Origin: Lachnospiraceae bacterium
GTDB taxonomy: Bacteria; Bacillota; Clostridia; Lachnospirales; Lachnospiraceae
Direction of reading: 5' to 3'
Length of the DNA stretch: 47,720 bases
Assembly (NCBI GenBank): GCA_011959925.1
Contig: BLMD01000383.1
Coordinates: 1-47,720 of the forward strand
Shown in pieces: positions 1-47,720 of the stretch (the stretch's first letter is position 1; the number at the start of each line of letters is the position of its first letter). The translations under genes were made by a program, and so were the position numbers. A model generated the notes under the pieces. It ran no database searches. It saw nothing but the letters and a program-made list of their open reading frames with translations, and had not been told where the DNA came from.

Positions 1-24
1 GAATAACTAGAAGGAGGAAATAAA

Positions 25-2058
25 ATGAAAAAAGCGGATGTGGGTGTAGCATTATATTTGCTCGCAGCGGTTATCTTTTTTATTGTACCGCTTCCTCCTA
101 CATTATTGGATCCGATGTTTGCGATTAACATTTCGATTGCCCTGGTAATTATGTTTCGGGCGTTATTTGCAAATGAAGTATTGGATATGTCTTTTTTTCC
201 GACATTGCTGCTTTTTACCACGATTTTTCGTATTTCTTTAAATGCAGCTTCTACGCGTAATATTTTACAGACGGGGAATCCGGGAAATGTCATTTCAACA
301 TTCGGCGCTTTCGTGGGCGGCGGAGACTTGATCATCGGAGCGATCGTATTTATTATTTTGATTATTATCCAGTTTGTCGTAATTAATAAAGGTTCGGAAC
401 GAGTTGCCGAGGTTACGGCAAGATTTACGCTGGATGCTATGCCGGGAAAACAGATGGCGATCGACGCCGATTTGAATACGGGAACGATTACAGAAAAAGA
501 GGCAAGGGAGCGCCGGGATAAAATTCAGGCGGAATCCAGCTTCTTCGGTAATATGGACGGTGCGACCAAGTATGTTAAGGGAGACGCCGCTGCAGGCCTG
601 ATCATTACGTTTGTCAATATTATCGGAGGAACTACGATGGGCGTGCTGCGCCAGGGACTTGAATTTGGAGAAGCGATTGAAAAATACGGGGTTATGACGA
701 TCGGAGACGGTCTGTGCAGCCAGATTCCTTCTCTTTTAATTTCGCTGGCAACCGGTATTCTGGTAACGAAAGCGTCCAATCAGGCTGATTTCGGCGCAGT
801 TTTGGTCAAACAGCTGTTCGGACTGCCGAAAGCGCTTTATATTGTCGGCGGTACCATGTGCTTTTTGGGTATTGCAACACCGTTTACCTGGTATATTTTT
901 GTCGGTCTTGGCGCCGCGTTTTTGGTTGCGGGAAAGAGTATTTCCAAAAATATCGATATCGAACAGATTGAAGAAGAGGTTACGATGGAAGAGACCGAAG
1001 CAGAGGAAATTCGAAAACCGGAAAATGTGGTATCGCTGCTGCAGGTGGATCCGATCGAGCTGGAATTCGGATACGGAATTATTCCTTTGGCCGACGTCAA
1101 TCAGGGCGGAGATCTTTTGGACCGTGTGGTTATGATTCGCCGGCAGATTGCGCTAGAGCTTGGTACGGTAGTTCCGATTATTCGACTGCGCGATAATATC
1201 CAGTTGAATCCCAACCAGTACATTATTAAGATCAAGGGAATACAGATTACGGAAGGAGAAATTCTTTTCGATCACTATATGGCGATGAATCCGGGATATG
1301 TGGAAGAAGAAATTACGGGTATTCCCACATTTGAACCTTCCTTCCATCTGCCGGCAATCTGGATTACGGAGGGACAGAGAGAGCGGGCGGAAAGCCTTGG
1401 CTATACGGTTGTAGATCCGCCGTCGATTATTGCGACGCATTTGACGGAAGTTGTCCGGATGCATATCGACGAGCTTTTAACGAGACAGGATGTGCAGAAT
1501 CTGGTCAACAATTTAAAAGAGAGCAATCCTGTTTTGGTGGAGGAGCTTGTACCAAAGCTGTTAGGACTTGGAGAAGTACAGAAGGTGCTGCAGAATCTGC
1601 TGCGTGAGGGCATATCGATCCGGGATCTTTTATCTATATTTGAAACGCTGGCAGACCATGCCGCAACGACAAGGGATACCGACGTACTGACCGAATATGT
1701 CAGACAGAGCTTAAAACGTGCGATTTCCGGCAAATATTTTGCTCCGAATGAAGTGACCAGCGTGATCACGCTGGATCCGAAAACAGAACAGGATATCATG
1801 TCTTCGATCAAACAGACGGAACAGGGGGCGTATCTGACGCTGGATCCGGAACGTACAAAGGCAATTATCGCATCGGTGGAAGCAGAAGCTGCGAAGCTTG
1901 AGAACTTGGGTAAAAATCCGATTGTGATCACATCGCCGATCGTAAGGATGTATTTTAAAAAACTGACATCGGATTATTTCAGGGATTTGATTGTAATATC
2001 GTATAATGAAGTGGAATCCAATGTTGAATTGCAGTCAGTTGGGATGGTGACAGGATAA
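25..2058 (+). CDS. flhA: Flagellar biosynthesis protein FlhA
   Basis: FlhA is the large export-gate subunit of the flagellar type III secretion apparatus in the inner membrane; it uses proton motive force and docks export chaperones. The 677-residue product has the family's usual length. The N-terminal ~310 residues hold about eight hydrophobic segments and the conserved cytoplasmic FHIPEP-type loop (around residues 130-180, with AIDADLNTG and ERRDKIQAE). The C-terminal ~350 residues form the soluble nonamer-ring domain. The start is set by AAGGAGG at 11-17, eight bases before ATG. The stop overlaps the flhF start by one base (TAATG), so the two are translationally coupled. It is the first complete gene of the window; flhB and fliR are expected just upstream. 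Confidence 0.97.
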   Translation: MKKADVGVALYLLAAVIFFIVPLPPTLLDPMFAINISIALVIMFRALFANEVLDMSFFPTLLLFTTIFRISLNAASTRNILQTGNPGNVISTFGAFVGGGDLIIGAIVFIILIIIQFVVINKGSERVAEVTARFTLDAMPGKQMAIDADLNTGTITEKEARERRDKIQAESSFFGNMDGATKYVKGDAAAGLIITFVNIIGGTTMGVLRQGLEFGEAIEKYGVMTIGDGLCSQIPSLLISLATGILVTKASNQADFGAVLVKQLFGLPKALYIVGGTMCFLGIATPFTWYIFVGLGAAFLVAGKSISKNIDIEQIEEEVTMEETEAEEIRKPENVVSLLQVDPIELEFGYGIIPLADVNQGGDLLDRVVMIRRQIALELGTVVPIIRLRDNIQLNPNQYIIKIKGIQITEGEILFDHYMAMNPGYVEEEITGIPTFEPSFHLPAIWITEGQRERAESLGYTVVDPPSIIATHLTEVVRMHIDELLTRQDVQNLVNNLKESNPVLVEELVPKLLGLGEVQKVLQNLLREGISIRDLLSIFETLADHAATTRDTDVLTEYVRQSLKRAISGKYFAPNEVTSVITLDPKTEQDIMSSIKQTEQGAYLTLDPERTKAIIASVEAEAAKLENLGKNPIVITSPIVRMYFKKLTSDYFRDLIVISYNEVESNVELQSVGMVTG

Positions 2059-3347
2059 TGACAATAAAAAAGTTTCAGGGCAGGACCAGAGAGGAAGCGA
2101 CGGAAAGAGCCAAAGCGGAGCTTGGAGAAGACGCGGTGATCATGAATGTAAAAGAAATCGTGCCCAAAGGCGTGTTCCGGTCCTTTAAAAAGTCCATATT
2201 TGAAGTAACGGCTGCCGTGGAAGAGAAAGAGTCCCGGGTGGATTCGGGCATTGCGTTTAAAAATATGCAGAATATGCAGAAAGTACATGAAACGATCAAT
2301 ATGGCGGCCGACGAGCCGATTCAGATTCCGCCCGTATCGGCGGAACCGGAGGATCAAAGCAAAGCGGAACAGAGCGCGATTGAGTTTCTAAAACGCAACG
2401 CGGGTCTTTTGCAAAAAGAAGATGCCGTGGAGCGGGAACGTATCGAGGAAAAGTTGGAAAATCTTCAGACGATACTGGAAAAACAGCTGGCCGCCGGAAA
2501 GAAAAAAGAGCCGGAAGAAAAAGAACTCGTAAAGCCCGATTCCAGAAAAAATGAGAATCTGTCCTTTATTAAGGTGCTTTATGAAACATTGATTCAAAAT
2601 GAAGTCAATGAAAAATATGTCAATCAGGTGATGGATGAATTGGAGAAGGTAAATTGGAACGGCAACAGCGTTGACTATATTCTCTCCAATGTCTATCAGA
2701 AAATGATCTTAAAATTCGGACAGCCCCATGGAATCGATCTGGTAGGGAAAAAACCGAAGATTATATTTTTTGTAGGACCTACCGGCGTGGGAAAGACAAC
2801 TACGCTGGCAAAGATCGCTTCCCGCCTGAAAGTGGAACAGGGAAAAAAAGTGGCGTTTTTGACGGCGGATACGTATCGGATCGCCGCCGCGGAACAGCTC
2901 CGCACGTATGCAAATATTCTGGATACGCCGCTTGCGATTATCTATTCTCCGGAAGAATTGAATCAGGGAATCGAGCAGTTGGAAAATTATGACGTGATCC
3001 TGGTGGACACGGCAGGTTTCTCTCATAAGAACCAGAATCAAAAGGAAGATATCAAACAATTGATTCAGAGCGTAGATACCCGTTATGACAGCGAAGTCTA
3101 CCTGGTATTGAGCGCCACGACCAAGTACAAAGATTTAATGGAAATTGCAGATGTCTATAAGGAAATCTCTCATTATAAGATTATTTTCACGAAACTGGAT
3201 GAAACGACAACATATGGAAATATTCTGAATATCAAGCTATATTCGGAAGCAGAGGTATCTTATATTACCAATGGACAAAATGTGCCGGATGACCTGGAGG
3301 TATTTAATTCACAGAAGATGGTCAAGCGGCTGCTGGGAGGAAGTTAG
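2058..3347 (+). CDS. flhF: Flagellar SRP-type GTPase FlhF
   Basis: FlhF is an SRP-family GTPase that sets the site and number of flagella at the membrane. The 429-residue protein has a basic N-terminal B domain, a charged linker (about residues 60-165), an N domain, and a G domain with the P-loop GPTGVGKTTT near residues 240-249, the DTAGF Walker B/G3 motif near 317 and a TKLDET G4-type motif near 377. It overlaps flhA by one base and ends three bases before flhG, which encodes its usual GTPase activator. The linker is acidic and lysine-rich with low sequence constraint, which is normal for the family. Confidence 0.96.
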   Translation: MTIKKFQGRTREEATERAKAELGEDAVIMNVKEIVPKGVFRSFKKSIFEVTAAVEEKESRVDSGIAFKNMQNMQKVHETINMAADEPIQIPPVSAEPEDQSKAEQSAIEFLKRNAGLLQKEDAVERERIEEKLENLQTILEKQLAAGKKKEPEEKELVKPDSRKNENLSFIKVLYETLIQNEVNEKYVNQVMDELEKVNWNGNSVDYILSNVYQKMILKFGQPHGIDLVGKKPKIIFFVGPTGVGKTTTLAKIASRLKVEQGKKVAFLTADTYRIAAAEQLRTYANILDTPLAIIYSPEELNQGIEQLENYDVILVDTAGFSHKNQNQKEDIKQLIQSVDTRYDSEVYLVLSATTKYKDLMEIADVYKEISHYKIIFTKLDETTTYGNILNIKLYSEAEVSYITNGQNVPDDLEVFNSQKMVKRLLGGS

Positions 3348-3350
3348 CCT

Positions 3351-4235
3351 ATGGATCAGGCAGAACAGCTTAGGAATGTAATTAAGAAAAAAAGCAGGGA
3401 AGCGTCAGCTGGATGTGCCAGAGTCCTTACAATTACAAGCGGAAAAGGCGGAGTCGGGAAATCAAATGTAGCGGTCAATATGGCGGTTTGGCTTAGAAGA
3501 ATGGAGCGAAAAGTCATTATAATTGATGCGGATTTGGGATTGGCAAACGTAGAGGTTATGTTTGGCGCAGTTCCGCAATATAATTTAAGCGATTTGATTT
3601 ACCGCGGCAAAAGTATACGGGAGATCATTACAAAGGGACCGATGGATATCGGATTTATTTCCGGCGGACTGGGGATTGCCGGGCTGAATAACTTATCCAA
3701 AGACCAGATCGTATATCTGGTTCATTCGCTGGCAGAATTGAATGAAATGGCAGATGTGATCATTATCGATACAGGAGCCGGTATTTCAGACAGCGTTCTG
3801 GAATTTGTACTCGCAAGCCCCGAAATTCTTTTGGTCAGCACGCCGGAACCAAGTTCTTTGACGGATGCGTATTCTCTGTTAAAAGCACTATACCGGAATC
3901 CTATTTTTTCAAGAGACAAAACAAAGATTAATGTAATTGCAAATAAAGTAACCAGTATAGAAGAAGGAGACGCTGTTTTTTCAAAATTAAATTCAGTCGT
4001 TTCCCAGTTTTTAAAAGGTACGATTGATTTTATGGGAATGATTCCGCAGGATCAGGAAATGGAACATGCGGTCCGCAGTCAGAAAATCGTCTCGATTGAA
4101 AAACCGAGTGCGGAAGTTTCCAAAGCGTTTCAGATTTTAACCAATAATTTTATCAATCATAAACACGAAACGATTACGATGCATAAAGGCATTGCCCAGA
4201 TCATCATTAATTTTCTGGCGAGAAAAGGCATTTAA
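3351..4235 (+). CDS. flhG: Flagellar number regulator FlhG (MinD-like ATPase)
   Basis: FlhG (YlxH/FleN) is a MinD/ParA-type ATPase that limits flagellar number and stimulates FlhF GTP hydrolysis. The 294-residue product starts with DQAEQLR, matching the DQAxxLR activation motif of the family. The deviant Walker A motif GKGGVGKSN lies at residues 31-39, followed by the switch-type IIDADLGLANVE and a Walker B-like IIIDTGAG. The last ~17 residues (IAQIIINFLARKGI) could form an amphipathic membrane-targeting helix; that part is inference. It starts three bases after flhF, and the next gene begins 14 bases after its stop. Confidence 0.95.
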   Translation: MDQAEQLRNVIKKKSREASAGCARVLTITSGKGGVGKSNVAVNMAVWLRRMERKVIIIDADLGLANVEVMFGAVPQYNLSDLIYRGKSIREIITKGPMDIGFISGGLGIAGLNNLSKDQIVYLVHSLAELNEMADVIIIDTGAGISDSVLEFVLASPEILLVSTPEPSSLTDAYSLLKALYRNPIFSRDKTKINVIANKVTSIEEGDAVFSKLNSVVSQFLKGTIDFMGMIPQDQEMEHAVRSQKIVSIEKPSAEVSKAFQILTNNFINHKHETITMHKGIAQIIINFLARKGI

Positions 4236-4249
4236 AGGATTGAAGTAAG

Positions 4250-5707
4250 ATGGGGATAAGTCGGTATCTGGGGTTTTTCCTTGACGAAACGAGAGGATAT
4301 CTGAATACTCTCGAAAGAGGAATTCAGGCGTTGGAAGCCTGGCCTGCCGACAGCGGCAGAATGCATGAAATTTATCTTTCCGTATCTTCGATACACGGCA
4401 TGGCGGCGACGATGGGGTTTACCCGGATGCAGCGTCTTGCGGAAGATATGGAAGGGGCGCTTTTGCAAGCGGAACGCGGCCGTATGCCGGTGACTGCGGA
4501 ATGGAAAGCGATTTTATCGGAGTGCCTGAGGGCATTGGGCGGGTATATCGATCGGATCGAAAGGACGTCGGAAGAAGGGACGGATGACTGCCGTACGCTG
4601 CGCCGGGAGCTTTTTCGTTTGTCGGAAGAGCAGGAGGACGGCAAAGGGCATACAGAGGAACTATCTGCGGCTTTTCCGAAGCAGAGAAGTCAGGTTCTGG
4701 TAGAAAAAGAAGATCTTGATCAACTGATGCATCAGGTGGGCGAACTGATTATGCTGAAAAACCGTTTCAGCCAAGCGGCGGACTCGTCCGTTTGGCAGGA
4801 ACTCTGCGATTTGGAAAAACTGACGGCAAAACTGCACGATTCCGTGAGACGCATTCGACTGATTCCGTTTGTGGAGGTGGTGGGGCAATTTCCCCGCAGG
4901 GTCCGCGAGCTTTCCAGACAGCTGAATAAAAGTATGGCATTGTATATGACGGGTACGGATACAAGGCTGGAGAAGGCTGCGGCGGATGAAATGGGAAGTC
5001 TGCTCTGGCAGCTGATCCGTTTTGCGGCAGAGAACGGAATCGAAGGCATACAGGAGAGAATTCGACAGGGAAAGCCTCAAAAAGGTTCGATTTACCTGAA
5101 TATCCTGCGGAAAGAAGATTATGTGGCAGTTCGAATCCGTCATGACGGAACGAAGGCGGATATCTTTAAATCCGAAGCGGATGTTACCGCCATACGTCAA
5201 AGCGCAGAGGCGTTGGGAGGCGAGTTTTATACCGTGCCGCTTCCGGAAGAAGGGACTGCATTTGAGATCAGGCTGTTTACGTTTGTACCGGTGATCGAGG
5301 CATTGGTTGTAGAAGTCGGCAGGGAGCGCTATGCAATTGCGATGGAAGCGATCCGGAGTGCAGAGGATCTTGCGCCGGAAGAAATTTTTATTTCTCAGGC
5401 GCGGGAATACGGTTATTTGAAAGAGAAAAAAGTACCGTTGCTCCGTCTGGGCAGACGATTCGGCTGCGAACCGACGGAAGCGGACGCGCATATATTAAAA
5501 ACAGTCATTGTTTCCGACGGAGAAACATACGTCGGACTGGTTGTCGACCGTTTGGCAGAAAAACAGGAGATTGTGATCAAATCCCTTGGAAATTTTATGC
5601 AGAAGGATCCGGTCATCCGCGGCGCGGCGATTTTAAACGATAAAACGATTGCGCTGGTATTGAATACGGATGTGCTGCTGCAGGGAGGTGTCGAAGCTGG
5701 AAGATGA
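4250..5707 (+). CDS. Degenerate CheA-like protein, probable pseudokinase
   Basis: The 485-residue product is colinear with CheA but much shorter than the family norm (about 650-700). Residues 1-125 resemble the P1/HPt domain, yet the phospho-acceptor position (H in RAAHSIKG of E. coli CheA) is Ser46 in LSVSSIHG; a His sits three residues later at the usual Lys position. P2 is replaced by a short linker. P3 (about 148-215, DLDQLMHQVGELI, RRIRLIP) is well kept. P4 is shrunken to roughly 125 residues: the N-box Asn is Phe258 (LIRFAAENGIE), the DDGRG box is reduced to HDGTK, and the second glycine-rich box (GRGVGM) is missing. P5 (about 345-485), which binds CheW and receptors, is complete. The frame is uninterrupted and sits where cheA normally lies. 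I infer a non-catalytic scaffold; a true kinase may be encoded elsewhere. Confidence 0.85.
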   Translation: MGISRYLGFFLDETRGYLNTLERGIQALEAWPADSGRMHEIYLSVSSIHGMAATMGFTRMQRLAEDMEGALLQAERGRMPVTAEWKAILSECLRALGGYIDRIERTSEEGTDDCRTLRRELFRLSEEQEDGKGHTEELSAAFPKQRSQVLVEKEDLDQLMHQVGELIMLKNRFSQAADSSVWQELCDLEKLTAKLHDSVRRIRLIPFVEVVGQFPRRVRELSRQLNKSMALYMTGTDTRLEKAAADEMGSLLWQLIRFAAENGIEGIQERIRQGKPQKGSIYLNILRKEDYVAVRIRHDGTKADIFKSEADVTAIRQSAEALGGEFYTVPLPEEGTAFEIRLFTFVPVIEALVVEVGRERYAIAMEAIRSAEDLAPEEIFISQAREYGYLKEKKVPLLRLGRRFGCEPTEADAHILKTVIVSDGETYVGLVVDRLAEKQEIVIKSLGNFMQKDPVIRGAAILNDKTIALVLNTDVLLQGGVEAGR

Positions 5708-6161
5708 GGTTCATATAAATCAGGGGAACGCCAGACAGTTCGTTCTTGCAAAAATCGGTGAAAAATGGTACGGTTTTGATGTAGGTTATGTCAGCCATAT
5801 TATCCGCGTAGGGAATATTGTCAGAGTTCCCGGGTCACAGCCTTATTGGAAAGGAATGATATGCCTGCATGATGAAGTCGTAGCGGTTATGAGCCTTCGG
5901 CTTCGAATGAAGCTGGCAGAGGACACCATCACGGATGATTCCAGAATTCTGGTTATGCATTTAAAAGAGCAGGGGACGTTCGGCGTTCTTGCAGACGAAG
6001 CGGGAGGAATTATAGAATTAGCGGAGGAAGAGATTGTATACAGGACGAAAACTGCAGAAGAGAGCAAAAGCGACATGATCTTTGGGATTGGAAGACATAA
6101 AGATGAAATTGTTTCCCTGATCGATATTTCTGTAGTTGTCGGTGAGTCAGAAAATTTTTAG
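5670..6161 (+). CDS. cheW: Chemotaxis adaptor protein CheW
   Basis: CheW links chemoreceptors to CheA at the cell pole. The product is a complete CheW-fold protein of about 150 residues: FVLAKIGEKWYGFDV opens the domain, VPGSQPYWKGMICLHDEVVAVMSL is the central conserved region (split here at its ends), and ISLIDIS-type residues close it. The start is uncertain. The listed ATG at 5670 has no ribosome binding site in front; GGGAGG at 5683-5688 instead points to an unusual CTG start at 5697 (or GTG 5688), giving a protein starting at LEDEVHINQ. The gene overlaps the end of the CheA-like gene by up to 38 bases, suggesting coupled translation and matched amounts. Confidence 0.93.
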   Translation: MCCCREVSKLEDEVHINQGNARQFVLAKIGEKWYGFDVGYVSHIIRVGNIVRVPGSQPYWKGMICLHDEVVAVMSLRLRMKLAEDTITDDSRILVMHLKEQGTFGVLADEAGGIIELAEEEIVYRTKTAEESKSDMIFGIGRHKDEIVSLIDISVVVGESENF

Positions 6162-6176
6162 ATAAGGAGGAAATGG

Positions 6177-6797
6177 ATGAGCAAAATTACGTTGGAAGAA
6201 GTGAATAACAGATATGTTGACGTATTGAAGGAAATCGGCAATGTTGGAGCGGGAAACGCAATGACTGCAATTGCTTCCATGTTAGGGATCCGGATTGATA
6301 TGAACGTGCCGAAAGTAGAATTGCTGGAGGTTTCAAAGCTTGGGAGTGCGATTTGTCCGGAAGAGGAAATTATCGTCGGAATTTTTTTAGAAGTACAGAC
6401 AGATATCAACGGCAGTATGATGTTTTTGATGAAAATGGATTCCGCACGGTTTCTCGTAAATAAACTGATGGGAAGAAATACGGAAGATGAAAAAGAGTTC
6501 GACGAGATGGATTTGTCCGCGTTGAAAGAAATCGGTAATATCATTGCAGCTTCTTATTTGAATGCACTTTCTGTAATGACAAATCTGATGATCACGCCTT
6601 CGATTCCCTATATTGCGGTTGATATGGCGGCGTCTATTTTAAGCGTCCCGGCAATTTCGTTCGGGCAGTTTGGGGACAATGCGCTTCTGATCCAGACAGA
6701 ATTTGGAGACGATGTGATGATCAGCGGATATTTTATACTGATGCCGGAACAGGATTCTTATGAGAAAATATTGACAGCACTTGGTCTTTCGTTATAA
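6177..6797 (+). CDS. cheC: Chemotaxis protein CheC, CheY-P phosphatase
   Basis: CheC dephosphorylates CheY-P and works with CheD in adaptation. The 206-residue product has both copies of the family's active-site helix: KEIGNVGAGNA (Glu19, Asn22) and, in the second half, KEIGNIIAASYLNA, so both catalytic Glu/Asn pairs are present. There is no hydrophobic signal; it is cytosolic. A strong AAGGAGG lies at 6164-6170, with ATG 6177 the better-spaced of two nearby ATGs. It lies between cheW and cheD with short gaps, so all are in one operon. An intact CheY-P phosphatase beside a CheA without catalytic residues implies that CheY-P is made by another kinase. Confidence 0.95.
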   Translation: MSKITLEEVNNRYVDVLKEIGNVGAGNAMTAIASMLGIRIDMNVPKVELLEVSKLGSAICPEEEIIVGIFLEVQTDINGSMMFLMKMDSARFLVNKLMGRNTEDEKEFDEMDLSALKEIGNIIAASYLNALSVMTNLMITPSIPYIAVDMAASILSVPAISFGQFGDNALLIQTEFGDDVMISGYFILMPEQDSYEKILTALGLSL

Positions 6798-6808
6798 GGA
6801 GAGGAGAA

Positions 6809-7294
6809 ATGAGCAAAGTTATAAAAGTGGGAATGGCAGATTTGAATATATGTAAATCACCGGATACTATAACAACAATAGGACTTGGTTCTTGTATAGG
6901 CCTGACTTTTTATGACCCAGTTGCGAAAATCGGCGGAATGGTGCATTATATGCTGCCGGACAGTACCCAGATGAACAGAAATGGAAATATTGCAAAATAT
7001 GCGGATACCGGAATAGAGGCACTGCTTCGAAAAGTGCTTATGGCAGGAGCCTCCCGGAACCGCCTTGTAGCAAAAATGGCGGGCGGCGCAAAAATGTTTC
7101 AGGTCAGCGGAGCTTCAAATGTAAGCAATATCGGAGAACGGAACGCGCTGGCCGCCAAAGCAAAATTAAGAGAGCTTCGGATACGTCTGATTGCCGAGGA
7201 TACGGGATTAAATTACGGACGTACCGTGGAATTGGACTGCGAAACAGGAGATTTTTATGTAAAAGCGATTGGCAAACCGGTCAAAATAATATAA
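6809..7294 (+). CDS. cheD: Chemoreceptor glutamine deamidase CheD
   Basis: CheD deamidates glutamines of methyl-accepting receptors and binds CheC. The 161-residue product carries the catalytic set in expected spacing: Thr23, Cys29 (TIGLGSCIG) and His46 (GGMVHYMLPDS). The rest of the fold follows, with VAKMAGGAKMF and NIGERNA as conserved motifs. It begins 11 bases after cheC behind GGAGAGG. Known CheC-CheD pairs form a heterodimer that stimulates CheC phosphatase activity, and the adjacency here fits that. Confidence 0.96.
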   Translation: MSKVIKVGMADLNICKSPDTITTIGLGSCIGLTFYDPVAKIGGMVHYMLPDSTQMNRNGNIAKYADTGIEALLRKVLMAGASRNRLVAKMAGGAKMFQVSGASNVSNIGERNALAAKAKLRELRIRLIAEDTGLNYGRTVELDCETGDFYVKAIGKPVKII

Positions 7295-7323
7295 AATCTT
7301 TTATAGAAGCAGAGGAGGAAGAA

Positions 7324-7605
7324 ATGAATACGAAGTCGTTACCGGCTGTATTGGCTTTGATTGCTGGTTTGACAACTTGTGTGATGTCATTTATACAGCA
7401 TGTGGATACTGTAGTTTTTGCAAAGAGGTTTGTCATTGTATGCGTCGTCTTTTTTGCAATTGGTATAGTGATAAGCGTTATCATCCAGATGAATTTTAAA
7501 GATATGGAAAAAGACGGGGAAGATGCCTTAGAGGAAGAAGATTCTTCCGGCTCAGAGGATCTGCAGGAGCAGGAAGATAGGAAAGAAGATGAAGAAACCG
7601 AATAA
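7324..7605 (+). CDS. Small two-helix membrane protein between cheD and fliA
   Basis: I do not recognise a named family. The 93-residue product has two hydrophobic segments (about residues 6-26 and 36-55) joined by a short loop, followed by a strongly acidic tail (about residues 60-93, rich in Glu, Asp and Ser). It would be a small inner-membrane protein with an acidic cytoplasmic or external tail. AGAGGAGG sits just before the ATG. Lying 29 bases after cheD and 26 bases before the sigma factor gene suggests a role in motility or simple co-transcription; function is unknown. Confidence 0.8.
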   Translation: MNTKSLPAVLALIAGLTTCVMSFIQHVDTVVFAKRFVIVCVVFFAIGIVISVIIQMNFKDMEKDGEDALEEEDSSGSEDLQEQEDRKEDEETE

Positions 7606-7631
7606 CAGCAGATTGGCATTGGGGGCTTGAA

Positions 7632-8396
7632 ATGAAGACGGCAGAAAAAGAAAAGTTATGGAAATCTTATCAAAAAGATCCTTCACCCGAATTACGCGAA
7701 CAGATCATTTTGGAATATGCGCCGCTGGTAAAAGTTGTAGCGGGCAGATTAAGCATGTACCTGGGATATAATGTCGAGTACGACGATCTGGTTGGATACG
7801 GAATATTCGGTTTGATCGATGCAATCGACAAATACGATGCAGGTAAGGATGTAAAATTTGAAACATATGCAAGCCTCAGAATCCGCGGATCTATTTTAGA
7901 CCAGATCCGGAAGATGGACTGGATACCCAGAACCGTCCGGCAAAAGCAGAAGAAATTGGACGAAGCAGTCAAACAGGTCGAGATGAGAACCGGAAAAAAT
8001 GCCAGCGATGAAGAAATTGCAGTAGAAATCGGTATATCGGAAGATGAACTTGCCGTCTGGCAGTCACAGCTTAAAGTTACCAATATCGTTTCTTTGAACG
8101 AATATGTGGAACAGGGGAGCGAACCGGTCATGGATGCCCGTAACAATTCCCATTTTATACAGCCGGAAGAGCAGATTCAGGAAGACGAATTAAAAAAAGT
8201 ATTGAAAGATACGTTAGAACTTTTGACGGAGAAGGAAAGAAAAGTCATTGAACTTTATTACTATGAAGAACTGACCTTAAAGGAGATCAGCAAAGTCCTT
8301 GGAGTAACCGAATCCAGGATTTCTCAGCTTCATACGAAAGCGCTTCTGAAGATGCGCCGGAAGATGGGAAGCTATATGGATATTTTCGTAGATTGA
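7632..8396 (+). CDS. fliA: Flagellar sigma factor 28 (SigD/FliA)
   Basis: This is the sigma-28 class factor that directs RNA polymerase to late flagellar, motility and autolysin genes. The 254-residue product has regions 2, 3 and 4: the region 2 core (YDDLVGYGIFGLIDAIDKYD, then KFETYASLRIRGSILDQIRKMDWIPR), region 3 (KNASDEEIAVEIGI) and the region 4 helix-turn-helix (LTEKERKVIELYYYEELTL with the recognition segment GVTESRISQLH). Its length matches SigD. It follows the che genes, as in Bacillus and many Clostridia, and overlaps the next gene. No anti-sigma gene (flgM) is seen in the window. Confidence 0.96.
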   Translation: MKTAEKEKLWKSYQKDPSPELREQIILEYAPLVKVVAGRLSMYLGYNVEYDDLVGYGIFGLIDAIDKYDAGKDVKFETYASLRIRGSILDQIRKMDWIPRTVRQKQKKLDEAVKQVEMRTGKNASDEEIAVEIGISEDELAVWQSQLKVTNIVSLNEYVEQGSEPVMDARNNSHFIQPEEQIQEDELKKVLKDTLELLTEKERKVIELYYYEELTLKEISKVLGVTESRISQLHTKALLKMRRKMGSYMDIFVD

Positions 8397-10006
8397 TGGG
8401 GGAATATATGGAGAATAGAAACAGTTATTTTAAACCGTTAATAGAAAATGATGAACTGTATATTGAGATTATTCCGGCCATGGAAGGCGGAAAGACGTTA
8501 GATCCCAAAGAGCTTATTTCCTATCTTACCAAAAACGGATATCATGATTACAGTTTAAAAGACCTGAATCGTGCGGCAACGTCGGGCGAGCCGGAAAAAC
8601 TGTATATCGGAAGGAGTATGGGAAGAAATTTCAATGAGTTGGTAGACATTTCCGTATCGGTGGATAATATGCTGGTGCGCTGTAGATTTTATCCTGCGGC
8701 AGCGGGAGGCCGGGCGATCACAAAAGAGGATATTATGGATGAACTGGCGCATGAAAAGATCGTTTACGGAATCGATGAGACAATGATCAACAGCCTGCTG
8801 GTAAACAGAGAATACTGTACGGAATATCTGATTGGAAAAGGAACGCCTCCGACGCTTGGAAAGGATGCCAAGATCGAGTATTATTTTTCTACCCGTAAAA
8901 GTTTAAAACCAAAGCATAACGATGACGGTTCCGTGAATTATCACGATTTAAATATTATCAGCAAGGTGGAAAAAGATCAGCTGATTGCAAAATTGATCCC
9001 GGCAGTACCGGGGGAAGCGGGATGCGACGTACAAGGCGGCAAACTGAATCCCAAAGACGTCCACGATTTAAAGTTATCTTTTGCCAATAATATCCGGATA
9101 TCGGAAGACGGGACAAAGCTGTATTCCGAGGTGACGGGGCATGCGTCGCTGGTACAGGGAAAAGTATTTGTATCCGGCGTGTATGAAGTTCCGGCGGATG
9201 TGGACAATTCCATCGGGGATATCAATTATCCGGGCAATGTTTCGGTAAAGGGCAACGTAAAAAGCGGTTTTATCATTCATGCAAACGGAGATATTATCGT
9301 AGAAGGCGTCGTGGAGGGCGCACAGCTTTACGCGGGCGGTCAGATTATTGTAAAGCGCGGGATTCACGGCATGGGCAAAGGACTGCTTTCGGCAAAGGGC
9401 AACGTTGTGATCAAATTTATTGAAGGGGCTACGGTAAAATCCGGCGGTTATGTGGAGACGGAGTCGATTATTCAGAGCCAGGTATCCGCAAATTCGGAAG
9501 TGATTGTAAGCGGAGGCAAAGGATTGATCCGCGGAGGCATGGTACGGGTGAGCAATAAAGTATCGGCAAAAGTCATCGGTTCTGCGATGGGTATTGCCAC
9601 ACATGTAGAAGTCGGTATCGAGCCGAGGAAGCTGGAGCGGTTTGCACAGCTTCAGCAGGAAGCAAAGGATATTGGGAAAAAGATCGAAACGATCCGTCCG
9701 ATTCTGATGAATTACAGTGAAAAAATGAAGCTGGGAATTACGCTGACACCGGAACAGGCGCATTATATGAAGACGCAGGTACTGGCGTTAAAGGCGCTGC
9801 AAAAGCAGTATACTCCGGTGAATGAAGAGATTAACCGCCTGCGCATGGAGTTTATCGAAGCAGGAGGGGCAAAGATCGAGGTGCAGGATACGATATATCC
9901 CGGCGTAACGATAAAGATTTCCGATTTGTCGCTGACGACGAAAAGGGAGAGAAAATACTGTCGTTTTTATAAAGACGGCGGAGAGATCAAGACAGTCAAT
10001 TTATAA
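8396..10006 (+). CDS. FapA family protein (DUF342)
   Basis: The product (about 536 residues) belongs to the FapA/DUF342 family, cytosolic proteins with an N-terminal alpha/beta region, a central right-handed beta-solenoid and a C-terminal coiled coil. Here the solenoid appears as glycine/valine-rich short repeats at about residues 265-400 (for example NVSVKGNVKSGF, NGDIIVEGVVEGA, GGQIIVKRGI). A helical segment follows at about 410-485. The ATG at 8396 overlaps the fliA stop (TGATG); an ATG at 8408 with GGGGGA before it is an equally good start. The family often lies in flagellar operons, but its molecular role is poorly known. Confidence 0.88.
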   Translation: MGEYMENRNSYFKPLIENDELYIEIIPAMEGGKTLDPKELISYLTKNGYHDYSLKDLNRAATSGEPEKLYIGRSMGRNFNELVDISVSVDNMLVRCRFYPAAAGGRAITKEDIMDELAHEKIVYGIDETMINSLLVNREYCTEYLIGKGTPPTLGKDAKIEYYFSTRKSLKPKHNDDGSVNYHDLNIISKVEKDQLIAKLIPAVPGEAGCDVQGGKLNPKDVHDLKLSFANNIRISEDGTKLYSEVTGHASLVQGKVFVSGVYEVPADVDNSIGDINYPGNVSVKGNVKSGFIIHANGDIIVEGVVEGAQLYAGGQIIVKRGIHGMGKGLLSAKGNVVIKFIEGATVKSGGYVETESIIQSQVSANSEVIVSGGKGLIRGGMVRVSNKVSAKVIGSAMGIATHVEVGIEPRKLERFAQLQQEAKDIGKKIETIRPILMNYSEKMKLGITLTPEQAHYMKTQVLALKALQKQYTPVNEEINRLRMEFIEAGGAKIEVQDTIYPGVTIKISDLSLTTKRERKYCRFYKDGGEIKTVNL

Positions 10007-10029
10007 AATCAGCAGTATGAGGTGATAAC

Positions 10030-10350
10030 ATGGCAGTAGGACCGGTAACATTAAACGGCGTGATACCAAGAACACAGGATATGACCACGATTAAACAGCA
10101 GGAGGATCATAAACCTGTGCTGGATCAGCATAATATCCAGACGACGATGAAGACGCAGGGAGAACGTCAGTTAAAACAGGTAAATCATAAAGACGATGCA
10201 AACGAGCATAAAAAAAAGTACGATGCCAAAGAAAAAGGCAGCAATGCATATCATGGTCAGCAGCAGAAAAAAAAGAAAAAGCAGGAAGAGAACCCTGGGG
10301 AGAAGACACAATACAGGCAGTATGCCGGTGGGTTTGATATGAAAATTTAG
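10030..10350 (+). CDS. Hypothetical Lys/Gln-rich protein of the flagellar operon
   Basis: I do not recognise this 106-residue product. It opens with a short hydrophobic stretch (MAVGPVTLNGVIPRTQD) and is otherwise very polar, rich in Lys, Gln and His, with a run of seven Lys near residues 78-85 and a GGFDMKI end. No signal peptide or membrane segment is visible, and it is probably largely disordered. The frame is open with a GAGGTGATAACATG start context, 23 bases after the FapA gene and 15 bases before the next gene, so it is probably expressed. It could bind nucleic acid or another protein; no function can be assigned. Confidence 0.7.
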   Translation: MAVGPVTLNGVIPRTQDMTTIKQQEDHKPVLDQHNIQTTMKTQGERQLKQVNHKDDANEHKKKYDAKEKGSNAYHGQQQKKKKKQEENPGEKTQYRQYAGGFDMKI

Positions 10351-10365
10351 AGGAGAGCAGAAAAA

Positions 10366-11061
10366 ATGACAGGAGTAGAGATTCTGTTACTGGTAACAGG
10401 CGTAGTGTTTTTTATTGCCAGTTTCTTTATTACGGAAAAACTGGGACCGGGAGAACTGAATAAAATCGGGGAATTGAGCAATGAAGAAATCCAGAGAATT
10501 ATGGAGAGAGAGCTTCAGAAAGTCACCGATGAAATCGAAGGCAGAGTAGAGGAAAAAGCAGAGGAAGCCCTGGTGAATTCCGAGCGTATGATGGAAAAGG
10601 AATGCAATGAAAAGATTATGGCAATCAGCGAATATTCCGATACGGTCGTAGAATCGATGAATAAAACGCATAACGAGATTATGTTTTTATACAGTATGTT
10701 AAATGACAAGCATGCCGAGCTGACTGACTTTTCGGCTAAGCTGAATGAGCTTGCGAAGGAACTGGAGAAGAAAGACGAGGCGATCGTCGGGCATTTAAGC
10801 TATTCGGCGCCGTTTGAGGAAAAAAAAGAACCCGCAGGCGCCGGAAAGGACGAGCCGGCAGCTTTTCGGACGGAAATCAAAGAAGAAAATTTTCTGCCGG
10901 AAGAAGATGCAGACGATTCGGAAGAATCCAATCACAACGCAGATATCCTTGCTTTGCATAAACAGGGAAAATCGGCGATCGACATTGCAAGAGAGTTGGC
11001 GCTTGGACTCGGCGAAGTTCAATTGGTCATTGGTTTGTATGAGGGGAAGAGGAAGAAGTGA
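10366..11061 (+). CDS. Membrane-anchored coiled-coil protein, DUF6115/SwrB-like
   Basis: The 231-residue product has one N-terminal membrane segment (about residues 3-21, then FFITEKLG), a long charged coiled coil (about 30-145), an acidic linker (about 150-190) and a C-terminal helix-turn-helix-like segment (ILALHKQGKSAIDIARELALGLGEVQLVIGL, split at its ends). That C-terminal pattern recurs in DUF6115/DUF2802-type proteins found near flagellar and chemotaxis genes. The layout and the position after the sigma factor recall Bacillus SwrB, a membrane protein that activates the flagellar export gate; the link is inference from topology and context. Its TGA overlaps the GTG start of the next gene. 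Confidence 0.75.
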   Translation: MTGVEILLLVTGVVFFIASFFITEKLGPGELNKIGELSNEEIQRIMERELQKVTDEIEGRVEEKAEEALVNSERMMEKECNEKIMAISEYSDTVVESMNKTHNEIMFLYSMLNDKHAELTDFSAKLNELAKELEKKDEAIVGHLSYSAPFEEKKEPAGAGKDEPAAFRTEIKEENFLPEEDADDSEESNHNADILALHKQGKSAIDIARELALGLGEVQLVIGLYEGKRKK

Positions 11062-11630
11062 AGCTGAAATATTATCTAAGAGGAATCGGAGTCGGCGTAG
11101 TGATCACCACGATCTTATTTATGATTATCATTCCGCTCCATAAAAACGATGCGAAATCCCAGGATGCCGCAAAGCAGAATACGGAATCCAAAACGGTGGC
11201 GGATCTTAAGAAAGAGACGGAGACACAAGAGGAACGCGATACACAAAAGTCTTCCGAGACCGGGACGGAGCAGAAAGAAAAGCAGGATACAAAAAAACAG
11301 GATACCAAAGATCCGGACGCTTCCGATTCGTCTCAAAAGGACACGCCGAAGGAAAACCCCAAACAGGATGAAGCAGAAGCTTCAAAGCCGGAAACAAAAC
11401 CGGAAGAGAAACCGCAGGAGAAGGTCCGCATCGAAATCAGCGGCGGAGAGTTTTCGGATGATATCTGCCATAAGCTGGAAAAGACCGGATTGATCGATAG
11501 CGCGGAAGCGTTTAACCGGTTTCTGATCGAAAAGGATTATGACAATTCGATTATGCCGGGAACTTACGATATACCAAAGGATTCCACATACGAGCAGATT
11601 GCCGTATTGCTGACGACAAAAGTAGAATAA
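11058..11630 (+). CDS. Membrane-anchored protein with MltG-like LysM subdomain
   Basis: The 190-residue product has a hydrophobic N-terminal anchor (about residues 10-30), a long Lys/Glu/Asp/Thr-rich stalk (about 35-120) and a C-terminal domain of about 70 residues. The latter (VRIEISGGEFSDDICHKLE, then IDSAEAFNRFL, then MPGTYDIPKDSTYEQIAVLL) resembles the LysM-like N-terminal part of the endolytic transglycosylase MltG/YceG. The catalytic domain of MltG is absent. I infer a peptidoglycan-associated, outward-facing protein without hydrolase activity. It starts at GTG 11058, which shares bases with the previous stop (GTGA). It is the last gene of the flagellar run; no terminator separates it from the rplS promoter. 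Confidence 0.75.
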   Translation: MKLKYYLRGIGVGVVITTILFMIIIPLHKNDAKSQDAAKQNTESKTVADLKKETETQEERDTQKSSETGTEQKEKQDTKKQDTKDPDASDSSQKDTPKENPKQDEAEASKPETKPEEKPQEKVRIEISGGEFSDDICHKLEKTGLIDSAEAFNRFLIEKDYDNSIMPGTYDIPKDSTYEQIAVLLTTKVE

Positions 11631-11636
11631 AATATA

Positions 11637-11665
11637 TTGCATTACACATAAAATTATGATATAAT
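11637..11665 (+). promoter_or_regulatory. Sigma-A type promoter of rplS
   Basis: A -35 box TTGCAT (11637-11642) and a perfect -10 box TATAAT (11660-11665) are separated by 17 bases. The promoter begins seven bases after the stop of the last flagellar-operon gene and gives a leader of about 75 bases before rplS. Confidence 0.8.
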
Positions 11666-11680
11666 CGGATAGTTGTGTAA

Positions 11681-11734
11681 AGTATGCGATGGTCCTCTGT
11701 TACGAAAGCGTATTAAGAACATCGGACAGTTTAG
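11681..11734 (+). ncRNA. Possible L19 ribosomal protein leader
   Basis: The rplS leader can form CGAUG/CAUCG (11687-11691 with 11720-11724) enclosing a small hairpin UACG-AAAG-CGUA (11701-11712). Low-GC Gram-positives are known to carry an L19 autoregulatory leader at this place. I matched it by position and foldability only, not by covariance model. Confidence 0.4.
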
Positions 11735-11745
11735 GAGGAAATAAA

Positions 11746-12099
11746 ATGAACGCACATGAAATTATCAAAGGAATTGAGGACGAGCAGTTAAAAGCGGAAC
11801 CGCCTGTATTTCACGTAGGAGATACCGTAAAGGTTTACGGTAAGATCAAGGAAGGCAACCGCGAAAGAATCCAGGTATTTGAAGGAATTGTTTTAAAAAG
11901 ACAGGGTGGAAGCAATCGTGAGACATTTACGGTTCGTAAGTTTTCCAATGGCGTCGGTGTAGAAAAAACATGGCCGCTGCATTCTCCGAATGTTGAAAAA
12001 GTAGAAGTGATTCGTTTCGGTAAAGTCAGAAGGGCAAAATTAAACTACTTAAGAGGACGTACCGGAAAGTCTGCAAAGGTAAAAGAATTAGTGAGATAA
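11746..12099 (+). CDS. rplS: 50S ribosomal protein L19
   Basis: L19 lies at the 30S-50S interface. The 117-residue product shows the family signatures [25 protein letters not shown] (split at its ends), [21 protein letters not shown] and the C-terminal [20 protein letters not shown]. The start is fixed by AGGAGG at 11733-11738 and the family N-terminus ([11 protein letters not shown]); an upstream in-frame ATG would add 19 unrelated residues. It has its own promoter and is followed by a strong terminator, so it is largely a single-gene unit despite its neighbours. Confidence 0.98.
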
Positions 12100-12106
12100 G
12101 AAAAAG

Positions 12107-12154
12107 ACAGCCGTATCCTGCCTTGGAGAATTCCAGACAGATGCGGCTGTTTTT
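12107..12154 (+). terminator. Rho-independent terminator after rplS
   Basis: ACAGCCGTATC (12107-12117) pairs with GATGCGGCTGT (12140-12150) with one G-U pair, followed by five T. A smaller TGGA/TCCA hairpin may form in the loop. Confidence 0.85.
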
Positions 12155-12217
12155 ACGACAGAAGCAGAAACAGAGAGGATCCTTTGATATGCACAAGGAA
12201 TACACAGGAGTAAATCA

Positions 12218-12796
12218 ATGAGAAGAAGAGGACTACATTTTGGGCAGGAAAAAAAGAAAGTGAATCTGCCTGTCATGAAAAATGCGGTGGTATGGATGCT
12301 CGAAATTGCGATTGTGCTGGCAATTGCATTTGTATTTGTCTATTATATCGGTTTTAGGACGAGCGTGGTAGGCCAGTCTATGGCGCCTACGCTGGAAAAT
12401 AAGCAGGAAATTCTGGTCAATCGTTTTATTTATTCCATATCGGATCCAAAACCCAATGACATTGTGGTTTTTTTGCCGAACGGCAATGAAAAGGCCCACT
12501 ACTATGTGAAACGTGTCATCGGTGTTCCGGGGGATACGGTTCAGATAAAAGACGGAGCCGTTTATGTAAACGGGGAGTTGTTTGAAGAAAAGGTGGAGAC
12601 GGCGGCAATTTTAGACGCCGAGCTGGCTTCTGAGAAAATCGTTTTGGAAGAGGACGAGTATTTTGTACTGGGTGACAACCGCAATAACAGCGAAGACAGC
12701 CGATATGCGAATATCGGAAACGTAAAAAAAGAATATATGATCGGGAAAGCGTGGTTTATCGTTTCCCCGTATCAGAAATTTGGCTTTATAGATTAG
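12218..12796 (+). CDS. lepB: Signal peptidase I
   Basis: LepB/SipS cleaves signal peptides of secreted proteins at the outer face of the membrane. The 192-residue product has a short cytoplasmic N-terminus, one transmembrane segment (about residues 22-43) and the serine/lysine dyad: Ser54 in VVGQSMAPTL and Lys98 in YYVKRVIGVPGD. Box E GDNRNNSEDSR is present. One membrane segment and a size near 190 residues are typical of Gram-positive type I enzymes. ACAGGAG precedes the ATG. It is followed by rbgA after 17 bases, as in many Firmicutes. Confidence 0.96.
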   Translation: MRRRGLHFGQEKKKVNLPVMKNAVVWMLEIAIVLAIAFVFVYYIGFRTSVVGQSMAPTLENKQEILVNRFIYSISDPKPNDIVVFLPNGNEKAHYYVKRVIGVPGDTVQIKDGAVYVNGELFEEKVETAAILDAELASEKIVLEEDEYFVLGDNRNNSEDSRYANIGNVKKEYMIGKAWFIVSPYQKFGFID

Positions 12797-12813
12797 AACA
12801 GGAGAACAGACAT

Positions 12814-13659
12814 ATGCAGTTTCATTGGTATCCGGGACATATGACGAAGGCAAAGCGTCAGATGCAGGAAGATATAAAATTGATCGACCTGATCATAGAA
12901 TTAGTAGATGCAAGGATTCCGGTTTCCAGCAGGAATCCGGATATTGACGAGCTTGGTAAGCACAAAGCCCGTTTGATTTTGATGAATAAAGCGGATTTGG
13001 CGGATGCAAAAAAGACGGAAGCCTGGAGCCGTTATTTTAAAGAGAAGGGCTATTTTGTCGTATGCATCGACGCCAGAAGCAAAAAGGGAATGAAAGCGAT
13101 CCAGAATGAGATTATGGAAGCGTGTAAAGAAAAGATTGAACGGGACCTAAGACGGGGGATCAAAAACCGTCCGGTCCGCGCAATGGTCGTGGGGATTCCG
13201 AATGTGGGAAAATCTACGTTTATCAATACGTATGCCGGAAAAGCATGCGCCAAAACGGGAAACAAACCGGGAGTAACCAAAGGAAAGCAGTGGATCCGAC
13301 TGAATAAAAACGTAGAGCTTTTGGATACGCCGGGAATTTTATGGCCGAAGTTTGAAGACCAGAAGGTAGGGCTTTTTCTTGCATTGATCGGATCCATCAA
13401 AGACGAAATATTGAATACGGATGAACTTTGCGTCGCTCTTTTGGAACTTTTGATGAGGGACTATCCGGGAGCGGTCGCCAGGCGTTTTGAGGTGGAGGAA
13501 ACAAAGGAGCCCGCAGCACTTCTTGGTCAGATTGCACAAAAGCGGGGATGCCGGAAAAAGGGAGACGAGCCGGATTACAGTAAAGCGGCGGCGCTTGTCA
13601 TAGACGAATTCAGAAGCGGAAAAATCGGCAGGTTTACGATTGAGCTGCCGGAAGAATAG
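12814..13659 (+). CDS. rbgA: Ribosome biogenesis GTPase RbgA (YlqF)
   Basis: RbgA is a circularly permuted GTPase needed for late 50S subunit assembly. The 281-residue product begins MQFHWYPGHMTKAKRQ, the diagnostic family N-terminus, so the start at 12814 (behind CAGGAGA) is preferred over an upstream in-frame ATG inside lepB. The motif order is permuted: G4 (MNKADLAD), G5 region (CIDARSKKGM), G1 (GIPNVGKSTFIN), G3 (LDTPGILWP). The C-terminal region is the usual ANTAR-like helical part. The order rplS-lepB-rbgA-rnhB matches Bacillus-type neighbourhoods. Confidence 0.97.
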   Translation: MQFHWYPGHMTKAKRQMQEDIKLIDLIIELVDARIPVSSRNPDIDELGKHKARLILMNKADLADAKKTEAWSRYFKEKGYFVVCIDARSKKGMKAIQNEIMEACKEKIERDLRRGIKNRPVRAMVVGIPNVGKSTFINTYAGKACAKTGNKPGVTKGKQWIRLNKNVELLDTPGILWPKFEDQKVGLFLALIGSIKDEILNTDELCVALLELLMRDYPGAVARRFEVEETKEPAALLGQIAQKRGCRKKGDEPDYSKAAALVIDEFRSGKIGRFTIELPEE

Positions 13660-13667
13660 GAGCTTGT

Positions 13668-14342
13668 ATGGCAGAAGAAAAGAAGACGAAGAAACAGCAG
13701 GAACGGGAGAAAAAACGGTTGGAAAAACTTGCGGCGGAACGGGAGAGGACGGAAGGCCTGAAAGTATACGAGAAACAGTATGCGTCGTTTGGAATCGTCT
13801 GCGGAGTCGACGAAGCGGGCAGGGGACCGCTTGCCGGGCCGGTGGTAGCGGGGGCGGTGATTCTGCCGCCGGATTGTACAATTCTTTATATCAATGATTC
13901 CAAAAAACTTTCCGCCAAAAAAAGAGAAGTGCTGTATCCCGTGATTATGGAACAGGCAGTTGCGGCAGGCATCGGCATGGCGACACCGCAGAGGATTGAC
14001 GAGATTAATATCCTGCAGGCAACGTATGAGGCGATGCGGGAAGCTATACATAATTTGGGCGTACAGCCCGATATATTATTAAATGATGCAGTTACGATTC
14101 CGGGGATTTCCATCCGTCAGATTCCGATCGTCAAAGGCGATGCAAAAAGTATTTCGATCGGGGCGGCAAGTATCATTGCCAAGGTGACAAGAGACAGACT
14201 GATGGAAGAGTACGACAGCATTCTTCCGGAATACGGGTTTGCATCCAATAAAGGATATGGCACAAAAGCACATATAGAAGCGCTGAAGGCTTACGGTCCG
14301 ACGCCTATTCACAGGAAATCGTTTATCAAAAATTTTGTCTGA
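13668..14342 (+). CDS. rnhB: Ribonuclease HII
   Basis: RNase HII removes RNA from RNA-DNA hybrids and single ribonucleotides from DNA. The 224-residue product contains the type 2 RNase H motif GVDEAGRGPLAGPVVAGAVIL (split at its ends; Asp48, Glu49), the ILLNDAVTIPG region with a catalytic Asp, and KGDAKSISIGAASIIAKVTRD with the fourth acidic residue. A Lys/Glu-rich helical extension of about 30 residues precedes the domain; similar N-terminal extensions occur in other Firmicutes. The start follows GGAGCTTGT, eight bases after rbgA. Confidence 0.96.
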   Translation: MAEEKKTKKQQEREKKRLEKLAAERERTEGLKVYEKQYASFGIVCGVDEAGRGPLAGPVVAGAVILPPDCTILYINDSKKLSAKKREVLYPVIMEQAVAAGIGMATPQRIDEINILQATYEAMREAIHNLGVQPDILLNDAVTIPGISIRQIPIVKGDAKSISIGAASIIAKVTRDRLMEEYDSILPEYGFASNKGYGTKAHIEALKAYGPTPIHRKSFIKNFV

Positions 14343-14412
14343 TACCGGACAATAAAAAGCGCTTTCGTTCTTTGGCAGATGCCGGTATGCGGATGTGCCG
14401 CGGGAGGTTAAG

Positions 14413-16206
14413 ATGCAGATTACGGATATGCTAAACCAATATAACAGAAATATTGCAAACGGCACGGAAATTTCTTCCGGAACGCAGGGGATCAAACAGG
14501 TGGTATCTTCGATTCAGGAAATGTCCGTAGGAAATGTATTTGAGGGAAATATCAACCAGATTGAAGACGGCGTGGTAACGCTTGGGCTTGGAGACGGAAA
14601 AACGATTCAGGCGAAATTGGATTCCGGCGTTACGGTGCATGTAGGGGAATCCATGTTTTTTCAGGTGCGTTCCAATAGCGGAAGCCAGATTGCAATCCGC
14701 CCGTTTTCCGGCGGAAACGGCAGTAATCCGACGCTTTTAAACGCCTTGAAGGCGGCAAATCTTCCCGTGAACGGCAAAACGCTGACCATGGTACATACGA
14801 TGATGGAGCAGTCTATGTCCATCGATAAACAAAGCCTGACGCAGATGGCAAGGTTTGTCATGGGAAATGAGGGGCTGGATGTTACTTCCATCGTGCAGAT
14901 GGCAAAACTCGGCATTCCGGTGACGGAAGAAATGATTGCCCAGTTTGAAAATTATAAATCCGATCAGTATGCGATACTGGATCAGATGGAGTCATTGATG
15001 GAGATCTTGCCGGAGCAGCTTGCCGGCGGGGAATTTGGCAGGGAAGAGATGATTTCTTTGAATCGTCAGATCCTTCAGATATTTTTGGGAGAACCGGATG
15101 TGTTGGAAGGCCTGCCGGCAGAGAGCCTGCCGCAGGGAGCCGCAGATGCAACCGGACAAAACGGGACCGTGCAGGCGTCTGTTTCGGACGGGAAAGTGCT
15201 TTTAAATCCATCCGGAGTGTTGGATGGCGGAACCGAACCGGGTACGGCGGAGCAGGCCGTAAACGCCCGGATTCTGGGGACGGCTTCGGAATCTGAGATG
15301 CTGACGTCAAAAGAAGATGCGGCGCAAAAGACAGAAAAACCTCAGGTACAGACGCAGGAGCAGATGCAGACGGCATGGAAACACCTCTTAAACGGGGAGG
15401 AGTTTTTGCAGCTTTCCAGACAGCTTGCAAAATTTCCGCAGTTTGCAGAAAATCCCGCTTTCTTTTCGAACGGCCAGTTACGGGGGGATCTTTCTTCCGG
15501 AGAACTTTTACAGCTGTTGGAACAGGTGTTTTCCGAAGCACAGGCGTCTGACAGACAGTCTCTTTCGGAACTGGTTTCCTCCAAAGAATACCGTACGCTC
15601 GTCCGGAATATGATCGAGCAGCAATGGCTGTTAAAGCCGGAGGAATTAAAGAGCGAACATAAGGTAAACGAACTGTATGAGCGTTTGGACCGCCAGTTAG
15701 AGCAGATGGAGAGAGTCTTAAAATCGTTCGGGCAGAGTTCGTCCCAGCTGTCCCATACGGCGGCAAACGTACGGGACAATATTCAGTTTATGAATCAGTT
15801 AAACCAGACGTACACGTATGTGCAGATTCCGCTGAAACTTGCGGGACAGAATGCACACAGCGAGCTGTTTGTCTACACGGATAAGCGGAAAAAAAGAGAA
15901 AAGGACGGAGAGTTCAGCGCTTTTTTGCACCTGGATTTGGACCATCTGGGTTCTACGGATGTTTCTATTAAACTGCACAACAAGCAGGTAGCAACCAATT
16001 TTTATCTTGCAGACGATCTTTCGTACCAGTTGATTTTAGAACATCTAAACCTGCTGGAAGAGAGACTGAAGCAAAAGGGCTATCAGGCTAAAATCCAGGT
16101 GATGAACCAGGAAGAGAATGTAAATTTTGTAGAAGACATTCTGAAACGGCAGACCCCATCCGCCGGAGGGATGGTACACAGATATTCATTTGATGTCAGG
16201 GCGTGA
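14413..16206 (+). CDS. FliK-like hook-length control domain protein (YlqG-like)
   Basis: The 597-residue product is probably a FliK-type protein of the kind found after rnhB in Bacillus (ylqG). The N-terminal and middle regions are rich in Gln, Ser, Gly and Asn with low complexity (about residues 20-300). The C-terminal ~110 residues (FSAFLHLDLDHLGSTDVSIKL, split at its ends, then VATNFYLADDLSYQLILEHLNLLEERLKQKGYQAKIQV in part) match the Flg_hook pattern of FliK: alternating beta strands, then a helix with L-x2-L spacing. FliK proteins measure hook length and switch export specificity through the FlhB C-terminus. GGGAGG precedes ATG 14413. The next gene, a free FlhB C-terminal domain, overlaps its stop. 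Confidence 0.72.
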   Translation: MQITDMLNQYNRNIANGTEISSGTQGIKQVVSSIQEMSVGNVFEGNINQIEDGVVTLGLGDGKTIQAKLDSGVTVHVGESMFFQVRSNSGSQIAIRPFSGGNGSNPTLLNALKAANLPVNGKTLTMVHTMMEQSMSIDKQSLTQMARFVMGNEGLDVTSIVQMAKLGIPVTEEMIAQFENYKSDQYAILDQMESLMEILPEQLAGGEFGREEMISLNRQILQIFLGEPDVLEGLPAESLPQGAADATGQNGTVQASVSDGKVLLNPSGVLDGGTEPGTAEQAVNARILGTASESEMLTSKEDAAQKTEKPQVQTQEQMQTAWKHLLNGEEFLQLSRQLAKFPQFAENPAFFSNGQLRGDLSSGELLQLLEQVFSEAQASDRQSLSELVSSKEYRTLVRNMIEQQWLLKPEELKSEHKVNELYERLDRQLEQMERVLKSFGQSSSQLSHTAANVRDNIQFMNQLNQTYTYVQIPLKLAGQNAHSELFVYTDKRKKREKDGEFSAFLHLDLDHLGSTDVSIKLHNKQVATNFYLADDLSYQLILEHLNLLEERLKQKGYQAKIQVMNQEENVNFVEDILKRQTPSAGGMVHRYSFDVRA

Positions 16207-16499
16207 GCAGTATGGAAAGAAAAAGGAAAGAGGAAAAAGTCAAAACCGCGGTTGCGCTTGCCTATGAGGCGGGAGATGTGGCGCCGAAGATTTTAGCGAC
16301 CGGAAAAGGCGAACTGGCGGAGCGGATCATAGAAAAAGGCAAAGCGGGCAATGTGCCGCTGTACAAAGATAACAAACTGGCAAATACACTCTCCAAGCTT
16401 GAAATCGGAGATACGATACCGCCGGAACTCTATGACGTGGTAGCGGAAATTTTGGTGTTTGTAGACGATATGGACCGGCTGCGGTCCAAGATCAAATAG
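16203..16499 (+). CDS. Free FlhB C-terminal domain protein (FlhX/YlqH-like)
   Basis: The 95-98 residue product corresponds to the cytoplasmic C-terminal subdomain of FlhB that remains after self-cleavage at NPTH. The alignment starts right after the position of NPTH: TAVALAYEAG, then VPLYKDNKLANTLSKLEIGDTIPPELYDVVAEIL (split here in part) equals the FlhB pattern ending in IPEELYxAVAEVL. There is no membrane domain and no NPTH motif. In Bacillus the homologue can replace the FlhB C-terminal piece. Start is either GTG 16203, overlapping the previous stop, or ATG 16212. With the FliK-like gene it may form a second specificity-switch module. Confidence 0.88.
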   Translation: MSSMERKRKEEKVKTAVALAYEAGDVAPKILATGKGELAERIIEKGKAGNVPLYKDNKLANTLSKLEIGDTIPPELYDVVAEILVFVDDMDRLRSKIK

Positions 16500-16521
16500 A
16501 GAAGAGGAAGCTGTTTCATCT

Positions 16522-16881
16522 ATGGAAAACAAAAGAAAAATCGGGACAGAATACGAAAAAAAAGCGGCGGAATATCTCAGGCAGCAGGGGTTTTTGATTC
16601 TGGAACAGAACTTCTACAGCCGTTTCGGTGAAATCGACATTATTGCAAAAGACGGCAGATATTTCGTGTTTATAGAGGTAAAGTACCGCAGGGACAATTC
16701 CTGCGGCACTCCTTTGGAGGCGGTGCATGCAAAGAAACAGAAGAGAATTTGCAGGACCGCTTCTTATTTTTGCCTAAAGCACGGCTATCCGGATACGACG
16801 CCATGCCGTTTTGACGTAATTGCAATGACGGGAAAGGATGAGATCGTACATATTAAAAATGCGTTTACCTATACTGTATAA
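16522..16881 (+). CDS. YraN family (UPF0102) nuclease-like protein
   Basis: The 119-residue product is a YraN/UPF0102 family member with a predicted PD-(D/E)xK nuclease fold. It shows the conserved order GTEYEKKAAEYL, GFLILEQNFYSRFGEIDIIAKD (split at its ends) and FVFIEVKYRR, giving the E...D...ExK pattern (Glu37, Asp39 region, Glu-Val-Lys). The family's function is uncertain; DNA processing or recombination is suggested for the fold. It lies 22 bases after the FlhX gene and close to rnhB, its usual neighbourhood. Confidence 0.92.
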   Translation: MENKRKIGTEYEKKAAEYLRQQGFLILEQNFYSRFGEIDIIAKDGRYFVFIEVKYRRDNSCGTPLEAVHAKKQKRICRTASYFCLKHGYPDTTPCRFDVIAMTGKDEIVHIKNAFTYTV

Positions 16882-16979
16882 TGCCGTGCGGTTTCACATG
16901 TTTTTCGGCGGGTTTTCGAATAACACGGAGATTGAAAACGAGTAGATTTTGTATCGGAAAGAAAAGAGAGAGGATTGGA

Positions 16980-17831
16980 ATGCAGAAATTAAAACAGGTT
17001 GAATTAAAACATTTTTCTGTCGGAGAAGGAGAGGAGCTTCCGTTATTTGTGTTCCCGTTGTTGGAGTCGTCCGGCATGGTAACGCATGGGTTTACGACGC
17101 GTTTGGGCGGCGTGAGCGAAGGGATTTTTTCTTCTTTGAATTTAAGTTTTACCAGAGGAGATCAGAAAGAGGCAGTGGAAGAAAATTACCGCAGGCTGGC
17201 AAACGCGCTTGGCGTTTCGGCGGAAAGTTTTACAGCTTCCGATCAGACACATACGACAAATGTGATTCGTGTGGACAGGAAAGATGCCGGAAACGGTATT
17301 TGGCGTCCGCAGGATTATAAAGATGTGGACGGGATGGTGACAAATGATTCCGCGGTTACGCTTGTGACGTTTTATGCGGACTGCGTACCGCTTTATTTTG
17401 CAGATCCCGTGCACAGGGCCATCGGGTTAAGCCATTCGGGCTGGCGCGGCACGGTGGGGCGCATGGGAAGCGTTACGCTGGAGAAAATGAGACGGGAATT
17501 TGGTACAAAGCCGGAAGATGTGCTTTGCGCCATCGGTCCTTCGATCTGTAAAAACTGTTATGAAGTAAGTGCCGATGTGGCGGAAGAATTTCAGCGGGAA
17601 TTTGCGGGAAGAGAGCAGGAGATACTTTTTGAAAAAGGAGACGGAAAATATCTGCTGGATCTTTGGAAGGCAAATGAAATTGTGCTGACACAGGCAGGCG
17701 TTCTTAAGCAGCATCTTGCAACGGCAGGCGTGTGTACGTGCTGCAATCCCAAGCTTTTGTTCTCCCACCGGGCAAGCCGGGGGAAGCGGGGGAATCTGGC
17801 TGCCGTGCTGGGGCTTGGATTGGGAAAATAA
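16980..17831 (+). CDS. pgeF: Purine nucleoside phosphorylase/laccase-domain protein PgeF (YfiH/YlmD)
   Basis: Members of this family are copper/zinc-dependent laccase-domain enzymes reported to act on purine nucleosides and on misincorporated cell-wall precursors. The 283-residue product has the metal-site motifs DQTHTTNV, FYADCVPLYF, LSHSGWRGTVGRM and CTCCNPKLLFSHRASRG. The start at 16980 follows GAGAGGATTGGA and gives the usual length; an upstream in-frame ATG at 16881 would add 33 atypical basic residues. It is the last gene before the carB promoter. Confidence 0.92.
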   Translation: MQKLKQVELKHFSVGEGEELPLFVFPLLESSGMVTHGFTTRLGGVSEGIFSSLNLSFTRGDQKEAVEENYRRLANALGVSAESFTASDQTHTTNVIRVDRKDAGNGIWRPQDYKDVDGMVTNDSAVTLVTFYADCVPLYFADPVHRAIGLSHSGWRGTVGRMGSVTLEKMRREFGTKPEDVLCAIGPSICKNCYEVSADVAEEFQREFAGREQEILFEKGDGKYLLDLWKANEIVLTQAGVLKQHLATAGVCTCCNPKLLFSHRASRGKRGNLAAVLGLGLGK

Positions 17832-17843
17832 CAGAAACCCGGG

Positions 17844-17872
17844 TTTACAGACTGCCCGGATTTGTTTATAAT
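17844..17872 (+). promoter_or_regulatory. Sigma-A type promoter of carB
   Basis: TTTACA (17844-17849) and TATAAT (17867-17872) are separated by 17 bases, leaving a leader of about 45 bases. A weak CCGGG/CCCGG hairpin overlaps the -35 region; it may be a remnant terminator for pgeF. No PyrR-type attenuator is visible. Confidence 0.7.
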
Positions 17873-17922
17873 GGAAAAGGTTTCATAATCATATATCAAT
17901 CAGGGAATGCGAGGAATGCAGA

Positions 17923-20900
17923 ATGAAAAGAAATGATATTCATAAGATACTGATCATAGGCTCAGGTCCCATTATTATCGGACAGGCGTGTGAATTTGAC
18001 TATTCGGGTACGCAGGCGTGTAAGGCGCTTAAGAATCTGGGATATGAAATTGTGCTGGTGAATTCCAATCCGGCGACGATTATGACAGATCCGGAGACGG
18101 CAGACGTGACATACATCGAGCCATTAAATGTAGAACGCCTGACGCAGATTATTGAAAAAGAGCGTCCGGACGCCCTGCTGCCGAATCTTGGCGGTCAGTC
18201 CGGATTAAATCTCTGTTCGGAACTGGCAAAAGCGGGCGTTCTGGATCAATACGGTGTGAAGGTGATCGGCGTTCAGGTAGATGCAATCGAGCGGGGAGAA
18301 GACCGTATTGAGTTTAAAAAGACGATGGACAGTCTTGGTATAAAGATGGCGAGAAGCGAAGTTGCTTATTCGGTAGAGGAAGCGCTTTCGATTGCGGATC
18401 AGCTCGGTTATCCGGTGGTTCTTCGTCCTGCCTACACGATGGGCGGCGCCGGCGGCGGACTGGTCTATAATGTCGATGAATTGAAAACGGTATGTGCCAG
18501 AGGGCTTTCTGCAAGCCTGGTGGGGCAGGTGCTTGTGGAGGAGTCTATTTTAGGCTGGGAAGAGCTGGAACTGGAAGTTGTCCGCGATGCAAAAAATAAT
18601 ATGATTACCGTTTGCTTTATTGAAAATATCGATCCTCTGGGCGTACATACGGGAGATTCATTCTGTTCCGCTCCGATGCTCACGATTCCGCAGGATGTGC
18701 AGGATGAGCTGCAAAGGCAGGCATATAAAATTGTAGAAGCGATTCAGGTCATTGGGGGTACCAATGTGCAGTTTGCACACGATCCGGTCAGCGGAAGGAT
18801 TATTGTGATCGAAATCAATCCCAGAACCTCCAGGTCTTCGGCGCTGGCTTCAAAAGCCACCGGTTTTCCGATCGCTCTTGTGTCGGCTATGCTGGCGTGC
18901 GGCTTGACGTTAGACGAAATTCCCTGCGGAAAATATGGGACGCTGGATCAGTATGTGCCGGGCGGGGACTATATTGTGATTAAATTTGCCAGATGGGCGT
19001 TTGAAAAGTTCAAAGGCGCAGAGGACAAGCTGGGTACGCAGATGCGTGCGGTCGGCGAGGTTATGAGTATCGGAAAGACGTATAAAGAAGCATTCCAGAA
19101 AGCGATTCGAAGCCTTGAAAACGGAAAGTACGGGCTTGGTTTTGTAAAAGATTTTGCAAAGAAAAGCAAACTCGATCTTTTAAAAATGCTTGCGGTTCCT
19201 ACGAGCGAGAGACAGTTTATTATGTATGAAGCGCTGCGAAAAGGCGCCACAGTCGAGGAATTATTTGAACGGACGAAGATCAAACATTATTTTATCGAAC
19301 AGATGAAAGAGTTGGTGGAAGAAGAAGAGGAGCTTTTACGGGGAAAAGGAAGCGTACCCCAAAAAGAAGCGCTGCGGCAGGCGAAGCTGGACGGTTTTTC
19401 CGATAAATATTTAAGCGAGATTTTAGAAGTACCGGAGTGTGAAATCCGTAAGGCAAGAATGGAAGCCGGAATACAGGAGGCCTGGGAAGGCGTTCATGTA
19501 AGCGCTACAAAAGACTCCGCCTATTATTTTTCCAGTTATCATATCCAGGATGAAAGTACGGTCTGTACGGATCGGCCGAAAATTATGATCTTGGGCGGAG
19601 GACCCAACCGTATCGGCCAGGGTATTGAGTTTGATTACTGCTGCGTGCATGCGGCGCTTGCCTTAAAGAAACTGGGATTTGAAACGATTATCGTAAACTG
19701 CAATCCGGAAACGGTTTCCACGGATTACGATACGTCCGATAAGCTGTATTTTGAGCCGCTGACGCTGGAGGATGTGCTCAGCATCCATGAAAAAGAAAAA
19801 CCCGTCGGTGTGATCGCGCAGTTCGGCGGACAGACGCCGTTAAATCTGGCTGCCGATTTAAAGAAAAACGGCGTCAATATTCTGGGAACCACGCCGGAGA
19901 CAATCGATATGGCGGAAGACCGCGATCTGTTCCGCGCGATGATGGACAAACTGAACATTCCGATGCCGCAGGCAGGAATGGCAGTCGACGCCGAGGAAGC
20001 GCTTTCCATTGCAAATGAAATCGGCTATCCCGTTATGGTACGTCCTTCCTATGTGCTGGGAGGCCGCGGCATGGAAGTGGTACATGATGATGAATCTCTG
20101 ACCTATTATATGCGGGCAGCCGTAGGCGTGACGCCGGACCGTCCGATTTTGATCGACCGGTTTTTACAGCATGCCACGGAATGTGAAGCGGACGCGATCA
20201 GCGACGGAGAGCATGTATTTGTTCCGGCGGTCATGGAACATATCGAGCTGGCGGGCGTGCATTCCGGAGATTCTGCCTGCATTCTGCCGTCGAAACATTT
20301 ATCGAAAGAACATATCGAGACGATAAAAGAATATACCAGAAAGATTGCGCAGGAAATGAATGTCGTGGGACTGATGAATATGCAGTATGCCATCGAAGAC
20401 GGCACGATTTATGTGCTGGAAGCAAATCCAAGAGCTTCGCGTACCGTTCCGCTGGTATCCAAAGTCTGCGGTATCAATATGGTAAAACTGGCAACGGAAA
20501 TCATGACGGCAAAGATTACGGGGAATCCGTCTCCGGTTCCCGGTCTGCATGACCGCGAAATTCCTTATTACGGCGTAAAAGAAGCCGTATTTCCGTTTAA
20601 TATGTTTCAGGAAGTAGATCCGCTGCTCGGACCGGAAATGCGTTCTACAGGCGAAGTGCTCGGGCTGTCCGGCAGTTACGGGAAGGCGTTTTATAAAGCG
20701 CAGGAAGCGACGCAGACGAAGCTTCCGATGGAAGGAACGGTTCTCTTTAGCGTAAACGACAGGGATAAGCCGGAGCTTGTAGAAACGGCGCGAGAGTTGT
20801 ATGAGTGCGGATTTGGGATTATGGCAACCGGAAGTACCTGCGATAAAATACGGGAAGCGGGGATGAAAGCAGAGAAGATCGCAAAGATCAACGAAGGCCG

Positions 20901-21141
20901 TCCGAATATTCTCGACGCGATTGCAAACGGACAGATCGACCTGATTATCAATACGCCGAATGATAAGAAGGGATCGGTGGACGACAGCTATATTCGAAAA
21001 GCGGCAATCAAAAACAGGATTCCGTATATGACGACGATGGCGGCGGCAAAAGCAACCGCAGCGGGCATCCGTTCCATGAAAAACGGCGAGGGACAGCCGG
21101 TCAAATCACTGCAGGAATATCATGGGAGTATCAAAGGGTAA
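17923..21141 (+). CDS. carB: Carbamoyl-phosphate synthase large subunit
   Basis: CarB makes carbamoyl phosphate from bicarbonate, ammonia and two ATP, feeding pyrimidine and arginine synthesis; ammonia comes from the glutaminase subunit CarA. The 1072-residue product has full family length: two homologous ATP-grasp synthetase halves (first half starting IGSGPIIIGQACEFDYSG, second near residue 550 with LGGGPNRIGQGIEFDYC), a central oligomerisation region, and a C-terminal MGS-like allosteric domain (about 935-1072, with GFGIMATGSTCDKIREAG). No carA lies beside it, so CarA must come from another locus. It has its own promoter and a strong terminator. Confidence 0.98.
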   Translation: MKRNDIHKILIIGSGPIIIGQACEFDYSGTQACKALKNLGYEIVLVNSNPATIMTDPETADVTYIEPLNVERLTQIIEKERPDALLPNLGGQSGLNLCSELAKAGVLDQYGVKVIGVQVDAIERGEDRIEFKKTMDSLGIKMARSEVAYSVEEALSIADQLGYPVVLRPAYTMGGAGGGLVYNVDELKTVCARGLSASLVGQVLVEESILGWEELELEVVRDAKNNMITVCFIENIDPLGVHTGDSFCSAPMLTIPQDVQDELQRQAYKIVEAIQVIGGTNVQFAHDPVSGRIIVIEINPRTSRSSALASKATGFPIALVSAMLACGLTLDEIPCGKYGTLDQYVPGGDYIVIKFARWAFEKFKGAEDKLGTQMRAVGEVMSIGKTYKEAFQKAIRSLENGKYGLGFVKDFAKKSKLDLLKMLAVPTSERQFIMYEALRKGATVEELFERTKIKHYFIEQMKELVEEEEELLRGKGSVPQKEALRQAKLDGFSDKYLSEILEVPECEIRKARMEAGIQEAWEGVHVSATKDSAYYFSSYHIQDESTVCTDRPKIMILGGGPNRIGQGIEFDYCCVHAALALKKLGFETIIVNCNPETVSTDYDTSDKLYFEPLTLEDVLSIHEKEKPVGVIAQFGGQTPLNLAADLKKNGVNILGTTPETIDMAEDRDLFRAMMDKLNIPMPQAGMAVDAEEALSIANEIGYPVMVRPSYVLGGRGMEVVHDDESLTYYMRAAVGVTPDRPILIDRFLQHATECEADAISDGEHVFVPAVMEHIELAGVHSGDSACILPSKHLSKEHIETIKEYTRKIAQEMNVVGLMNMQYAIEDGTIYVLEANPRASRTVPLVSKVCGINMVKLATEIMTAKITGNPSPVPGLHDREIPYYGVKEAVFPFNMFQEVDPLLGPEMRSTGEVLGLSGSYGKAFYKAQEATQTKLPMEGTVLFSVNDRDKPELVETARELYECGFGIMATGSTCDKIREAGMKAEKIAKINEGRPNILDAIANGQIDLIINTPNDKKGSVDDSYIRKAAIKNRIPYMTTMAAAKATAAGIRSMKNGEGQPVKSLQEYHGSIKG

Positions 21142-21172
21142 ACCGATTTGTTTGAATAAGCATTGTGATCTG

Positions 21173-21207
21173 CCGCCGTATGGGAAATTTCCCGTACGGC
21201 GGTTTTT
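21173..21207 (+). terminator. Rho-independent terminator after carB
   Basis: CCGCCGTATGGGAAA pairs with TTTCCCGTACGGCGG, 15 pairs with one G-U, almost no loop, followed by five T. Confidence 0.92.
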
Positions 21208-21260
21208 CTGCGTCGTGGATATGTTAAAAAAACCTTAATAAATTCCTACAGTAATCTTTA

Positions 21261-21289
21261 TTGTTTCGTATAGGGCAAAGTGGTAGACT
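21261..21289 (+). promoter_or_regulatory. Probable promoter of the GntR-ABC operon
   Basis: TTGTTT (21261-21266) and TAGACT (21284-21289) are 17 bases apart. The -10 box is a weak match, and it runs directly into the inverted repeat that begins at 21288, which fits a repressed promoter. Confidence 0.5.
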
Positions 21290-21318
21290 AAGTGTATCAT
21301 ATGTATTAATACACTTAG
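21288..21318 (+). promoter_or_regulatory. Inverted-repeat operator, likely GntR autoregulatory site
   Basis: CTAAGTGTAT (21288-21297) and ATACACTTAG (21309-21318) form a perfect 10-base inverted repeat with an 11-base spacer. It lies between the -10 box and the ribosome binding site AGGAGG (21321-21326) of the GntR gene. YtrA-type GntR repressors usually bind palindromes in their own promoter; binding here is inferred. Confidence 0.65.
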
Positions 21319-21334
21319 CGAGGAGGTTATAGGA

Positions 21335-21715
21335 TTGCTGCAATTAAATTATAGGGATGCAAAACCTATATATGAACAGATCAAAGAAGGAATCCGGCAT
21401 TTGCTTTTGACCAATGCAATCGCTGCGGATGAGAAGCTTCCTTCTGTCCGGGAACTTGCGTCGACTTTGGCAATTAATCCCAATACGATACAGCGGGCAT
21501 ACCGTGAGCTGGAGGCAGAGGGCTATGTATACAGTATGAAAGGGAAAGGCACATTTGCGTCCTCTACGGATTTTATACACAAAAGCAGGGCGCAGGAGCT
21601 TTTAACGGAATTTGACGATGTGGTAGAAGAGCTTTTTGTACTGGACGTGACAAAAGAAGAACTGGGATGCCGTATGGAAAATCTGGAACAGGGGAGGCTT
21701 GTAGAAAATGGTTGA
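21335..21715 (+). CDS. GntR family regulator, YtrA subfamily
   Basis: This 126-residue product is a short GntR repressor without a large effector domain, as in the YtrA subfamily that controls adjacent ABC transporter genes. The winged helix occupies residues about 10-75: PIYEQIKEGIRHLL, KLPSVRELASTLAINPNTIQRAYRELEAEGYVYS (split at its ends), GKGTFAS. The C-terminal ~45 residues form a dimerisation helix. It starts at TTG 21335, eight bases after AGGAGG. It overlaps the ATPase gene by eight bases, and a perfect inverted repeat lies just upstream, so autoregulation of the operon is likely. Confidence 0.92.
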   Translation: MLQLNYRDAKPIYEQIKEGIRHLLLTNAIAADEKLPSVRELASTLAINPNTIQRAYRELEAEGYVYSMKGKGTFASSTDFIHKSRAQELLTEFDDVVEELFVLDVTKEELGCRMENLEQGRLVENG

Positions 21716-22607
21716 AGTTAAAAATCTGGTAAAAGAATTTGACGGGTTCCGTGCATTGGACGGCGCCAATATGTTTGTAAAAAAAGGAGCGATTTATGGT
21801 CTGGTCGGACCAAACGGAGCCGGAAAATCAACGCTTCTTAGGCATCTGACCGGCATTTACCGGCAAAATGAAGGAACGGTTACAATCGACGGAGAACCGA
21901 TTTATGAAAACCCTGGGATCAAAGCAAAATTTGCATTTATTCCGGATGATATTTTCTATTTTATGCAGGCGGATACCATAGAAATGAAACGATTTTACCA
22001 GGGCATTTATCCGAAGTTTGACGAGCAGATGTTTGAGCGCCTGAAAGAATATTTTCCGACGATCGATCCGAAAAAGAATATCCGCAGCCTGTCAAAAGGA
22101 ATGCAGAAGCAGGTGGCGTTCTGGCTTGCCGTTTGTACGAGACCGGAGCTTTTGATTTTAGATGAGCCGGTAGACGGCCTGGATCCTGTGATGCGCCGTC
22201 AGATCTGGAGTATTATTATGGCGGACGTATCGGAGCATGAAACGACGGTGATCGTCTCTTCCCACAATTTAAGGGAATTGGAAGATGTCTGCGATCATGT
22301 GGGAATTATGCATAAAGGGAAAATCATGATCGAGCGGTCGTTAAGCGACCTGCAGGGAAGCGTCTGCAAGATACAGGCGGCGTTTCAGGCAGAGATGCCA
22401 AAACTTCCGGAAGGATTTGAAGTGCTTCATATGTCAAATACCGGAAGGGTTTATACGCTGATCGTAAAGGGGGATCCGGCAGAAGCGAAGCGGCAGCTTG
22501 AGAAAATGCATCCGATGCTGATCGATCTGCTTCCTTTGACACTGGAAGAGATTTTTATATATGAATTAGGAGGGGTAGATTATGAGGTCAAAGACATCTT
22601 GTTTTAA
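21708..22607 (+). CDS. ABC transporter ATP-binding protein
   Basis: The 299-residue product is an ABC ATPase for the permease encoded next. Walker A is GPNGAGKST (about residues 36-44), the signature is SLSKGMQKQ in place of LSGGQ, which is common in ABC-2 type exporters, and Walker B is LLILDEPVDGLDP, followed by the switch His in VSSHNLRELEDVC. A C-terminal accessory region of about 75 residues follows. The gene overlaps both neighbours (8 and 26 bases), so the three proteins are translationally coupled. In YtrA-type systems such transporters often respond to cell-envelope antibiotics; the substrate here is unknown. Confidence 0.93.
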   Translation: MVEVKNLVKEFDGFRALDGANMFVKKGAIYGLVGPNGAGKSTLLRHLTGIYRQNEGTVTIDGEPIYENPGIKAKFAFIPDDIFYFMQADTIEMKRFYQGIYPKFDEQMFERLKEYFPTIDPKKNIRSLSKGMQKQVAFWLAVCTRPELLILDEPVDGLDPVMRRQIWSIIMADVSEHETTVIVSSHNLRELEDVCDHVGIMHKGKIMIERSLSDLQGSVCKIQAAFQAEMPKLPEGFEVLHMSNTGRVYTLIVKGDPAEAKRQLEKMHPMLIDLLPLTLEEIFIYELGGVDYEVKDILF

Positions 22608-24480
22608 CAAAACGATTTTCTTCAAAAATATTACGCATTTCTGGCCGATCTGGATGTTGATTCTGGCATGGAATCTGTTTGTCCTGCCGTTTATGATCTA
22701 TAACAGTTCTCAGCAGTATAAACTGATGAATGATATCGGGAAAGAAGAACTGGAACAGTCTATGTCAAACGATATTTTATCGCTGGTTGCGGTCTATATC
22801 AATCCGGTTGTGTTGTTTATATTTTCTGTCGTTGCGGTGATGGCAGTATTTTCCTATCTCTATCAGGCAAGGTCGGCGAATACCATTCATGCGCTGCCTG
22901 TGACAAGAAAGGAACTGTTCTTTACGAATTATATTTCCGGCCTGCTGTTTTTGATTGTTCCGGAAATCATCGGATTTCTGATGGGAATTTTAGTCAGCGC
23001 GTTTTGCGGTTATGCGTATATGAACCACTTGCTGGCAGGACTTTTGTTTGCATGCGGGATCAGTACGGCGCTTTACAGTTTTAATGTGTTTATTGCCATG
23101 TTTACCGGGCAGCTTTTTGCCGTGCCGATTTTTGCCGTAATCATTCACTTTTTGTATGTAGGCGCAAAGACGCTGGTGGCAATGGTAATGTCTATGATTT
23201 CTTACGGTTTGCCGATGTCGTTTCCAGGAGGTAAACTGGATGTGCTTTCGCCGCTTTTCTATCTGTTGAGACATGTGAGGTTAGAGTATGACCATACAAA
23301 GGATTATGCGGTCATTATCGGAATACAGGGAAAAGAAACCGTAACGGTTTACGTTCTCGTTTCGCTGGTATTTGCAGTGGCTGCGTATCTGATTTACCGG
23401 ATCCGGAATATGGAATCTGCGGGCAGTTTGGTTTCGATCGCCTGGATCTGTCCGATCTTTCGGTGGGGCGCGGCGTTTTGCGGAGGCGCATTGTTCAGTG
23501 CCATTTTCTGCAGCATTATGGGATTTTCTGCGGGTATATCGGTTTTTATAGCGGTGTTGGTGTCGGCAGTTTTCTTTGGGATTGTATTCTTTTTTGGGGC
23601 GCAGATGTTTTTGGAAAAAGGGTTCCGTGTCTTTACGAAAAAGAGAATTGCAGAATGCGGTATATTTCTTGTGATATTTGCCGGTCTGTATGTTTCGATT
23701 GAAGTGGATTTATTTGGACAGGAGCGGAAAATACCGGATGTATCGCAGGTGGATCGCGCGTATATCGATGCTTATGACTCGATTGGAGGTTCCGATGAGG
23801 AGATGATCGGGCAGGTGATGGATATACACAGACAGGTGATTGATTCCAAACGGGAATTTGAACGCCATGAGGCACAGAGCTGGCAGAATTTATATATTAC
23901 CGTTCGGTATTATATGAAAAACGGATCTACGATCACGCGCAGCTATGCGATTCCGGCAGACGACGGCATGTTAGAGGATAACGATACGGTTCTTCACAGG
24001 GTTGCCCAGCTGGCAGCCGTTCCGGACAATTATCGCCGGCTGCTGTTTGGAGAGGAGGATCAGGAGATTGAGCCGATCGGCGGCTGGATCGAATTGTATA
24101 ACGATCAGGAAGCGGCAGATCAGAAAAAATTTTCCAAAGAGGATGCAGAATACGTATATCGTGCGGTACTTGCCGATATTGAAGAAGGAAATTTTAAAGA
24201 TGTGATCATGAATCGATATTCGTCTGACAACAGCGACAGCCAGGCGTATGACAATACGCTTGTACTGGAATGCCTTTCAGAGAATAACGAAACAAACGGC
24301 GATGCGGGACCGATGTATTCTTATGCCTATGAGAAGGCAAGTGCGGCTTCTATCAATGCCTATATCAGGTTTGATGCCAATTGCCATCATGTGCTTGATA
24401 CCTTAAAAGAGATCGGAGCGATCCAGGGAGAGGAAGACCTGATTACGGTACAGGAGAGAAGTGAGCAATCCGATGAATAG
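22582..24480 (+). CDS. ABC-2 type permease with soluble C-terminal domain
   Basis: The 632-residue product is the membrane partner of the preceding ATPase. About ten hydrophobic segments lie within residues 15-385. The last ~240 residues are soluble and acidic, with no hydrophobic stretch, resembling the DUF6449-type tail reported in some clostridial permeases (recalled, not verified). Residues such as TIHALPVTRKELFFTNYISG (about 100-120) match the cytosolic coupling loop common to ABC-2 permeases. AGGAGGGG precedes ATG 22582. It ends the operon; a strong hairpin follows. Confidence 0.85.
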   Translation: MRSKTSCFNKTIFFKNITHFWPIWMLILAWNLFVLPFMIYNSSQQYKLMNDIGKEELEQSMSNDILSLVAVYINPVVLFIFSVVAVMAVFSYLYQARSANTIHALPVTRKELFFTNYISGLLFLIVPEIIGFLMGILVSAFCGYAYMNHLLAGLLFACGISTALYSFNVFIAMFTGQLFAVPIFAVIIHFLYVGAKTLVAMVMSMISYGLPMSFPGGKLDVLSPLFYLLRHVRLEYDHTKDYAVIIGIQGKETVTVYVLVSLVFAVAAYLIYRIRNMESAGSLVSIAWICPIFRWGAAFCGGALFSAIFCSIMGFSAGISVFIAVLVSAVFFGIVFFFGAQMFLEKGFRVFTKKRIAECGIFLVIFAGLYVSIEVDLFGQERKIPDVSQVDRAYIDAYDSIGGSDEEMIGQVMDIHRQVIDSKREFERHEAQSWQNLYITVRYYMKNGSTITRSYAIPADDGMLEDNDTVLHRVAQLAAVPDNYRRLLFGEEDQEIEPIGGWIELYNDQEAADQKKFSKEDAEYVYRAVLADIEEGNFKDVIMNRYSSDNSDSQAYDNTLVLECLSENNETNGDAGPMYSYAYEKASAASINAYIRFDANCHHVLDTLKEIGAIQGEEDLITVQERSEQSDE

Positions 24481-24492
24481 ATAATCCGATAG

Positions 24493-24538
24493 AGGGCAGG
24501 TGTGACTTGCGAAAGTCGAACCTGCCCTTAATATTTTT
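24493..24538 (+). terminator. Terminator after the GntR-ABC operon
   Basis: AGGGCAGGT pairs with ACCTGCCCT around an inner GACTT/AAGTC stem, followed by TAATATTTTT. Confidence 0.8.
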
Positions 24539-24597
24539 AAACGGAAAAGAGACGGTTAACGTCAGCCATCTGTTTTCCCATTCATTCTATTTCCGCC

Positions 24598-24626
24598 TTG
24601 CACTTATCAAACAGACGATTTATAAT
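24598..24626 (+). promoter_or_regulatory. Sigma-A type promoter of the acetyltransferase gene
   Basis: TTGCAC (24598-24603) and TATAAT (24621-24626) are separated by 17 bases. The AAGGAG site at 24656-24661 and ATG 24672 follow. Confidence 0.8.
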
Positions 24627-24671
24627 GGGAAAAGTGTGAGAAAAAGAGGTGTTTGAAGGAGTGAAAAGCAA

Positions 24672-25151
24672 ATGTTAATCAGGAAGTACGCGGCAAGAGA
24701 TCTTGCAGAAATGATAAAAATATGGAATGCTGTAGTAGAAGAAGGTATCGCGTTTCCGCAGGAAGAAGCGCTTGAGTTATCAAACGGAATGGAGTTTTTC
24801 GCTTCACAAAGCTACTGTGGAGTTGCGGAAGAGAACGGAGTAATTGTTGGACTATATATCTTGCATCCAAACAATGTCGGACGGTGCGGGCACATTTGCA
24901 ATGCAAGTTATGCGGTAGAAGCAGAATGCAGAGGAAAGCACATCGGAGAGCAGTTAGTACAGGACTGTTTGTTAAATGCGAAAAGGCTTGGCTTCGGGGT
25001 GCTTCAGTTTAATGCGGTTGTCGAGAGCAACGTTTCTGCGCGCCATTTGTATGAGAAATTAGGATTTACGCAGTTGGGGACGATACCGAAAGGTTTTAGG
25101 ATGAAGGACGGTCATTTTGAAAACATTTGTCCATATTATCGAGAATTATAA
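24672..25151 (+). CDS. GNAT family N-acetyltransferase
   Basis: The 159-residue product is a cytosolic GNAT enzyme transferring an acetyl group from acetyl-CoA to an amine; the acceptor is unknown. Motif A, the acetyl-CoA pyrophosphate loop, is VEAECRGKHIGEQLV (about residues 87-101), matching the R/Q-x-x-G-x-G/A pattern with H in one glycine-loop position. VESNVSARHLYEKLGFTQLG is the typical C-terminal motif B region. It has its own promoter and no obvious operon partner. Confidence 0.9.
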   Translation: MLIRKYAARDLAEMIKIWNAVVEEGIAFPQEEALELSNGMEFFASQSYCGVAEENGVIVGLYILHPNNVGRCGHICNASYAVEAECRGKHIGEQLVQDCLLNAKRLGFGVLQFNAVVESNVSARHLYEKLGFTQLGTIPKGFRMKDGHFENICPYYREL

Positions 25152-25246
25152 ATTGATTCAAATTTGTTTGATGTTGATGCGGTATCCTTAGAGTGTATGT
25201 CAGCATTGAAAGAAGCCGGTTCAAGGCGGTGGAATGGAGATTAAGA

Positions 25247-26557
25247 ATGGAAAAAAAGCATATCATAAATAAAGTCGAGAAGGGCAGCATCGCAGATGAA
25301 TTGAACATTGCGCCCGGAGATGCGCTGATTTGTATCAACGGGCAGAAGATCGAAGATGTGTTTGATTATCATTATCTGATTCATGAAGAGGAAGTTACTG
25401 TTTTGATCCGAAAACCGGACGGGGAAGAATGGGAATTTGAAATCGAAAAAGACTACGACGAAGATCTGGGCATTGTGTTTGAAAGCGGACTGATGGATGA
25501 TTATAAGTCCTGCCGGAATAAATGCATCTTTTGTTTTATTGATCAGATGCCGAAAGGAATGCGCGATACGCTGTATTTTAAGGACGATGATTCCAGGCTT
25601 TCGTTTTTGCAGGGAAATTATATTACATTGACCAATATGAAGCAGAATGATATCGAGCGAATCATCCGATACCGCCTGGAGCCGATCAATATTTCCGTGC
25701 ATACGACAAATCCCGCGCTGCGCTGTAAGATGTTAAACAACAGTTTTGCCGGCGAGGCGCTGGCGCATATGCAGCGGTTAAAGGAAGAGAGTATACAGAT
25801 GAACGGGCAGATCGTTCTTTGTAAAGGGATCAATGACGGGGCGGAGCTGGAACAGAGCATACGCGACCTGACGTCATATATTCCCTGTATGCAGAGTCTC
25901 TCCGTCGTTCCGGCGGGCATGACAAAGTACCGGGAAGGACTCTATCCCTTAGAGCCTTTTACAAAAACGGACGCCGGGGAAGTGATTTCCGTGATTCACA
26001 GATGGCAGCAGTATTGTATGGAGCGCTACGGCATTCATTTTGTCCATGCAGGAGACGAATGGTATCTGATGGCAGAAAAGGAAATTCCTAAGGAAGAGAC
26101 CTATGACGGATACCTGCAGCTGGAAAACGGGGTAGGCATGATGCGCCTGTTAGAGGACGAATTTTTGGAAGCGCTGGATAAAACAGAAAGAAAAACAGCA
26201 GGGATGCGGAAGCTTACCATAGCGACCGGAACGTTGGCGGCTCCCCTTCTGACGAAATTATGCGGCCGTCTGATGCAGAAATTTCCGGATATTTTTGTAC
26301 GGGTCATTCCGATCCGGAATGATTTTTTCGGAGAACAGATCACGGTTGCCGGGCTTTTAACGGGGCAGGATCTGATCGCACAGCTAAAAGGTGTGGATTT
26401 AGGGGAGAAACTTTTGCTTTCGAGCCATCTTCTGCGCAGCGGCGAAGAAGTGTTTCTGGACGACGTGACGCTCACAGAGCTGAAAAATGCTTTACAAGTA
26501 CAGGTAGATATTGTAAAATCAAGCGGACAAGATTTCGTAGATGCATGTATCGGCTGA
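25247..26557 (+). CDS. DUF512 protein with PDZ-like and radical-SAM-like domains
   Basis: The 436-residue product belongs to the DUF512 family conserved in Clostridia. The N-terminal ~70 residues look PDZ-like (INKVEKGSIADELNIAPGD, then ICINGQKI). A cysteine cluster CRNKCIFC (Cys89, Cys93, Cys96; C-x3-C-x2-C) matches the radical SAM [4Fe-4S] motif, followed by a TIM-barrel-like stretch and the C-terminal DUF512 domain (about 225-430). The function is unknown. ATG 25247 gives the family N-terminus; an upstream ATG at 25193 adds 18 atypical residues. It lies immediately before der, as in many Clostridia. Confidence 0.88.
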   Translation: MEKKHIINKVEKGSIADELNIAPGDALICINGQKIEDVFDYHYLIHEEEVTVLIRKPDGEEWEFEIEKDYDEDLGIVFESGLMDDYKSCRNKCIFCFIDQMPKGMRDTLYFKDDDSRLSFLQGNYITLTNMKQNDIERIIRYRLEPINISVHTTNPALRCKMLNNSFAGEALAHMQRLKEESIQMNGQIVLCKGINDGAELEQSIRDLTSYIPCMQSLSVVPAGMTKYREGLYPLEPFTKTDAGEVISVIHRWQQYCMERYGIHFVHAGDEWYLMAEKEIPKEETYDGYLQLENGVGMMRLLEDEFLEALDKTERKTAGMRKLTIATGTLAAPLLTKLCGRLMQKFPDIFVRVIPIRNDFFGEQITVAGLLTGQDLIAQLKGVDLGEKLLLSSHLLRSGEEVFLDDVTLTELKNALQVQVDIVKSSGQDFVDACIG

Positions 26558-26601
26558 TTTTGGAAACGTCTCTTCCGCCGGCTGCATCTTGTATCGACGG
26601 T

Positions 26602-26692
26602 AACAAACATCTGCCGGAAGACCTTTTTCCAACATATCCTGGGGCAATTGTGGAATACGTCCGGCAGAATACATGTTTTGGATATGCCCCGG
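26602..26692 (+). ncRNA. Candidate structured leader (pseudoknot) upstream of der
   Basis: In the 151-base gap between the DUF512 gene and der, TCTGCCGGA (26610-26618) pairs with TCCGGCAGA (26660-26668). TTCCA (26627-26631) and TGGAA (26651-26655) form an inner stem. The loop segment CCTGGGGCA (26638-26646) can pair with TGCCCCGG (26685-26692), which lies five bases before the der ribosome binding site, making an H-type pseudoknot. CATATCC (26633-26639) and GGATATG (26680-26686) give a competing pairing. No known riboswitch class was recognised. Confidence 0.45.
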
Positions 26693-26708
26693 AGAATAGG
26701 AGATTGTT

Positions 26709-28031
26709 ATGAGTAAACCGGTGGTGGCGGTGGTAGGACGTCCCAATGTGGGAAAATCAACGCTGTTTAATGTATTGGCCGGAGAAAGAATTGCGATTGT
26801 AAAAGATACGCCGGGAGTGACCAGAGACAGGATTTATGCCGACGCTTCCTGGCTGGATCATAATTTTACATTGATCGATACGGGAGGGATTGAACCGGAC
26901 TCCAAAGATATCATTTTGTCTCAGATGCGGGAACAGGCGCAGATCGCTATCGACACGGCGGACGTCATTCTTTTTCTTACCGACGTGCGGCAGGGACTGT
27001 TGGATGCGGACGATAAAGTGGCGGATCTGCTGCGCCGTTCGGGAAAACCTGTGGTCTTGGTCGTCAATAAAGTGGACAGTTTTGAAAAATTTATGCCGGA
27101 TGTGTATGAATTTTATAATCTGGGAATCGGAGAACCGGTTCCGATTTCCGCCGCATCTATGCTTGGGATCGGAGATATGCTGGATGAAGTCATCCGTCAT
27201 TTCCCGAAGAAAAGCGGCGAAGAGGAGGAAGACGATCGTCCGAAGGTAGCGATTATCGGAAAGCCCAACGTAGGGAAATCTTCCCTTGTGAACCGCCTGT
27301 TGGGGGAAAACCGGGTGATTGTATCCGATATTGCCGGCACGACCAGGGACGCCGTTGACACGGCGATCCGGTATAACGGAGATGAATATGTCTTTATCGA
27401 TACCGCGGGGCTGCGCAGAAAGAGCAAGGTAAAAGAAGATCTTGAGCGTTACAGCATTATCCGTGCCGTAACCGCCGTAGAGCGTGCGGACGTGACGCTT
27501 TTAGTGATCGACGCAACGGAAGGCGTAACGGAGCAGGATGCCAAAATAGCCGGGATTGCGCATGACCGCGGAAAAGGGATCGTCATTGTCGTAAATAAAT
27601 GGGACGCCGTCGAAAAAGACGATAAAACGATGCAGAAACATACGGAGCGGATCCGGCAGATTTTAAGTTTTATGCCCTATGCAGAGATTATGTTTATTTC
27701 GGCAAAGACAGGGCAGAGAACCGGAAAGATTTTCGATATGATCCGGATGGTTATGGAAAATAATTCCATGCGGATTTCCACAGGCGTGTTAAACGAGATT
27801 GTAACCGAGGCAGTCGCTATGCAGCAGCCGCCTTCCGATAAAGGAAAACGGCTGAAGATTTATTATTCGACGCAGGTATCGGTAAAACCTCCGACGTTTG
27901 TGATCTTTGTCAACGAAAAACAGCTGATGCATTTTTCATATGTCCGGTATCTGGAAAACCGGATCCGCGACGCATTCGGATTTCGGGGGACTTCTTTAAA
28001 ATTTATCATTCGGGAGAGAAAAGGAGAATGA
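26709..28031 (+). CDS. der: Ribosome-associated double GTPase Der (EngA)
   Basis: Der has two GTPase domains and a KH-like domain and is needed for 50S subunit maturation. The 440-residue product shows G1 copies [12 protein letters not shown] (near residue 9) and [12 protein letters not shown] (near 185), G3 copies DTGGIE and DTAGLRRK, and G4 copies NKVD and NKWD. The C-terminal ~85 residues form the KH-like domain ([21 protein letters not shown], split at its ends). Its ATG follows TAGGAG at 26697-26702. The structured leader above may affect translation. plsY follows after four bases. Confidence 0.97.
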
Positions 28032-28035
28032 CGCT

Positions 28036-28695
28036 ATGCTGAGTAATCGGTTGGTCGTACTGGTGATCGGATATTTCTGCGGAATATTTTTATCGGGATA
28101 TGCCTATGGAAAGTCGAAACATAAAGATATTACTACAATGGGAAGCGGCAATGCCGGAACGACGAATACGTTCCGCATGTTCGGATGGAAAGCGGGACTG
28201 ATTACGCTGCTGGGGGATGTTTCCAAACCGATCGCCGCAATTTTGATCACATGGCTGCTGTTTCATAAGAGCTGTCCGGAGGGCGTGAGGCTTCTGGAAC
28301 TTTACGCAGGGCTTGGAACGATTATCGGGCACAATTATCCGTTTTATATGAAACATTTCAAGGGCGGAAAGGGGATTGCCTGTACCGGAGGGATGATGAT
28401 TGCATTCTGTCCGATCGAAGTGCCTCTGGGCCTTGGGCTGTTTCTTATTATGACTGCCGTGACAAAATACGTATCGGTCGGCTCGATCGTCGGACTGATC
28501 AGTTTTTTTGTGCAGACGGTCGCATTCGGAGAACTGGGGATATTAGACGTAACAGAGAAGTACCGGATGGAGGTTTATCTGCTTGCTGCAGTTATTATGC
28601 TGATGGGCATCCTGCGGCACCGGGAAAATATCAAACGCCTGATCAACGGAAACGAAAATAAATTCAGTTTAAAAAAGAAAGAAGGAACGGTTTAA
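28036..28695 (+). CDS. plsY: Glycerol-3-phosphate acyltransferase PlsY
   Basis: PlsY transfers an acyl group from acyl-phosphate to glycerol-3-phosphate at the membrane, the first step of phospholipid synthesis. The 219-residue product has about five hydrophobic segments and the conserved motifs GSGNAGTTNTFR (motif 1), GHNYPFYMKHFKGGKGIA (motif 2) and a later conserved glycine-rich region. Its substrate is made by GpsA, encoded two bases downstream, so the two genes form a lipid-precursor pair. Confidence 0.96.
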   Translation: MLSNRLVVLVIGYFCGIFLSGYAYGKSKHKDITTMGSGNAGTTNTFRMFGWKAGLITLLGDVSKPIAAILITWLLFHKSCPEGVRLLELYAGLGTIIGHNYPFYMKHFKGGKGIACTGGMMIAFCPIEVPLGLGLFLIMTAVTKYVSVGSIVGLISFFVQTVAFGELGILDVTEKYRMEVYLLAAVIMLMGILRHRENIKRLINGNENKFSLKKKEGTV

Positions 28696-28697
28696 TT

Positions 28698-29711
28698 ATG
28701 GCGAAAGCAGGAATCATCGGAGCCGGGAGCTGGGGATGTGCGCTTGCCGGCGTATTGGATACAAACGGGCATCAGGTAACGGTATGGTCTGTCATGGAAG
28801 ATGAGATTTCCATGTTGAAAGAGACGCATGAGCATGCGGATAAACTGCCGGGCGTTTTGCTGTCGGAGAAGATTTCCTTTACCTGCGATATCAAAGAAGC
28901 GGTTTCGGACATGGATCTTTTGGTCCTTGCCGTACCCTCCGTTTATACAAGGAGTACGGCAAAACAGATGGCGCCTTACATCAGGCAGAACCAGATCATT
29001 GTGAGCGTGGCAAAAGGAATCGAAGAAGAGAGCCTGCTGACGCTCTGTGAGATTATCGAAGAGGAAATTCCGGCTGCAGACGCCGCCGTACTCTGCGGAC
29101 CAAGCCATGCGGAAGAAGTGGGAAGAAGACTCCCTACGGCATTGGTGGCGGGAGCAAGGACGAAGAAAACGGCAGAATATATCCAGAAAGTATTTATGAA
29201 CGACGTATTTCGTGTGTATACCAGTCCGGATGTGCTGGGCATGGAACTTGGCGGGGCGCTGAAAAACGTCATTGCGCTTGCGGCGGGCATGGCAGACGGA
29301 TTGGAGTACGGGGACAATACGAAAGCCGCCCTGATCACCAGAGGCATTACGGAGATTGCGAGGCTTGCCGCGGCAATGGGGGCGAATACGGAGACGATCA
29401 ACGGACTGACGGGAATCGGCGATCTGATCGTGACCTGCGCCAGCAGGCATTCCAGAAACCGGAAAGCCGGTATGCTGATCGGCAGGGGATATACGATGCA
29501 GCAGGCGATGGATGAAGTAAAAATGGTGGTAGAAGGCGTTTATTCTGCCAAAGCCGCGGCTGCACTTGGAAAGAAGTATGGAGTTTCCATGCCGATCATC
29601 GAGCAGGTGAACCGCGTGCTGTTTGATGATAAACCGGCAAAAGACGCCGTCAGGGAATTGATGCAGAGAGATAAAAAGACAGAACATACCACGTTAGAAT
29701 GGGAGAACTGA
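28698..29711 (+). CDS. gpsA: NAD(P)-dependent glycerol-3-phosphate dehydrogenase
   Basis: GpsA reduces dihydroxyacetone phosphate to glycerol-3-phosphate, the PlsY substrate. The 337-residue product has the Rossmann motif GAGSWGCALA at residues 7-16 and the family motif LCGPSHAEEV. The catalytic Lys region GGALKNVIALAAGMADGL and the TRGITEIARLAAAMGA signature follow in order. GAAGGAA precedes the ATG. The length equals the family norm. Confidence 0.97.
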   Translation: MAKAGIIGAGSWGCALAGVLDTNGHQVTVWSVMEDEISMLKETHEHADKLPGVLLSEKISFTCDIKEAVSDMDLLVLAVPSVYTRSTAKQMAPYIRQNQIIVSVAKGIEEESLLTLCEIIEEEIPAADAAVLCGPSHAEEVGRRLPTALVAGARTKKTAEYIQKVFMNDVFRVYTSPDVLGMELGGALKNVIALAAGMADGLEYGDNTKAALITRGITEIARLAAAMGANTETINGLTGIGDLIVTCASRHSRNRKAGMLIGRGYTMQQAMDEVKMVVEGVYSAKAAAALGKKYGVSMPIIEQVNRVLFDDKPAKDAVRELMQRDKKTEHTTLEWEN

Positions 29712-29717
29712 TCAGAG

Positions 29718-30152
29718 ATGGAAACGATTCGGATAAAATATTTTTCAGACGATGTAAAAAAGCTTTGTTATATAGACGGAAAATCCGACTGGATCGACCT
29801 TAGGGCTTCGGAGCGCAGGGAGTTAAAGGCGGGTGAATTTGCACTGATTCCCTTAGGCGTTGCCATGCAGCTTCCAAAGGGATATGAGGGGCATCTGGTG
29901 CCGAGAAGCTCTGCTTTTAAACAGTATGGCATCCTGCAGACAAACAGTCTGGGAATCATAGACAATTCTTACTGCGGAGACGAGGATATGTGGCGTATGC
30001 CGGTCTATGCGACCAGAGATACCGTAATTGAGAAAAACGACAGAATCTGCCAGTTTCGTATTGTGAAAAACCAGCCGCAGATCGTATTTGAAGAATGTAA
30101 AGAACTGGAGAAAGAAAGCCGCGGGGGCTTTGGAAGTACAGGCAGGCAGTAG
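29718..30152 (+). CDS. dut: dUTPase family protein
   Basis: dUTPase hydrolyses dUTP to dUMP, keeping uracil out of DNA and supplying dTMP synthesis. The 144-residue product shows the five motifs: GVAMQLPKGYEGHLVPRSS (motifs 1-2), IIDNSYCGD (motif 3), RICQFRI (motif 4) and RGGFGSTG (motif 5). Motif 3 keeps the catalytic Asp but has Asn-Ser-Tyr-Cys where classical enzymes have Ser/Ala-Asp-Tyr-Arg; I believe this variant is seen in other Clostridia. It lies six bases after gpsA and 14 bases before dnaE. Confidence 0.9.
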   Translation: METIRIKYFSDDVKKLCYIDGKSDWIDLRASERRELKAGEFALIPLGVAMQLPKGYEGHLVPRSSAFKQYGILQTNSLGIIDNSYCGDEDMWRMPVYATRDTVIEKNDRICQFRIVKNQPQIVFEECKELEKESRGGFGSTGRQ

Positions 30153-30166
30153 AACGGAGCGTTGCG

Positions 30167-33100
30167 ATGGCATTTACCCACTTACATGTGCATACCGAGT
30201 ACAGTCTTTTGGACGGCTCGAATAAGATAAAAGAATATGCCGCAAGAGTGAAAGAACTGGGCATGACTGCGGCTGCAATAACAGATCACGGCGTGATGTA
30301 CGGCGTGATCGAATTTTATAAGGCCGCAAAGGCACAGGGGATTCAGCCGATTTTGGGATGTGAAGTCTATGTGGCGCCCAATTCCCGTTTTGACAGAGAA
30401 ACGGTGTATGGCGAGGACAGGTACTATCATCTTGTGCTTTTGGCGGAAAACAACGAAGGATACGGCAATTTGGTGAAAATCGTATCCAAAGGGTTTGTAG
30501 ACGGTTATTATTATAAGCCCAGGGTAGATTTTGAGGTTTTAAAGACGTATCATGAGGGAATCATTGCCTTAAGCGCCTGCCTGGCGGGAGAAGTTCAGCG
30601 TTATCTGGTGCGAGGCTTATACGAAGAAGCCAAGCAGACGGCGTTGAAATACCAGGACTGCTTCGGCGAGGGCAATTTCTTTTTAGAGCTGCAGGATCAC
30701 GGTATTTCACAGCAGCAGACGGTCAACCAGCAGCTGCTGCGTCTTTCCAAAGATACGGGGATTGCGCTTGTGGCGACGAACGACGTGCATTATACGTATG
30801 AAACGGATGCGGATTCCCACGATATCTTACTCTGTTTACAGACAGGGAAAAAGCTCTCCGATGAAAACAGGATGCGTTATGAGGGAGGACAGTATTATGT
30901 CAAATCCGAAGCGGAAATGAGAGCGCTGTTTCCTTATGCGCTGGAAGCCGTGGAGAATACACAGAAAATTGCCGACCGCTGTCATGTGGAGATTGAATTC
31001 GGGCACACAAAGCTGCCGAATTTTCCTGTGCCTAAAGGGTATACCACTTATGAATATCTGGAAAAGCTCTGTTACGAAGGGTTGAACGAGAGGTATCCCC
31101 TGGTGACAAAAGAGCTGGACGAACGCCTGAAATATGAGCTTTCCGTGATCAAAGATATGGGGTATGTGGAGTATTTTCTGATTGTATGGGATTATATCAG
31201 GTACGCCAGGGAACACGGCATCAGCGTGGGACCCGGCCGCGGCAGCGCTGCGGGAAGCCTTGTCGCATATACGACGGGAATTACGAATATCGACCCGATC
31301 CGGTATCATTTGATTTTTGAGCGTTTCCTGAATCCGGAACGTATTTCCATGCCCGATATCGACGTGGATTTCTGTTTCGAGAGGCGGCAGGAAGTGATCG
31401 ATTACGTCATTGAAAAGTACGGCAGAGACTGTGTGACGCAGATCATTACGTTTGGTACGCTTGCGGCAAGGGGAGTCATCCGGGATGTGGGGCGTGTGAT
31501 GGATCTGCCGTATGCATTTGTGGATACGATTGCAAAAAGTATTCCGAACGAGCTGGGCATTACCATTGAACGGGCAATTACAATGAACCCGGAGCTTAGG
31601 AACCGGTACGAAAACGAAGAAAATGTAAAGCGCGTGATCGATATGTCGAAACGCCTGGAAGGACTGCCGAGACATTCTTCCACGCATGCTGCAGGAGTCG
31701 TGATCTCCCAGAAGCCGATGGAAGAATACGTGCCGCTCTGTCTTGGAATCGACGGCATGCTCACAACGCAGTTTACCATGACGACGATCGAAGAGCTTGG
31801 TCTTCTGAAAATGGATTTTCTGGGTCTTCGTACGCTGACAGTCCTTTTGAACGCGGCGAAGATGGCAGAGAAAAATCATGGCGTATCGCTGGATATCGAC
31901 CGGATCGATTTTGACGACAAAGCGGTATTTGAGTCTCTGGGAACCGGAAAGACCGACGGCGTGTTCCAGCTGGAAAGCGCCGGGATGAAGAACTTTATGA
32001 AAGAGTTAAAACCGGAGAACCTGGAGGATATTATTGCGGGCATCGCGCTGTACCGCCCGGGACCGATGGACTTTATTCCGGCTTATATCCGGGGGAAAAA
32101 TCAATCCGGTGAGATTGCCTATGACTGCCCGCAGCTCAAGCCGATTTTGGAGCCTACGTACGGCTGTATTGTGTACCAGGAACAGGTGATGCAGATCGTA
32201 AGGGATCTTGCGGGTTATACGTTAGGGCGCAGCGACCTTGTGCGGCGTGCCATGTCAAAAAAGAAACAGTCGGTGATGGAGCAGGAGCGGAAAAATTTTG
32301 TGTACGGTAATCCGGGCGAAGGGATTCCCGGCTGCGTGGCAAACGGCATTCACGAACAGACTGCCGATAAAATTTTTGACGAGATGATCGATTTTGCAAA
32401 ATATGCGTTCAACAAGTCCCATGCGGCGGCATATGCGGTAGTGGCATATCAGACGGCATATTTAAAATATTATTATCCGGTGGAATATATGGCGGCTCTG
32501 ATGACTTCCGTGCAGGACCATGTCACCAAGGTTTCCGAGTATATACAGACCTGCCGGAAGATGGGGATTTTGATTCTGCCGCCGGATATCAACGAAGGAG
32601 AGAGCGGCTTTTCCGTATCGGACGGACAGATCCGCTACGGTCTTTCTGCGATCAAAAGCGTGGGGCGGCCGCTGATTGCCGCCGCATTAAAAGAGCGGCA
32701 GGCAAACGGAAAGTTTACGTCTCTTAAGGATTTCCTGACCCGGATGAGCAGCGGGGAACTCAATAAACGCGCGGTGGAGAATTTTATCAAAGCGGGAGCT
32801 TTTGACGGCATGAAAGGAACGCGGAAACAGAAGATGTTTTCGTATATCGGGATGATGGACGACATTAACCGGGAAAAGAAAGAATCCATGGCGGGGCAGA
32901 TGAGCCTGTTTGACCTGGTTTCGCCCGAAGAGCGCCGGGAGTACGAAACGGCGATGCCGGATGTGGGCGAGTATGATAAAGAGACTCTTCTGGGATTTGA
33001 GAAAGAAGTGCTGGGCGTCTATATCAGCGGCCATCCGCTGGAAGAATACGAGGGACGGTGGCGGAAAAATATTACGGCGACGACGGCGGATTTTCTTTTG

Positions 33101-33640
33101 GAAGAAGAGACCGGGGAGACAAAAGTAAAAGACGGCGAATCTGTGACGGTCGGCGGCATGATCGTAAATAAAACGATCAAATATACCAGAACGAACCAGA
33201 CGATGGCGTTTCTTACCATCGAGGATCTGCTTGGGACCGTGGAAGTCGTCGTATTTCCCAGGGATTATTTAAAGAATCAGACGCTGATGCAGGAAGAGGC
33301 AAAGGTATTTATCCGGGGCAGGGCAAACGTGGAGGAAGAAAAGAACGGAAAAGTGATCTGTGAAAAAGTATACGCGTTTGACGACGCGAAGCAGGAGCTT
33401 TGGATTCAGTTTTTGGATAAGGAGCAGTTTGCATCCAGAGAAGAAGAACTTTACCGCCTTCTGGCGGATTCGGACGGGGAAGATGCCGTTGTGGTCTATC
33501 TTTCGGCAGAAAAAGCGATGAAGCGCCTGCCGCCCAGCCGGAATATCAAAATCGATGCCGGGCTGCTTGAGAGTTTATCCGGGTGTTTTGGGGAAAATAA
33601 TATAAAAGTTGTAGAAAAGGCTATTGAAAAGACCAGATAA
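30167..33640 (+). CDS. dnaE: DNA polymerase III alpha subunit DnaE
   Basis: This is a C-family replicative polymerase; in low-GC Gram-positives that also have PolC, DnaE extends primers. The 1157-residue product has an N-terminal PHP domain whose metal-ligand motifs look intact (HLHVHTEYSLLDG, ITDHGVMYG, GCEVYV). The palm has GPGRGSAAGSLVAY and the catalytic PDIDVDF (near residue 405). A (HhH)2 region follows, and an OB-fold domain lies at about 1000-1080 (VTVGGMIVNKTIKYTRTNQ in part). Full family length, ATG just after a weak GGAG. Confidence 0.97.
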   Translation: MAFTHLHVHTEYSLLDGSNKIKEYAARVKELGMTAAAITDHGVMYGVIEFYKAAKAQGIQPILGCEVYVAPNSRFDRETVYGEDRYYHLVLLAENNEGYGNLVKIVSKGFVDGYYYKPRVDFEVLKTYHEGIIALSACLAGEVQRYLVRGLYEEAKQTALKYQDCFGEGNFFLELQDHGISQQQTVNQQLLRLSKDTGIALVATNDVHYTYETDADSHDILLCLQTGKKLSDENRMRYEGGQYYVKSEAEMRALFPYALEAVENTQKIADRCHVEIEFGHTKLPNFPVPKGYTTYEYLEKLCYEGLNERYPLVTKELDERLKYELSVIKDMGYVEYFLIVWDYIRYAREHGISVGPGRGSAAGSLVAYTTGITNIDPIRYHLIFERFLNPERISMPDIDVDFCFERRQEVIDYVIEKYGRDCVTQIITFGTLAARGVIRDVGRVMDLPYAFVDTIAKSIPNELGITIERAITMNPELRNRYENEENVKRVIDMSKRLEGLPRHSSTHAAGVVISQKPMEEYVPLCLGIDGMLTTQFTMTTIEELGLLKMDFLGLRTLTVLLNAAKMAEKNHGVSLDIDRIDFDDKAVFESLGTGKTDGVFQLESAGMKNFMKELKPENLEDIIAGIALYRPGPMDFIPAYIRGKNQSGEIAYDCPQLKPILEPTYGCIVYQEQVMQIVRDLAGYTLGRSDLVRRAMSKKKQSVMEQERKNFVYGNPGEGIPGCVANGIHEQTADKIFDEMIDFAKYAFNKSHAAAYAVVAYQTAYLKYYYPVEYMAALMTSVQDHVTKVSEYIQTCRKMGILILPPDINEGESGFSVSDGQIRYGLSAIKSVGRPLIAAALKERQANGKFTSLKDFLTRMSSGELNKRAVENFIKAGAFDGMKGTRKQKMFSYIGMMDDINREKKESMAGQMSLFDLVSPEERREYETAMPDVGEYDKETLLGFEKEVLGVYISGHPLEEYEGRWRKNITATTADFLLEEETGETKVKDGESVTVGGMIVNKTIKYTRTNQTMAFLTIEDLLGTVEVVVFPRDYLKNQTLMQEEAKVFIRGRANVEEEKNGKVICEKVYAFDDAKQELWIQFLDKEQFASREEELYRLLADSDGEDAVVVYLSAEKAMKRLPPSRNIKIDAGLLESLSGCFGENNIKVVEKAIEKTR

Positions 33641-33709
33641 ACCGATTAAAATGGTAGAGAAGATCAGAGTATAATGGAACCGGAGTAAAAATATAGGAGG
33701 AAATATGGT

Positions 33710-34684
33710 ATGGCAAAGGAGATCAAAACAATAGGCGTATTAACCAGCGGCGGCGATGCTCCTGGAATGAATGCTGCCATTCGTGCGGTTGTCCGTGAAG
33801 GACTTGGAAAAGGATTATGCGTAAAAGGCATCAAGCGTGGATATGCGGGACTGCTTTCGGAGGAGATTATCGATATGCAGGCGCGGGATGTGTCGGATAC
33901 GATTCAGCGCGGCGGAACGATTTTACAGACGGCGCGCTGCATGGAATTTACAACGGAAGACGGCCAGAAAGAAGGCGCCGAAATCTGTAAAAAACACGGG
34001 ATTGACGGAATTATCGTGATCGGCGGGGACGGTTCGTTTCGTGGAGCGCAGAAACTGGCGGCGCTTGGTGTAAATACCGTCGGCGTGCCGGGCACGATTG
34101 ATCTGGATATTTCCTGTTCGGAGTATACGATTGGATTTGACACGGCAGTGAATACGGCGATGCAGGCGATCGACAAAGTGCGCGATACGTCTACCTCCCA
34201 TGAACGCTGCAGTATTATTGAGGTTATGGGCAGAGGGGCCGGCTACATCGCGCTTTGGACCGGTATCGCAAACGGGGCGGAAGATATCCTGCTTCCGGAA
34301 CGGTACGATTATGACGAGCAGAAGCTGGTCAATCATATCATAGAGAACAGAAAACGCGGCAAACAGCATCATATCATCATCAATGCGGAAGGCATCGGGC
34401 ATTCCGTAAGCATGGCAAAGCGGATCGAGGCGGCAACGGGCATCGAGACGAGGGCGACGATCCTCGGTCATATGCAGCGCGGCGGAAGCCCCACATGTAA
34501 AGACCGTGTGTATGCGTCGATCATGGGAGCTTATGCGGTGAATCTGCTCTGCCAGGGCAAGACAAACCGCGTGGTTGCTTACAGGAACGGTGATTTCGTA
34601 GATTTTGATATTGACGAAGCGCTTGCAATGAACAAAGGCATTCCGGAATACCAGTTTGAAGTGTGCAAGAATCTTTCTATTTAA
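33710..34684 (+). CDS. pfkA: 6-phosphofructokinase
   Basis: PfkA phosphorylates fructose-6-phosphate in glycolysis. The 324-residue product has GVLTSGGDAPGMNAAIR at the start, GGDGSFRGA (the Gly after Asp marks an ATP-dependent rather than PPi-dependent enzyme), the catalytic-loop PGTIDLDI and EVMGRGAGY. In the catalytic loop, the Asn that usually follows TID is Leu (TIDLD for TIDND) and the next residues are SCSEY for xGTDY. AGGAGG at 33695-33700 precedes ATG 33710. A TATAAT box (33670-33675) lies upstream without a clear -35 box. Confidence 0.94.
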   Translation: MAKEIKTIGVLTSGGDAPGMNAAIRAVVREGLGKGLCVKGIKRGYAGLLSEEIIDMQARDVSDTIQRGGTILQTARCMEFTTEDGQKEGAEICKKHGIDGIIVIGGDGSFRGAQKLAALGVNTVGVPGTIDLDISCSEYTIGFDTAVNTAMQAIDKVRDTSTSHERCSIIEVMGRGAGYIALWTGIANGAEDILLPERYDYDEQKLVNHIIENRKRGKQHHIIINAEGIGHSVSMAKRIEAATGIETRATILGHMQRGGSPTCKDRVYASIMGAYAVNLLCQGKTNRVVAYRNGDFVDFDIDEALAMNKGIPEYQFEVCKNLSI

Positions 34685-34689
34685 TTTTC

Positions 34690-34718
34690 TTGTAATTTAA
34701 AAAGGCATATGCTATAAT
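34690..34718 (+). promoter_or_regulatory. Sigma-A type promoter of tig
   Basis: TTGTAA (34690-34695) and TATAAT (34713-34718) are separated by 17 bases. It starts six bases after the pfkA stop and leaves a leader of about 30 bases before tig. Confidence 0.75.
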
Positions 34719-34755
34719 ATCCCAATGACTGCAGGCGAAGGAGGAAACAGTTAGA

Positions 34756-36084
34756 ATGAGCGTACAGGTAGAAACTTTAGAGAAGAATATGGCAAAGCTT
34801 ACGATCGAGGTGTCTGAGGATAAGGTAGAAGAGGCGCTGAAAGAAGCGTATATAAAACAGAAGGGCAAGATCAGCCTTCCGGGATTCCGCAAGGGAAAAG
34901 TGCCCAGACATATGGTTGAAAAAATGTTCGGACCGGAAATCTTCTTTGAAGATGCGGCAAACCAGTTAATTCGCGAGAATTACGGCGGCGCGGCGGACGA
35001 GAGCGGTATCGACATTGTATCCCGCCCGACGATTGATGTAATTCAGATTGAAAAAGGCAAACCTTTTATCTTTACTGCGGAAGTAGCGGTAAAGCCTGAG
35101 GTTACCCTTGGCAAATACAAAGGCATTACCGTGACGAAGATCGATGTGACGGTAACGGACGAAGAAGTAGAAGAAGCAGTGGAACAGGAGAGGAAGCGCA
35201 GCGCCAGAACGGTTTCCGTAGAAGACGGCACGGTTGCAGACGGCGATACGGCAGTCATTGATTTTGAGGGCTTTGTAGACGGCGAGGCATTTGCGGGCGG
35301 CAAAGGAGAAAACTATTCTCTGGAGATCGGCTCTCATTCTTTCGTGGATACATTTGAAGAGCAGCTGATCGGAAAGGCCTGCGGAGAAGAACTTGAGGTC
35401 AACGTTACGTTCCCGGAGAATTATCAGGAAGAGAGCCTGGCGGGCAAACCGGCAATGTTCAAAGTAAAGATCCATGAGATCAGCCGGAAGGAGCTTCCGG
35501 AAGCGGACGATGAGTTTGCACAGGACGTATCGGAATTCGATACGCTGGCGGAATACAAAGAAGATATCAAAAAGAAACTCGCCGAGCAGAAAGAAGCAAG
35601 CGCGAGACGTACCAAAGAAGACGAAGCCGTGCGCAAAATTGCAGACGCAGCCAAGATGGAACTGCCGGAACCGATGATCGAAATGCAGATTGAGTCTATG
35701 ATTGAGGAATTTGCGCAGAGAATCTCCCAGCAGGGCTTAAGCTTTGAGCAGTATATGCAGTTTTCCGGCGTTACGATGGATAAGCTCAAAGAGCAGGTAA
35801 GACCGGATGCAATCAGCCGGATCAAGAGCAGTCTGGTTTTAGAGCAGATCGCAGAAGAAGAAAAGATTGAAGTAACAGAAGAAGATATTGAGGCGGAGAT
35901 GGAAAAATTGGCGTCTGCATACGATATGGAGCTCGATAAGATCAAAGAGCTTATGGGCGATGCGGAAAAAGAGTCGATGAAGAAAGATCTTGCCGTGCAG
36001 AAAGCAGTGGCATTGGTGATGGACAATGTCAAAGAGCGTGCCAAAGCAAAGAGCAAAAAAGAAGAGAAAGAAGACGCAGAATAA
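34756..36084 (+). CDS. tig: Trigger factor
   Basis: Trigger factor is the ribosome-bound chaperone with peptidyl-prolyl isomerase activity. The 442-residue product has the N-terminal ribosome-binding domain with the signature LPGFRKGKVPRHMVEKMFG (GFRKGKxP), a FKBP-type domain (about residues 155-245: DGDTAVIDFEGFVDGEAF, split at its ends) and a long helical C-terminal domain that is highly charged at the end. GAAGGAGG precedes the ATG. It opens a proteostasis run with clpP, clpX and lon, as in many bacteria. Confidence 0.97.
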   Translation: MSVQVETLEKNMAKLTIEVSEDKVEEALKEAYIKQKGKISLPGFRKGKVPRHMVEKMFGPEIFFEDAANQLIRENYGGAADESGIDIVSRPTIDVIQIEKGKPFIFTAEVAVKPEVTLGKYKGITVTKIDVTVTDEEVEEAVEQERKRSARTVSVEDGTVADGDTAVIDFEGFVDGEAFAGGKGENYSLEIGSHSFVDTFEEQLIGKACGEELEVNVTFPENYQEESLAGKPAMFKVKIHEISRKELPEADDEFAQDVSEFDTLAEYKEDIKKKLAEQKEASARRTKEDEAVRKIADAAKMELPEPMIEMQIESMIEEFAQRISQQGLSFEQYMQFSGVTMDKLKEQVRPDAISRIKSSLVLEQIAEEEKIEVTEEDIEAEMEKLASAYDMELDKIKELMGDAEKESMKKDLAVQKAVALVMDNVKERAKAKSKKEEKEDAE

Positions 36085-36096
36085 TCAAGCCAGGCA

Positions 36097-36120
36097 GACC
36101 GGCTCAAATGAGAGCCGGTC
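36097..36120 (+). terminator. Hairpin between tig and clpP
   Basis: GACCGGCTC pairs with GAGCCGGTC, nine perfect pairs with a six-base loop, followed by ATTTGT only. The weak T tract suggests partial termination or an mRNA-processing/stabilising role. Confidence 0.5.
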
Positions 36121-36144
36121 ATTTGTAATGAGGAGGCAGAAGAG

Positions 36145-36732
36145 ATGAGTTTGGTACCTTATGTCATTGAGCAGACCAGCAGAGGCGAGCGCAGTTATGA
36201 TATTTACTCAAGATTATTAAAGGACAGGATTATTTTCTTAGGCGAAGAGGTCAACGAGACAACGGCAAGCTTAACCGTAGCACAGCTTTTGTTTCTGGAG
36301 TCGGAAGATCCGGGAAAGGATATCCAGCTGTATATCAATTCTCCCGGCGGCGTGGTAACGGCGGGGCTGGCAATTTATGATACGATGCAGTATATCAAAT
36401 GCGACGTATCTACGATTTGTATCGGGCTTGCGGCAAGCATGGGGGCATTTTTGCTTGCAGGCGGTACGAAAGGAAAGCGGATGGCGCTTCCGAATGCGGA
36501 GATCATGATCCATCAGCCTGCCGGAGGAGCTAAAGGCCAGGCGACGGAAATTGAAATCGCGGCAAAAAATATTTTGAAAACAAAGAAACGTTTGAATCAG
36601 ATTCTTGCGGAAAATACAGGAAAACCATATGAGACGATTGCGGCGGATACGGAACGGGATTACTACATGTCTGCCGAGGAAGCAAAAGAATATGGTCTGA
36701 TTGATTTCGTGCTTACGAACCGGGAAAAATAA
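36145..36732 (+). CDS. clpP: ATP-dependent Clp protease proteolytic subunit
   Basis: ClpP is the tetradecameric serine peptidase fed by ClpX or ClpC. The 195-residue product has the catalytic Ser in [11 protein letters not shown] (near residue 98), His in [12 protein letters not shown] (near 123) and the catalytic Asp near 172 ([12 protein letters not shown]). The N-terminal [20 protein letters not shown] is typical of the short propeptide and axial loop. GAGGAGG lies before the ATG; clpX follows after 24 bases. Confidence 0.98.
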
Positions 36733-36756
36733 ACACTTAGTTAGCGGAGTAAAATT

Positions 36757-38058
36757 ATGGCAGGAAGAAATATAAGCGGCGGCGGAGAGAGAATCCGCTG
36801 CTCCTTCTGCGGCAGGACCCAGGAGCAGGTCAGGAAACTGATCGCAGGTCCGAGCGGAAGCGGAGCATTCATTTGCGATGAATGCGTGGATATTTGTACG
36901 GAAATTATTGAAGAGGAATTGGAAGAAGAGGAAGAAATGGACGCTCCGGAGAGCGAGCAGGAGATCAACCTGTTAAAGCCGGAGGAAATGAAACGGTTTT
37001 TAGACGAATATGTGATCGGGCAGGACAATGCAAAAAAAGTATTGTCGGTAGCCGTTTACAATCATTATAAGAAGATTCTGGCAGGACAGAATCTGGACGT
37101 GGAGCTGCAAAAGAGCAATATTCTAATGCTGGGACCTACCGGTTCCGGAAAGACGTATCTTGCGCAGACGCTGGCGCGGATCTTAAATGTGCCGTTTGCC
37201 ATTGCAGACGCTACGACATTGACAGAAGCCGGCTATGTCGGTGAAGACGTGGAGAATATACTGCTGAAGATTATTCAGGCTGCGGATTACAATATCGAGC
37301 GTGCGCAGCATGGGATTATCTATATTGATGAAATCGATAAAATTACAAAGAAGTCCGAAAACGTATCCATTACGAGAGACGTATCCGGAGAAGGCGTGCA
37401 GCAGGCGCTGCTGAAAATTCTGGAAGGCACGACGGCGTCCGTTCCGCCGCAGGGCGGAAGAAAGCATCCGCAGCAGGAGTTAATCCAGATTGATACGACC
37501 AATATTTTATTTATCTGCGGCGGCGCATTCGACGGTCTTGAGAAGATCATTGAGACGCGTCTCGACCAGAAATCCATCGGATTTAACGCGGTGGTAAAAG
37601 ACAAACGGGAACTGAATGCAGGCGAGGCATTCAAGCATGCCATGCCGCAGGATTTTATTAAATTCGGCCTGATTCCGGAATTTATCGGCCGCGTGCCGGT
37701 GACGGTAGCGTTGGATTCTCTGGATCGAAAGGCGTTGGTTAAAATTTTGACGGAGCCCAAAAATTCTCTGGTCAAACAGTATCAGGCGCTTTTGGAATTA
37801 GACGGAGTAGAGCTTATCTTTGAAACGGAAGCGATCGATGCCATTGCGGAGAAAGCAATGGAACGGCAGACGGGAGCCAGAGGACTGCGTGCGATTATGG
37901 AAAACGTGATGATGGATCTGATGTATCAGATTCCGTCGGACGAATCTATTTCGGAATGTACGATAACCAGGGAGTTAGTGGAAGAAAAGGGATTTATTGA
38001 TTCGATTGCAGAAAAAACAAAAGAATCGGAATTGGTTTTGGAATCAAAAAGCGCATAA
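36757..38058 (+). CDS. clpX: ATP-dependent Clp protease ATP-binding subunit ClpX
   Basis: ClpX is the AAA+ unfoldase for ClpP. The 433-residue product starts with the zinc-binding domain ([18 protein letters not shown], then ICDECVDIC; four Cys), followed by the AAA+ module: Walker A GPTGSGKT, Walker [11 protein letters not shown], the pore-2 region [15 protein letters not shown], and sensor 2 near GARGLR. The C-terminal region includes the ClpP-docking IGF-type loop SIGFNA. Full family length. A terminator-like hairpin separates it from lon. Confidence 0.97.
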
Positions 38059-38089
38059 ACTGCAGTCTTTGCAGTTCATTCACAGGGGG

Positions 38090-38132
38090 AGCTGTCGCAG
38101 TAACGGATTGGGATTACTGACGACGGCTTTTC
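38090..38132 (+). terminator. Terminator-like hairpin after clpX
   Basis: AGCTGTCGCAGTAA pairs with TTACTGACGACGGCT with one G-U pair and one bulge, followed by TTTT. A smaller AACTGCA/TGCAGTT hairpin at 38058-38076 lies just after the clpX stop. Confidence 0.7.
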
Positions 38133-38159
38133 TGTTCAGTACGGGAAAGGGGTTTTAAA

Positions 38160-40472
38160 TTGAACGACAGAATAATGACGATCCCGGCGGTCGCACTGCG
38201 GGGAATGACAATTCTTCCGGGTATGGTGGCACATTTTGACGTCAGCAGGGAGAAATCGATGAAAGCCGTAGAAGAGGCGATGATGGGAGAGCAGGATATC
38301 TTTATTGTGACCCAGAAAAATATAGAGGCAGAAGATCCGCAGATTGATGATTTGTACCGGATCGGCATTGTTGCAAAGATCAAGCAGGTGATCAAGATGC
38401 GCAACGGAATTATAAGGATACTTGTGGAGGGCGAAAGACGCGCCGAGCTGTCGGGTATTGTGGAACAGGTTCCGTATCTTCTTGCAGAAGTTTTGTACTT
38501 GGAAGAACACCGGCAGGAGTATTCCGGGGAGGCGCTTGAGGGTATGCGGCGCGCCGTGCTGGAAGCATACGGGCGTTACGCCGTATTAAATCCGAAGCTG
38601 GATAAAGAATTTATGCGGCAGGCTTCAGAGACGAAGGAAACGGAACGCCTGATGGATTTGATCGCCAACAATATGCCCGTGTATTACGAAGAAAAACAAA
38701 AATATTTAGAGTCCGTTACGATCGATGAGCGGTACGAAACTCTGATCGAAATGATCCTTCGGGAAATCAATATTATTTCGATCAAAAATGAGTTTCAGTC
38801 CAAAGTCAAAGAACAGGTGGACAAAAATCAAAAAGAATATCTGCTTAGGGAACAGATGAAAGTGATTCGGGAAGAACTGGGTGAGGACAATACCGAGTCG
38901 GACGTACAGCAGTTTCAGGAAGCTTTGAAAAAGTTGCGCGCCAAAAAAGAAGTGAAGGAAAAAATTCAAAAAGAAATCGACCGGTTTGCAAATATCAATT
39001 CCAATTCTTCCGAGAGCGCAGTTGCCAGGGGGTATATCGAGACGCTGTTAGAACTGCCCTGGGAGAAAAAGTCAAAGGACAATAAGGATTTAAAACACGC
39101 GGCAAAAGTATTGGACAACGACCATTACGGGCTGGAAAAAGTAAAAGAGAGAATGCTGGAATTTCTTGCCGTGCGCAACCTGACGAAAAAAGGCGACAGC
39201 CCCATTATCTGTCTGGTCGGACCGCCGGGGACCGGAAAGACAAGTATTGCACGATCCGTGGCAAAGGCTCTGGACAAAGAATATGTGCGCATCTGCTTAG
39301 GAGGCGTCAGAGACGAGGCGGAGATCCGCGGGCACAGGCGGACGTATGTCGGGGCGATGCCCGGAAGGCTGGCTGCGGGGCTCCGTATGGCGGGAGTGAA
39401 AAATCCCCTGATGCTTTTGGACGAAATCGATAAAGTCAGCAGCGATTATAAAGGAGATACGTCTTCTGCGCTTTTAGAAGTGCTGGATTCGGAACAGAAT
39501 AATAAATTCCGGGATCACTACGTGGAAATTCCGATCGACCTTTCGGAAGTATTGTTTATTGCAACCGCCAATTCCGTGCAGGATATTCCGCGGCCGCTGC
39601 TCGACCGTATGGAACTGATCGAAGTCACAAGTTATACGGAAAACGAAAAAATGCACATTGCCATGGAACATCTGCTGCGCAAGCAGATGAAGAAGAACGG
39701 ACTGAAAAAAGATAATCTTTCCATTCGGGAAGAGGCTATGGCGGAAGTGATCCGGGGATACACCAAGGAAGCGGGAGTGCGAAGCTTAGAACGAAAGATC
39801 GGGGAAATCTGCCGGAAATCTGCAAGGGAAATTTACGAAGACAATAAGAAAAAAATCACGGTGACAAAAAAGAATGTGAGCCGGTTTTTGGGAAAAGAAA
39901 AATATACATTTGATATGGCGGGGAAAACGGATGAGATCGGTATTGTCCGGGGGCTTGCATGGACAAGCGTGGGCGGCGATACGCTGGAGATCGAAGTCAA
40001 TGTGATGCCCGGCAAAGGAGAGTTCCGCCTGACCGGACAGCTGGGGGACGTGATGAAAGAATCTGCGCAGGCAGGCATCAGTTATATCCGTTCCGTAAGC
40101 AAGGAGTATAAGATCCCGAAAGAGTTTTTCCGGGAAAACGATATTCATATCCATATTCCGGAAGGCGCCGTTCCAAAAGACGGACCGTCCGCCGGTATTA
40201 CGATGGCTACCGCTATGCTTTCTGCGATCACGAAACGTAAGATCCGCGCCGATGTGGCAATGACGGGGGAGATTACGCTGCGCGGGCGCGTGCTTCCGAT
40301 CGGCGGGTTAAAGGAGAAGACACTGGCGGCAAAAAATGCGGGAATCCGCACGATCTGTGTTCCTGCGAAAAACGAAAAGGATATGGATGAAATTTCCGAC
40401 GAGATCAAACAGGGAATCGAAATCGTATATGCGGAGACGATGAAAGACGTATTAGAGACGGCTTTTGTATAG
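38160..40472 (+). CDS. lon: ATP-dependent protease Lon
   Basis: Lon is a cytosolic AAA+ serine protease for misfolded and regulatory proteins. The 770-residue product has the N-terminal substrate-binding LAN domain (residues about 5-190), a coiled-coil region, the AAA+ domain with Walker [14 protein letters not shown] and [16 protein letters not shown], and the protease domain with the Ser of [14 protein letters not shown] and the Lys of [12 protein letters not shown]. The start is TTG 38160, behind GGGAAAGGGG; the family N-terminus supports it. engB follows after 15 bases, the usual lon-ysxC order of Firmicutes. Confidence 0.97.
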
Positions 40473-40487
40473 AAACAGGGAGGATGT

Positions 40488-41099
40488 ATGGTAATCAAAC
40501 AGGTAGAACTGGAAACGGTATGCGGGATCACAAGCAAACTGCCCGAAAATCTGCTGCCGGAGGTGGCGTTTGCCGGGAAATCCAATGTAGGAAAATCATC
40601 ATTAATCAATGCGCTGATGAACCGGAAATCCTATGCCAAGACGTCGTCCCAGCCGGGGAAAACACAGACGATCAACTTTTATAATATCAATCAGAGTATG
40701 TATCTCGTAGATTTGCCGGGGTACGGCTATACGAAAATTGCAGAATCGGAAAAACGCAAATGGGGCGTTATGGTAGAAAATTACCTGCATAGTTCCAAAC
40801 AGCTGAAGGCAGTGTTTCTGTTAATTGATATCCGGCACGATCCGTCCGCCAACGACAGGACGATGTATGAATGGATTTTGCATCAGGGATATGAGCCGGT
40901 CGTTATTGCGACAAAATCGGATAAGATCAAACGCAGCCAGCTGCAAAAACAGATCAAGGCGGTTCGTACGGGATTACACGCGGGAGCGCAGACGAAAATA
41001 TTTCCGTTTTCCGCATTGTCCAAGCAGGGCAGAGAGGAAATCTGGGATTATATCGATGCATTGATACAGGAAACAGAGGGCTTTGAACGTGAGGAATAA
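40488..41099 (+). CDS. engB: Ribosome biogenesis GTPase EngB (YsxC)
   Basis: EngB is a TRAFAC GTPase involved in 50S assembly. The 203-residue product shows G1 [13 protein letters not shown] (near residues 29-41), the G2 Thr in [14 protein letters not shown]3 [10 protein letters not shown]4 TKSDK and G5 FSALSKQG. The length is typical. AGGGAGG sits before the ATG. Its last bases contain the start of the zinc-binding protein gene, so the importer genes may be co-expressed with lon-engB. Confidence 0.97.
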
Positions 41100-41979
41100 G
41101 TATTGGTTTGTGGCGTTGCTGCTGTGTTGTACAGCGCTTTTGGCAGCTGCGTTTGTCGGAATCTTCCAAAAGGCAGAGAAGGACTCGGCGGGGGATGAGA
41201 TTTCTGTCGTGACGTCTTTTTATCCGGTTTATATTGCAGCCGTCAATGTGGCGGAGGGATGCGGGGGCATTACGGTAACGAATCTCAGCGAGCCGCAGAC
41301 CGGCTGTCTGCATGATTTTCAGTTGACGCCGGAGGATATGAAGCTGCTTTCAGACGCGGATCTTTTTCTGGTTAACGGCGGGGGCATGGAATCGTTTTTA
41401 ACGGAGGCTGCAGAAGAATTTCCTTCTCTTCCCATTGTCCAGACGGCAGAAGGGGTTACGCTGTCGGAGGAAAACGCGCATGTCTGGATGAGCGTAGGGC
41501 GCTACCGGAAGATGGTGCATGTGATCCTGGAAGAACTGCTGCAGATATCGCCCGAATTTGCGGAACAATTACGGGAAAATGCGGCGGCATACGATGCGAA
41601 GCTGGCGAAGCTGCAGGAACAGCAGGATAAAATCGCTGCTGCTGCCGACGGCAGAACGGTCGTATCGTTTCATGATGCGTTTGCATATCTTGCAGACGAT
41701 TACGGTTTTACGGCGGGATATACGATCAATTTGGACGAGGAGCGCCAGATCGGCGCCGGAGAAGTGGCGGATGTATTATCCGCAGTCCAAAAACAAAAGA
41801 TCCGGATCCTTTTTGCAGAAGAGTTATACGGAAAAGAGCTTGCGGAAACGATTCAAAAAGAAACAGATGTTTCTGTCTATTATCTGGATCCTCTGGTGCG
41901 GGGACCGTATGAGCCGGATAGTTATATCGAAGGCATGCAGAAGAATATTGACCTGTTAAAGGCGGCGTTTGGAGTTTAA
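41089..41979 (+). CDS. Zinc-type ABC transporter substrate-binding protein
   Basis: This cluster A-I binding protein captures Zn(II) outside the membrane for import. The ~296-residue product has a hydrophobic N-terminal segment (about residues 5-25) and the family's ligand pattern: His in GCLHDFQLTP, His in NAHVWMSV, His in SFHDAFAYL (a Glu there is typical of Mn-type proteins) and Asp in YYLDPL; three His plus Asp favour zinc. A His-rich loop is absent. The anchor shows LLLCC rather than a classical lipobox, so it may be a lipoprotein or a membrane-anchored form. Start is GTG 41089 behind AGAGGG, inside the end of engB; TTG 41083 is the alternative. Confidence 0.9.
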   Translation: MRNKYWFVALLLCCTALLAAAFVGIFQKAEKDSAGDEISVVTSFYPVYIAAVNVAEGCGGITVTNLSEPQTGCLHDFQLTPEDMKLLSDADLFLVNGGGMESFLTEAAEEFPSLPIVQTAEGVTLSEENAHVWMSVGRYRKMVHVILEELLQISPEFAEQLRENAAAYDAKLAKLQEQQDKIAAAADGRTVVSFHDAFAYLADDYGFTAGYTINLDEERQIGAGEVADVLSAVQKQKIRILFAEELYGKELAETIQKETDVSVYYLDPLVRGPYEPDSYIEGMQKNIDLLKAAFGV

Positions 41980-41980
41980 A

Positions 41981-42769
41981 ATGAAAAAGATCATTCGGCC
42001 CTGCGGGCTTCATTGTATTAAAGTAAATCATTTGGGTGTTACGATCGGCGGGCAGACGATTTTGGAGGATATCAACCTGCATATCCACTGCGGCAGCTTA
42101 AACGTTGTAATCGGCAAGAACGGCGCCGGAAAATCGACGCTGATCCGGGCGATTTTGGACGATATCCCTCATGAGGGAACAATCGAATTTAAAGACAGGG
42201 AAAACGGCAGGATCCAGAAATTAAAAATCGGATATGTCCCTCAGAATATTCATATGGAACAGCATACGCCGGTAAGCGTATATGACCTGATCGCCAGTTA
42301 TCGGTGCCGTTTTCCGGTCTTTTTAAAAAAAAGCAGAAAGATGCAGGAAGAAATTAGAAAAAGCCTGGAAGTATTTGAAGCGGAAGAACTGATCGACCGT
42401 CAGGTCTGCAGCCTTTCCGGCGGAGAATTGCAGAGGGTGCTTTTGGCGATGGCGGTGATGGACGAGCCGAACCTGCTGCTGCTGGACGAACCGGTTTCCG
42501 GTATTGACCAAAACGGCATGGAATTGTTTTACCGGACGATGGTGTATCTGAAAGAAAATTTTGACCTGTCTGTCATTCTGATTTCCCATGACCTGGAATA
42601 TGTAGTAAAATATGCAGATAAAGTGATATTGATGGACAAGACGATTTTAAAGGAAGGCTCTGCAAAAGAAGTATTTGCAAGCAGCGAGTTTCAGGAGGTC
42701 TTCGGGGCAAAAGAGCTTCCGGGCTATATCAGACACAGAGGCAGGCGGGCGGCTCCGCCGGATTTTTAG
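41981..42769 (+). CDS. Zinc-type ABC transporter ATP-binding protein
   Basis: The 262-residue product is the ATPase of the metal importer. Walker A is GKNGAGKST, the signature LSGGELQRVLLAMA and Walker B LLLLDEPVSGIDQ, with the switch His in LISHDLEYV. VKYADKVILMDKT is the usual C-terminal motif of ZnuC/AdcC-type ATPases. The ATG at 41981 lies one base after the binding-protein stop, with GGAG at 41971-41974. The permease follows after 14 bases. Confidence 0.93.
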   Translation: MKKIIRPCGLHCIKVNHLGVTIGGQTILEDINLHIHCGSLNVVIGKNGAGKSTLIRAILDDIPHEGTIEFKDRENGRIQKLKIGYVPQNIHMEQHTPVSVYDLIASYRCRFPVFLKKSRKMQEEIRKSLEVFEAEELIDRQVCSLSGGELQRVLLAMAVMDEPNLLLLDEPVSGIDQNGMELFYRTMVYLKENFDLSVILISHDLEYVVKYADKVILMDKTILKEGSAKEVFASSEFQEVFGAKELPGYIRHRGRRAAPPDF

Positions 42770-42783
42770 AAGGAGGCAGCGTT

Positions 42784-43581
42784 ATGTGGGAATATGGATT
42801 TATGCGCAATGCGATACTTGCCGTCTGCATCATTACGCCGCTGTTTGGGATGCTTGGTACGATGATCGTAAGCAGAAATATGGCGTTTTTTTCCGATGCC
42901 CTGGGACATTCGGCATTGACGGGGATCGCGGTCGGCGTCGTATTTGGGTTATCGGACCTGAATCGTTCCATGCTTGTGTTTGCCGTGCTGTTTGCACTGC
43001 TTTTAAATTACATCGGCAGCAGGAGCGGGACGTCTACCGATACGGTAATTTCTGTCTTTTCTTCCTGCAGTGTAGCAATCGGGCTTGCCATATTGTCCAA
43101 GGGAGGGAATTTTGCGAAATATTCCGCGCTTTTGGTCGGGGATATTTTAAGTATTACGCCAAAAGAGATTTTTTCTCTTTTCGTATTGTTTGTTTTGACA
43201 GTATTGTTTTATACGTTTTGTTTTAACTGGCTGAATGCGGTCAGTATTCACAGAACGCTTGCAGCAAGCAGGCAGATTCCCATTCGGCTGACCGAGAATC
43301 TGTTTGCGGTATTCGTTGCTCTCGTCGTGACGCTTTCAATCAAATGGGTGGGAATTTTAATTATCAACGCGCTTTTGATTCTGCCAGCGGCAGCAAGCAG
43401 AAATATTTCGGAACATATGCGGGAATATCATTTCTTTTCCGTATTGTTTTCCCTGTTTTCCGGTGTCACGGGGCTGTTTGTCTCGTATTATACAAATGTT
43501 GCGACAGGACCTACGATCGTGATCTTTGCGTCGATTCTTTATTTTGCAACGTATGTATACAGCAGGAAACATTCGGGATAA
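42784..43581 (+). CDS. Zinc-type ABC transporter permease
   Basis: The 265-residue product is an ABC-3 family permease (ZnuB/AdcB/TroC type). It has about eight hydrophobic segments and the family motifs MRNAILAVCIITPLFGMLG (split at its ends), FFSDALGHSALTGIAVG, and the cytosolic coupling region near HRTLAASRQI; VGILIINALLILPAAASRN is typical of the C-terminal part. AGAAGGAGG precedes the ATG. With the two genes before it, it completes a binding protein-ATPase-permease operon. No Zur-type operator was recognised upstream. Confidence 0.93.
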   Translation: MWEYGFMRNAILAVCIITPLFGMLGTMIVSRNMAFFSDALGHSALTGIAVGVVFGLSDLNRSMLVFAVLFALLLNYIGSRSGTSTDTVISVFSSCSVAIGLAILSKGGNFAKYSALLVGDILSITPKEIFSLFVLFVLTVLFYTFCFNWLNAVSIHRTLAASRQIPIRLTENLFAVFVALVVTLSIKWVGILIINALLILPAAASRNISEHMREYHFFSVLFSLFSGVTGLFVSYYTNVATGPTIVIFASILYFATYVYSRKHSG

Positions 43582-43608
43582 AACAGATATATAAAAAGGA
43601 GTAAACAC

Positions 43609-44355
43609 ATGAGCGAAAAAATTTTAGCCGTATCGGCAGGACATGAAATTACGGAGAAGGAGTTAAACGATCTGATTGCAAATTATCCGCCCGAACAGCA
43701 GATCTATCTGTCTAATCCAAATGCGAAACAAGAAGTTTTAGAGCAGTTGATCGGATTTCATCTGTTTTCCAAGATGGCGGAGGAAGAGCAGATCAAAGAG
43801 AGCAGGGAATACAAAGAGACGCTTGCAAAAATGGAAAACGAACTGGCAAGCCATATGGCGGCGACAAGCGTCATCGAGAACGTGACGGTTTCGGACGACG
43901 AGGTAACGGCATATTTTAAAGAGAATCCCGAACAGTTTATCACAGACGTCCAGGTCAAGGCGAAGCATATTTTGGTAGATGGGGAAGAACTGGCAAAACA
44001 GGTTGCGGAGGAGATTGCGGCAGGCAAATCGTTTGAGGAGGCGGCAAAGGAATATTCGACCTGTCCTTCGGGAGAAAAAGGCGGCGATCTGGGATATTTC
44101 GGCAAAGGGCAGATGGTTCCGGAATTTGAACAAGCCGCTTTTTCCGGAGAAGCCGGCAAGGTGATCGGACCGGTACAGACGCAGTTTGGGTATCATCTGA
44201 TTCTGGTGGAGGATCATCGGGAGAAGAAAACGCTTTCGTTTGCGGAAGTGAAAGATCAGCTGAAAGAAAAACTGCTGCAGCAGAAGAAGCAGAAAGTTTA
44301 TGCGGATACCGTAAAAAAACTGGAAGAAAAATACGGAGTGGAAAGAAGGAATTGA
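43609..44355 (+). CDS. Cytosolic parvulin-type peptidyl-prolyl isomerase
   Basis: The 248-residue product has a SurA_N-like helical region (about residues 8-110) and a parvulin rotamase domain (about 115-205) with VKAKHILV, EEAAKEYSTCPSGEKGGDLGYFGKGQMVPEFE (split at its ends) and TQFGYHLILVEDH. There is no signal peptide or lipobox, unlike secreted PrsA, so it should act in the cytosol. AAAGGAG precedes the ATG. It begins 27 bases after the permease and ends one base before the DUF4250 gene. Substrates are unknown. Confidence 0.93.
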   Translation: MSEKILAVSAGHEITEKELNDLIANYPPEQQIYLSNPNAKQEVLEQLIGFHLFSKMAEEEQIKESREYKETLAKMENELASHMAATSVIENVTVSDDEVTAYFKENPEQFITDVQVKAKHILVDGEELAKQVAEEIAAGKSFEEAAKEYSTCPSGEKGGDLGYFGKGQMVPEFEQAAFSGEAGKVIGPVQTQFGYHLILVEDHREKKTLSFAEVKDQLKEKLLQQKKQKVYADTVKKLEEKYGVERRN

Positions 44356-44356
44356 T

Positions 44357-44539
44357 ATGGGACAAAACATACCAGGCGATCCGGTGATGCTGCTTAGTTT
44401 TGTCAATACGCAGTTAAGGGATCATTTTTCGACGCTTTCGGAGTTCTGCCGTGCGTACGATGTGGAAGAAGAGACGCTGAGAGAGAAGCTTTTGGGTATT
44501 GATTACAGGTATGATGCACAGAGAAATCAGTTTCAGTGA
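44357..44539 (+). CDS. DUF4250 family small protein
   Basis: The 60-residue product matches my recollection of the DUF4250 family: DPVMLLSFVNTQLRDHF, then LCRAYD/FCRAYDVEEETL-type middle and IDYRYDAQRNQF at the end. It is cytosolic, about the family's usual length, and of unknown function. The ATG follows the parvulin stop by one base, so it is probably translationally coupled. Confidence 0.85.
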   Translation: MGQNIPGDPVMLLSFVNTQLRDHFSTLSEFCRAYDVEEETLREKLLGIDYRYDAQRNQFQ

Positions 44540-44601
44540 AATCCCGATCGAAATACAGTCACAGAAGCATTGAAAAAAAGAAATCAGGAGGAAACAAATT
44601 T

Positions 44602-45912
44602 ATGTGGGCATATGAAAGCGTATTTTATCAAATCTATCCGTTGGGGTTTTGCGGGGCCCCATATGAGAATGACGGAGTATTGACGCACAGGATATTAAAA
44701 GTAAAAGACTGGATTCCTCATATGAAGAAGCTGGGAATAAACGCCGTGTACTTTTCCCCGGTATTTGAATCGGATACACACGGCTATAATACAAGGGATT
44801 ATAAGAAAATCGACTGCCGTCTGGGAACGAATGAAGATTTTAAAGAGGTCTGCGGCGCGTTGCACAAAGAGGGGATCAAAGTTGTGCTGGACGGCGTGTT
44901 CAATCATGTAGGCAGAGGATTTTCTGCATTTTTGGACGTATTGAAAAACAGGGAGAATTCTGTGTACAGGGATTGGTTTCATATCGATTTCGGCGGAAAC
45001 TCCAATTACAATGACGGTCTTTGGTATGAGGGATGGGAAGGAAATTTTGACCTGGTAAAATTAAACCTCGGCAATCCGGAGGTGGTAGAGCACATTTTTT
45101 CGGCAGTGAAAAGCTGGGTGGAGGAGTTTGATATCGACGGATTGAGACTGGATGTGGCGTATTGCCTGACGCCTGACTTTTTGCGCCGTCTGCGGTCCTT
45201 TACCGACGGATTAAAAGAAGAATTCTTTTTGGTCGGAGAAACGCTGCACGGCGATTACAATCAGTGGATGAATCCGCAGATGCTGCATTCCGTGACGAAT
45301 TATGAGTGCTATAAGGGCCTGTATTCGAGCTTCAATTCCATGAATCTGTTTGAAATCGTGCATTCTCTGCTCCGGCAGTTCGGACCTGAGAACTGGACGC
45401 TGTATAAAGGGCAGCATCTGCTGTGTTTTGTGGATAATCACGACGTGACAAGGATCGCATCCAACCTTACGAATGCCAGGCATCTGCCGTTAATCTATGC
45501 CCTGACATTCGGTATGCCGGGAATCCCCTGTGTGTATTACGGAAGCGAATGGGGCGCAGAAGCGCATAAGTCGCAGGGAGATCCGGCGCTTCGGGCATGT
45601 TTTGAAGAACCGGTCGAGAATGAGCTTTCTGCGTGGATTTCCAGGCTGGCGGAAGCAAAGAAACAGTCAAAGGCGCTCAATTACGGAGGTTTTCGTTCGG
45701 TTGTGCTGACGAATAAACAGTGCATTTTTGAGCGGAAAACGGAAGACGAGCGCGTCATGGTAGCGATCAACGCGGATGAAGAGGAATATCACGCGCATTT
45801 TGACGCGGGCTGCGGCATGGCGGTTGATTTGATCACGAAAGAAACGCATGATTTCGGCGGCGGGAGCAGGCTGCCGGGCTACAGCGCTTATTTTTGGAAG
45901 ATGGAAAAGTAG
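44602..45912 (+). CDS. GH13 alpha-amylase family glycosidase
   Basis: The 436-residue product is a cytosolic glycoside hydrolase family 13 enzyme, probably acting on maltodextrins or cyclodextrin-like substrates. Its conserved regions are DGVFNHVG (region I), GLRLDVAY (region II with nucleophile Asp), FLVGETLHG (region III with acid/base Glu) and FVDNHDVTR (region IV with the third catalytic Asp). A short beta-sheet C-terminal domain follows (about 350-436). No signal peptide. AGGAGG at 44587-44592 fixes ATG 44602; an upstream in-frame ATG adds 22 basic residues. A strong terminator follows. Confidence 0.92.
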   Translation: MWAYESVFYQIYPLGFCGAPYENDGVLTHRILKVKDWIPHMKKLGINAVYFSPVFESDTHGYNTRDYKKIDCRLGTNEDFKEVCGALHKEGIKVVLDGVFNHVGRGFSAFLDVLKNRENSVYRDWFHIDFGGNSNYNDGLWYEGWEGNFDLVKLNLGNPEVVEHIFSAVKSWVEEFDIDGLRLDVAYCLTPDFLRRLRSFTDGLKEEFFLVGETLHGDYNQWMNPQMLHSVTNYECYKGLYSSFNSMNLFEIVHSLLRQFGPENWTLYKGQHLLCFVDNHDVTRIASNLTNARHLPLIYALTFGMPGIPCVYYGSEWGAEAHKSQGDPALRACFEEPVENELSAWISRLAEAKKQSKALNYGGFRSVVLTNKQCIFERKTEDERVMVAINADEEEYHAHFDAGCGMAVDLITKETHDFGGGSRLPGYSAYFWKMEK

Positions 45913-45946
45913 AAGGATTCGGACATTATAACAGATAAAAAGAAAG

Positions 45947-45991
45947 ATTCCCTGTATGCGGTAAGTGGGTACGGCATACAGGGAATTTTTT
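45947..45991 (+). terminator. Rho-independent terminator after the GH13 gene
   Basis: ATTCCCTGTATGC (45947-45959) pairs perfectly with GCATACAGGGAAT, followed by a T tract (TTTTT) to 45991. Confidence 0.92.
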
Positions 45992-46010
45992 GCTTACGTT
46001 TAGTCGTATG

Positions 46011-46044
46011 ATCATAAAAATGACATAAAAATTTCTTTTATGAT
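46011..46044 (+). repeat. Inverted repeat upstream of the LytTR regulator gene
   Basis: ATCATAAAA (46011-46019) and TTTTATGAT (46036-46044) form a perfect nine-base inverted repeat with a 16-base spacer that contains a further CATAAAA copy. It lies in the 173 bases between the GH13 terminator and the regulator gene, where a promoter is expected; no confident -35/-10 pair was found. It might be an operator. Confidence 0.45.
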
Positions 46045-46164
46045 GTTTTAAGTACCGATTATGCTGTGAAAGGGTTGCAGAAACATGTAAAGCCAAGTAT
46101 AATTCTAAATCGTGTCGAAATACAAACGATAAGATATTATAAAGATACGGGAGAAATAAAAAAG

Positions 46165-46905
46165 ATGGATAAAAAAATATTATTAATTGGAATTTGTGAT
46201 GATGAAAAAGAAGCGCTGAATCAGATTGCAGAATCCATAAAGGAGAGTATCCGGGAGATGGAACTCCCGATACACACAAAATGCCGGTTATTTCTGAATG
46301 GGGAAGGGATGTACCAGGCAATCGAAAAAGATGCGTTTGATCTGTTATTTGTGGATATAGAAATGCCCGGATTAAACGGATTCCAATTAGTAAAAAAGAT
46401 CTCGATGCGTCGAAAAATGCCGTGCCTGGTATTTGTTTCTGCTTACGAAAGTTTTGTTTTTGATTCACAGGAATATATGCCCTTATGGTTTGTAAGAAAA
46501 AGCAGCTTAAAGAGGGATATGTACCGGGCATTATATAAATATTTTGAAGTGAAACAGCCGCAGAAGGTCTGCTGTTTTGCCCAAAATAACGCGAAATTAC
46601 AGGAATTGTACATTCATGACATTGTGTATATAGAAAGCAGGGGGCATGCAGTATATATCCGGAAAACGCAGGGACGTGTGACGAAACAGTACGGAAGTTT
46701 AAAAGCATTTGAAAAAGAGCTGGCGCCGTATGATTTTCTGCGCATACATAAAAGTTACCTTGTGAATCAGGAATTTATTGCTGAAATCGGAAAGAAAGAA
46801 GTGTTTTTAAAAGACGGGTCCGCTTTGGAAATGGGAAGAGACCGCAGGAAATCGCTGTGCGAAGCTATGGCCAGGTATGAAAGGAAACACTATGGATATC
46901 AATGA
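46165..46905 (+). CDS. LytTR family response regulator
   Basis: The 246-residue product has an N-terminal receiver domain and a C-terminal LytTR DNA-binding domain, the AgrA/ComE architecture. The receiver has the acidic pair in GICDDEKEA (residues 9-17), phospho-acceptor Asp64 in LFVDIEMPGLNG and a Lys at WFVRKSS. The LytTR domain (about 145-243) shows IVYIESRGHAVYIRKTQG (split at its ends), FLRIHKSYLVNQEFI and VFLKDGSALEMGRDRR. Start ATG 46165 follows GGGAG; an upstream in-frame ATG adds 33 residues not typical of receivers. It overlaps the kinase gene at 46892. Confidence 0.93.
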   Translation: MDKKILLIGICDDEKEALNQIAESIKESIREMELPIHTKCRLFLNGEGMYQAIEKDAFDLLFVDIEMPGLNGFQLVKKISMRRKMPCLVFVSAYESFVFDSQEYMPLWFVRKSSLKRDMYRALYKYFEVKQPQKVCCFAQNNAKLQELYIHDIVYIESRGHAVYIRKTQGRVTKQYGSLKAFEKELAPYDFLRIHKSYLVNQEFIAEIGKKEVFLKDGSALEMGRDRRKSLCEAMARYERKHYGYQ

Positions 46906-47623
46906 GTATATCATAAACAGGCTTTCTGCCATACTGGCAAAAGCGGATCAATACCGGAAAGAACAAATGAGAATGAAACTCCGTTTGGAAGAGGAGAAAA
47001 AGATCCGGGAAGATATCATGGAATTATACAGGATCGGAAGGGAAATCAATCATTTGTGCCATGATATGAGAGGGAAATTGGAAACGTTATATTGGCTTCT
47101 GAAAAAGGGAAACTATACGGAGGCGGAAAAAAACCTGGAACAGATCTATGAGGAATTAAAAAAATATCCGGCGCTGCCGGAGGAGACGGGAAATGAAGGA
47201 TTAAACGCTGCATTGATTAATTATATACCGAAATGCACGGCGAAAGGGATCCGTTTTTCTTATGTGATACTGGGAAAACCCGATTGGATGGACAGTGTCG
47301 ATATGGGAAATCTCGTATATAATTTATTCAGCAACTGTCTGGATGCCTGTATCAAAACGAATGCGCAGGCATTTATCGAAATCGTGGTTCGGTCAGACTG
47401 CAGAAACATAGAAATCAGAGTGGAAAACAGTATTGCAGAAAGCGTCTTAAAAACAAATCCGGCATTGAACAGTCAGAAAGAACAGAAACACCGTCATGGT
47501 TTTGGGATGAAAACAATCTACCGGATTACAAAAAAGTATTACGGAATCTACGATTGCTGGGAAGAGAACGGAAGATTTATTCAGGAAATCTCTCTGTGGA
47601 ATGAGAAACGATACAAACAATAA
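46892..47623 (+). CDS. GHKL-type histidine kinase lacking membrane segments
   Basis: The 243-residue product is a histidine kinase of the GHKL class paired with the preceding LytTR regulator. After a coiled-coil-like start (residues 1-50) comes the H-box HLCHDMRGKLETL (phospho-acceptor His near 56), where the Asn of the usual HDYxNHL is Gly. The N-box is NLVYNLFSNCLDACI and the G-box HRHGFGMKTI. No hydrophobic segments are present, so the AgrC-type membrane sensor is missing. ATG 46892 follows AAAGGAAA; the gene overlaps the regulator stop. It is cytosolic, and its stimulus is unknown. Confidence 0.9.
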   Translation: MDINEYIINRLSAILAKADQYRKEQMRMKLRLEEEKKIREDIMELYRIGREINHLCHDMRGKLETLYWLLKKGNYTEAEKNLEQIYEELKKYPALPEETGNEGLNAALINYIPKCTAKGIRFSYVILGKPDWMDSVDMGNLVYNLFSNCLDACIKTNAQAFIEIVVRSDCRNIEIRVENSIAESVLKTNPALNSQKEQKHRHGFGMKTIYRITKKYYGIYDCWEENGRFIQEISLWNEKRYKQ

Positions 47624-47655
47624 AAAAGAGCCAGAATATATTTTGGGTTCTTTCT
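47624..47655 (+). terminator. Possible bidirectional terminator after the kinase gene
   Basis: AAAGAGCCA pairs imperfectly with TGGGTTCTTT around an AT-rich loop. A run of A precedes and TTTCT follows. Confidence 0.55.
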
Positions 47656-47668
47656 GAACTTTGGATAT

Positions 47669-47713
47669 AATCAATAAATGAGACAGGATTTACACCTGTC
47701 TTATTTATTGATT
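47669..47713 (+). terminator. Long perfect hairpin at the window end, probably a bidirectional terminator
   Basis: AATCAATAAATGAGACAGG (47669-47687) pairs with CCTGTCTTATTTATTGATT (47695-47713): 19 pairs including one G-U, loop ATTTACA. The AT-rich outer part can act as the T tract on both strands. A convergent gene may lie beyond the window. Confidence 0.7.
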
Positions 47714-47720
47714 TATTACT

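Follow-up and report, generated by a model that had tools for sequence, protein, structure and literature searches.

Here, we identify CheA*, a CheA homologue encoded in the flagellar operon of a Lachnospiraceae bacterium, as a protein that is not expected to phosphorylate CheY, because the acceptor His and the N, G1 and G2 boxes have been lost. The reading that we prefer, and to which we give about an even chance, is that CheA* persists under weak selection as a kinase-dead remnant, probably an array subunit beside a working second kinase, CheA2. Across 15 genomes of the genus, the kinase is complete, partly dismantled, predicted to be dead or lost altogether, beside a second CheA and with a receptor set cut to about a quarter on average. 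These genomes offer natural mutants for the role of CheA in arrays apart from phosphorylation.

In the window, by which we mean the whole stretch of 47,720 nucleotides analysed (contig BLMD01000383.1, genome G000), the list of open reading frames gives cheA* as an uninterrupted frame of 485 codons with an ATG start (Table 1). Aligned with 25 canonical CheAs, a set that excludes CheA2 (L001), a split frame (L030) and the eroding proteins described below, the P1 site reads LSVS46SIH49G versus the canonical RAAHSLKG; the Hpt domain is still present, with Ser46 instead of His at the acceptor position. F258 occupies the position of the N-box Asn, the G1 box reads H298-D-G-T-K302 at the position of the canonical DDGNG, and the ATP lid and the G2 box (GRGVGL) are deleted. 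Pfam recognizes Hpt (41.7 bits), the CheW domain of P5 (69.8 bits; cut-off 23.5) and, barely above the cut-off of 23, H-kinase_dim of P3 (23.4 bits). It finds neither P2 nor, up to an E value of 1, HATPase_c in CheA*; as controls, HATPase_c scores 62.8 bits in a canonical CheA of the same genus and 60.5 bits in the second CheA of the window genome. At the level of sequence, these losses exclude CheA* as a canonical kinase and bear out its description as a pseudokinase. A sequence-only reading of this DNA had proposed an intact CheA homologue without the P1 His, P2 and the ATP boxes, and frame, alignment and Pfam confirm it. Two details change: P4 is ∼44 residues shorter than the canonical domain (141 versus 185 aligned codons), not about 55, and the G2 box, correctly called missing, reads GRGVGL rather than GRGVGM in same-genus relatives. 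In a structure model, P1, P3, the P4 core and P5 are all predicted to be present, in a model biased to a CheA-like fold because its input alignment was rich in canonical CheA.

Table 1. Coordinates of cheA*, its domains and altered motifs, and associated genes (window positions, except the last row)
Feature	Position	Strand	Basis
flhG (MinD-like ATPase)	3351..4235	+	comparison with six same-genus canonical loci and six outgroup loci
cheA*, predicted kinase-dead CheA homologue, 485 aa	4250..5707	+	open frame; Pfam Hpt, H-kinase_dim, CheW
P1 (Hpt), residues 1-103	4250..4558	+	alignment with 25 canonical CheAs; predicted helices
Ser46 codon (place of the phospho-His)	4385-4387	+	
His49 codon (place of the following Lys)	4394-4396	+	
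Short linker, P2 gone	4559..4693	+	no P2 match; low-confidence model stretch 129-149
P3 dimerisation hairpin, residues 149-205	4694..4864	+	weak H-kinase_dim; predicted helices 153-175 and 181-203
P4 remnant, residues 206-346	4865..5287	+	
Phe258 codon	5021-5023	+	
HDGTK of P4	5141-5155	+	
Gap where lid and G2 box are missing	about 5156-5188	+	
P5 (CheW-like), residues 347-478	5288..5683	+	
cheW*	5688..6161	+	CheW domain in the frame from 5670 (Pfam, 76.2 bits); sequence; canonical CheW rows
cheC	6177..6797	+	ordinary rate of change
cheD	6809..7294	+	ordinary rate of change
Flagellar-type sigma factor gene (presumed)	7632..8396	+	open frame; orthologous across the genus; used in species tree
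Syntenic receptor gene	G000 contig C199, L259:2811-3722		syntenic loci L260, L261, L262

An error of sequencing or reading, named beforehand as something that would undo this picture, is most unlikely because CheA* recurs: it belongs to a single 90% cluster (P0001) of 66 sequences from 256 contigs, whose representative differs from CheA* at 6 of 485 residues (each protein search scored about 8,000 candidates, of which the best 120 were listed). A family-wide profile search at E 1e-70 matched only 1 of 397 genomes, that of the window, with at most four candidates scored per genome and a threshold that excludes canonical CheA, such that distant eroded CheAs can be missed. The window genome itself is a bin of 418 contigs, about 93% complete and with 5.16% contamination.

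The gene directly follows flhG, and pilZ and cheB are therefore missing from 4236-4249. At its other end, cheW* has a GTG start that overlaps the end of cheA*, and its product carries CLHD in place of the canonical NLRG (Leu-His-Asp at 5865-5873). Downstream of cheC and cheD lies a gene that we take to encode a flagellar-type sigma factor; this gene and flhA, flhF, cheB, cheR and the CheV-like, FliY-like and CheY-like genes were named by reading and mutual BLAST. Three further frames in the window are recorded here in their own right. A 93-aa protein encoded between cheD and the sigma factor gene (7324-7605) has no Pfam match over cut-off. A 632-aa protein (22582-24480), whose gene follows those of a GntR regulator and an ABC ATPase, has none at E 0.001 and is perhaps an unusual permease. 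Finally, a frame of 260 open codons on the reverse strand (45926-46708) is antisense to a LytTR response-regulator gene (46066-46905, forward strand) and is probably a shadow frame.

Three states of the operon are found among the 15 genomes, for which six other genera served as outgroup. Six genomes (G002, G004, G008, G010, G011 and G014) have the canonical order flhG-pilZ-cheB-cheA-cheW-cheC-cheD, which is also that of the six outgroup loci. In five (G003, G005, G006, G007 and G009), pilZ is followed by cheC, and cheB, cheA and cheW are gone; the locus is contiguous in G003, G006 and G009, split within pilZ in G005 and starts within pilZ in G007. The remaining CheA match in four of these five is of the CheA2 type, that in G006 being a contig-end fragment. 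The contiguous loci of G003, G006 and G009 (L120, L121 and L119, respectively) read flhG-pilZ-cheC-cheD, and cheC, cheD and CheY stay conserved there. The last four genomes (G000, G001, G012 and G013) have an eroding CheA, and pilZ and cheB are absent from all three readable loci, the locus of G012 being cut by a contig end. In a species tree from seven proteins rooted on the six other genera, the canonical genomes are basal, and the loss clade (support 99) is sister to the eroding clade together with a second operon fragment of G001 (99). The G001 bin holds two cheW-cheC stretches (L125 on C74 and L048 on C148), one canonical-like and one eroding, and is either a mixed bin or a genome with two operon copies. 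The flagellar CheY is at least 89% identical in 14 of the 15 genomes, the query's own included, and all five genomes without the operon's CheA (CheA1) have it. G000 is missing matches for both the flagellar CheY and the FliY-like protein, which we attribute to a gap in the assembly, given that flhA is where the contig begins.

The eroding CheAs have reached different stages. In G001, P2 is lost and GRGVGL has become GNGFGL, with the lid, the acceptor His and the N-box Asn kept. P0004, a metagenome protein of unknown context, has lost P2 and the lid and kept the Asn and the His. The G013 protein retains P2 and the His, has Tyr for the N-box Asn and has lost the lid and the G2 box; in G012, the Asn is Ala, the lid and the G2 box are lost, and P1 lies beyond the contig end. 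CheA* of G000 has lost all of these. The HATPase_c score follows from 62.8 bits in the canonical protein through 55.0 in G001 and 44.2 in P0004 to 19.1 in G013 (cut-off 26.4), and G012 and G000 give no match. In the CheA gene tree, the eroding proteins form one clade (support 100) with long branches beside the same-genus canonical CheA, and this placement, together with synteny, indicates common descent with the flagellar-operon CheA. A single loss of the lid is not rejected on this tree (AU p 0.5); forcing the pairs G001+G013 and G000+G012 is disfavoured by the AU test (p 0.02) but not by KH (0.06) or SH (0.09).

Receptors and CheW have changed alongside. Counting PF00015 matches at E 0.001, we find 26-31 per canonical genome (six genomes, mean 28.3), 6-10 per loss-clade genome (five, mean 7.6) and 3-12 per eroding genome (four, mean 7.5). 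These genomes differ in completeness (G012 73%, G001 79%, canonical G002 54%), and one receptor match each in G013 and G011 falls below cut-off. The profile comparison of receptors covered 82 of 83 loci, one G013 match below cut-off having been dropped. Of the nine receptors of G000, seven find a reciprocal best hit among the loss-clade genomes; with counterparts in genomes that have neither CheA1 nor CheW1, these seven seem not to need CheA*. One receptor gene is flanked by NfeD-like and patatin-like genes, both in the four eroding genomes and in canonical G008 and G014; in canonical G011, it follows the NfeD-like gene. In the three canonical genomes, it has 608-620 codons and is 75% identical, and the G011 product contains sCache, HAMP and MCPsignal. 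The versions in the eroding genomes are reduced to 200-401 codons, are 25-39% identical to one another and to that of G011, and have MCPsignal without Cache or HAMP in all three scanned; the G013 protein passes the MCPsignal cut-off. A membrane segment follows a possible start in three of the four, and none is seen in the G013 frame. The receptor lists of three of the five loss genomes (G003, G005 and G009) contain no counterpart, and a 143-codon receptor fragment in G003 has no NfeD-like neighbour within 17 kb. A candidate in G004 was rejected, with no NfeD-like gene and 37% identity. The CheW proteins of G012 and G001 (L041 and L048) each have about 30 residues deleted from their interior.

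A second, complete cheA, which the sequence-only reading had suggested looking for, was found in the window genome. CheA2 (720 aa, contig C417) has P1 to P5, all over the Pfam cut-offs, and every motif (HTIKG, NAVDHG, DNGKG and GRGVG). Against its orthologues in six other genomes of the genus, identity is 72-90%, and we therefore reject contamination as its source. By reading, its gene neighbours cheW, an MCP gene, a CheY-like gene, cheB and cheR; a CheW-domain protein encoded on C415 is read as CheV-like. G000, about 93% complete, has only two P3 matches, on different contigs, and no kinase partner is seen in the cheA* operon, of which the part upstream of flhA is off the contig. With CheA2 as donor in trans, P1 of CheA* could still act as a phosphotransfer domain through His49, which lies three residues, or about one helical turn, after Ser46; G013 and P0004 keep the original His despite a damaged P4, as in a split kinase. 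We consider this most improbable, for the canonical His and P2 are gone from CheA*, and His49 sits at the canonical Lys site and is found in none of the three other eroding CheAs with a readable P1.

The eroding CheAs evolve fast. Across six pairs from four species, dN is 0.43-0.68, dS 1.4-3.9 and omega 0.17-0.43, omega being rough because dS is near saturation. Over the same species, where sequence was available, dN of FlhF, FlhG, CheC, CheD and SigD is 0.045-0.148, and pair by pair the rate of CheA* exceeds that of the neighbouring genes about 4- to 15-fold. Four pairs of canonical CheA have a dN of 0.047-0.126 and an omega of 0.03-0.07. The acceleration extends to every domain, P5 included: P5 of CheA* is 37-43% identical to that of the three other eroding CheAs (37% for G000/G012), compared with 85-95% in four canonical pairs. 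The earlier statement that P3 and P5 are well conserved thus holds for recognition of the domains but not between species. Nor are these two domains specially preserved: the share of invariant canonical sites still present is similar throughout, at 22 of 41 for P1, 21 of 36 for P3, 34 of 68 for the P4 remnant and 29 of 55 for P5. A high dN/dS had been proposed as a sign of decay rather than of a scaffold, and the outcome falls in between: omega lies far above the canonical range but below 1.

These rates bear on the main rival explanation, for which there is a lesser though appreciable chance, namely slow decay of the CheA1-CheW1-receptor module toward the outright loss that the sister clade has already undergone. 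The cheA* frame would then be kept open mainly for translation downstream, as stops would cut translation of cheW, cheC and cheD. Such decay fits the absence of cheB and pilZ, the small number of receptors, the joint erosion of CheA, CheW and one receptor in several stages, the loss of cheB-cheA-cheW in the sister clade and the start of cheW* inside cheA*. However, cheC survives without cheA in the sister clade, and two further observations argue against decay. First, the four eroding lineages contain no stop or frameshift (G012 as a 389-codon fragment) despite their dN. In a neutral simulation with 300 runs per level, stop-free copies arose twice at 0.10 changes per site and never at four higher levels, from 0.20 upward. 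This simulation, of substitutions only, rejects a strictly neutral pseudogene. Second, the same residues tend to be kept in separate lineages, for which polarity alone is no explanation: sites that are canonical in a third lineage are co-kept in two others with odds ratios of 2.5-4.6 (p<0.05 in 8 of 10 dependent comparisons), a signal that codon mutability and brief shared ancestry on the tree could strengthen. A test of hydrophobic-core substitutions is mildly positive in G001, G013 and P0004 (z 2.0-2.5) and weak in G000 (z 1.4; P1 alone -0.3) and G012 (z 0.7). By its unbroken frame, the simulation and the co-kept sites, cheA* behaves as if it were under selection, in line with the earlier expectation.

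Fast change could also reflect a new job, with selection that has changed and in part favours diversity; CheA* might, for example, partner CheC/CheD or compete with CheA2 and so dilute it in arrays. CheA*, CheW* and the syntenic receptor are fast together, and mixed baseplates of paralogues have been reported in Azospirillum (PMC6759762). We nevertheless regard a new job as unlikely: omega is below 1, CheC and CheD evolve at their usual rate, and Pfam detects no new domain over cut-off in CheA*.

We return to the kinase-dead array subunit as our preferred reading. We suggest that CheA2 phosphorylates CheY, so that the cell could do without the kinase of the operon itself. Outright loss of cheB-cheA-cheW would then have followed in the sister clade, while in the clade of CheA* the kinase and the sensing parts would have gone first. 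The array-building contacts, i.e., receptor tip, CheW, P5 and P3, may persist under weak selection, and P5 of CheA* would dock on CheW and a receptor tip. Because these contacts persist, a residual structural role is favoured; because they change fast and the sister clade has lost cheB-cheA-cheW, slow decay stays a serious rival. Against a structural role, we count the absence of CheA* from the sister clade, the receptors with counterparts there, the damage to CheW (NLRG lost from CheW*, the deletions in G012 and G001), the G013 receptor frame without a membrane segment, the weak hydrophobic-core signal in G000 and G012, and the fast change of all domains, P5 included, with P3 and P5 kept no better than P1. 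A stronger version seems doubtful to us: a natural kinase-free array that neither senses nor signals, in which the receptor stripped of Cache and HAMP, the degenerate CheW and the CheA lacking both His and ATP site are retained jointly as a pure scaffold that tunes or decorates the CheA2 system.

The nearest full kinase for comparison is the canonical CheA of the same genus (G008, Roseburia sp. 1XD42-69), which, like CheA*, is encoded before cheW-cheC-cheD and has P1, P3 and P5 in the same order; its 694 aa include P2, an acceptor His and every ATP box, whereas CheA* is without these. A survey by Berry et al. of 13,673 CheAs reports HATPase_c in every one and as the most conserved domain (PMC10782961). 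Measured against this survey, the genus seems to be an exception to a universal HATPase_c, caught in progress. The survey finds CheA homologues through HATPase_c plus CheW, and proteins like CheA* may therefore escape CheA catalogues. Our literature search, with most subscription papers outside its scope, found no kinase-dead or degenerate CheA of a flagellar operon, and the earlier statement that no CheA like this had been described is close to right. It is qualified by the closest precedent, CheA3 of R. sphaeroides (Cereibacter), which forms a split kinase with CheA4 and whose P4, without a helix and the ATP/Mg residues, is called not functional in the same survey (PMC10782961). CheA3 shares a dead P4 with CheA*; however, it has a working P1 His and CheA4 in its operon, in contrast to Ser46 in P1 of CheA*. 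CheA1 of Borrelia burgdorferi, which coexists with a genuine CheA2, is reported to be unneeded in vitro for chemotaxis (PMC10703414); it is described as highly similar in sequence and structure to other CheAs and is not eroded, unlike CheA*. In Vibrio, ParP enters arrays and promotes their formation through a domain resembling CheA P5 (PMC5706961). ParP has a ParC-interaction N-terminus, while CheA* has an Hpt N-terminus (P1), P3 and a P4 remnant. By analogy, mixed baseplates of CheA paralogues (PMC6759762) and ParP (PMC5706961) make a structural role possible, not proven, for CheA*.
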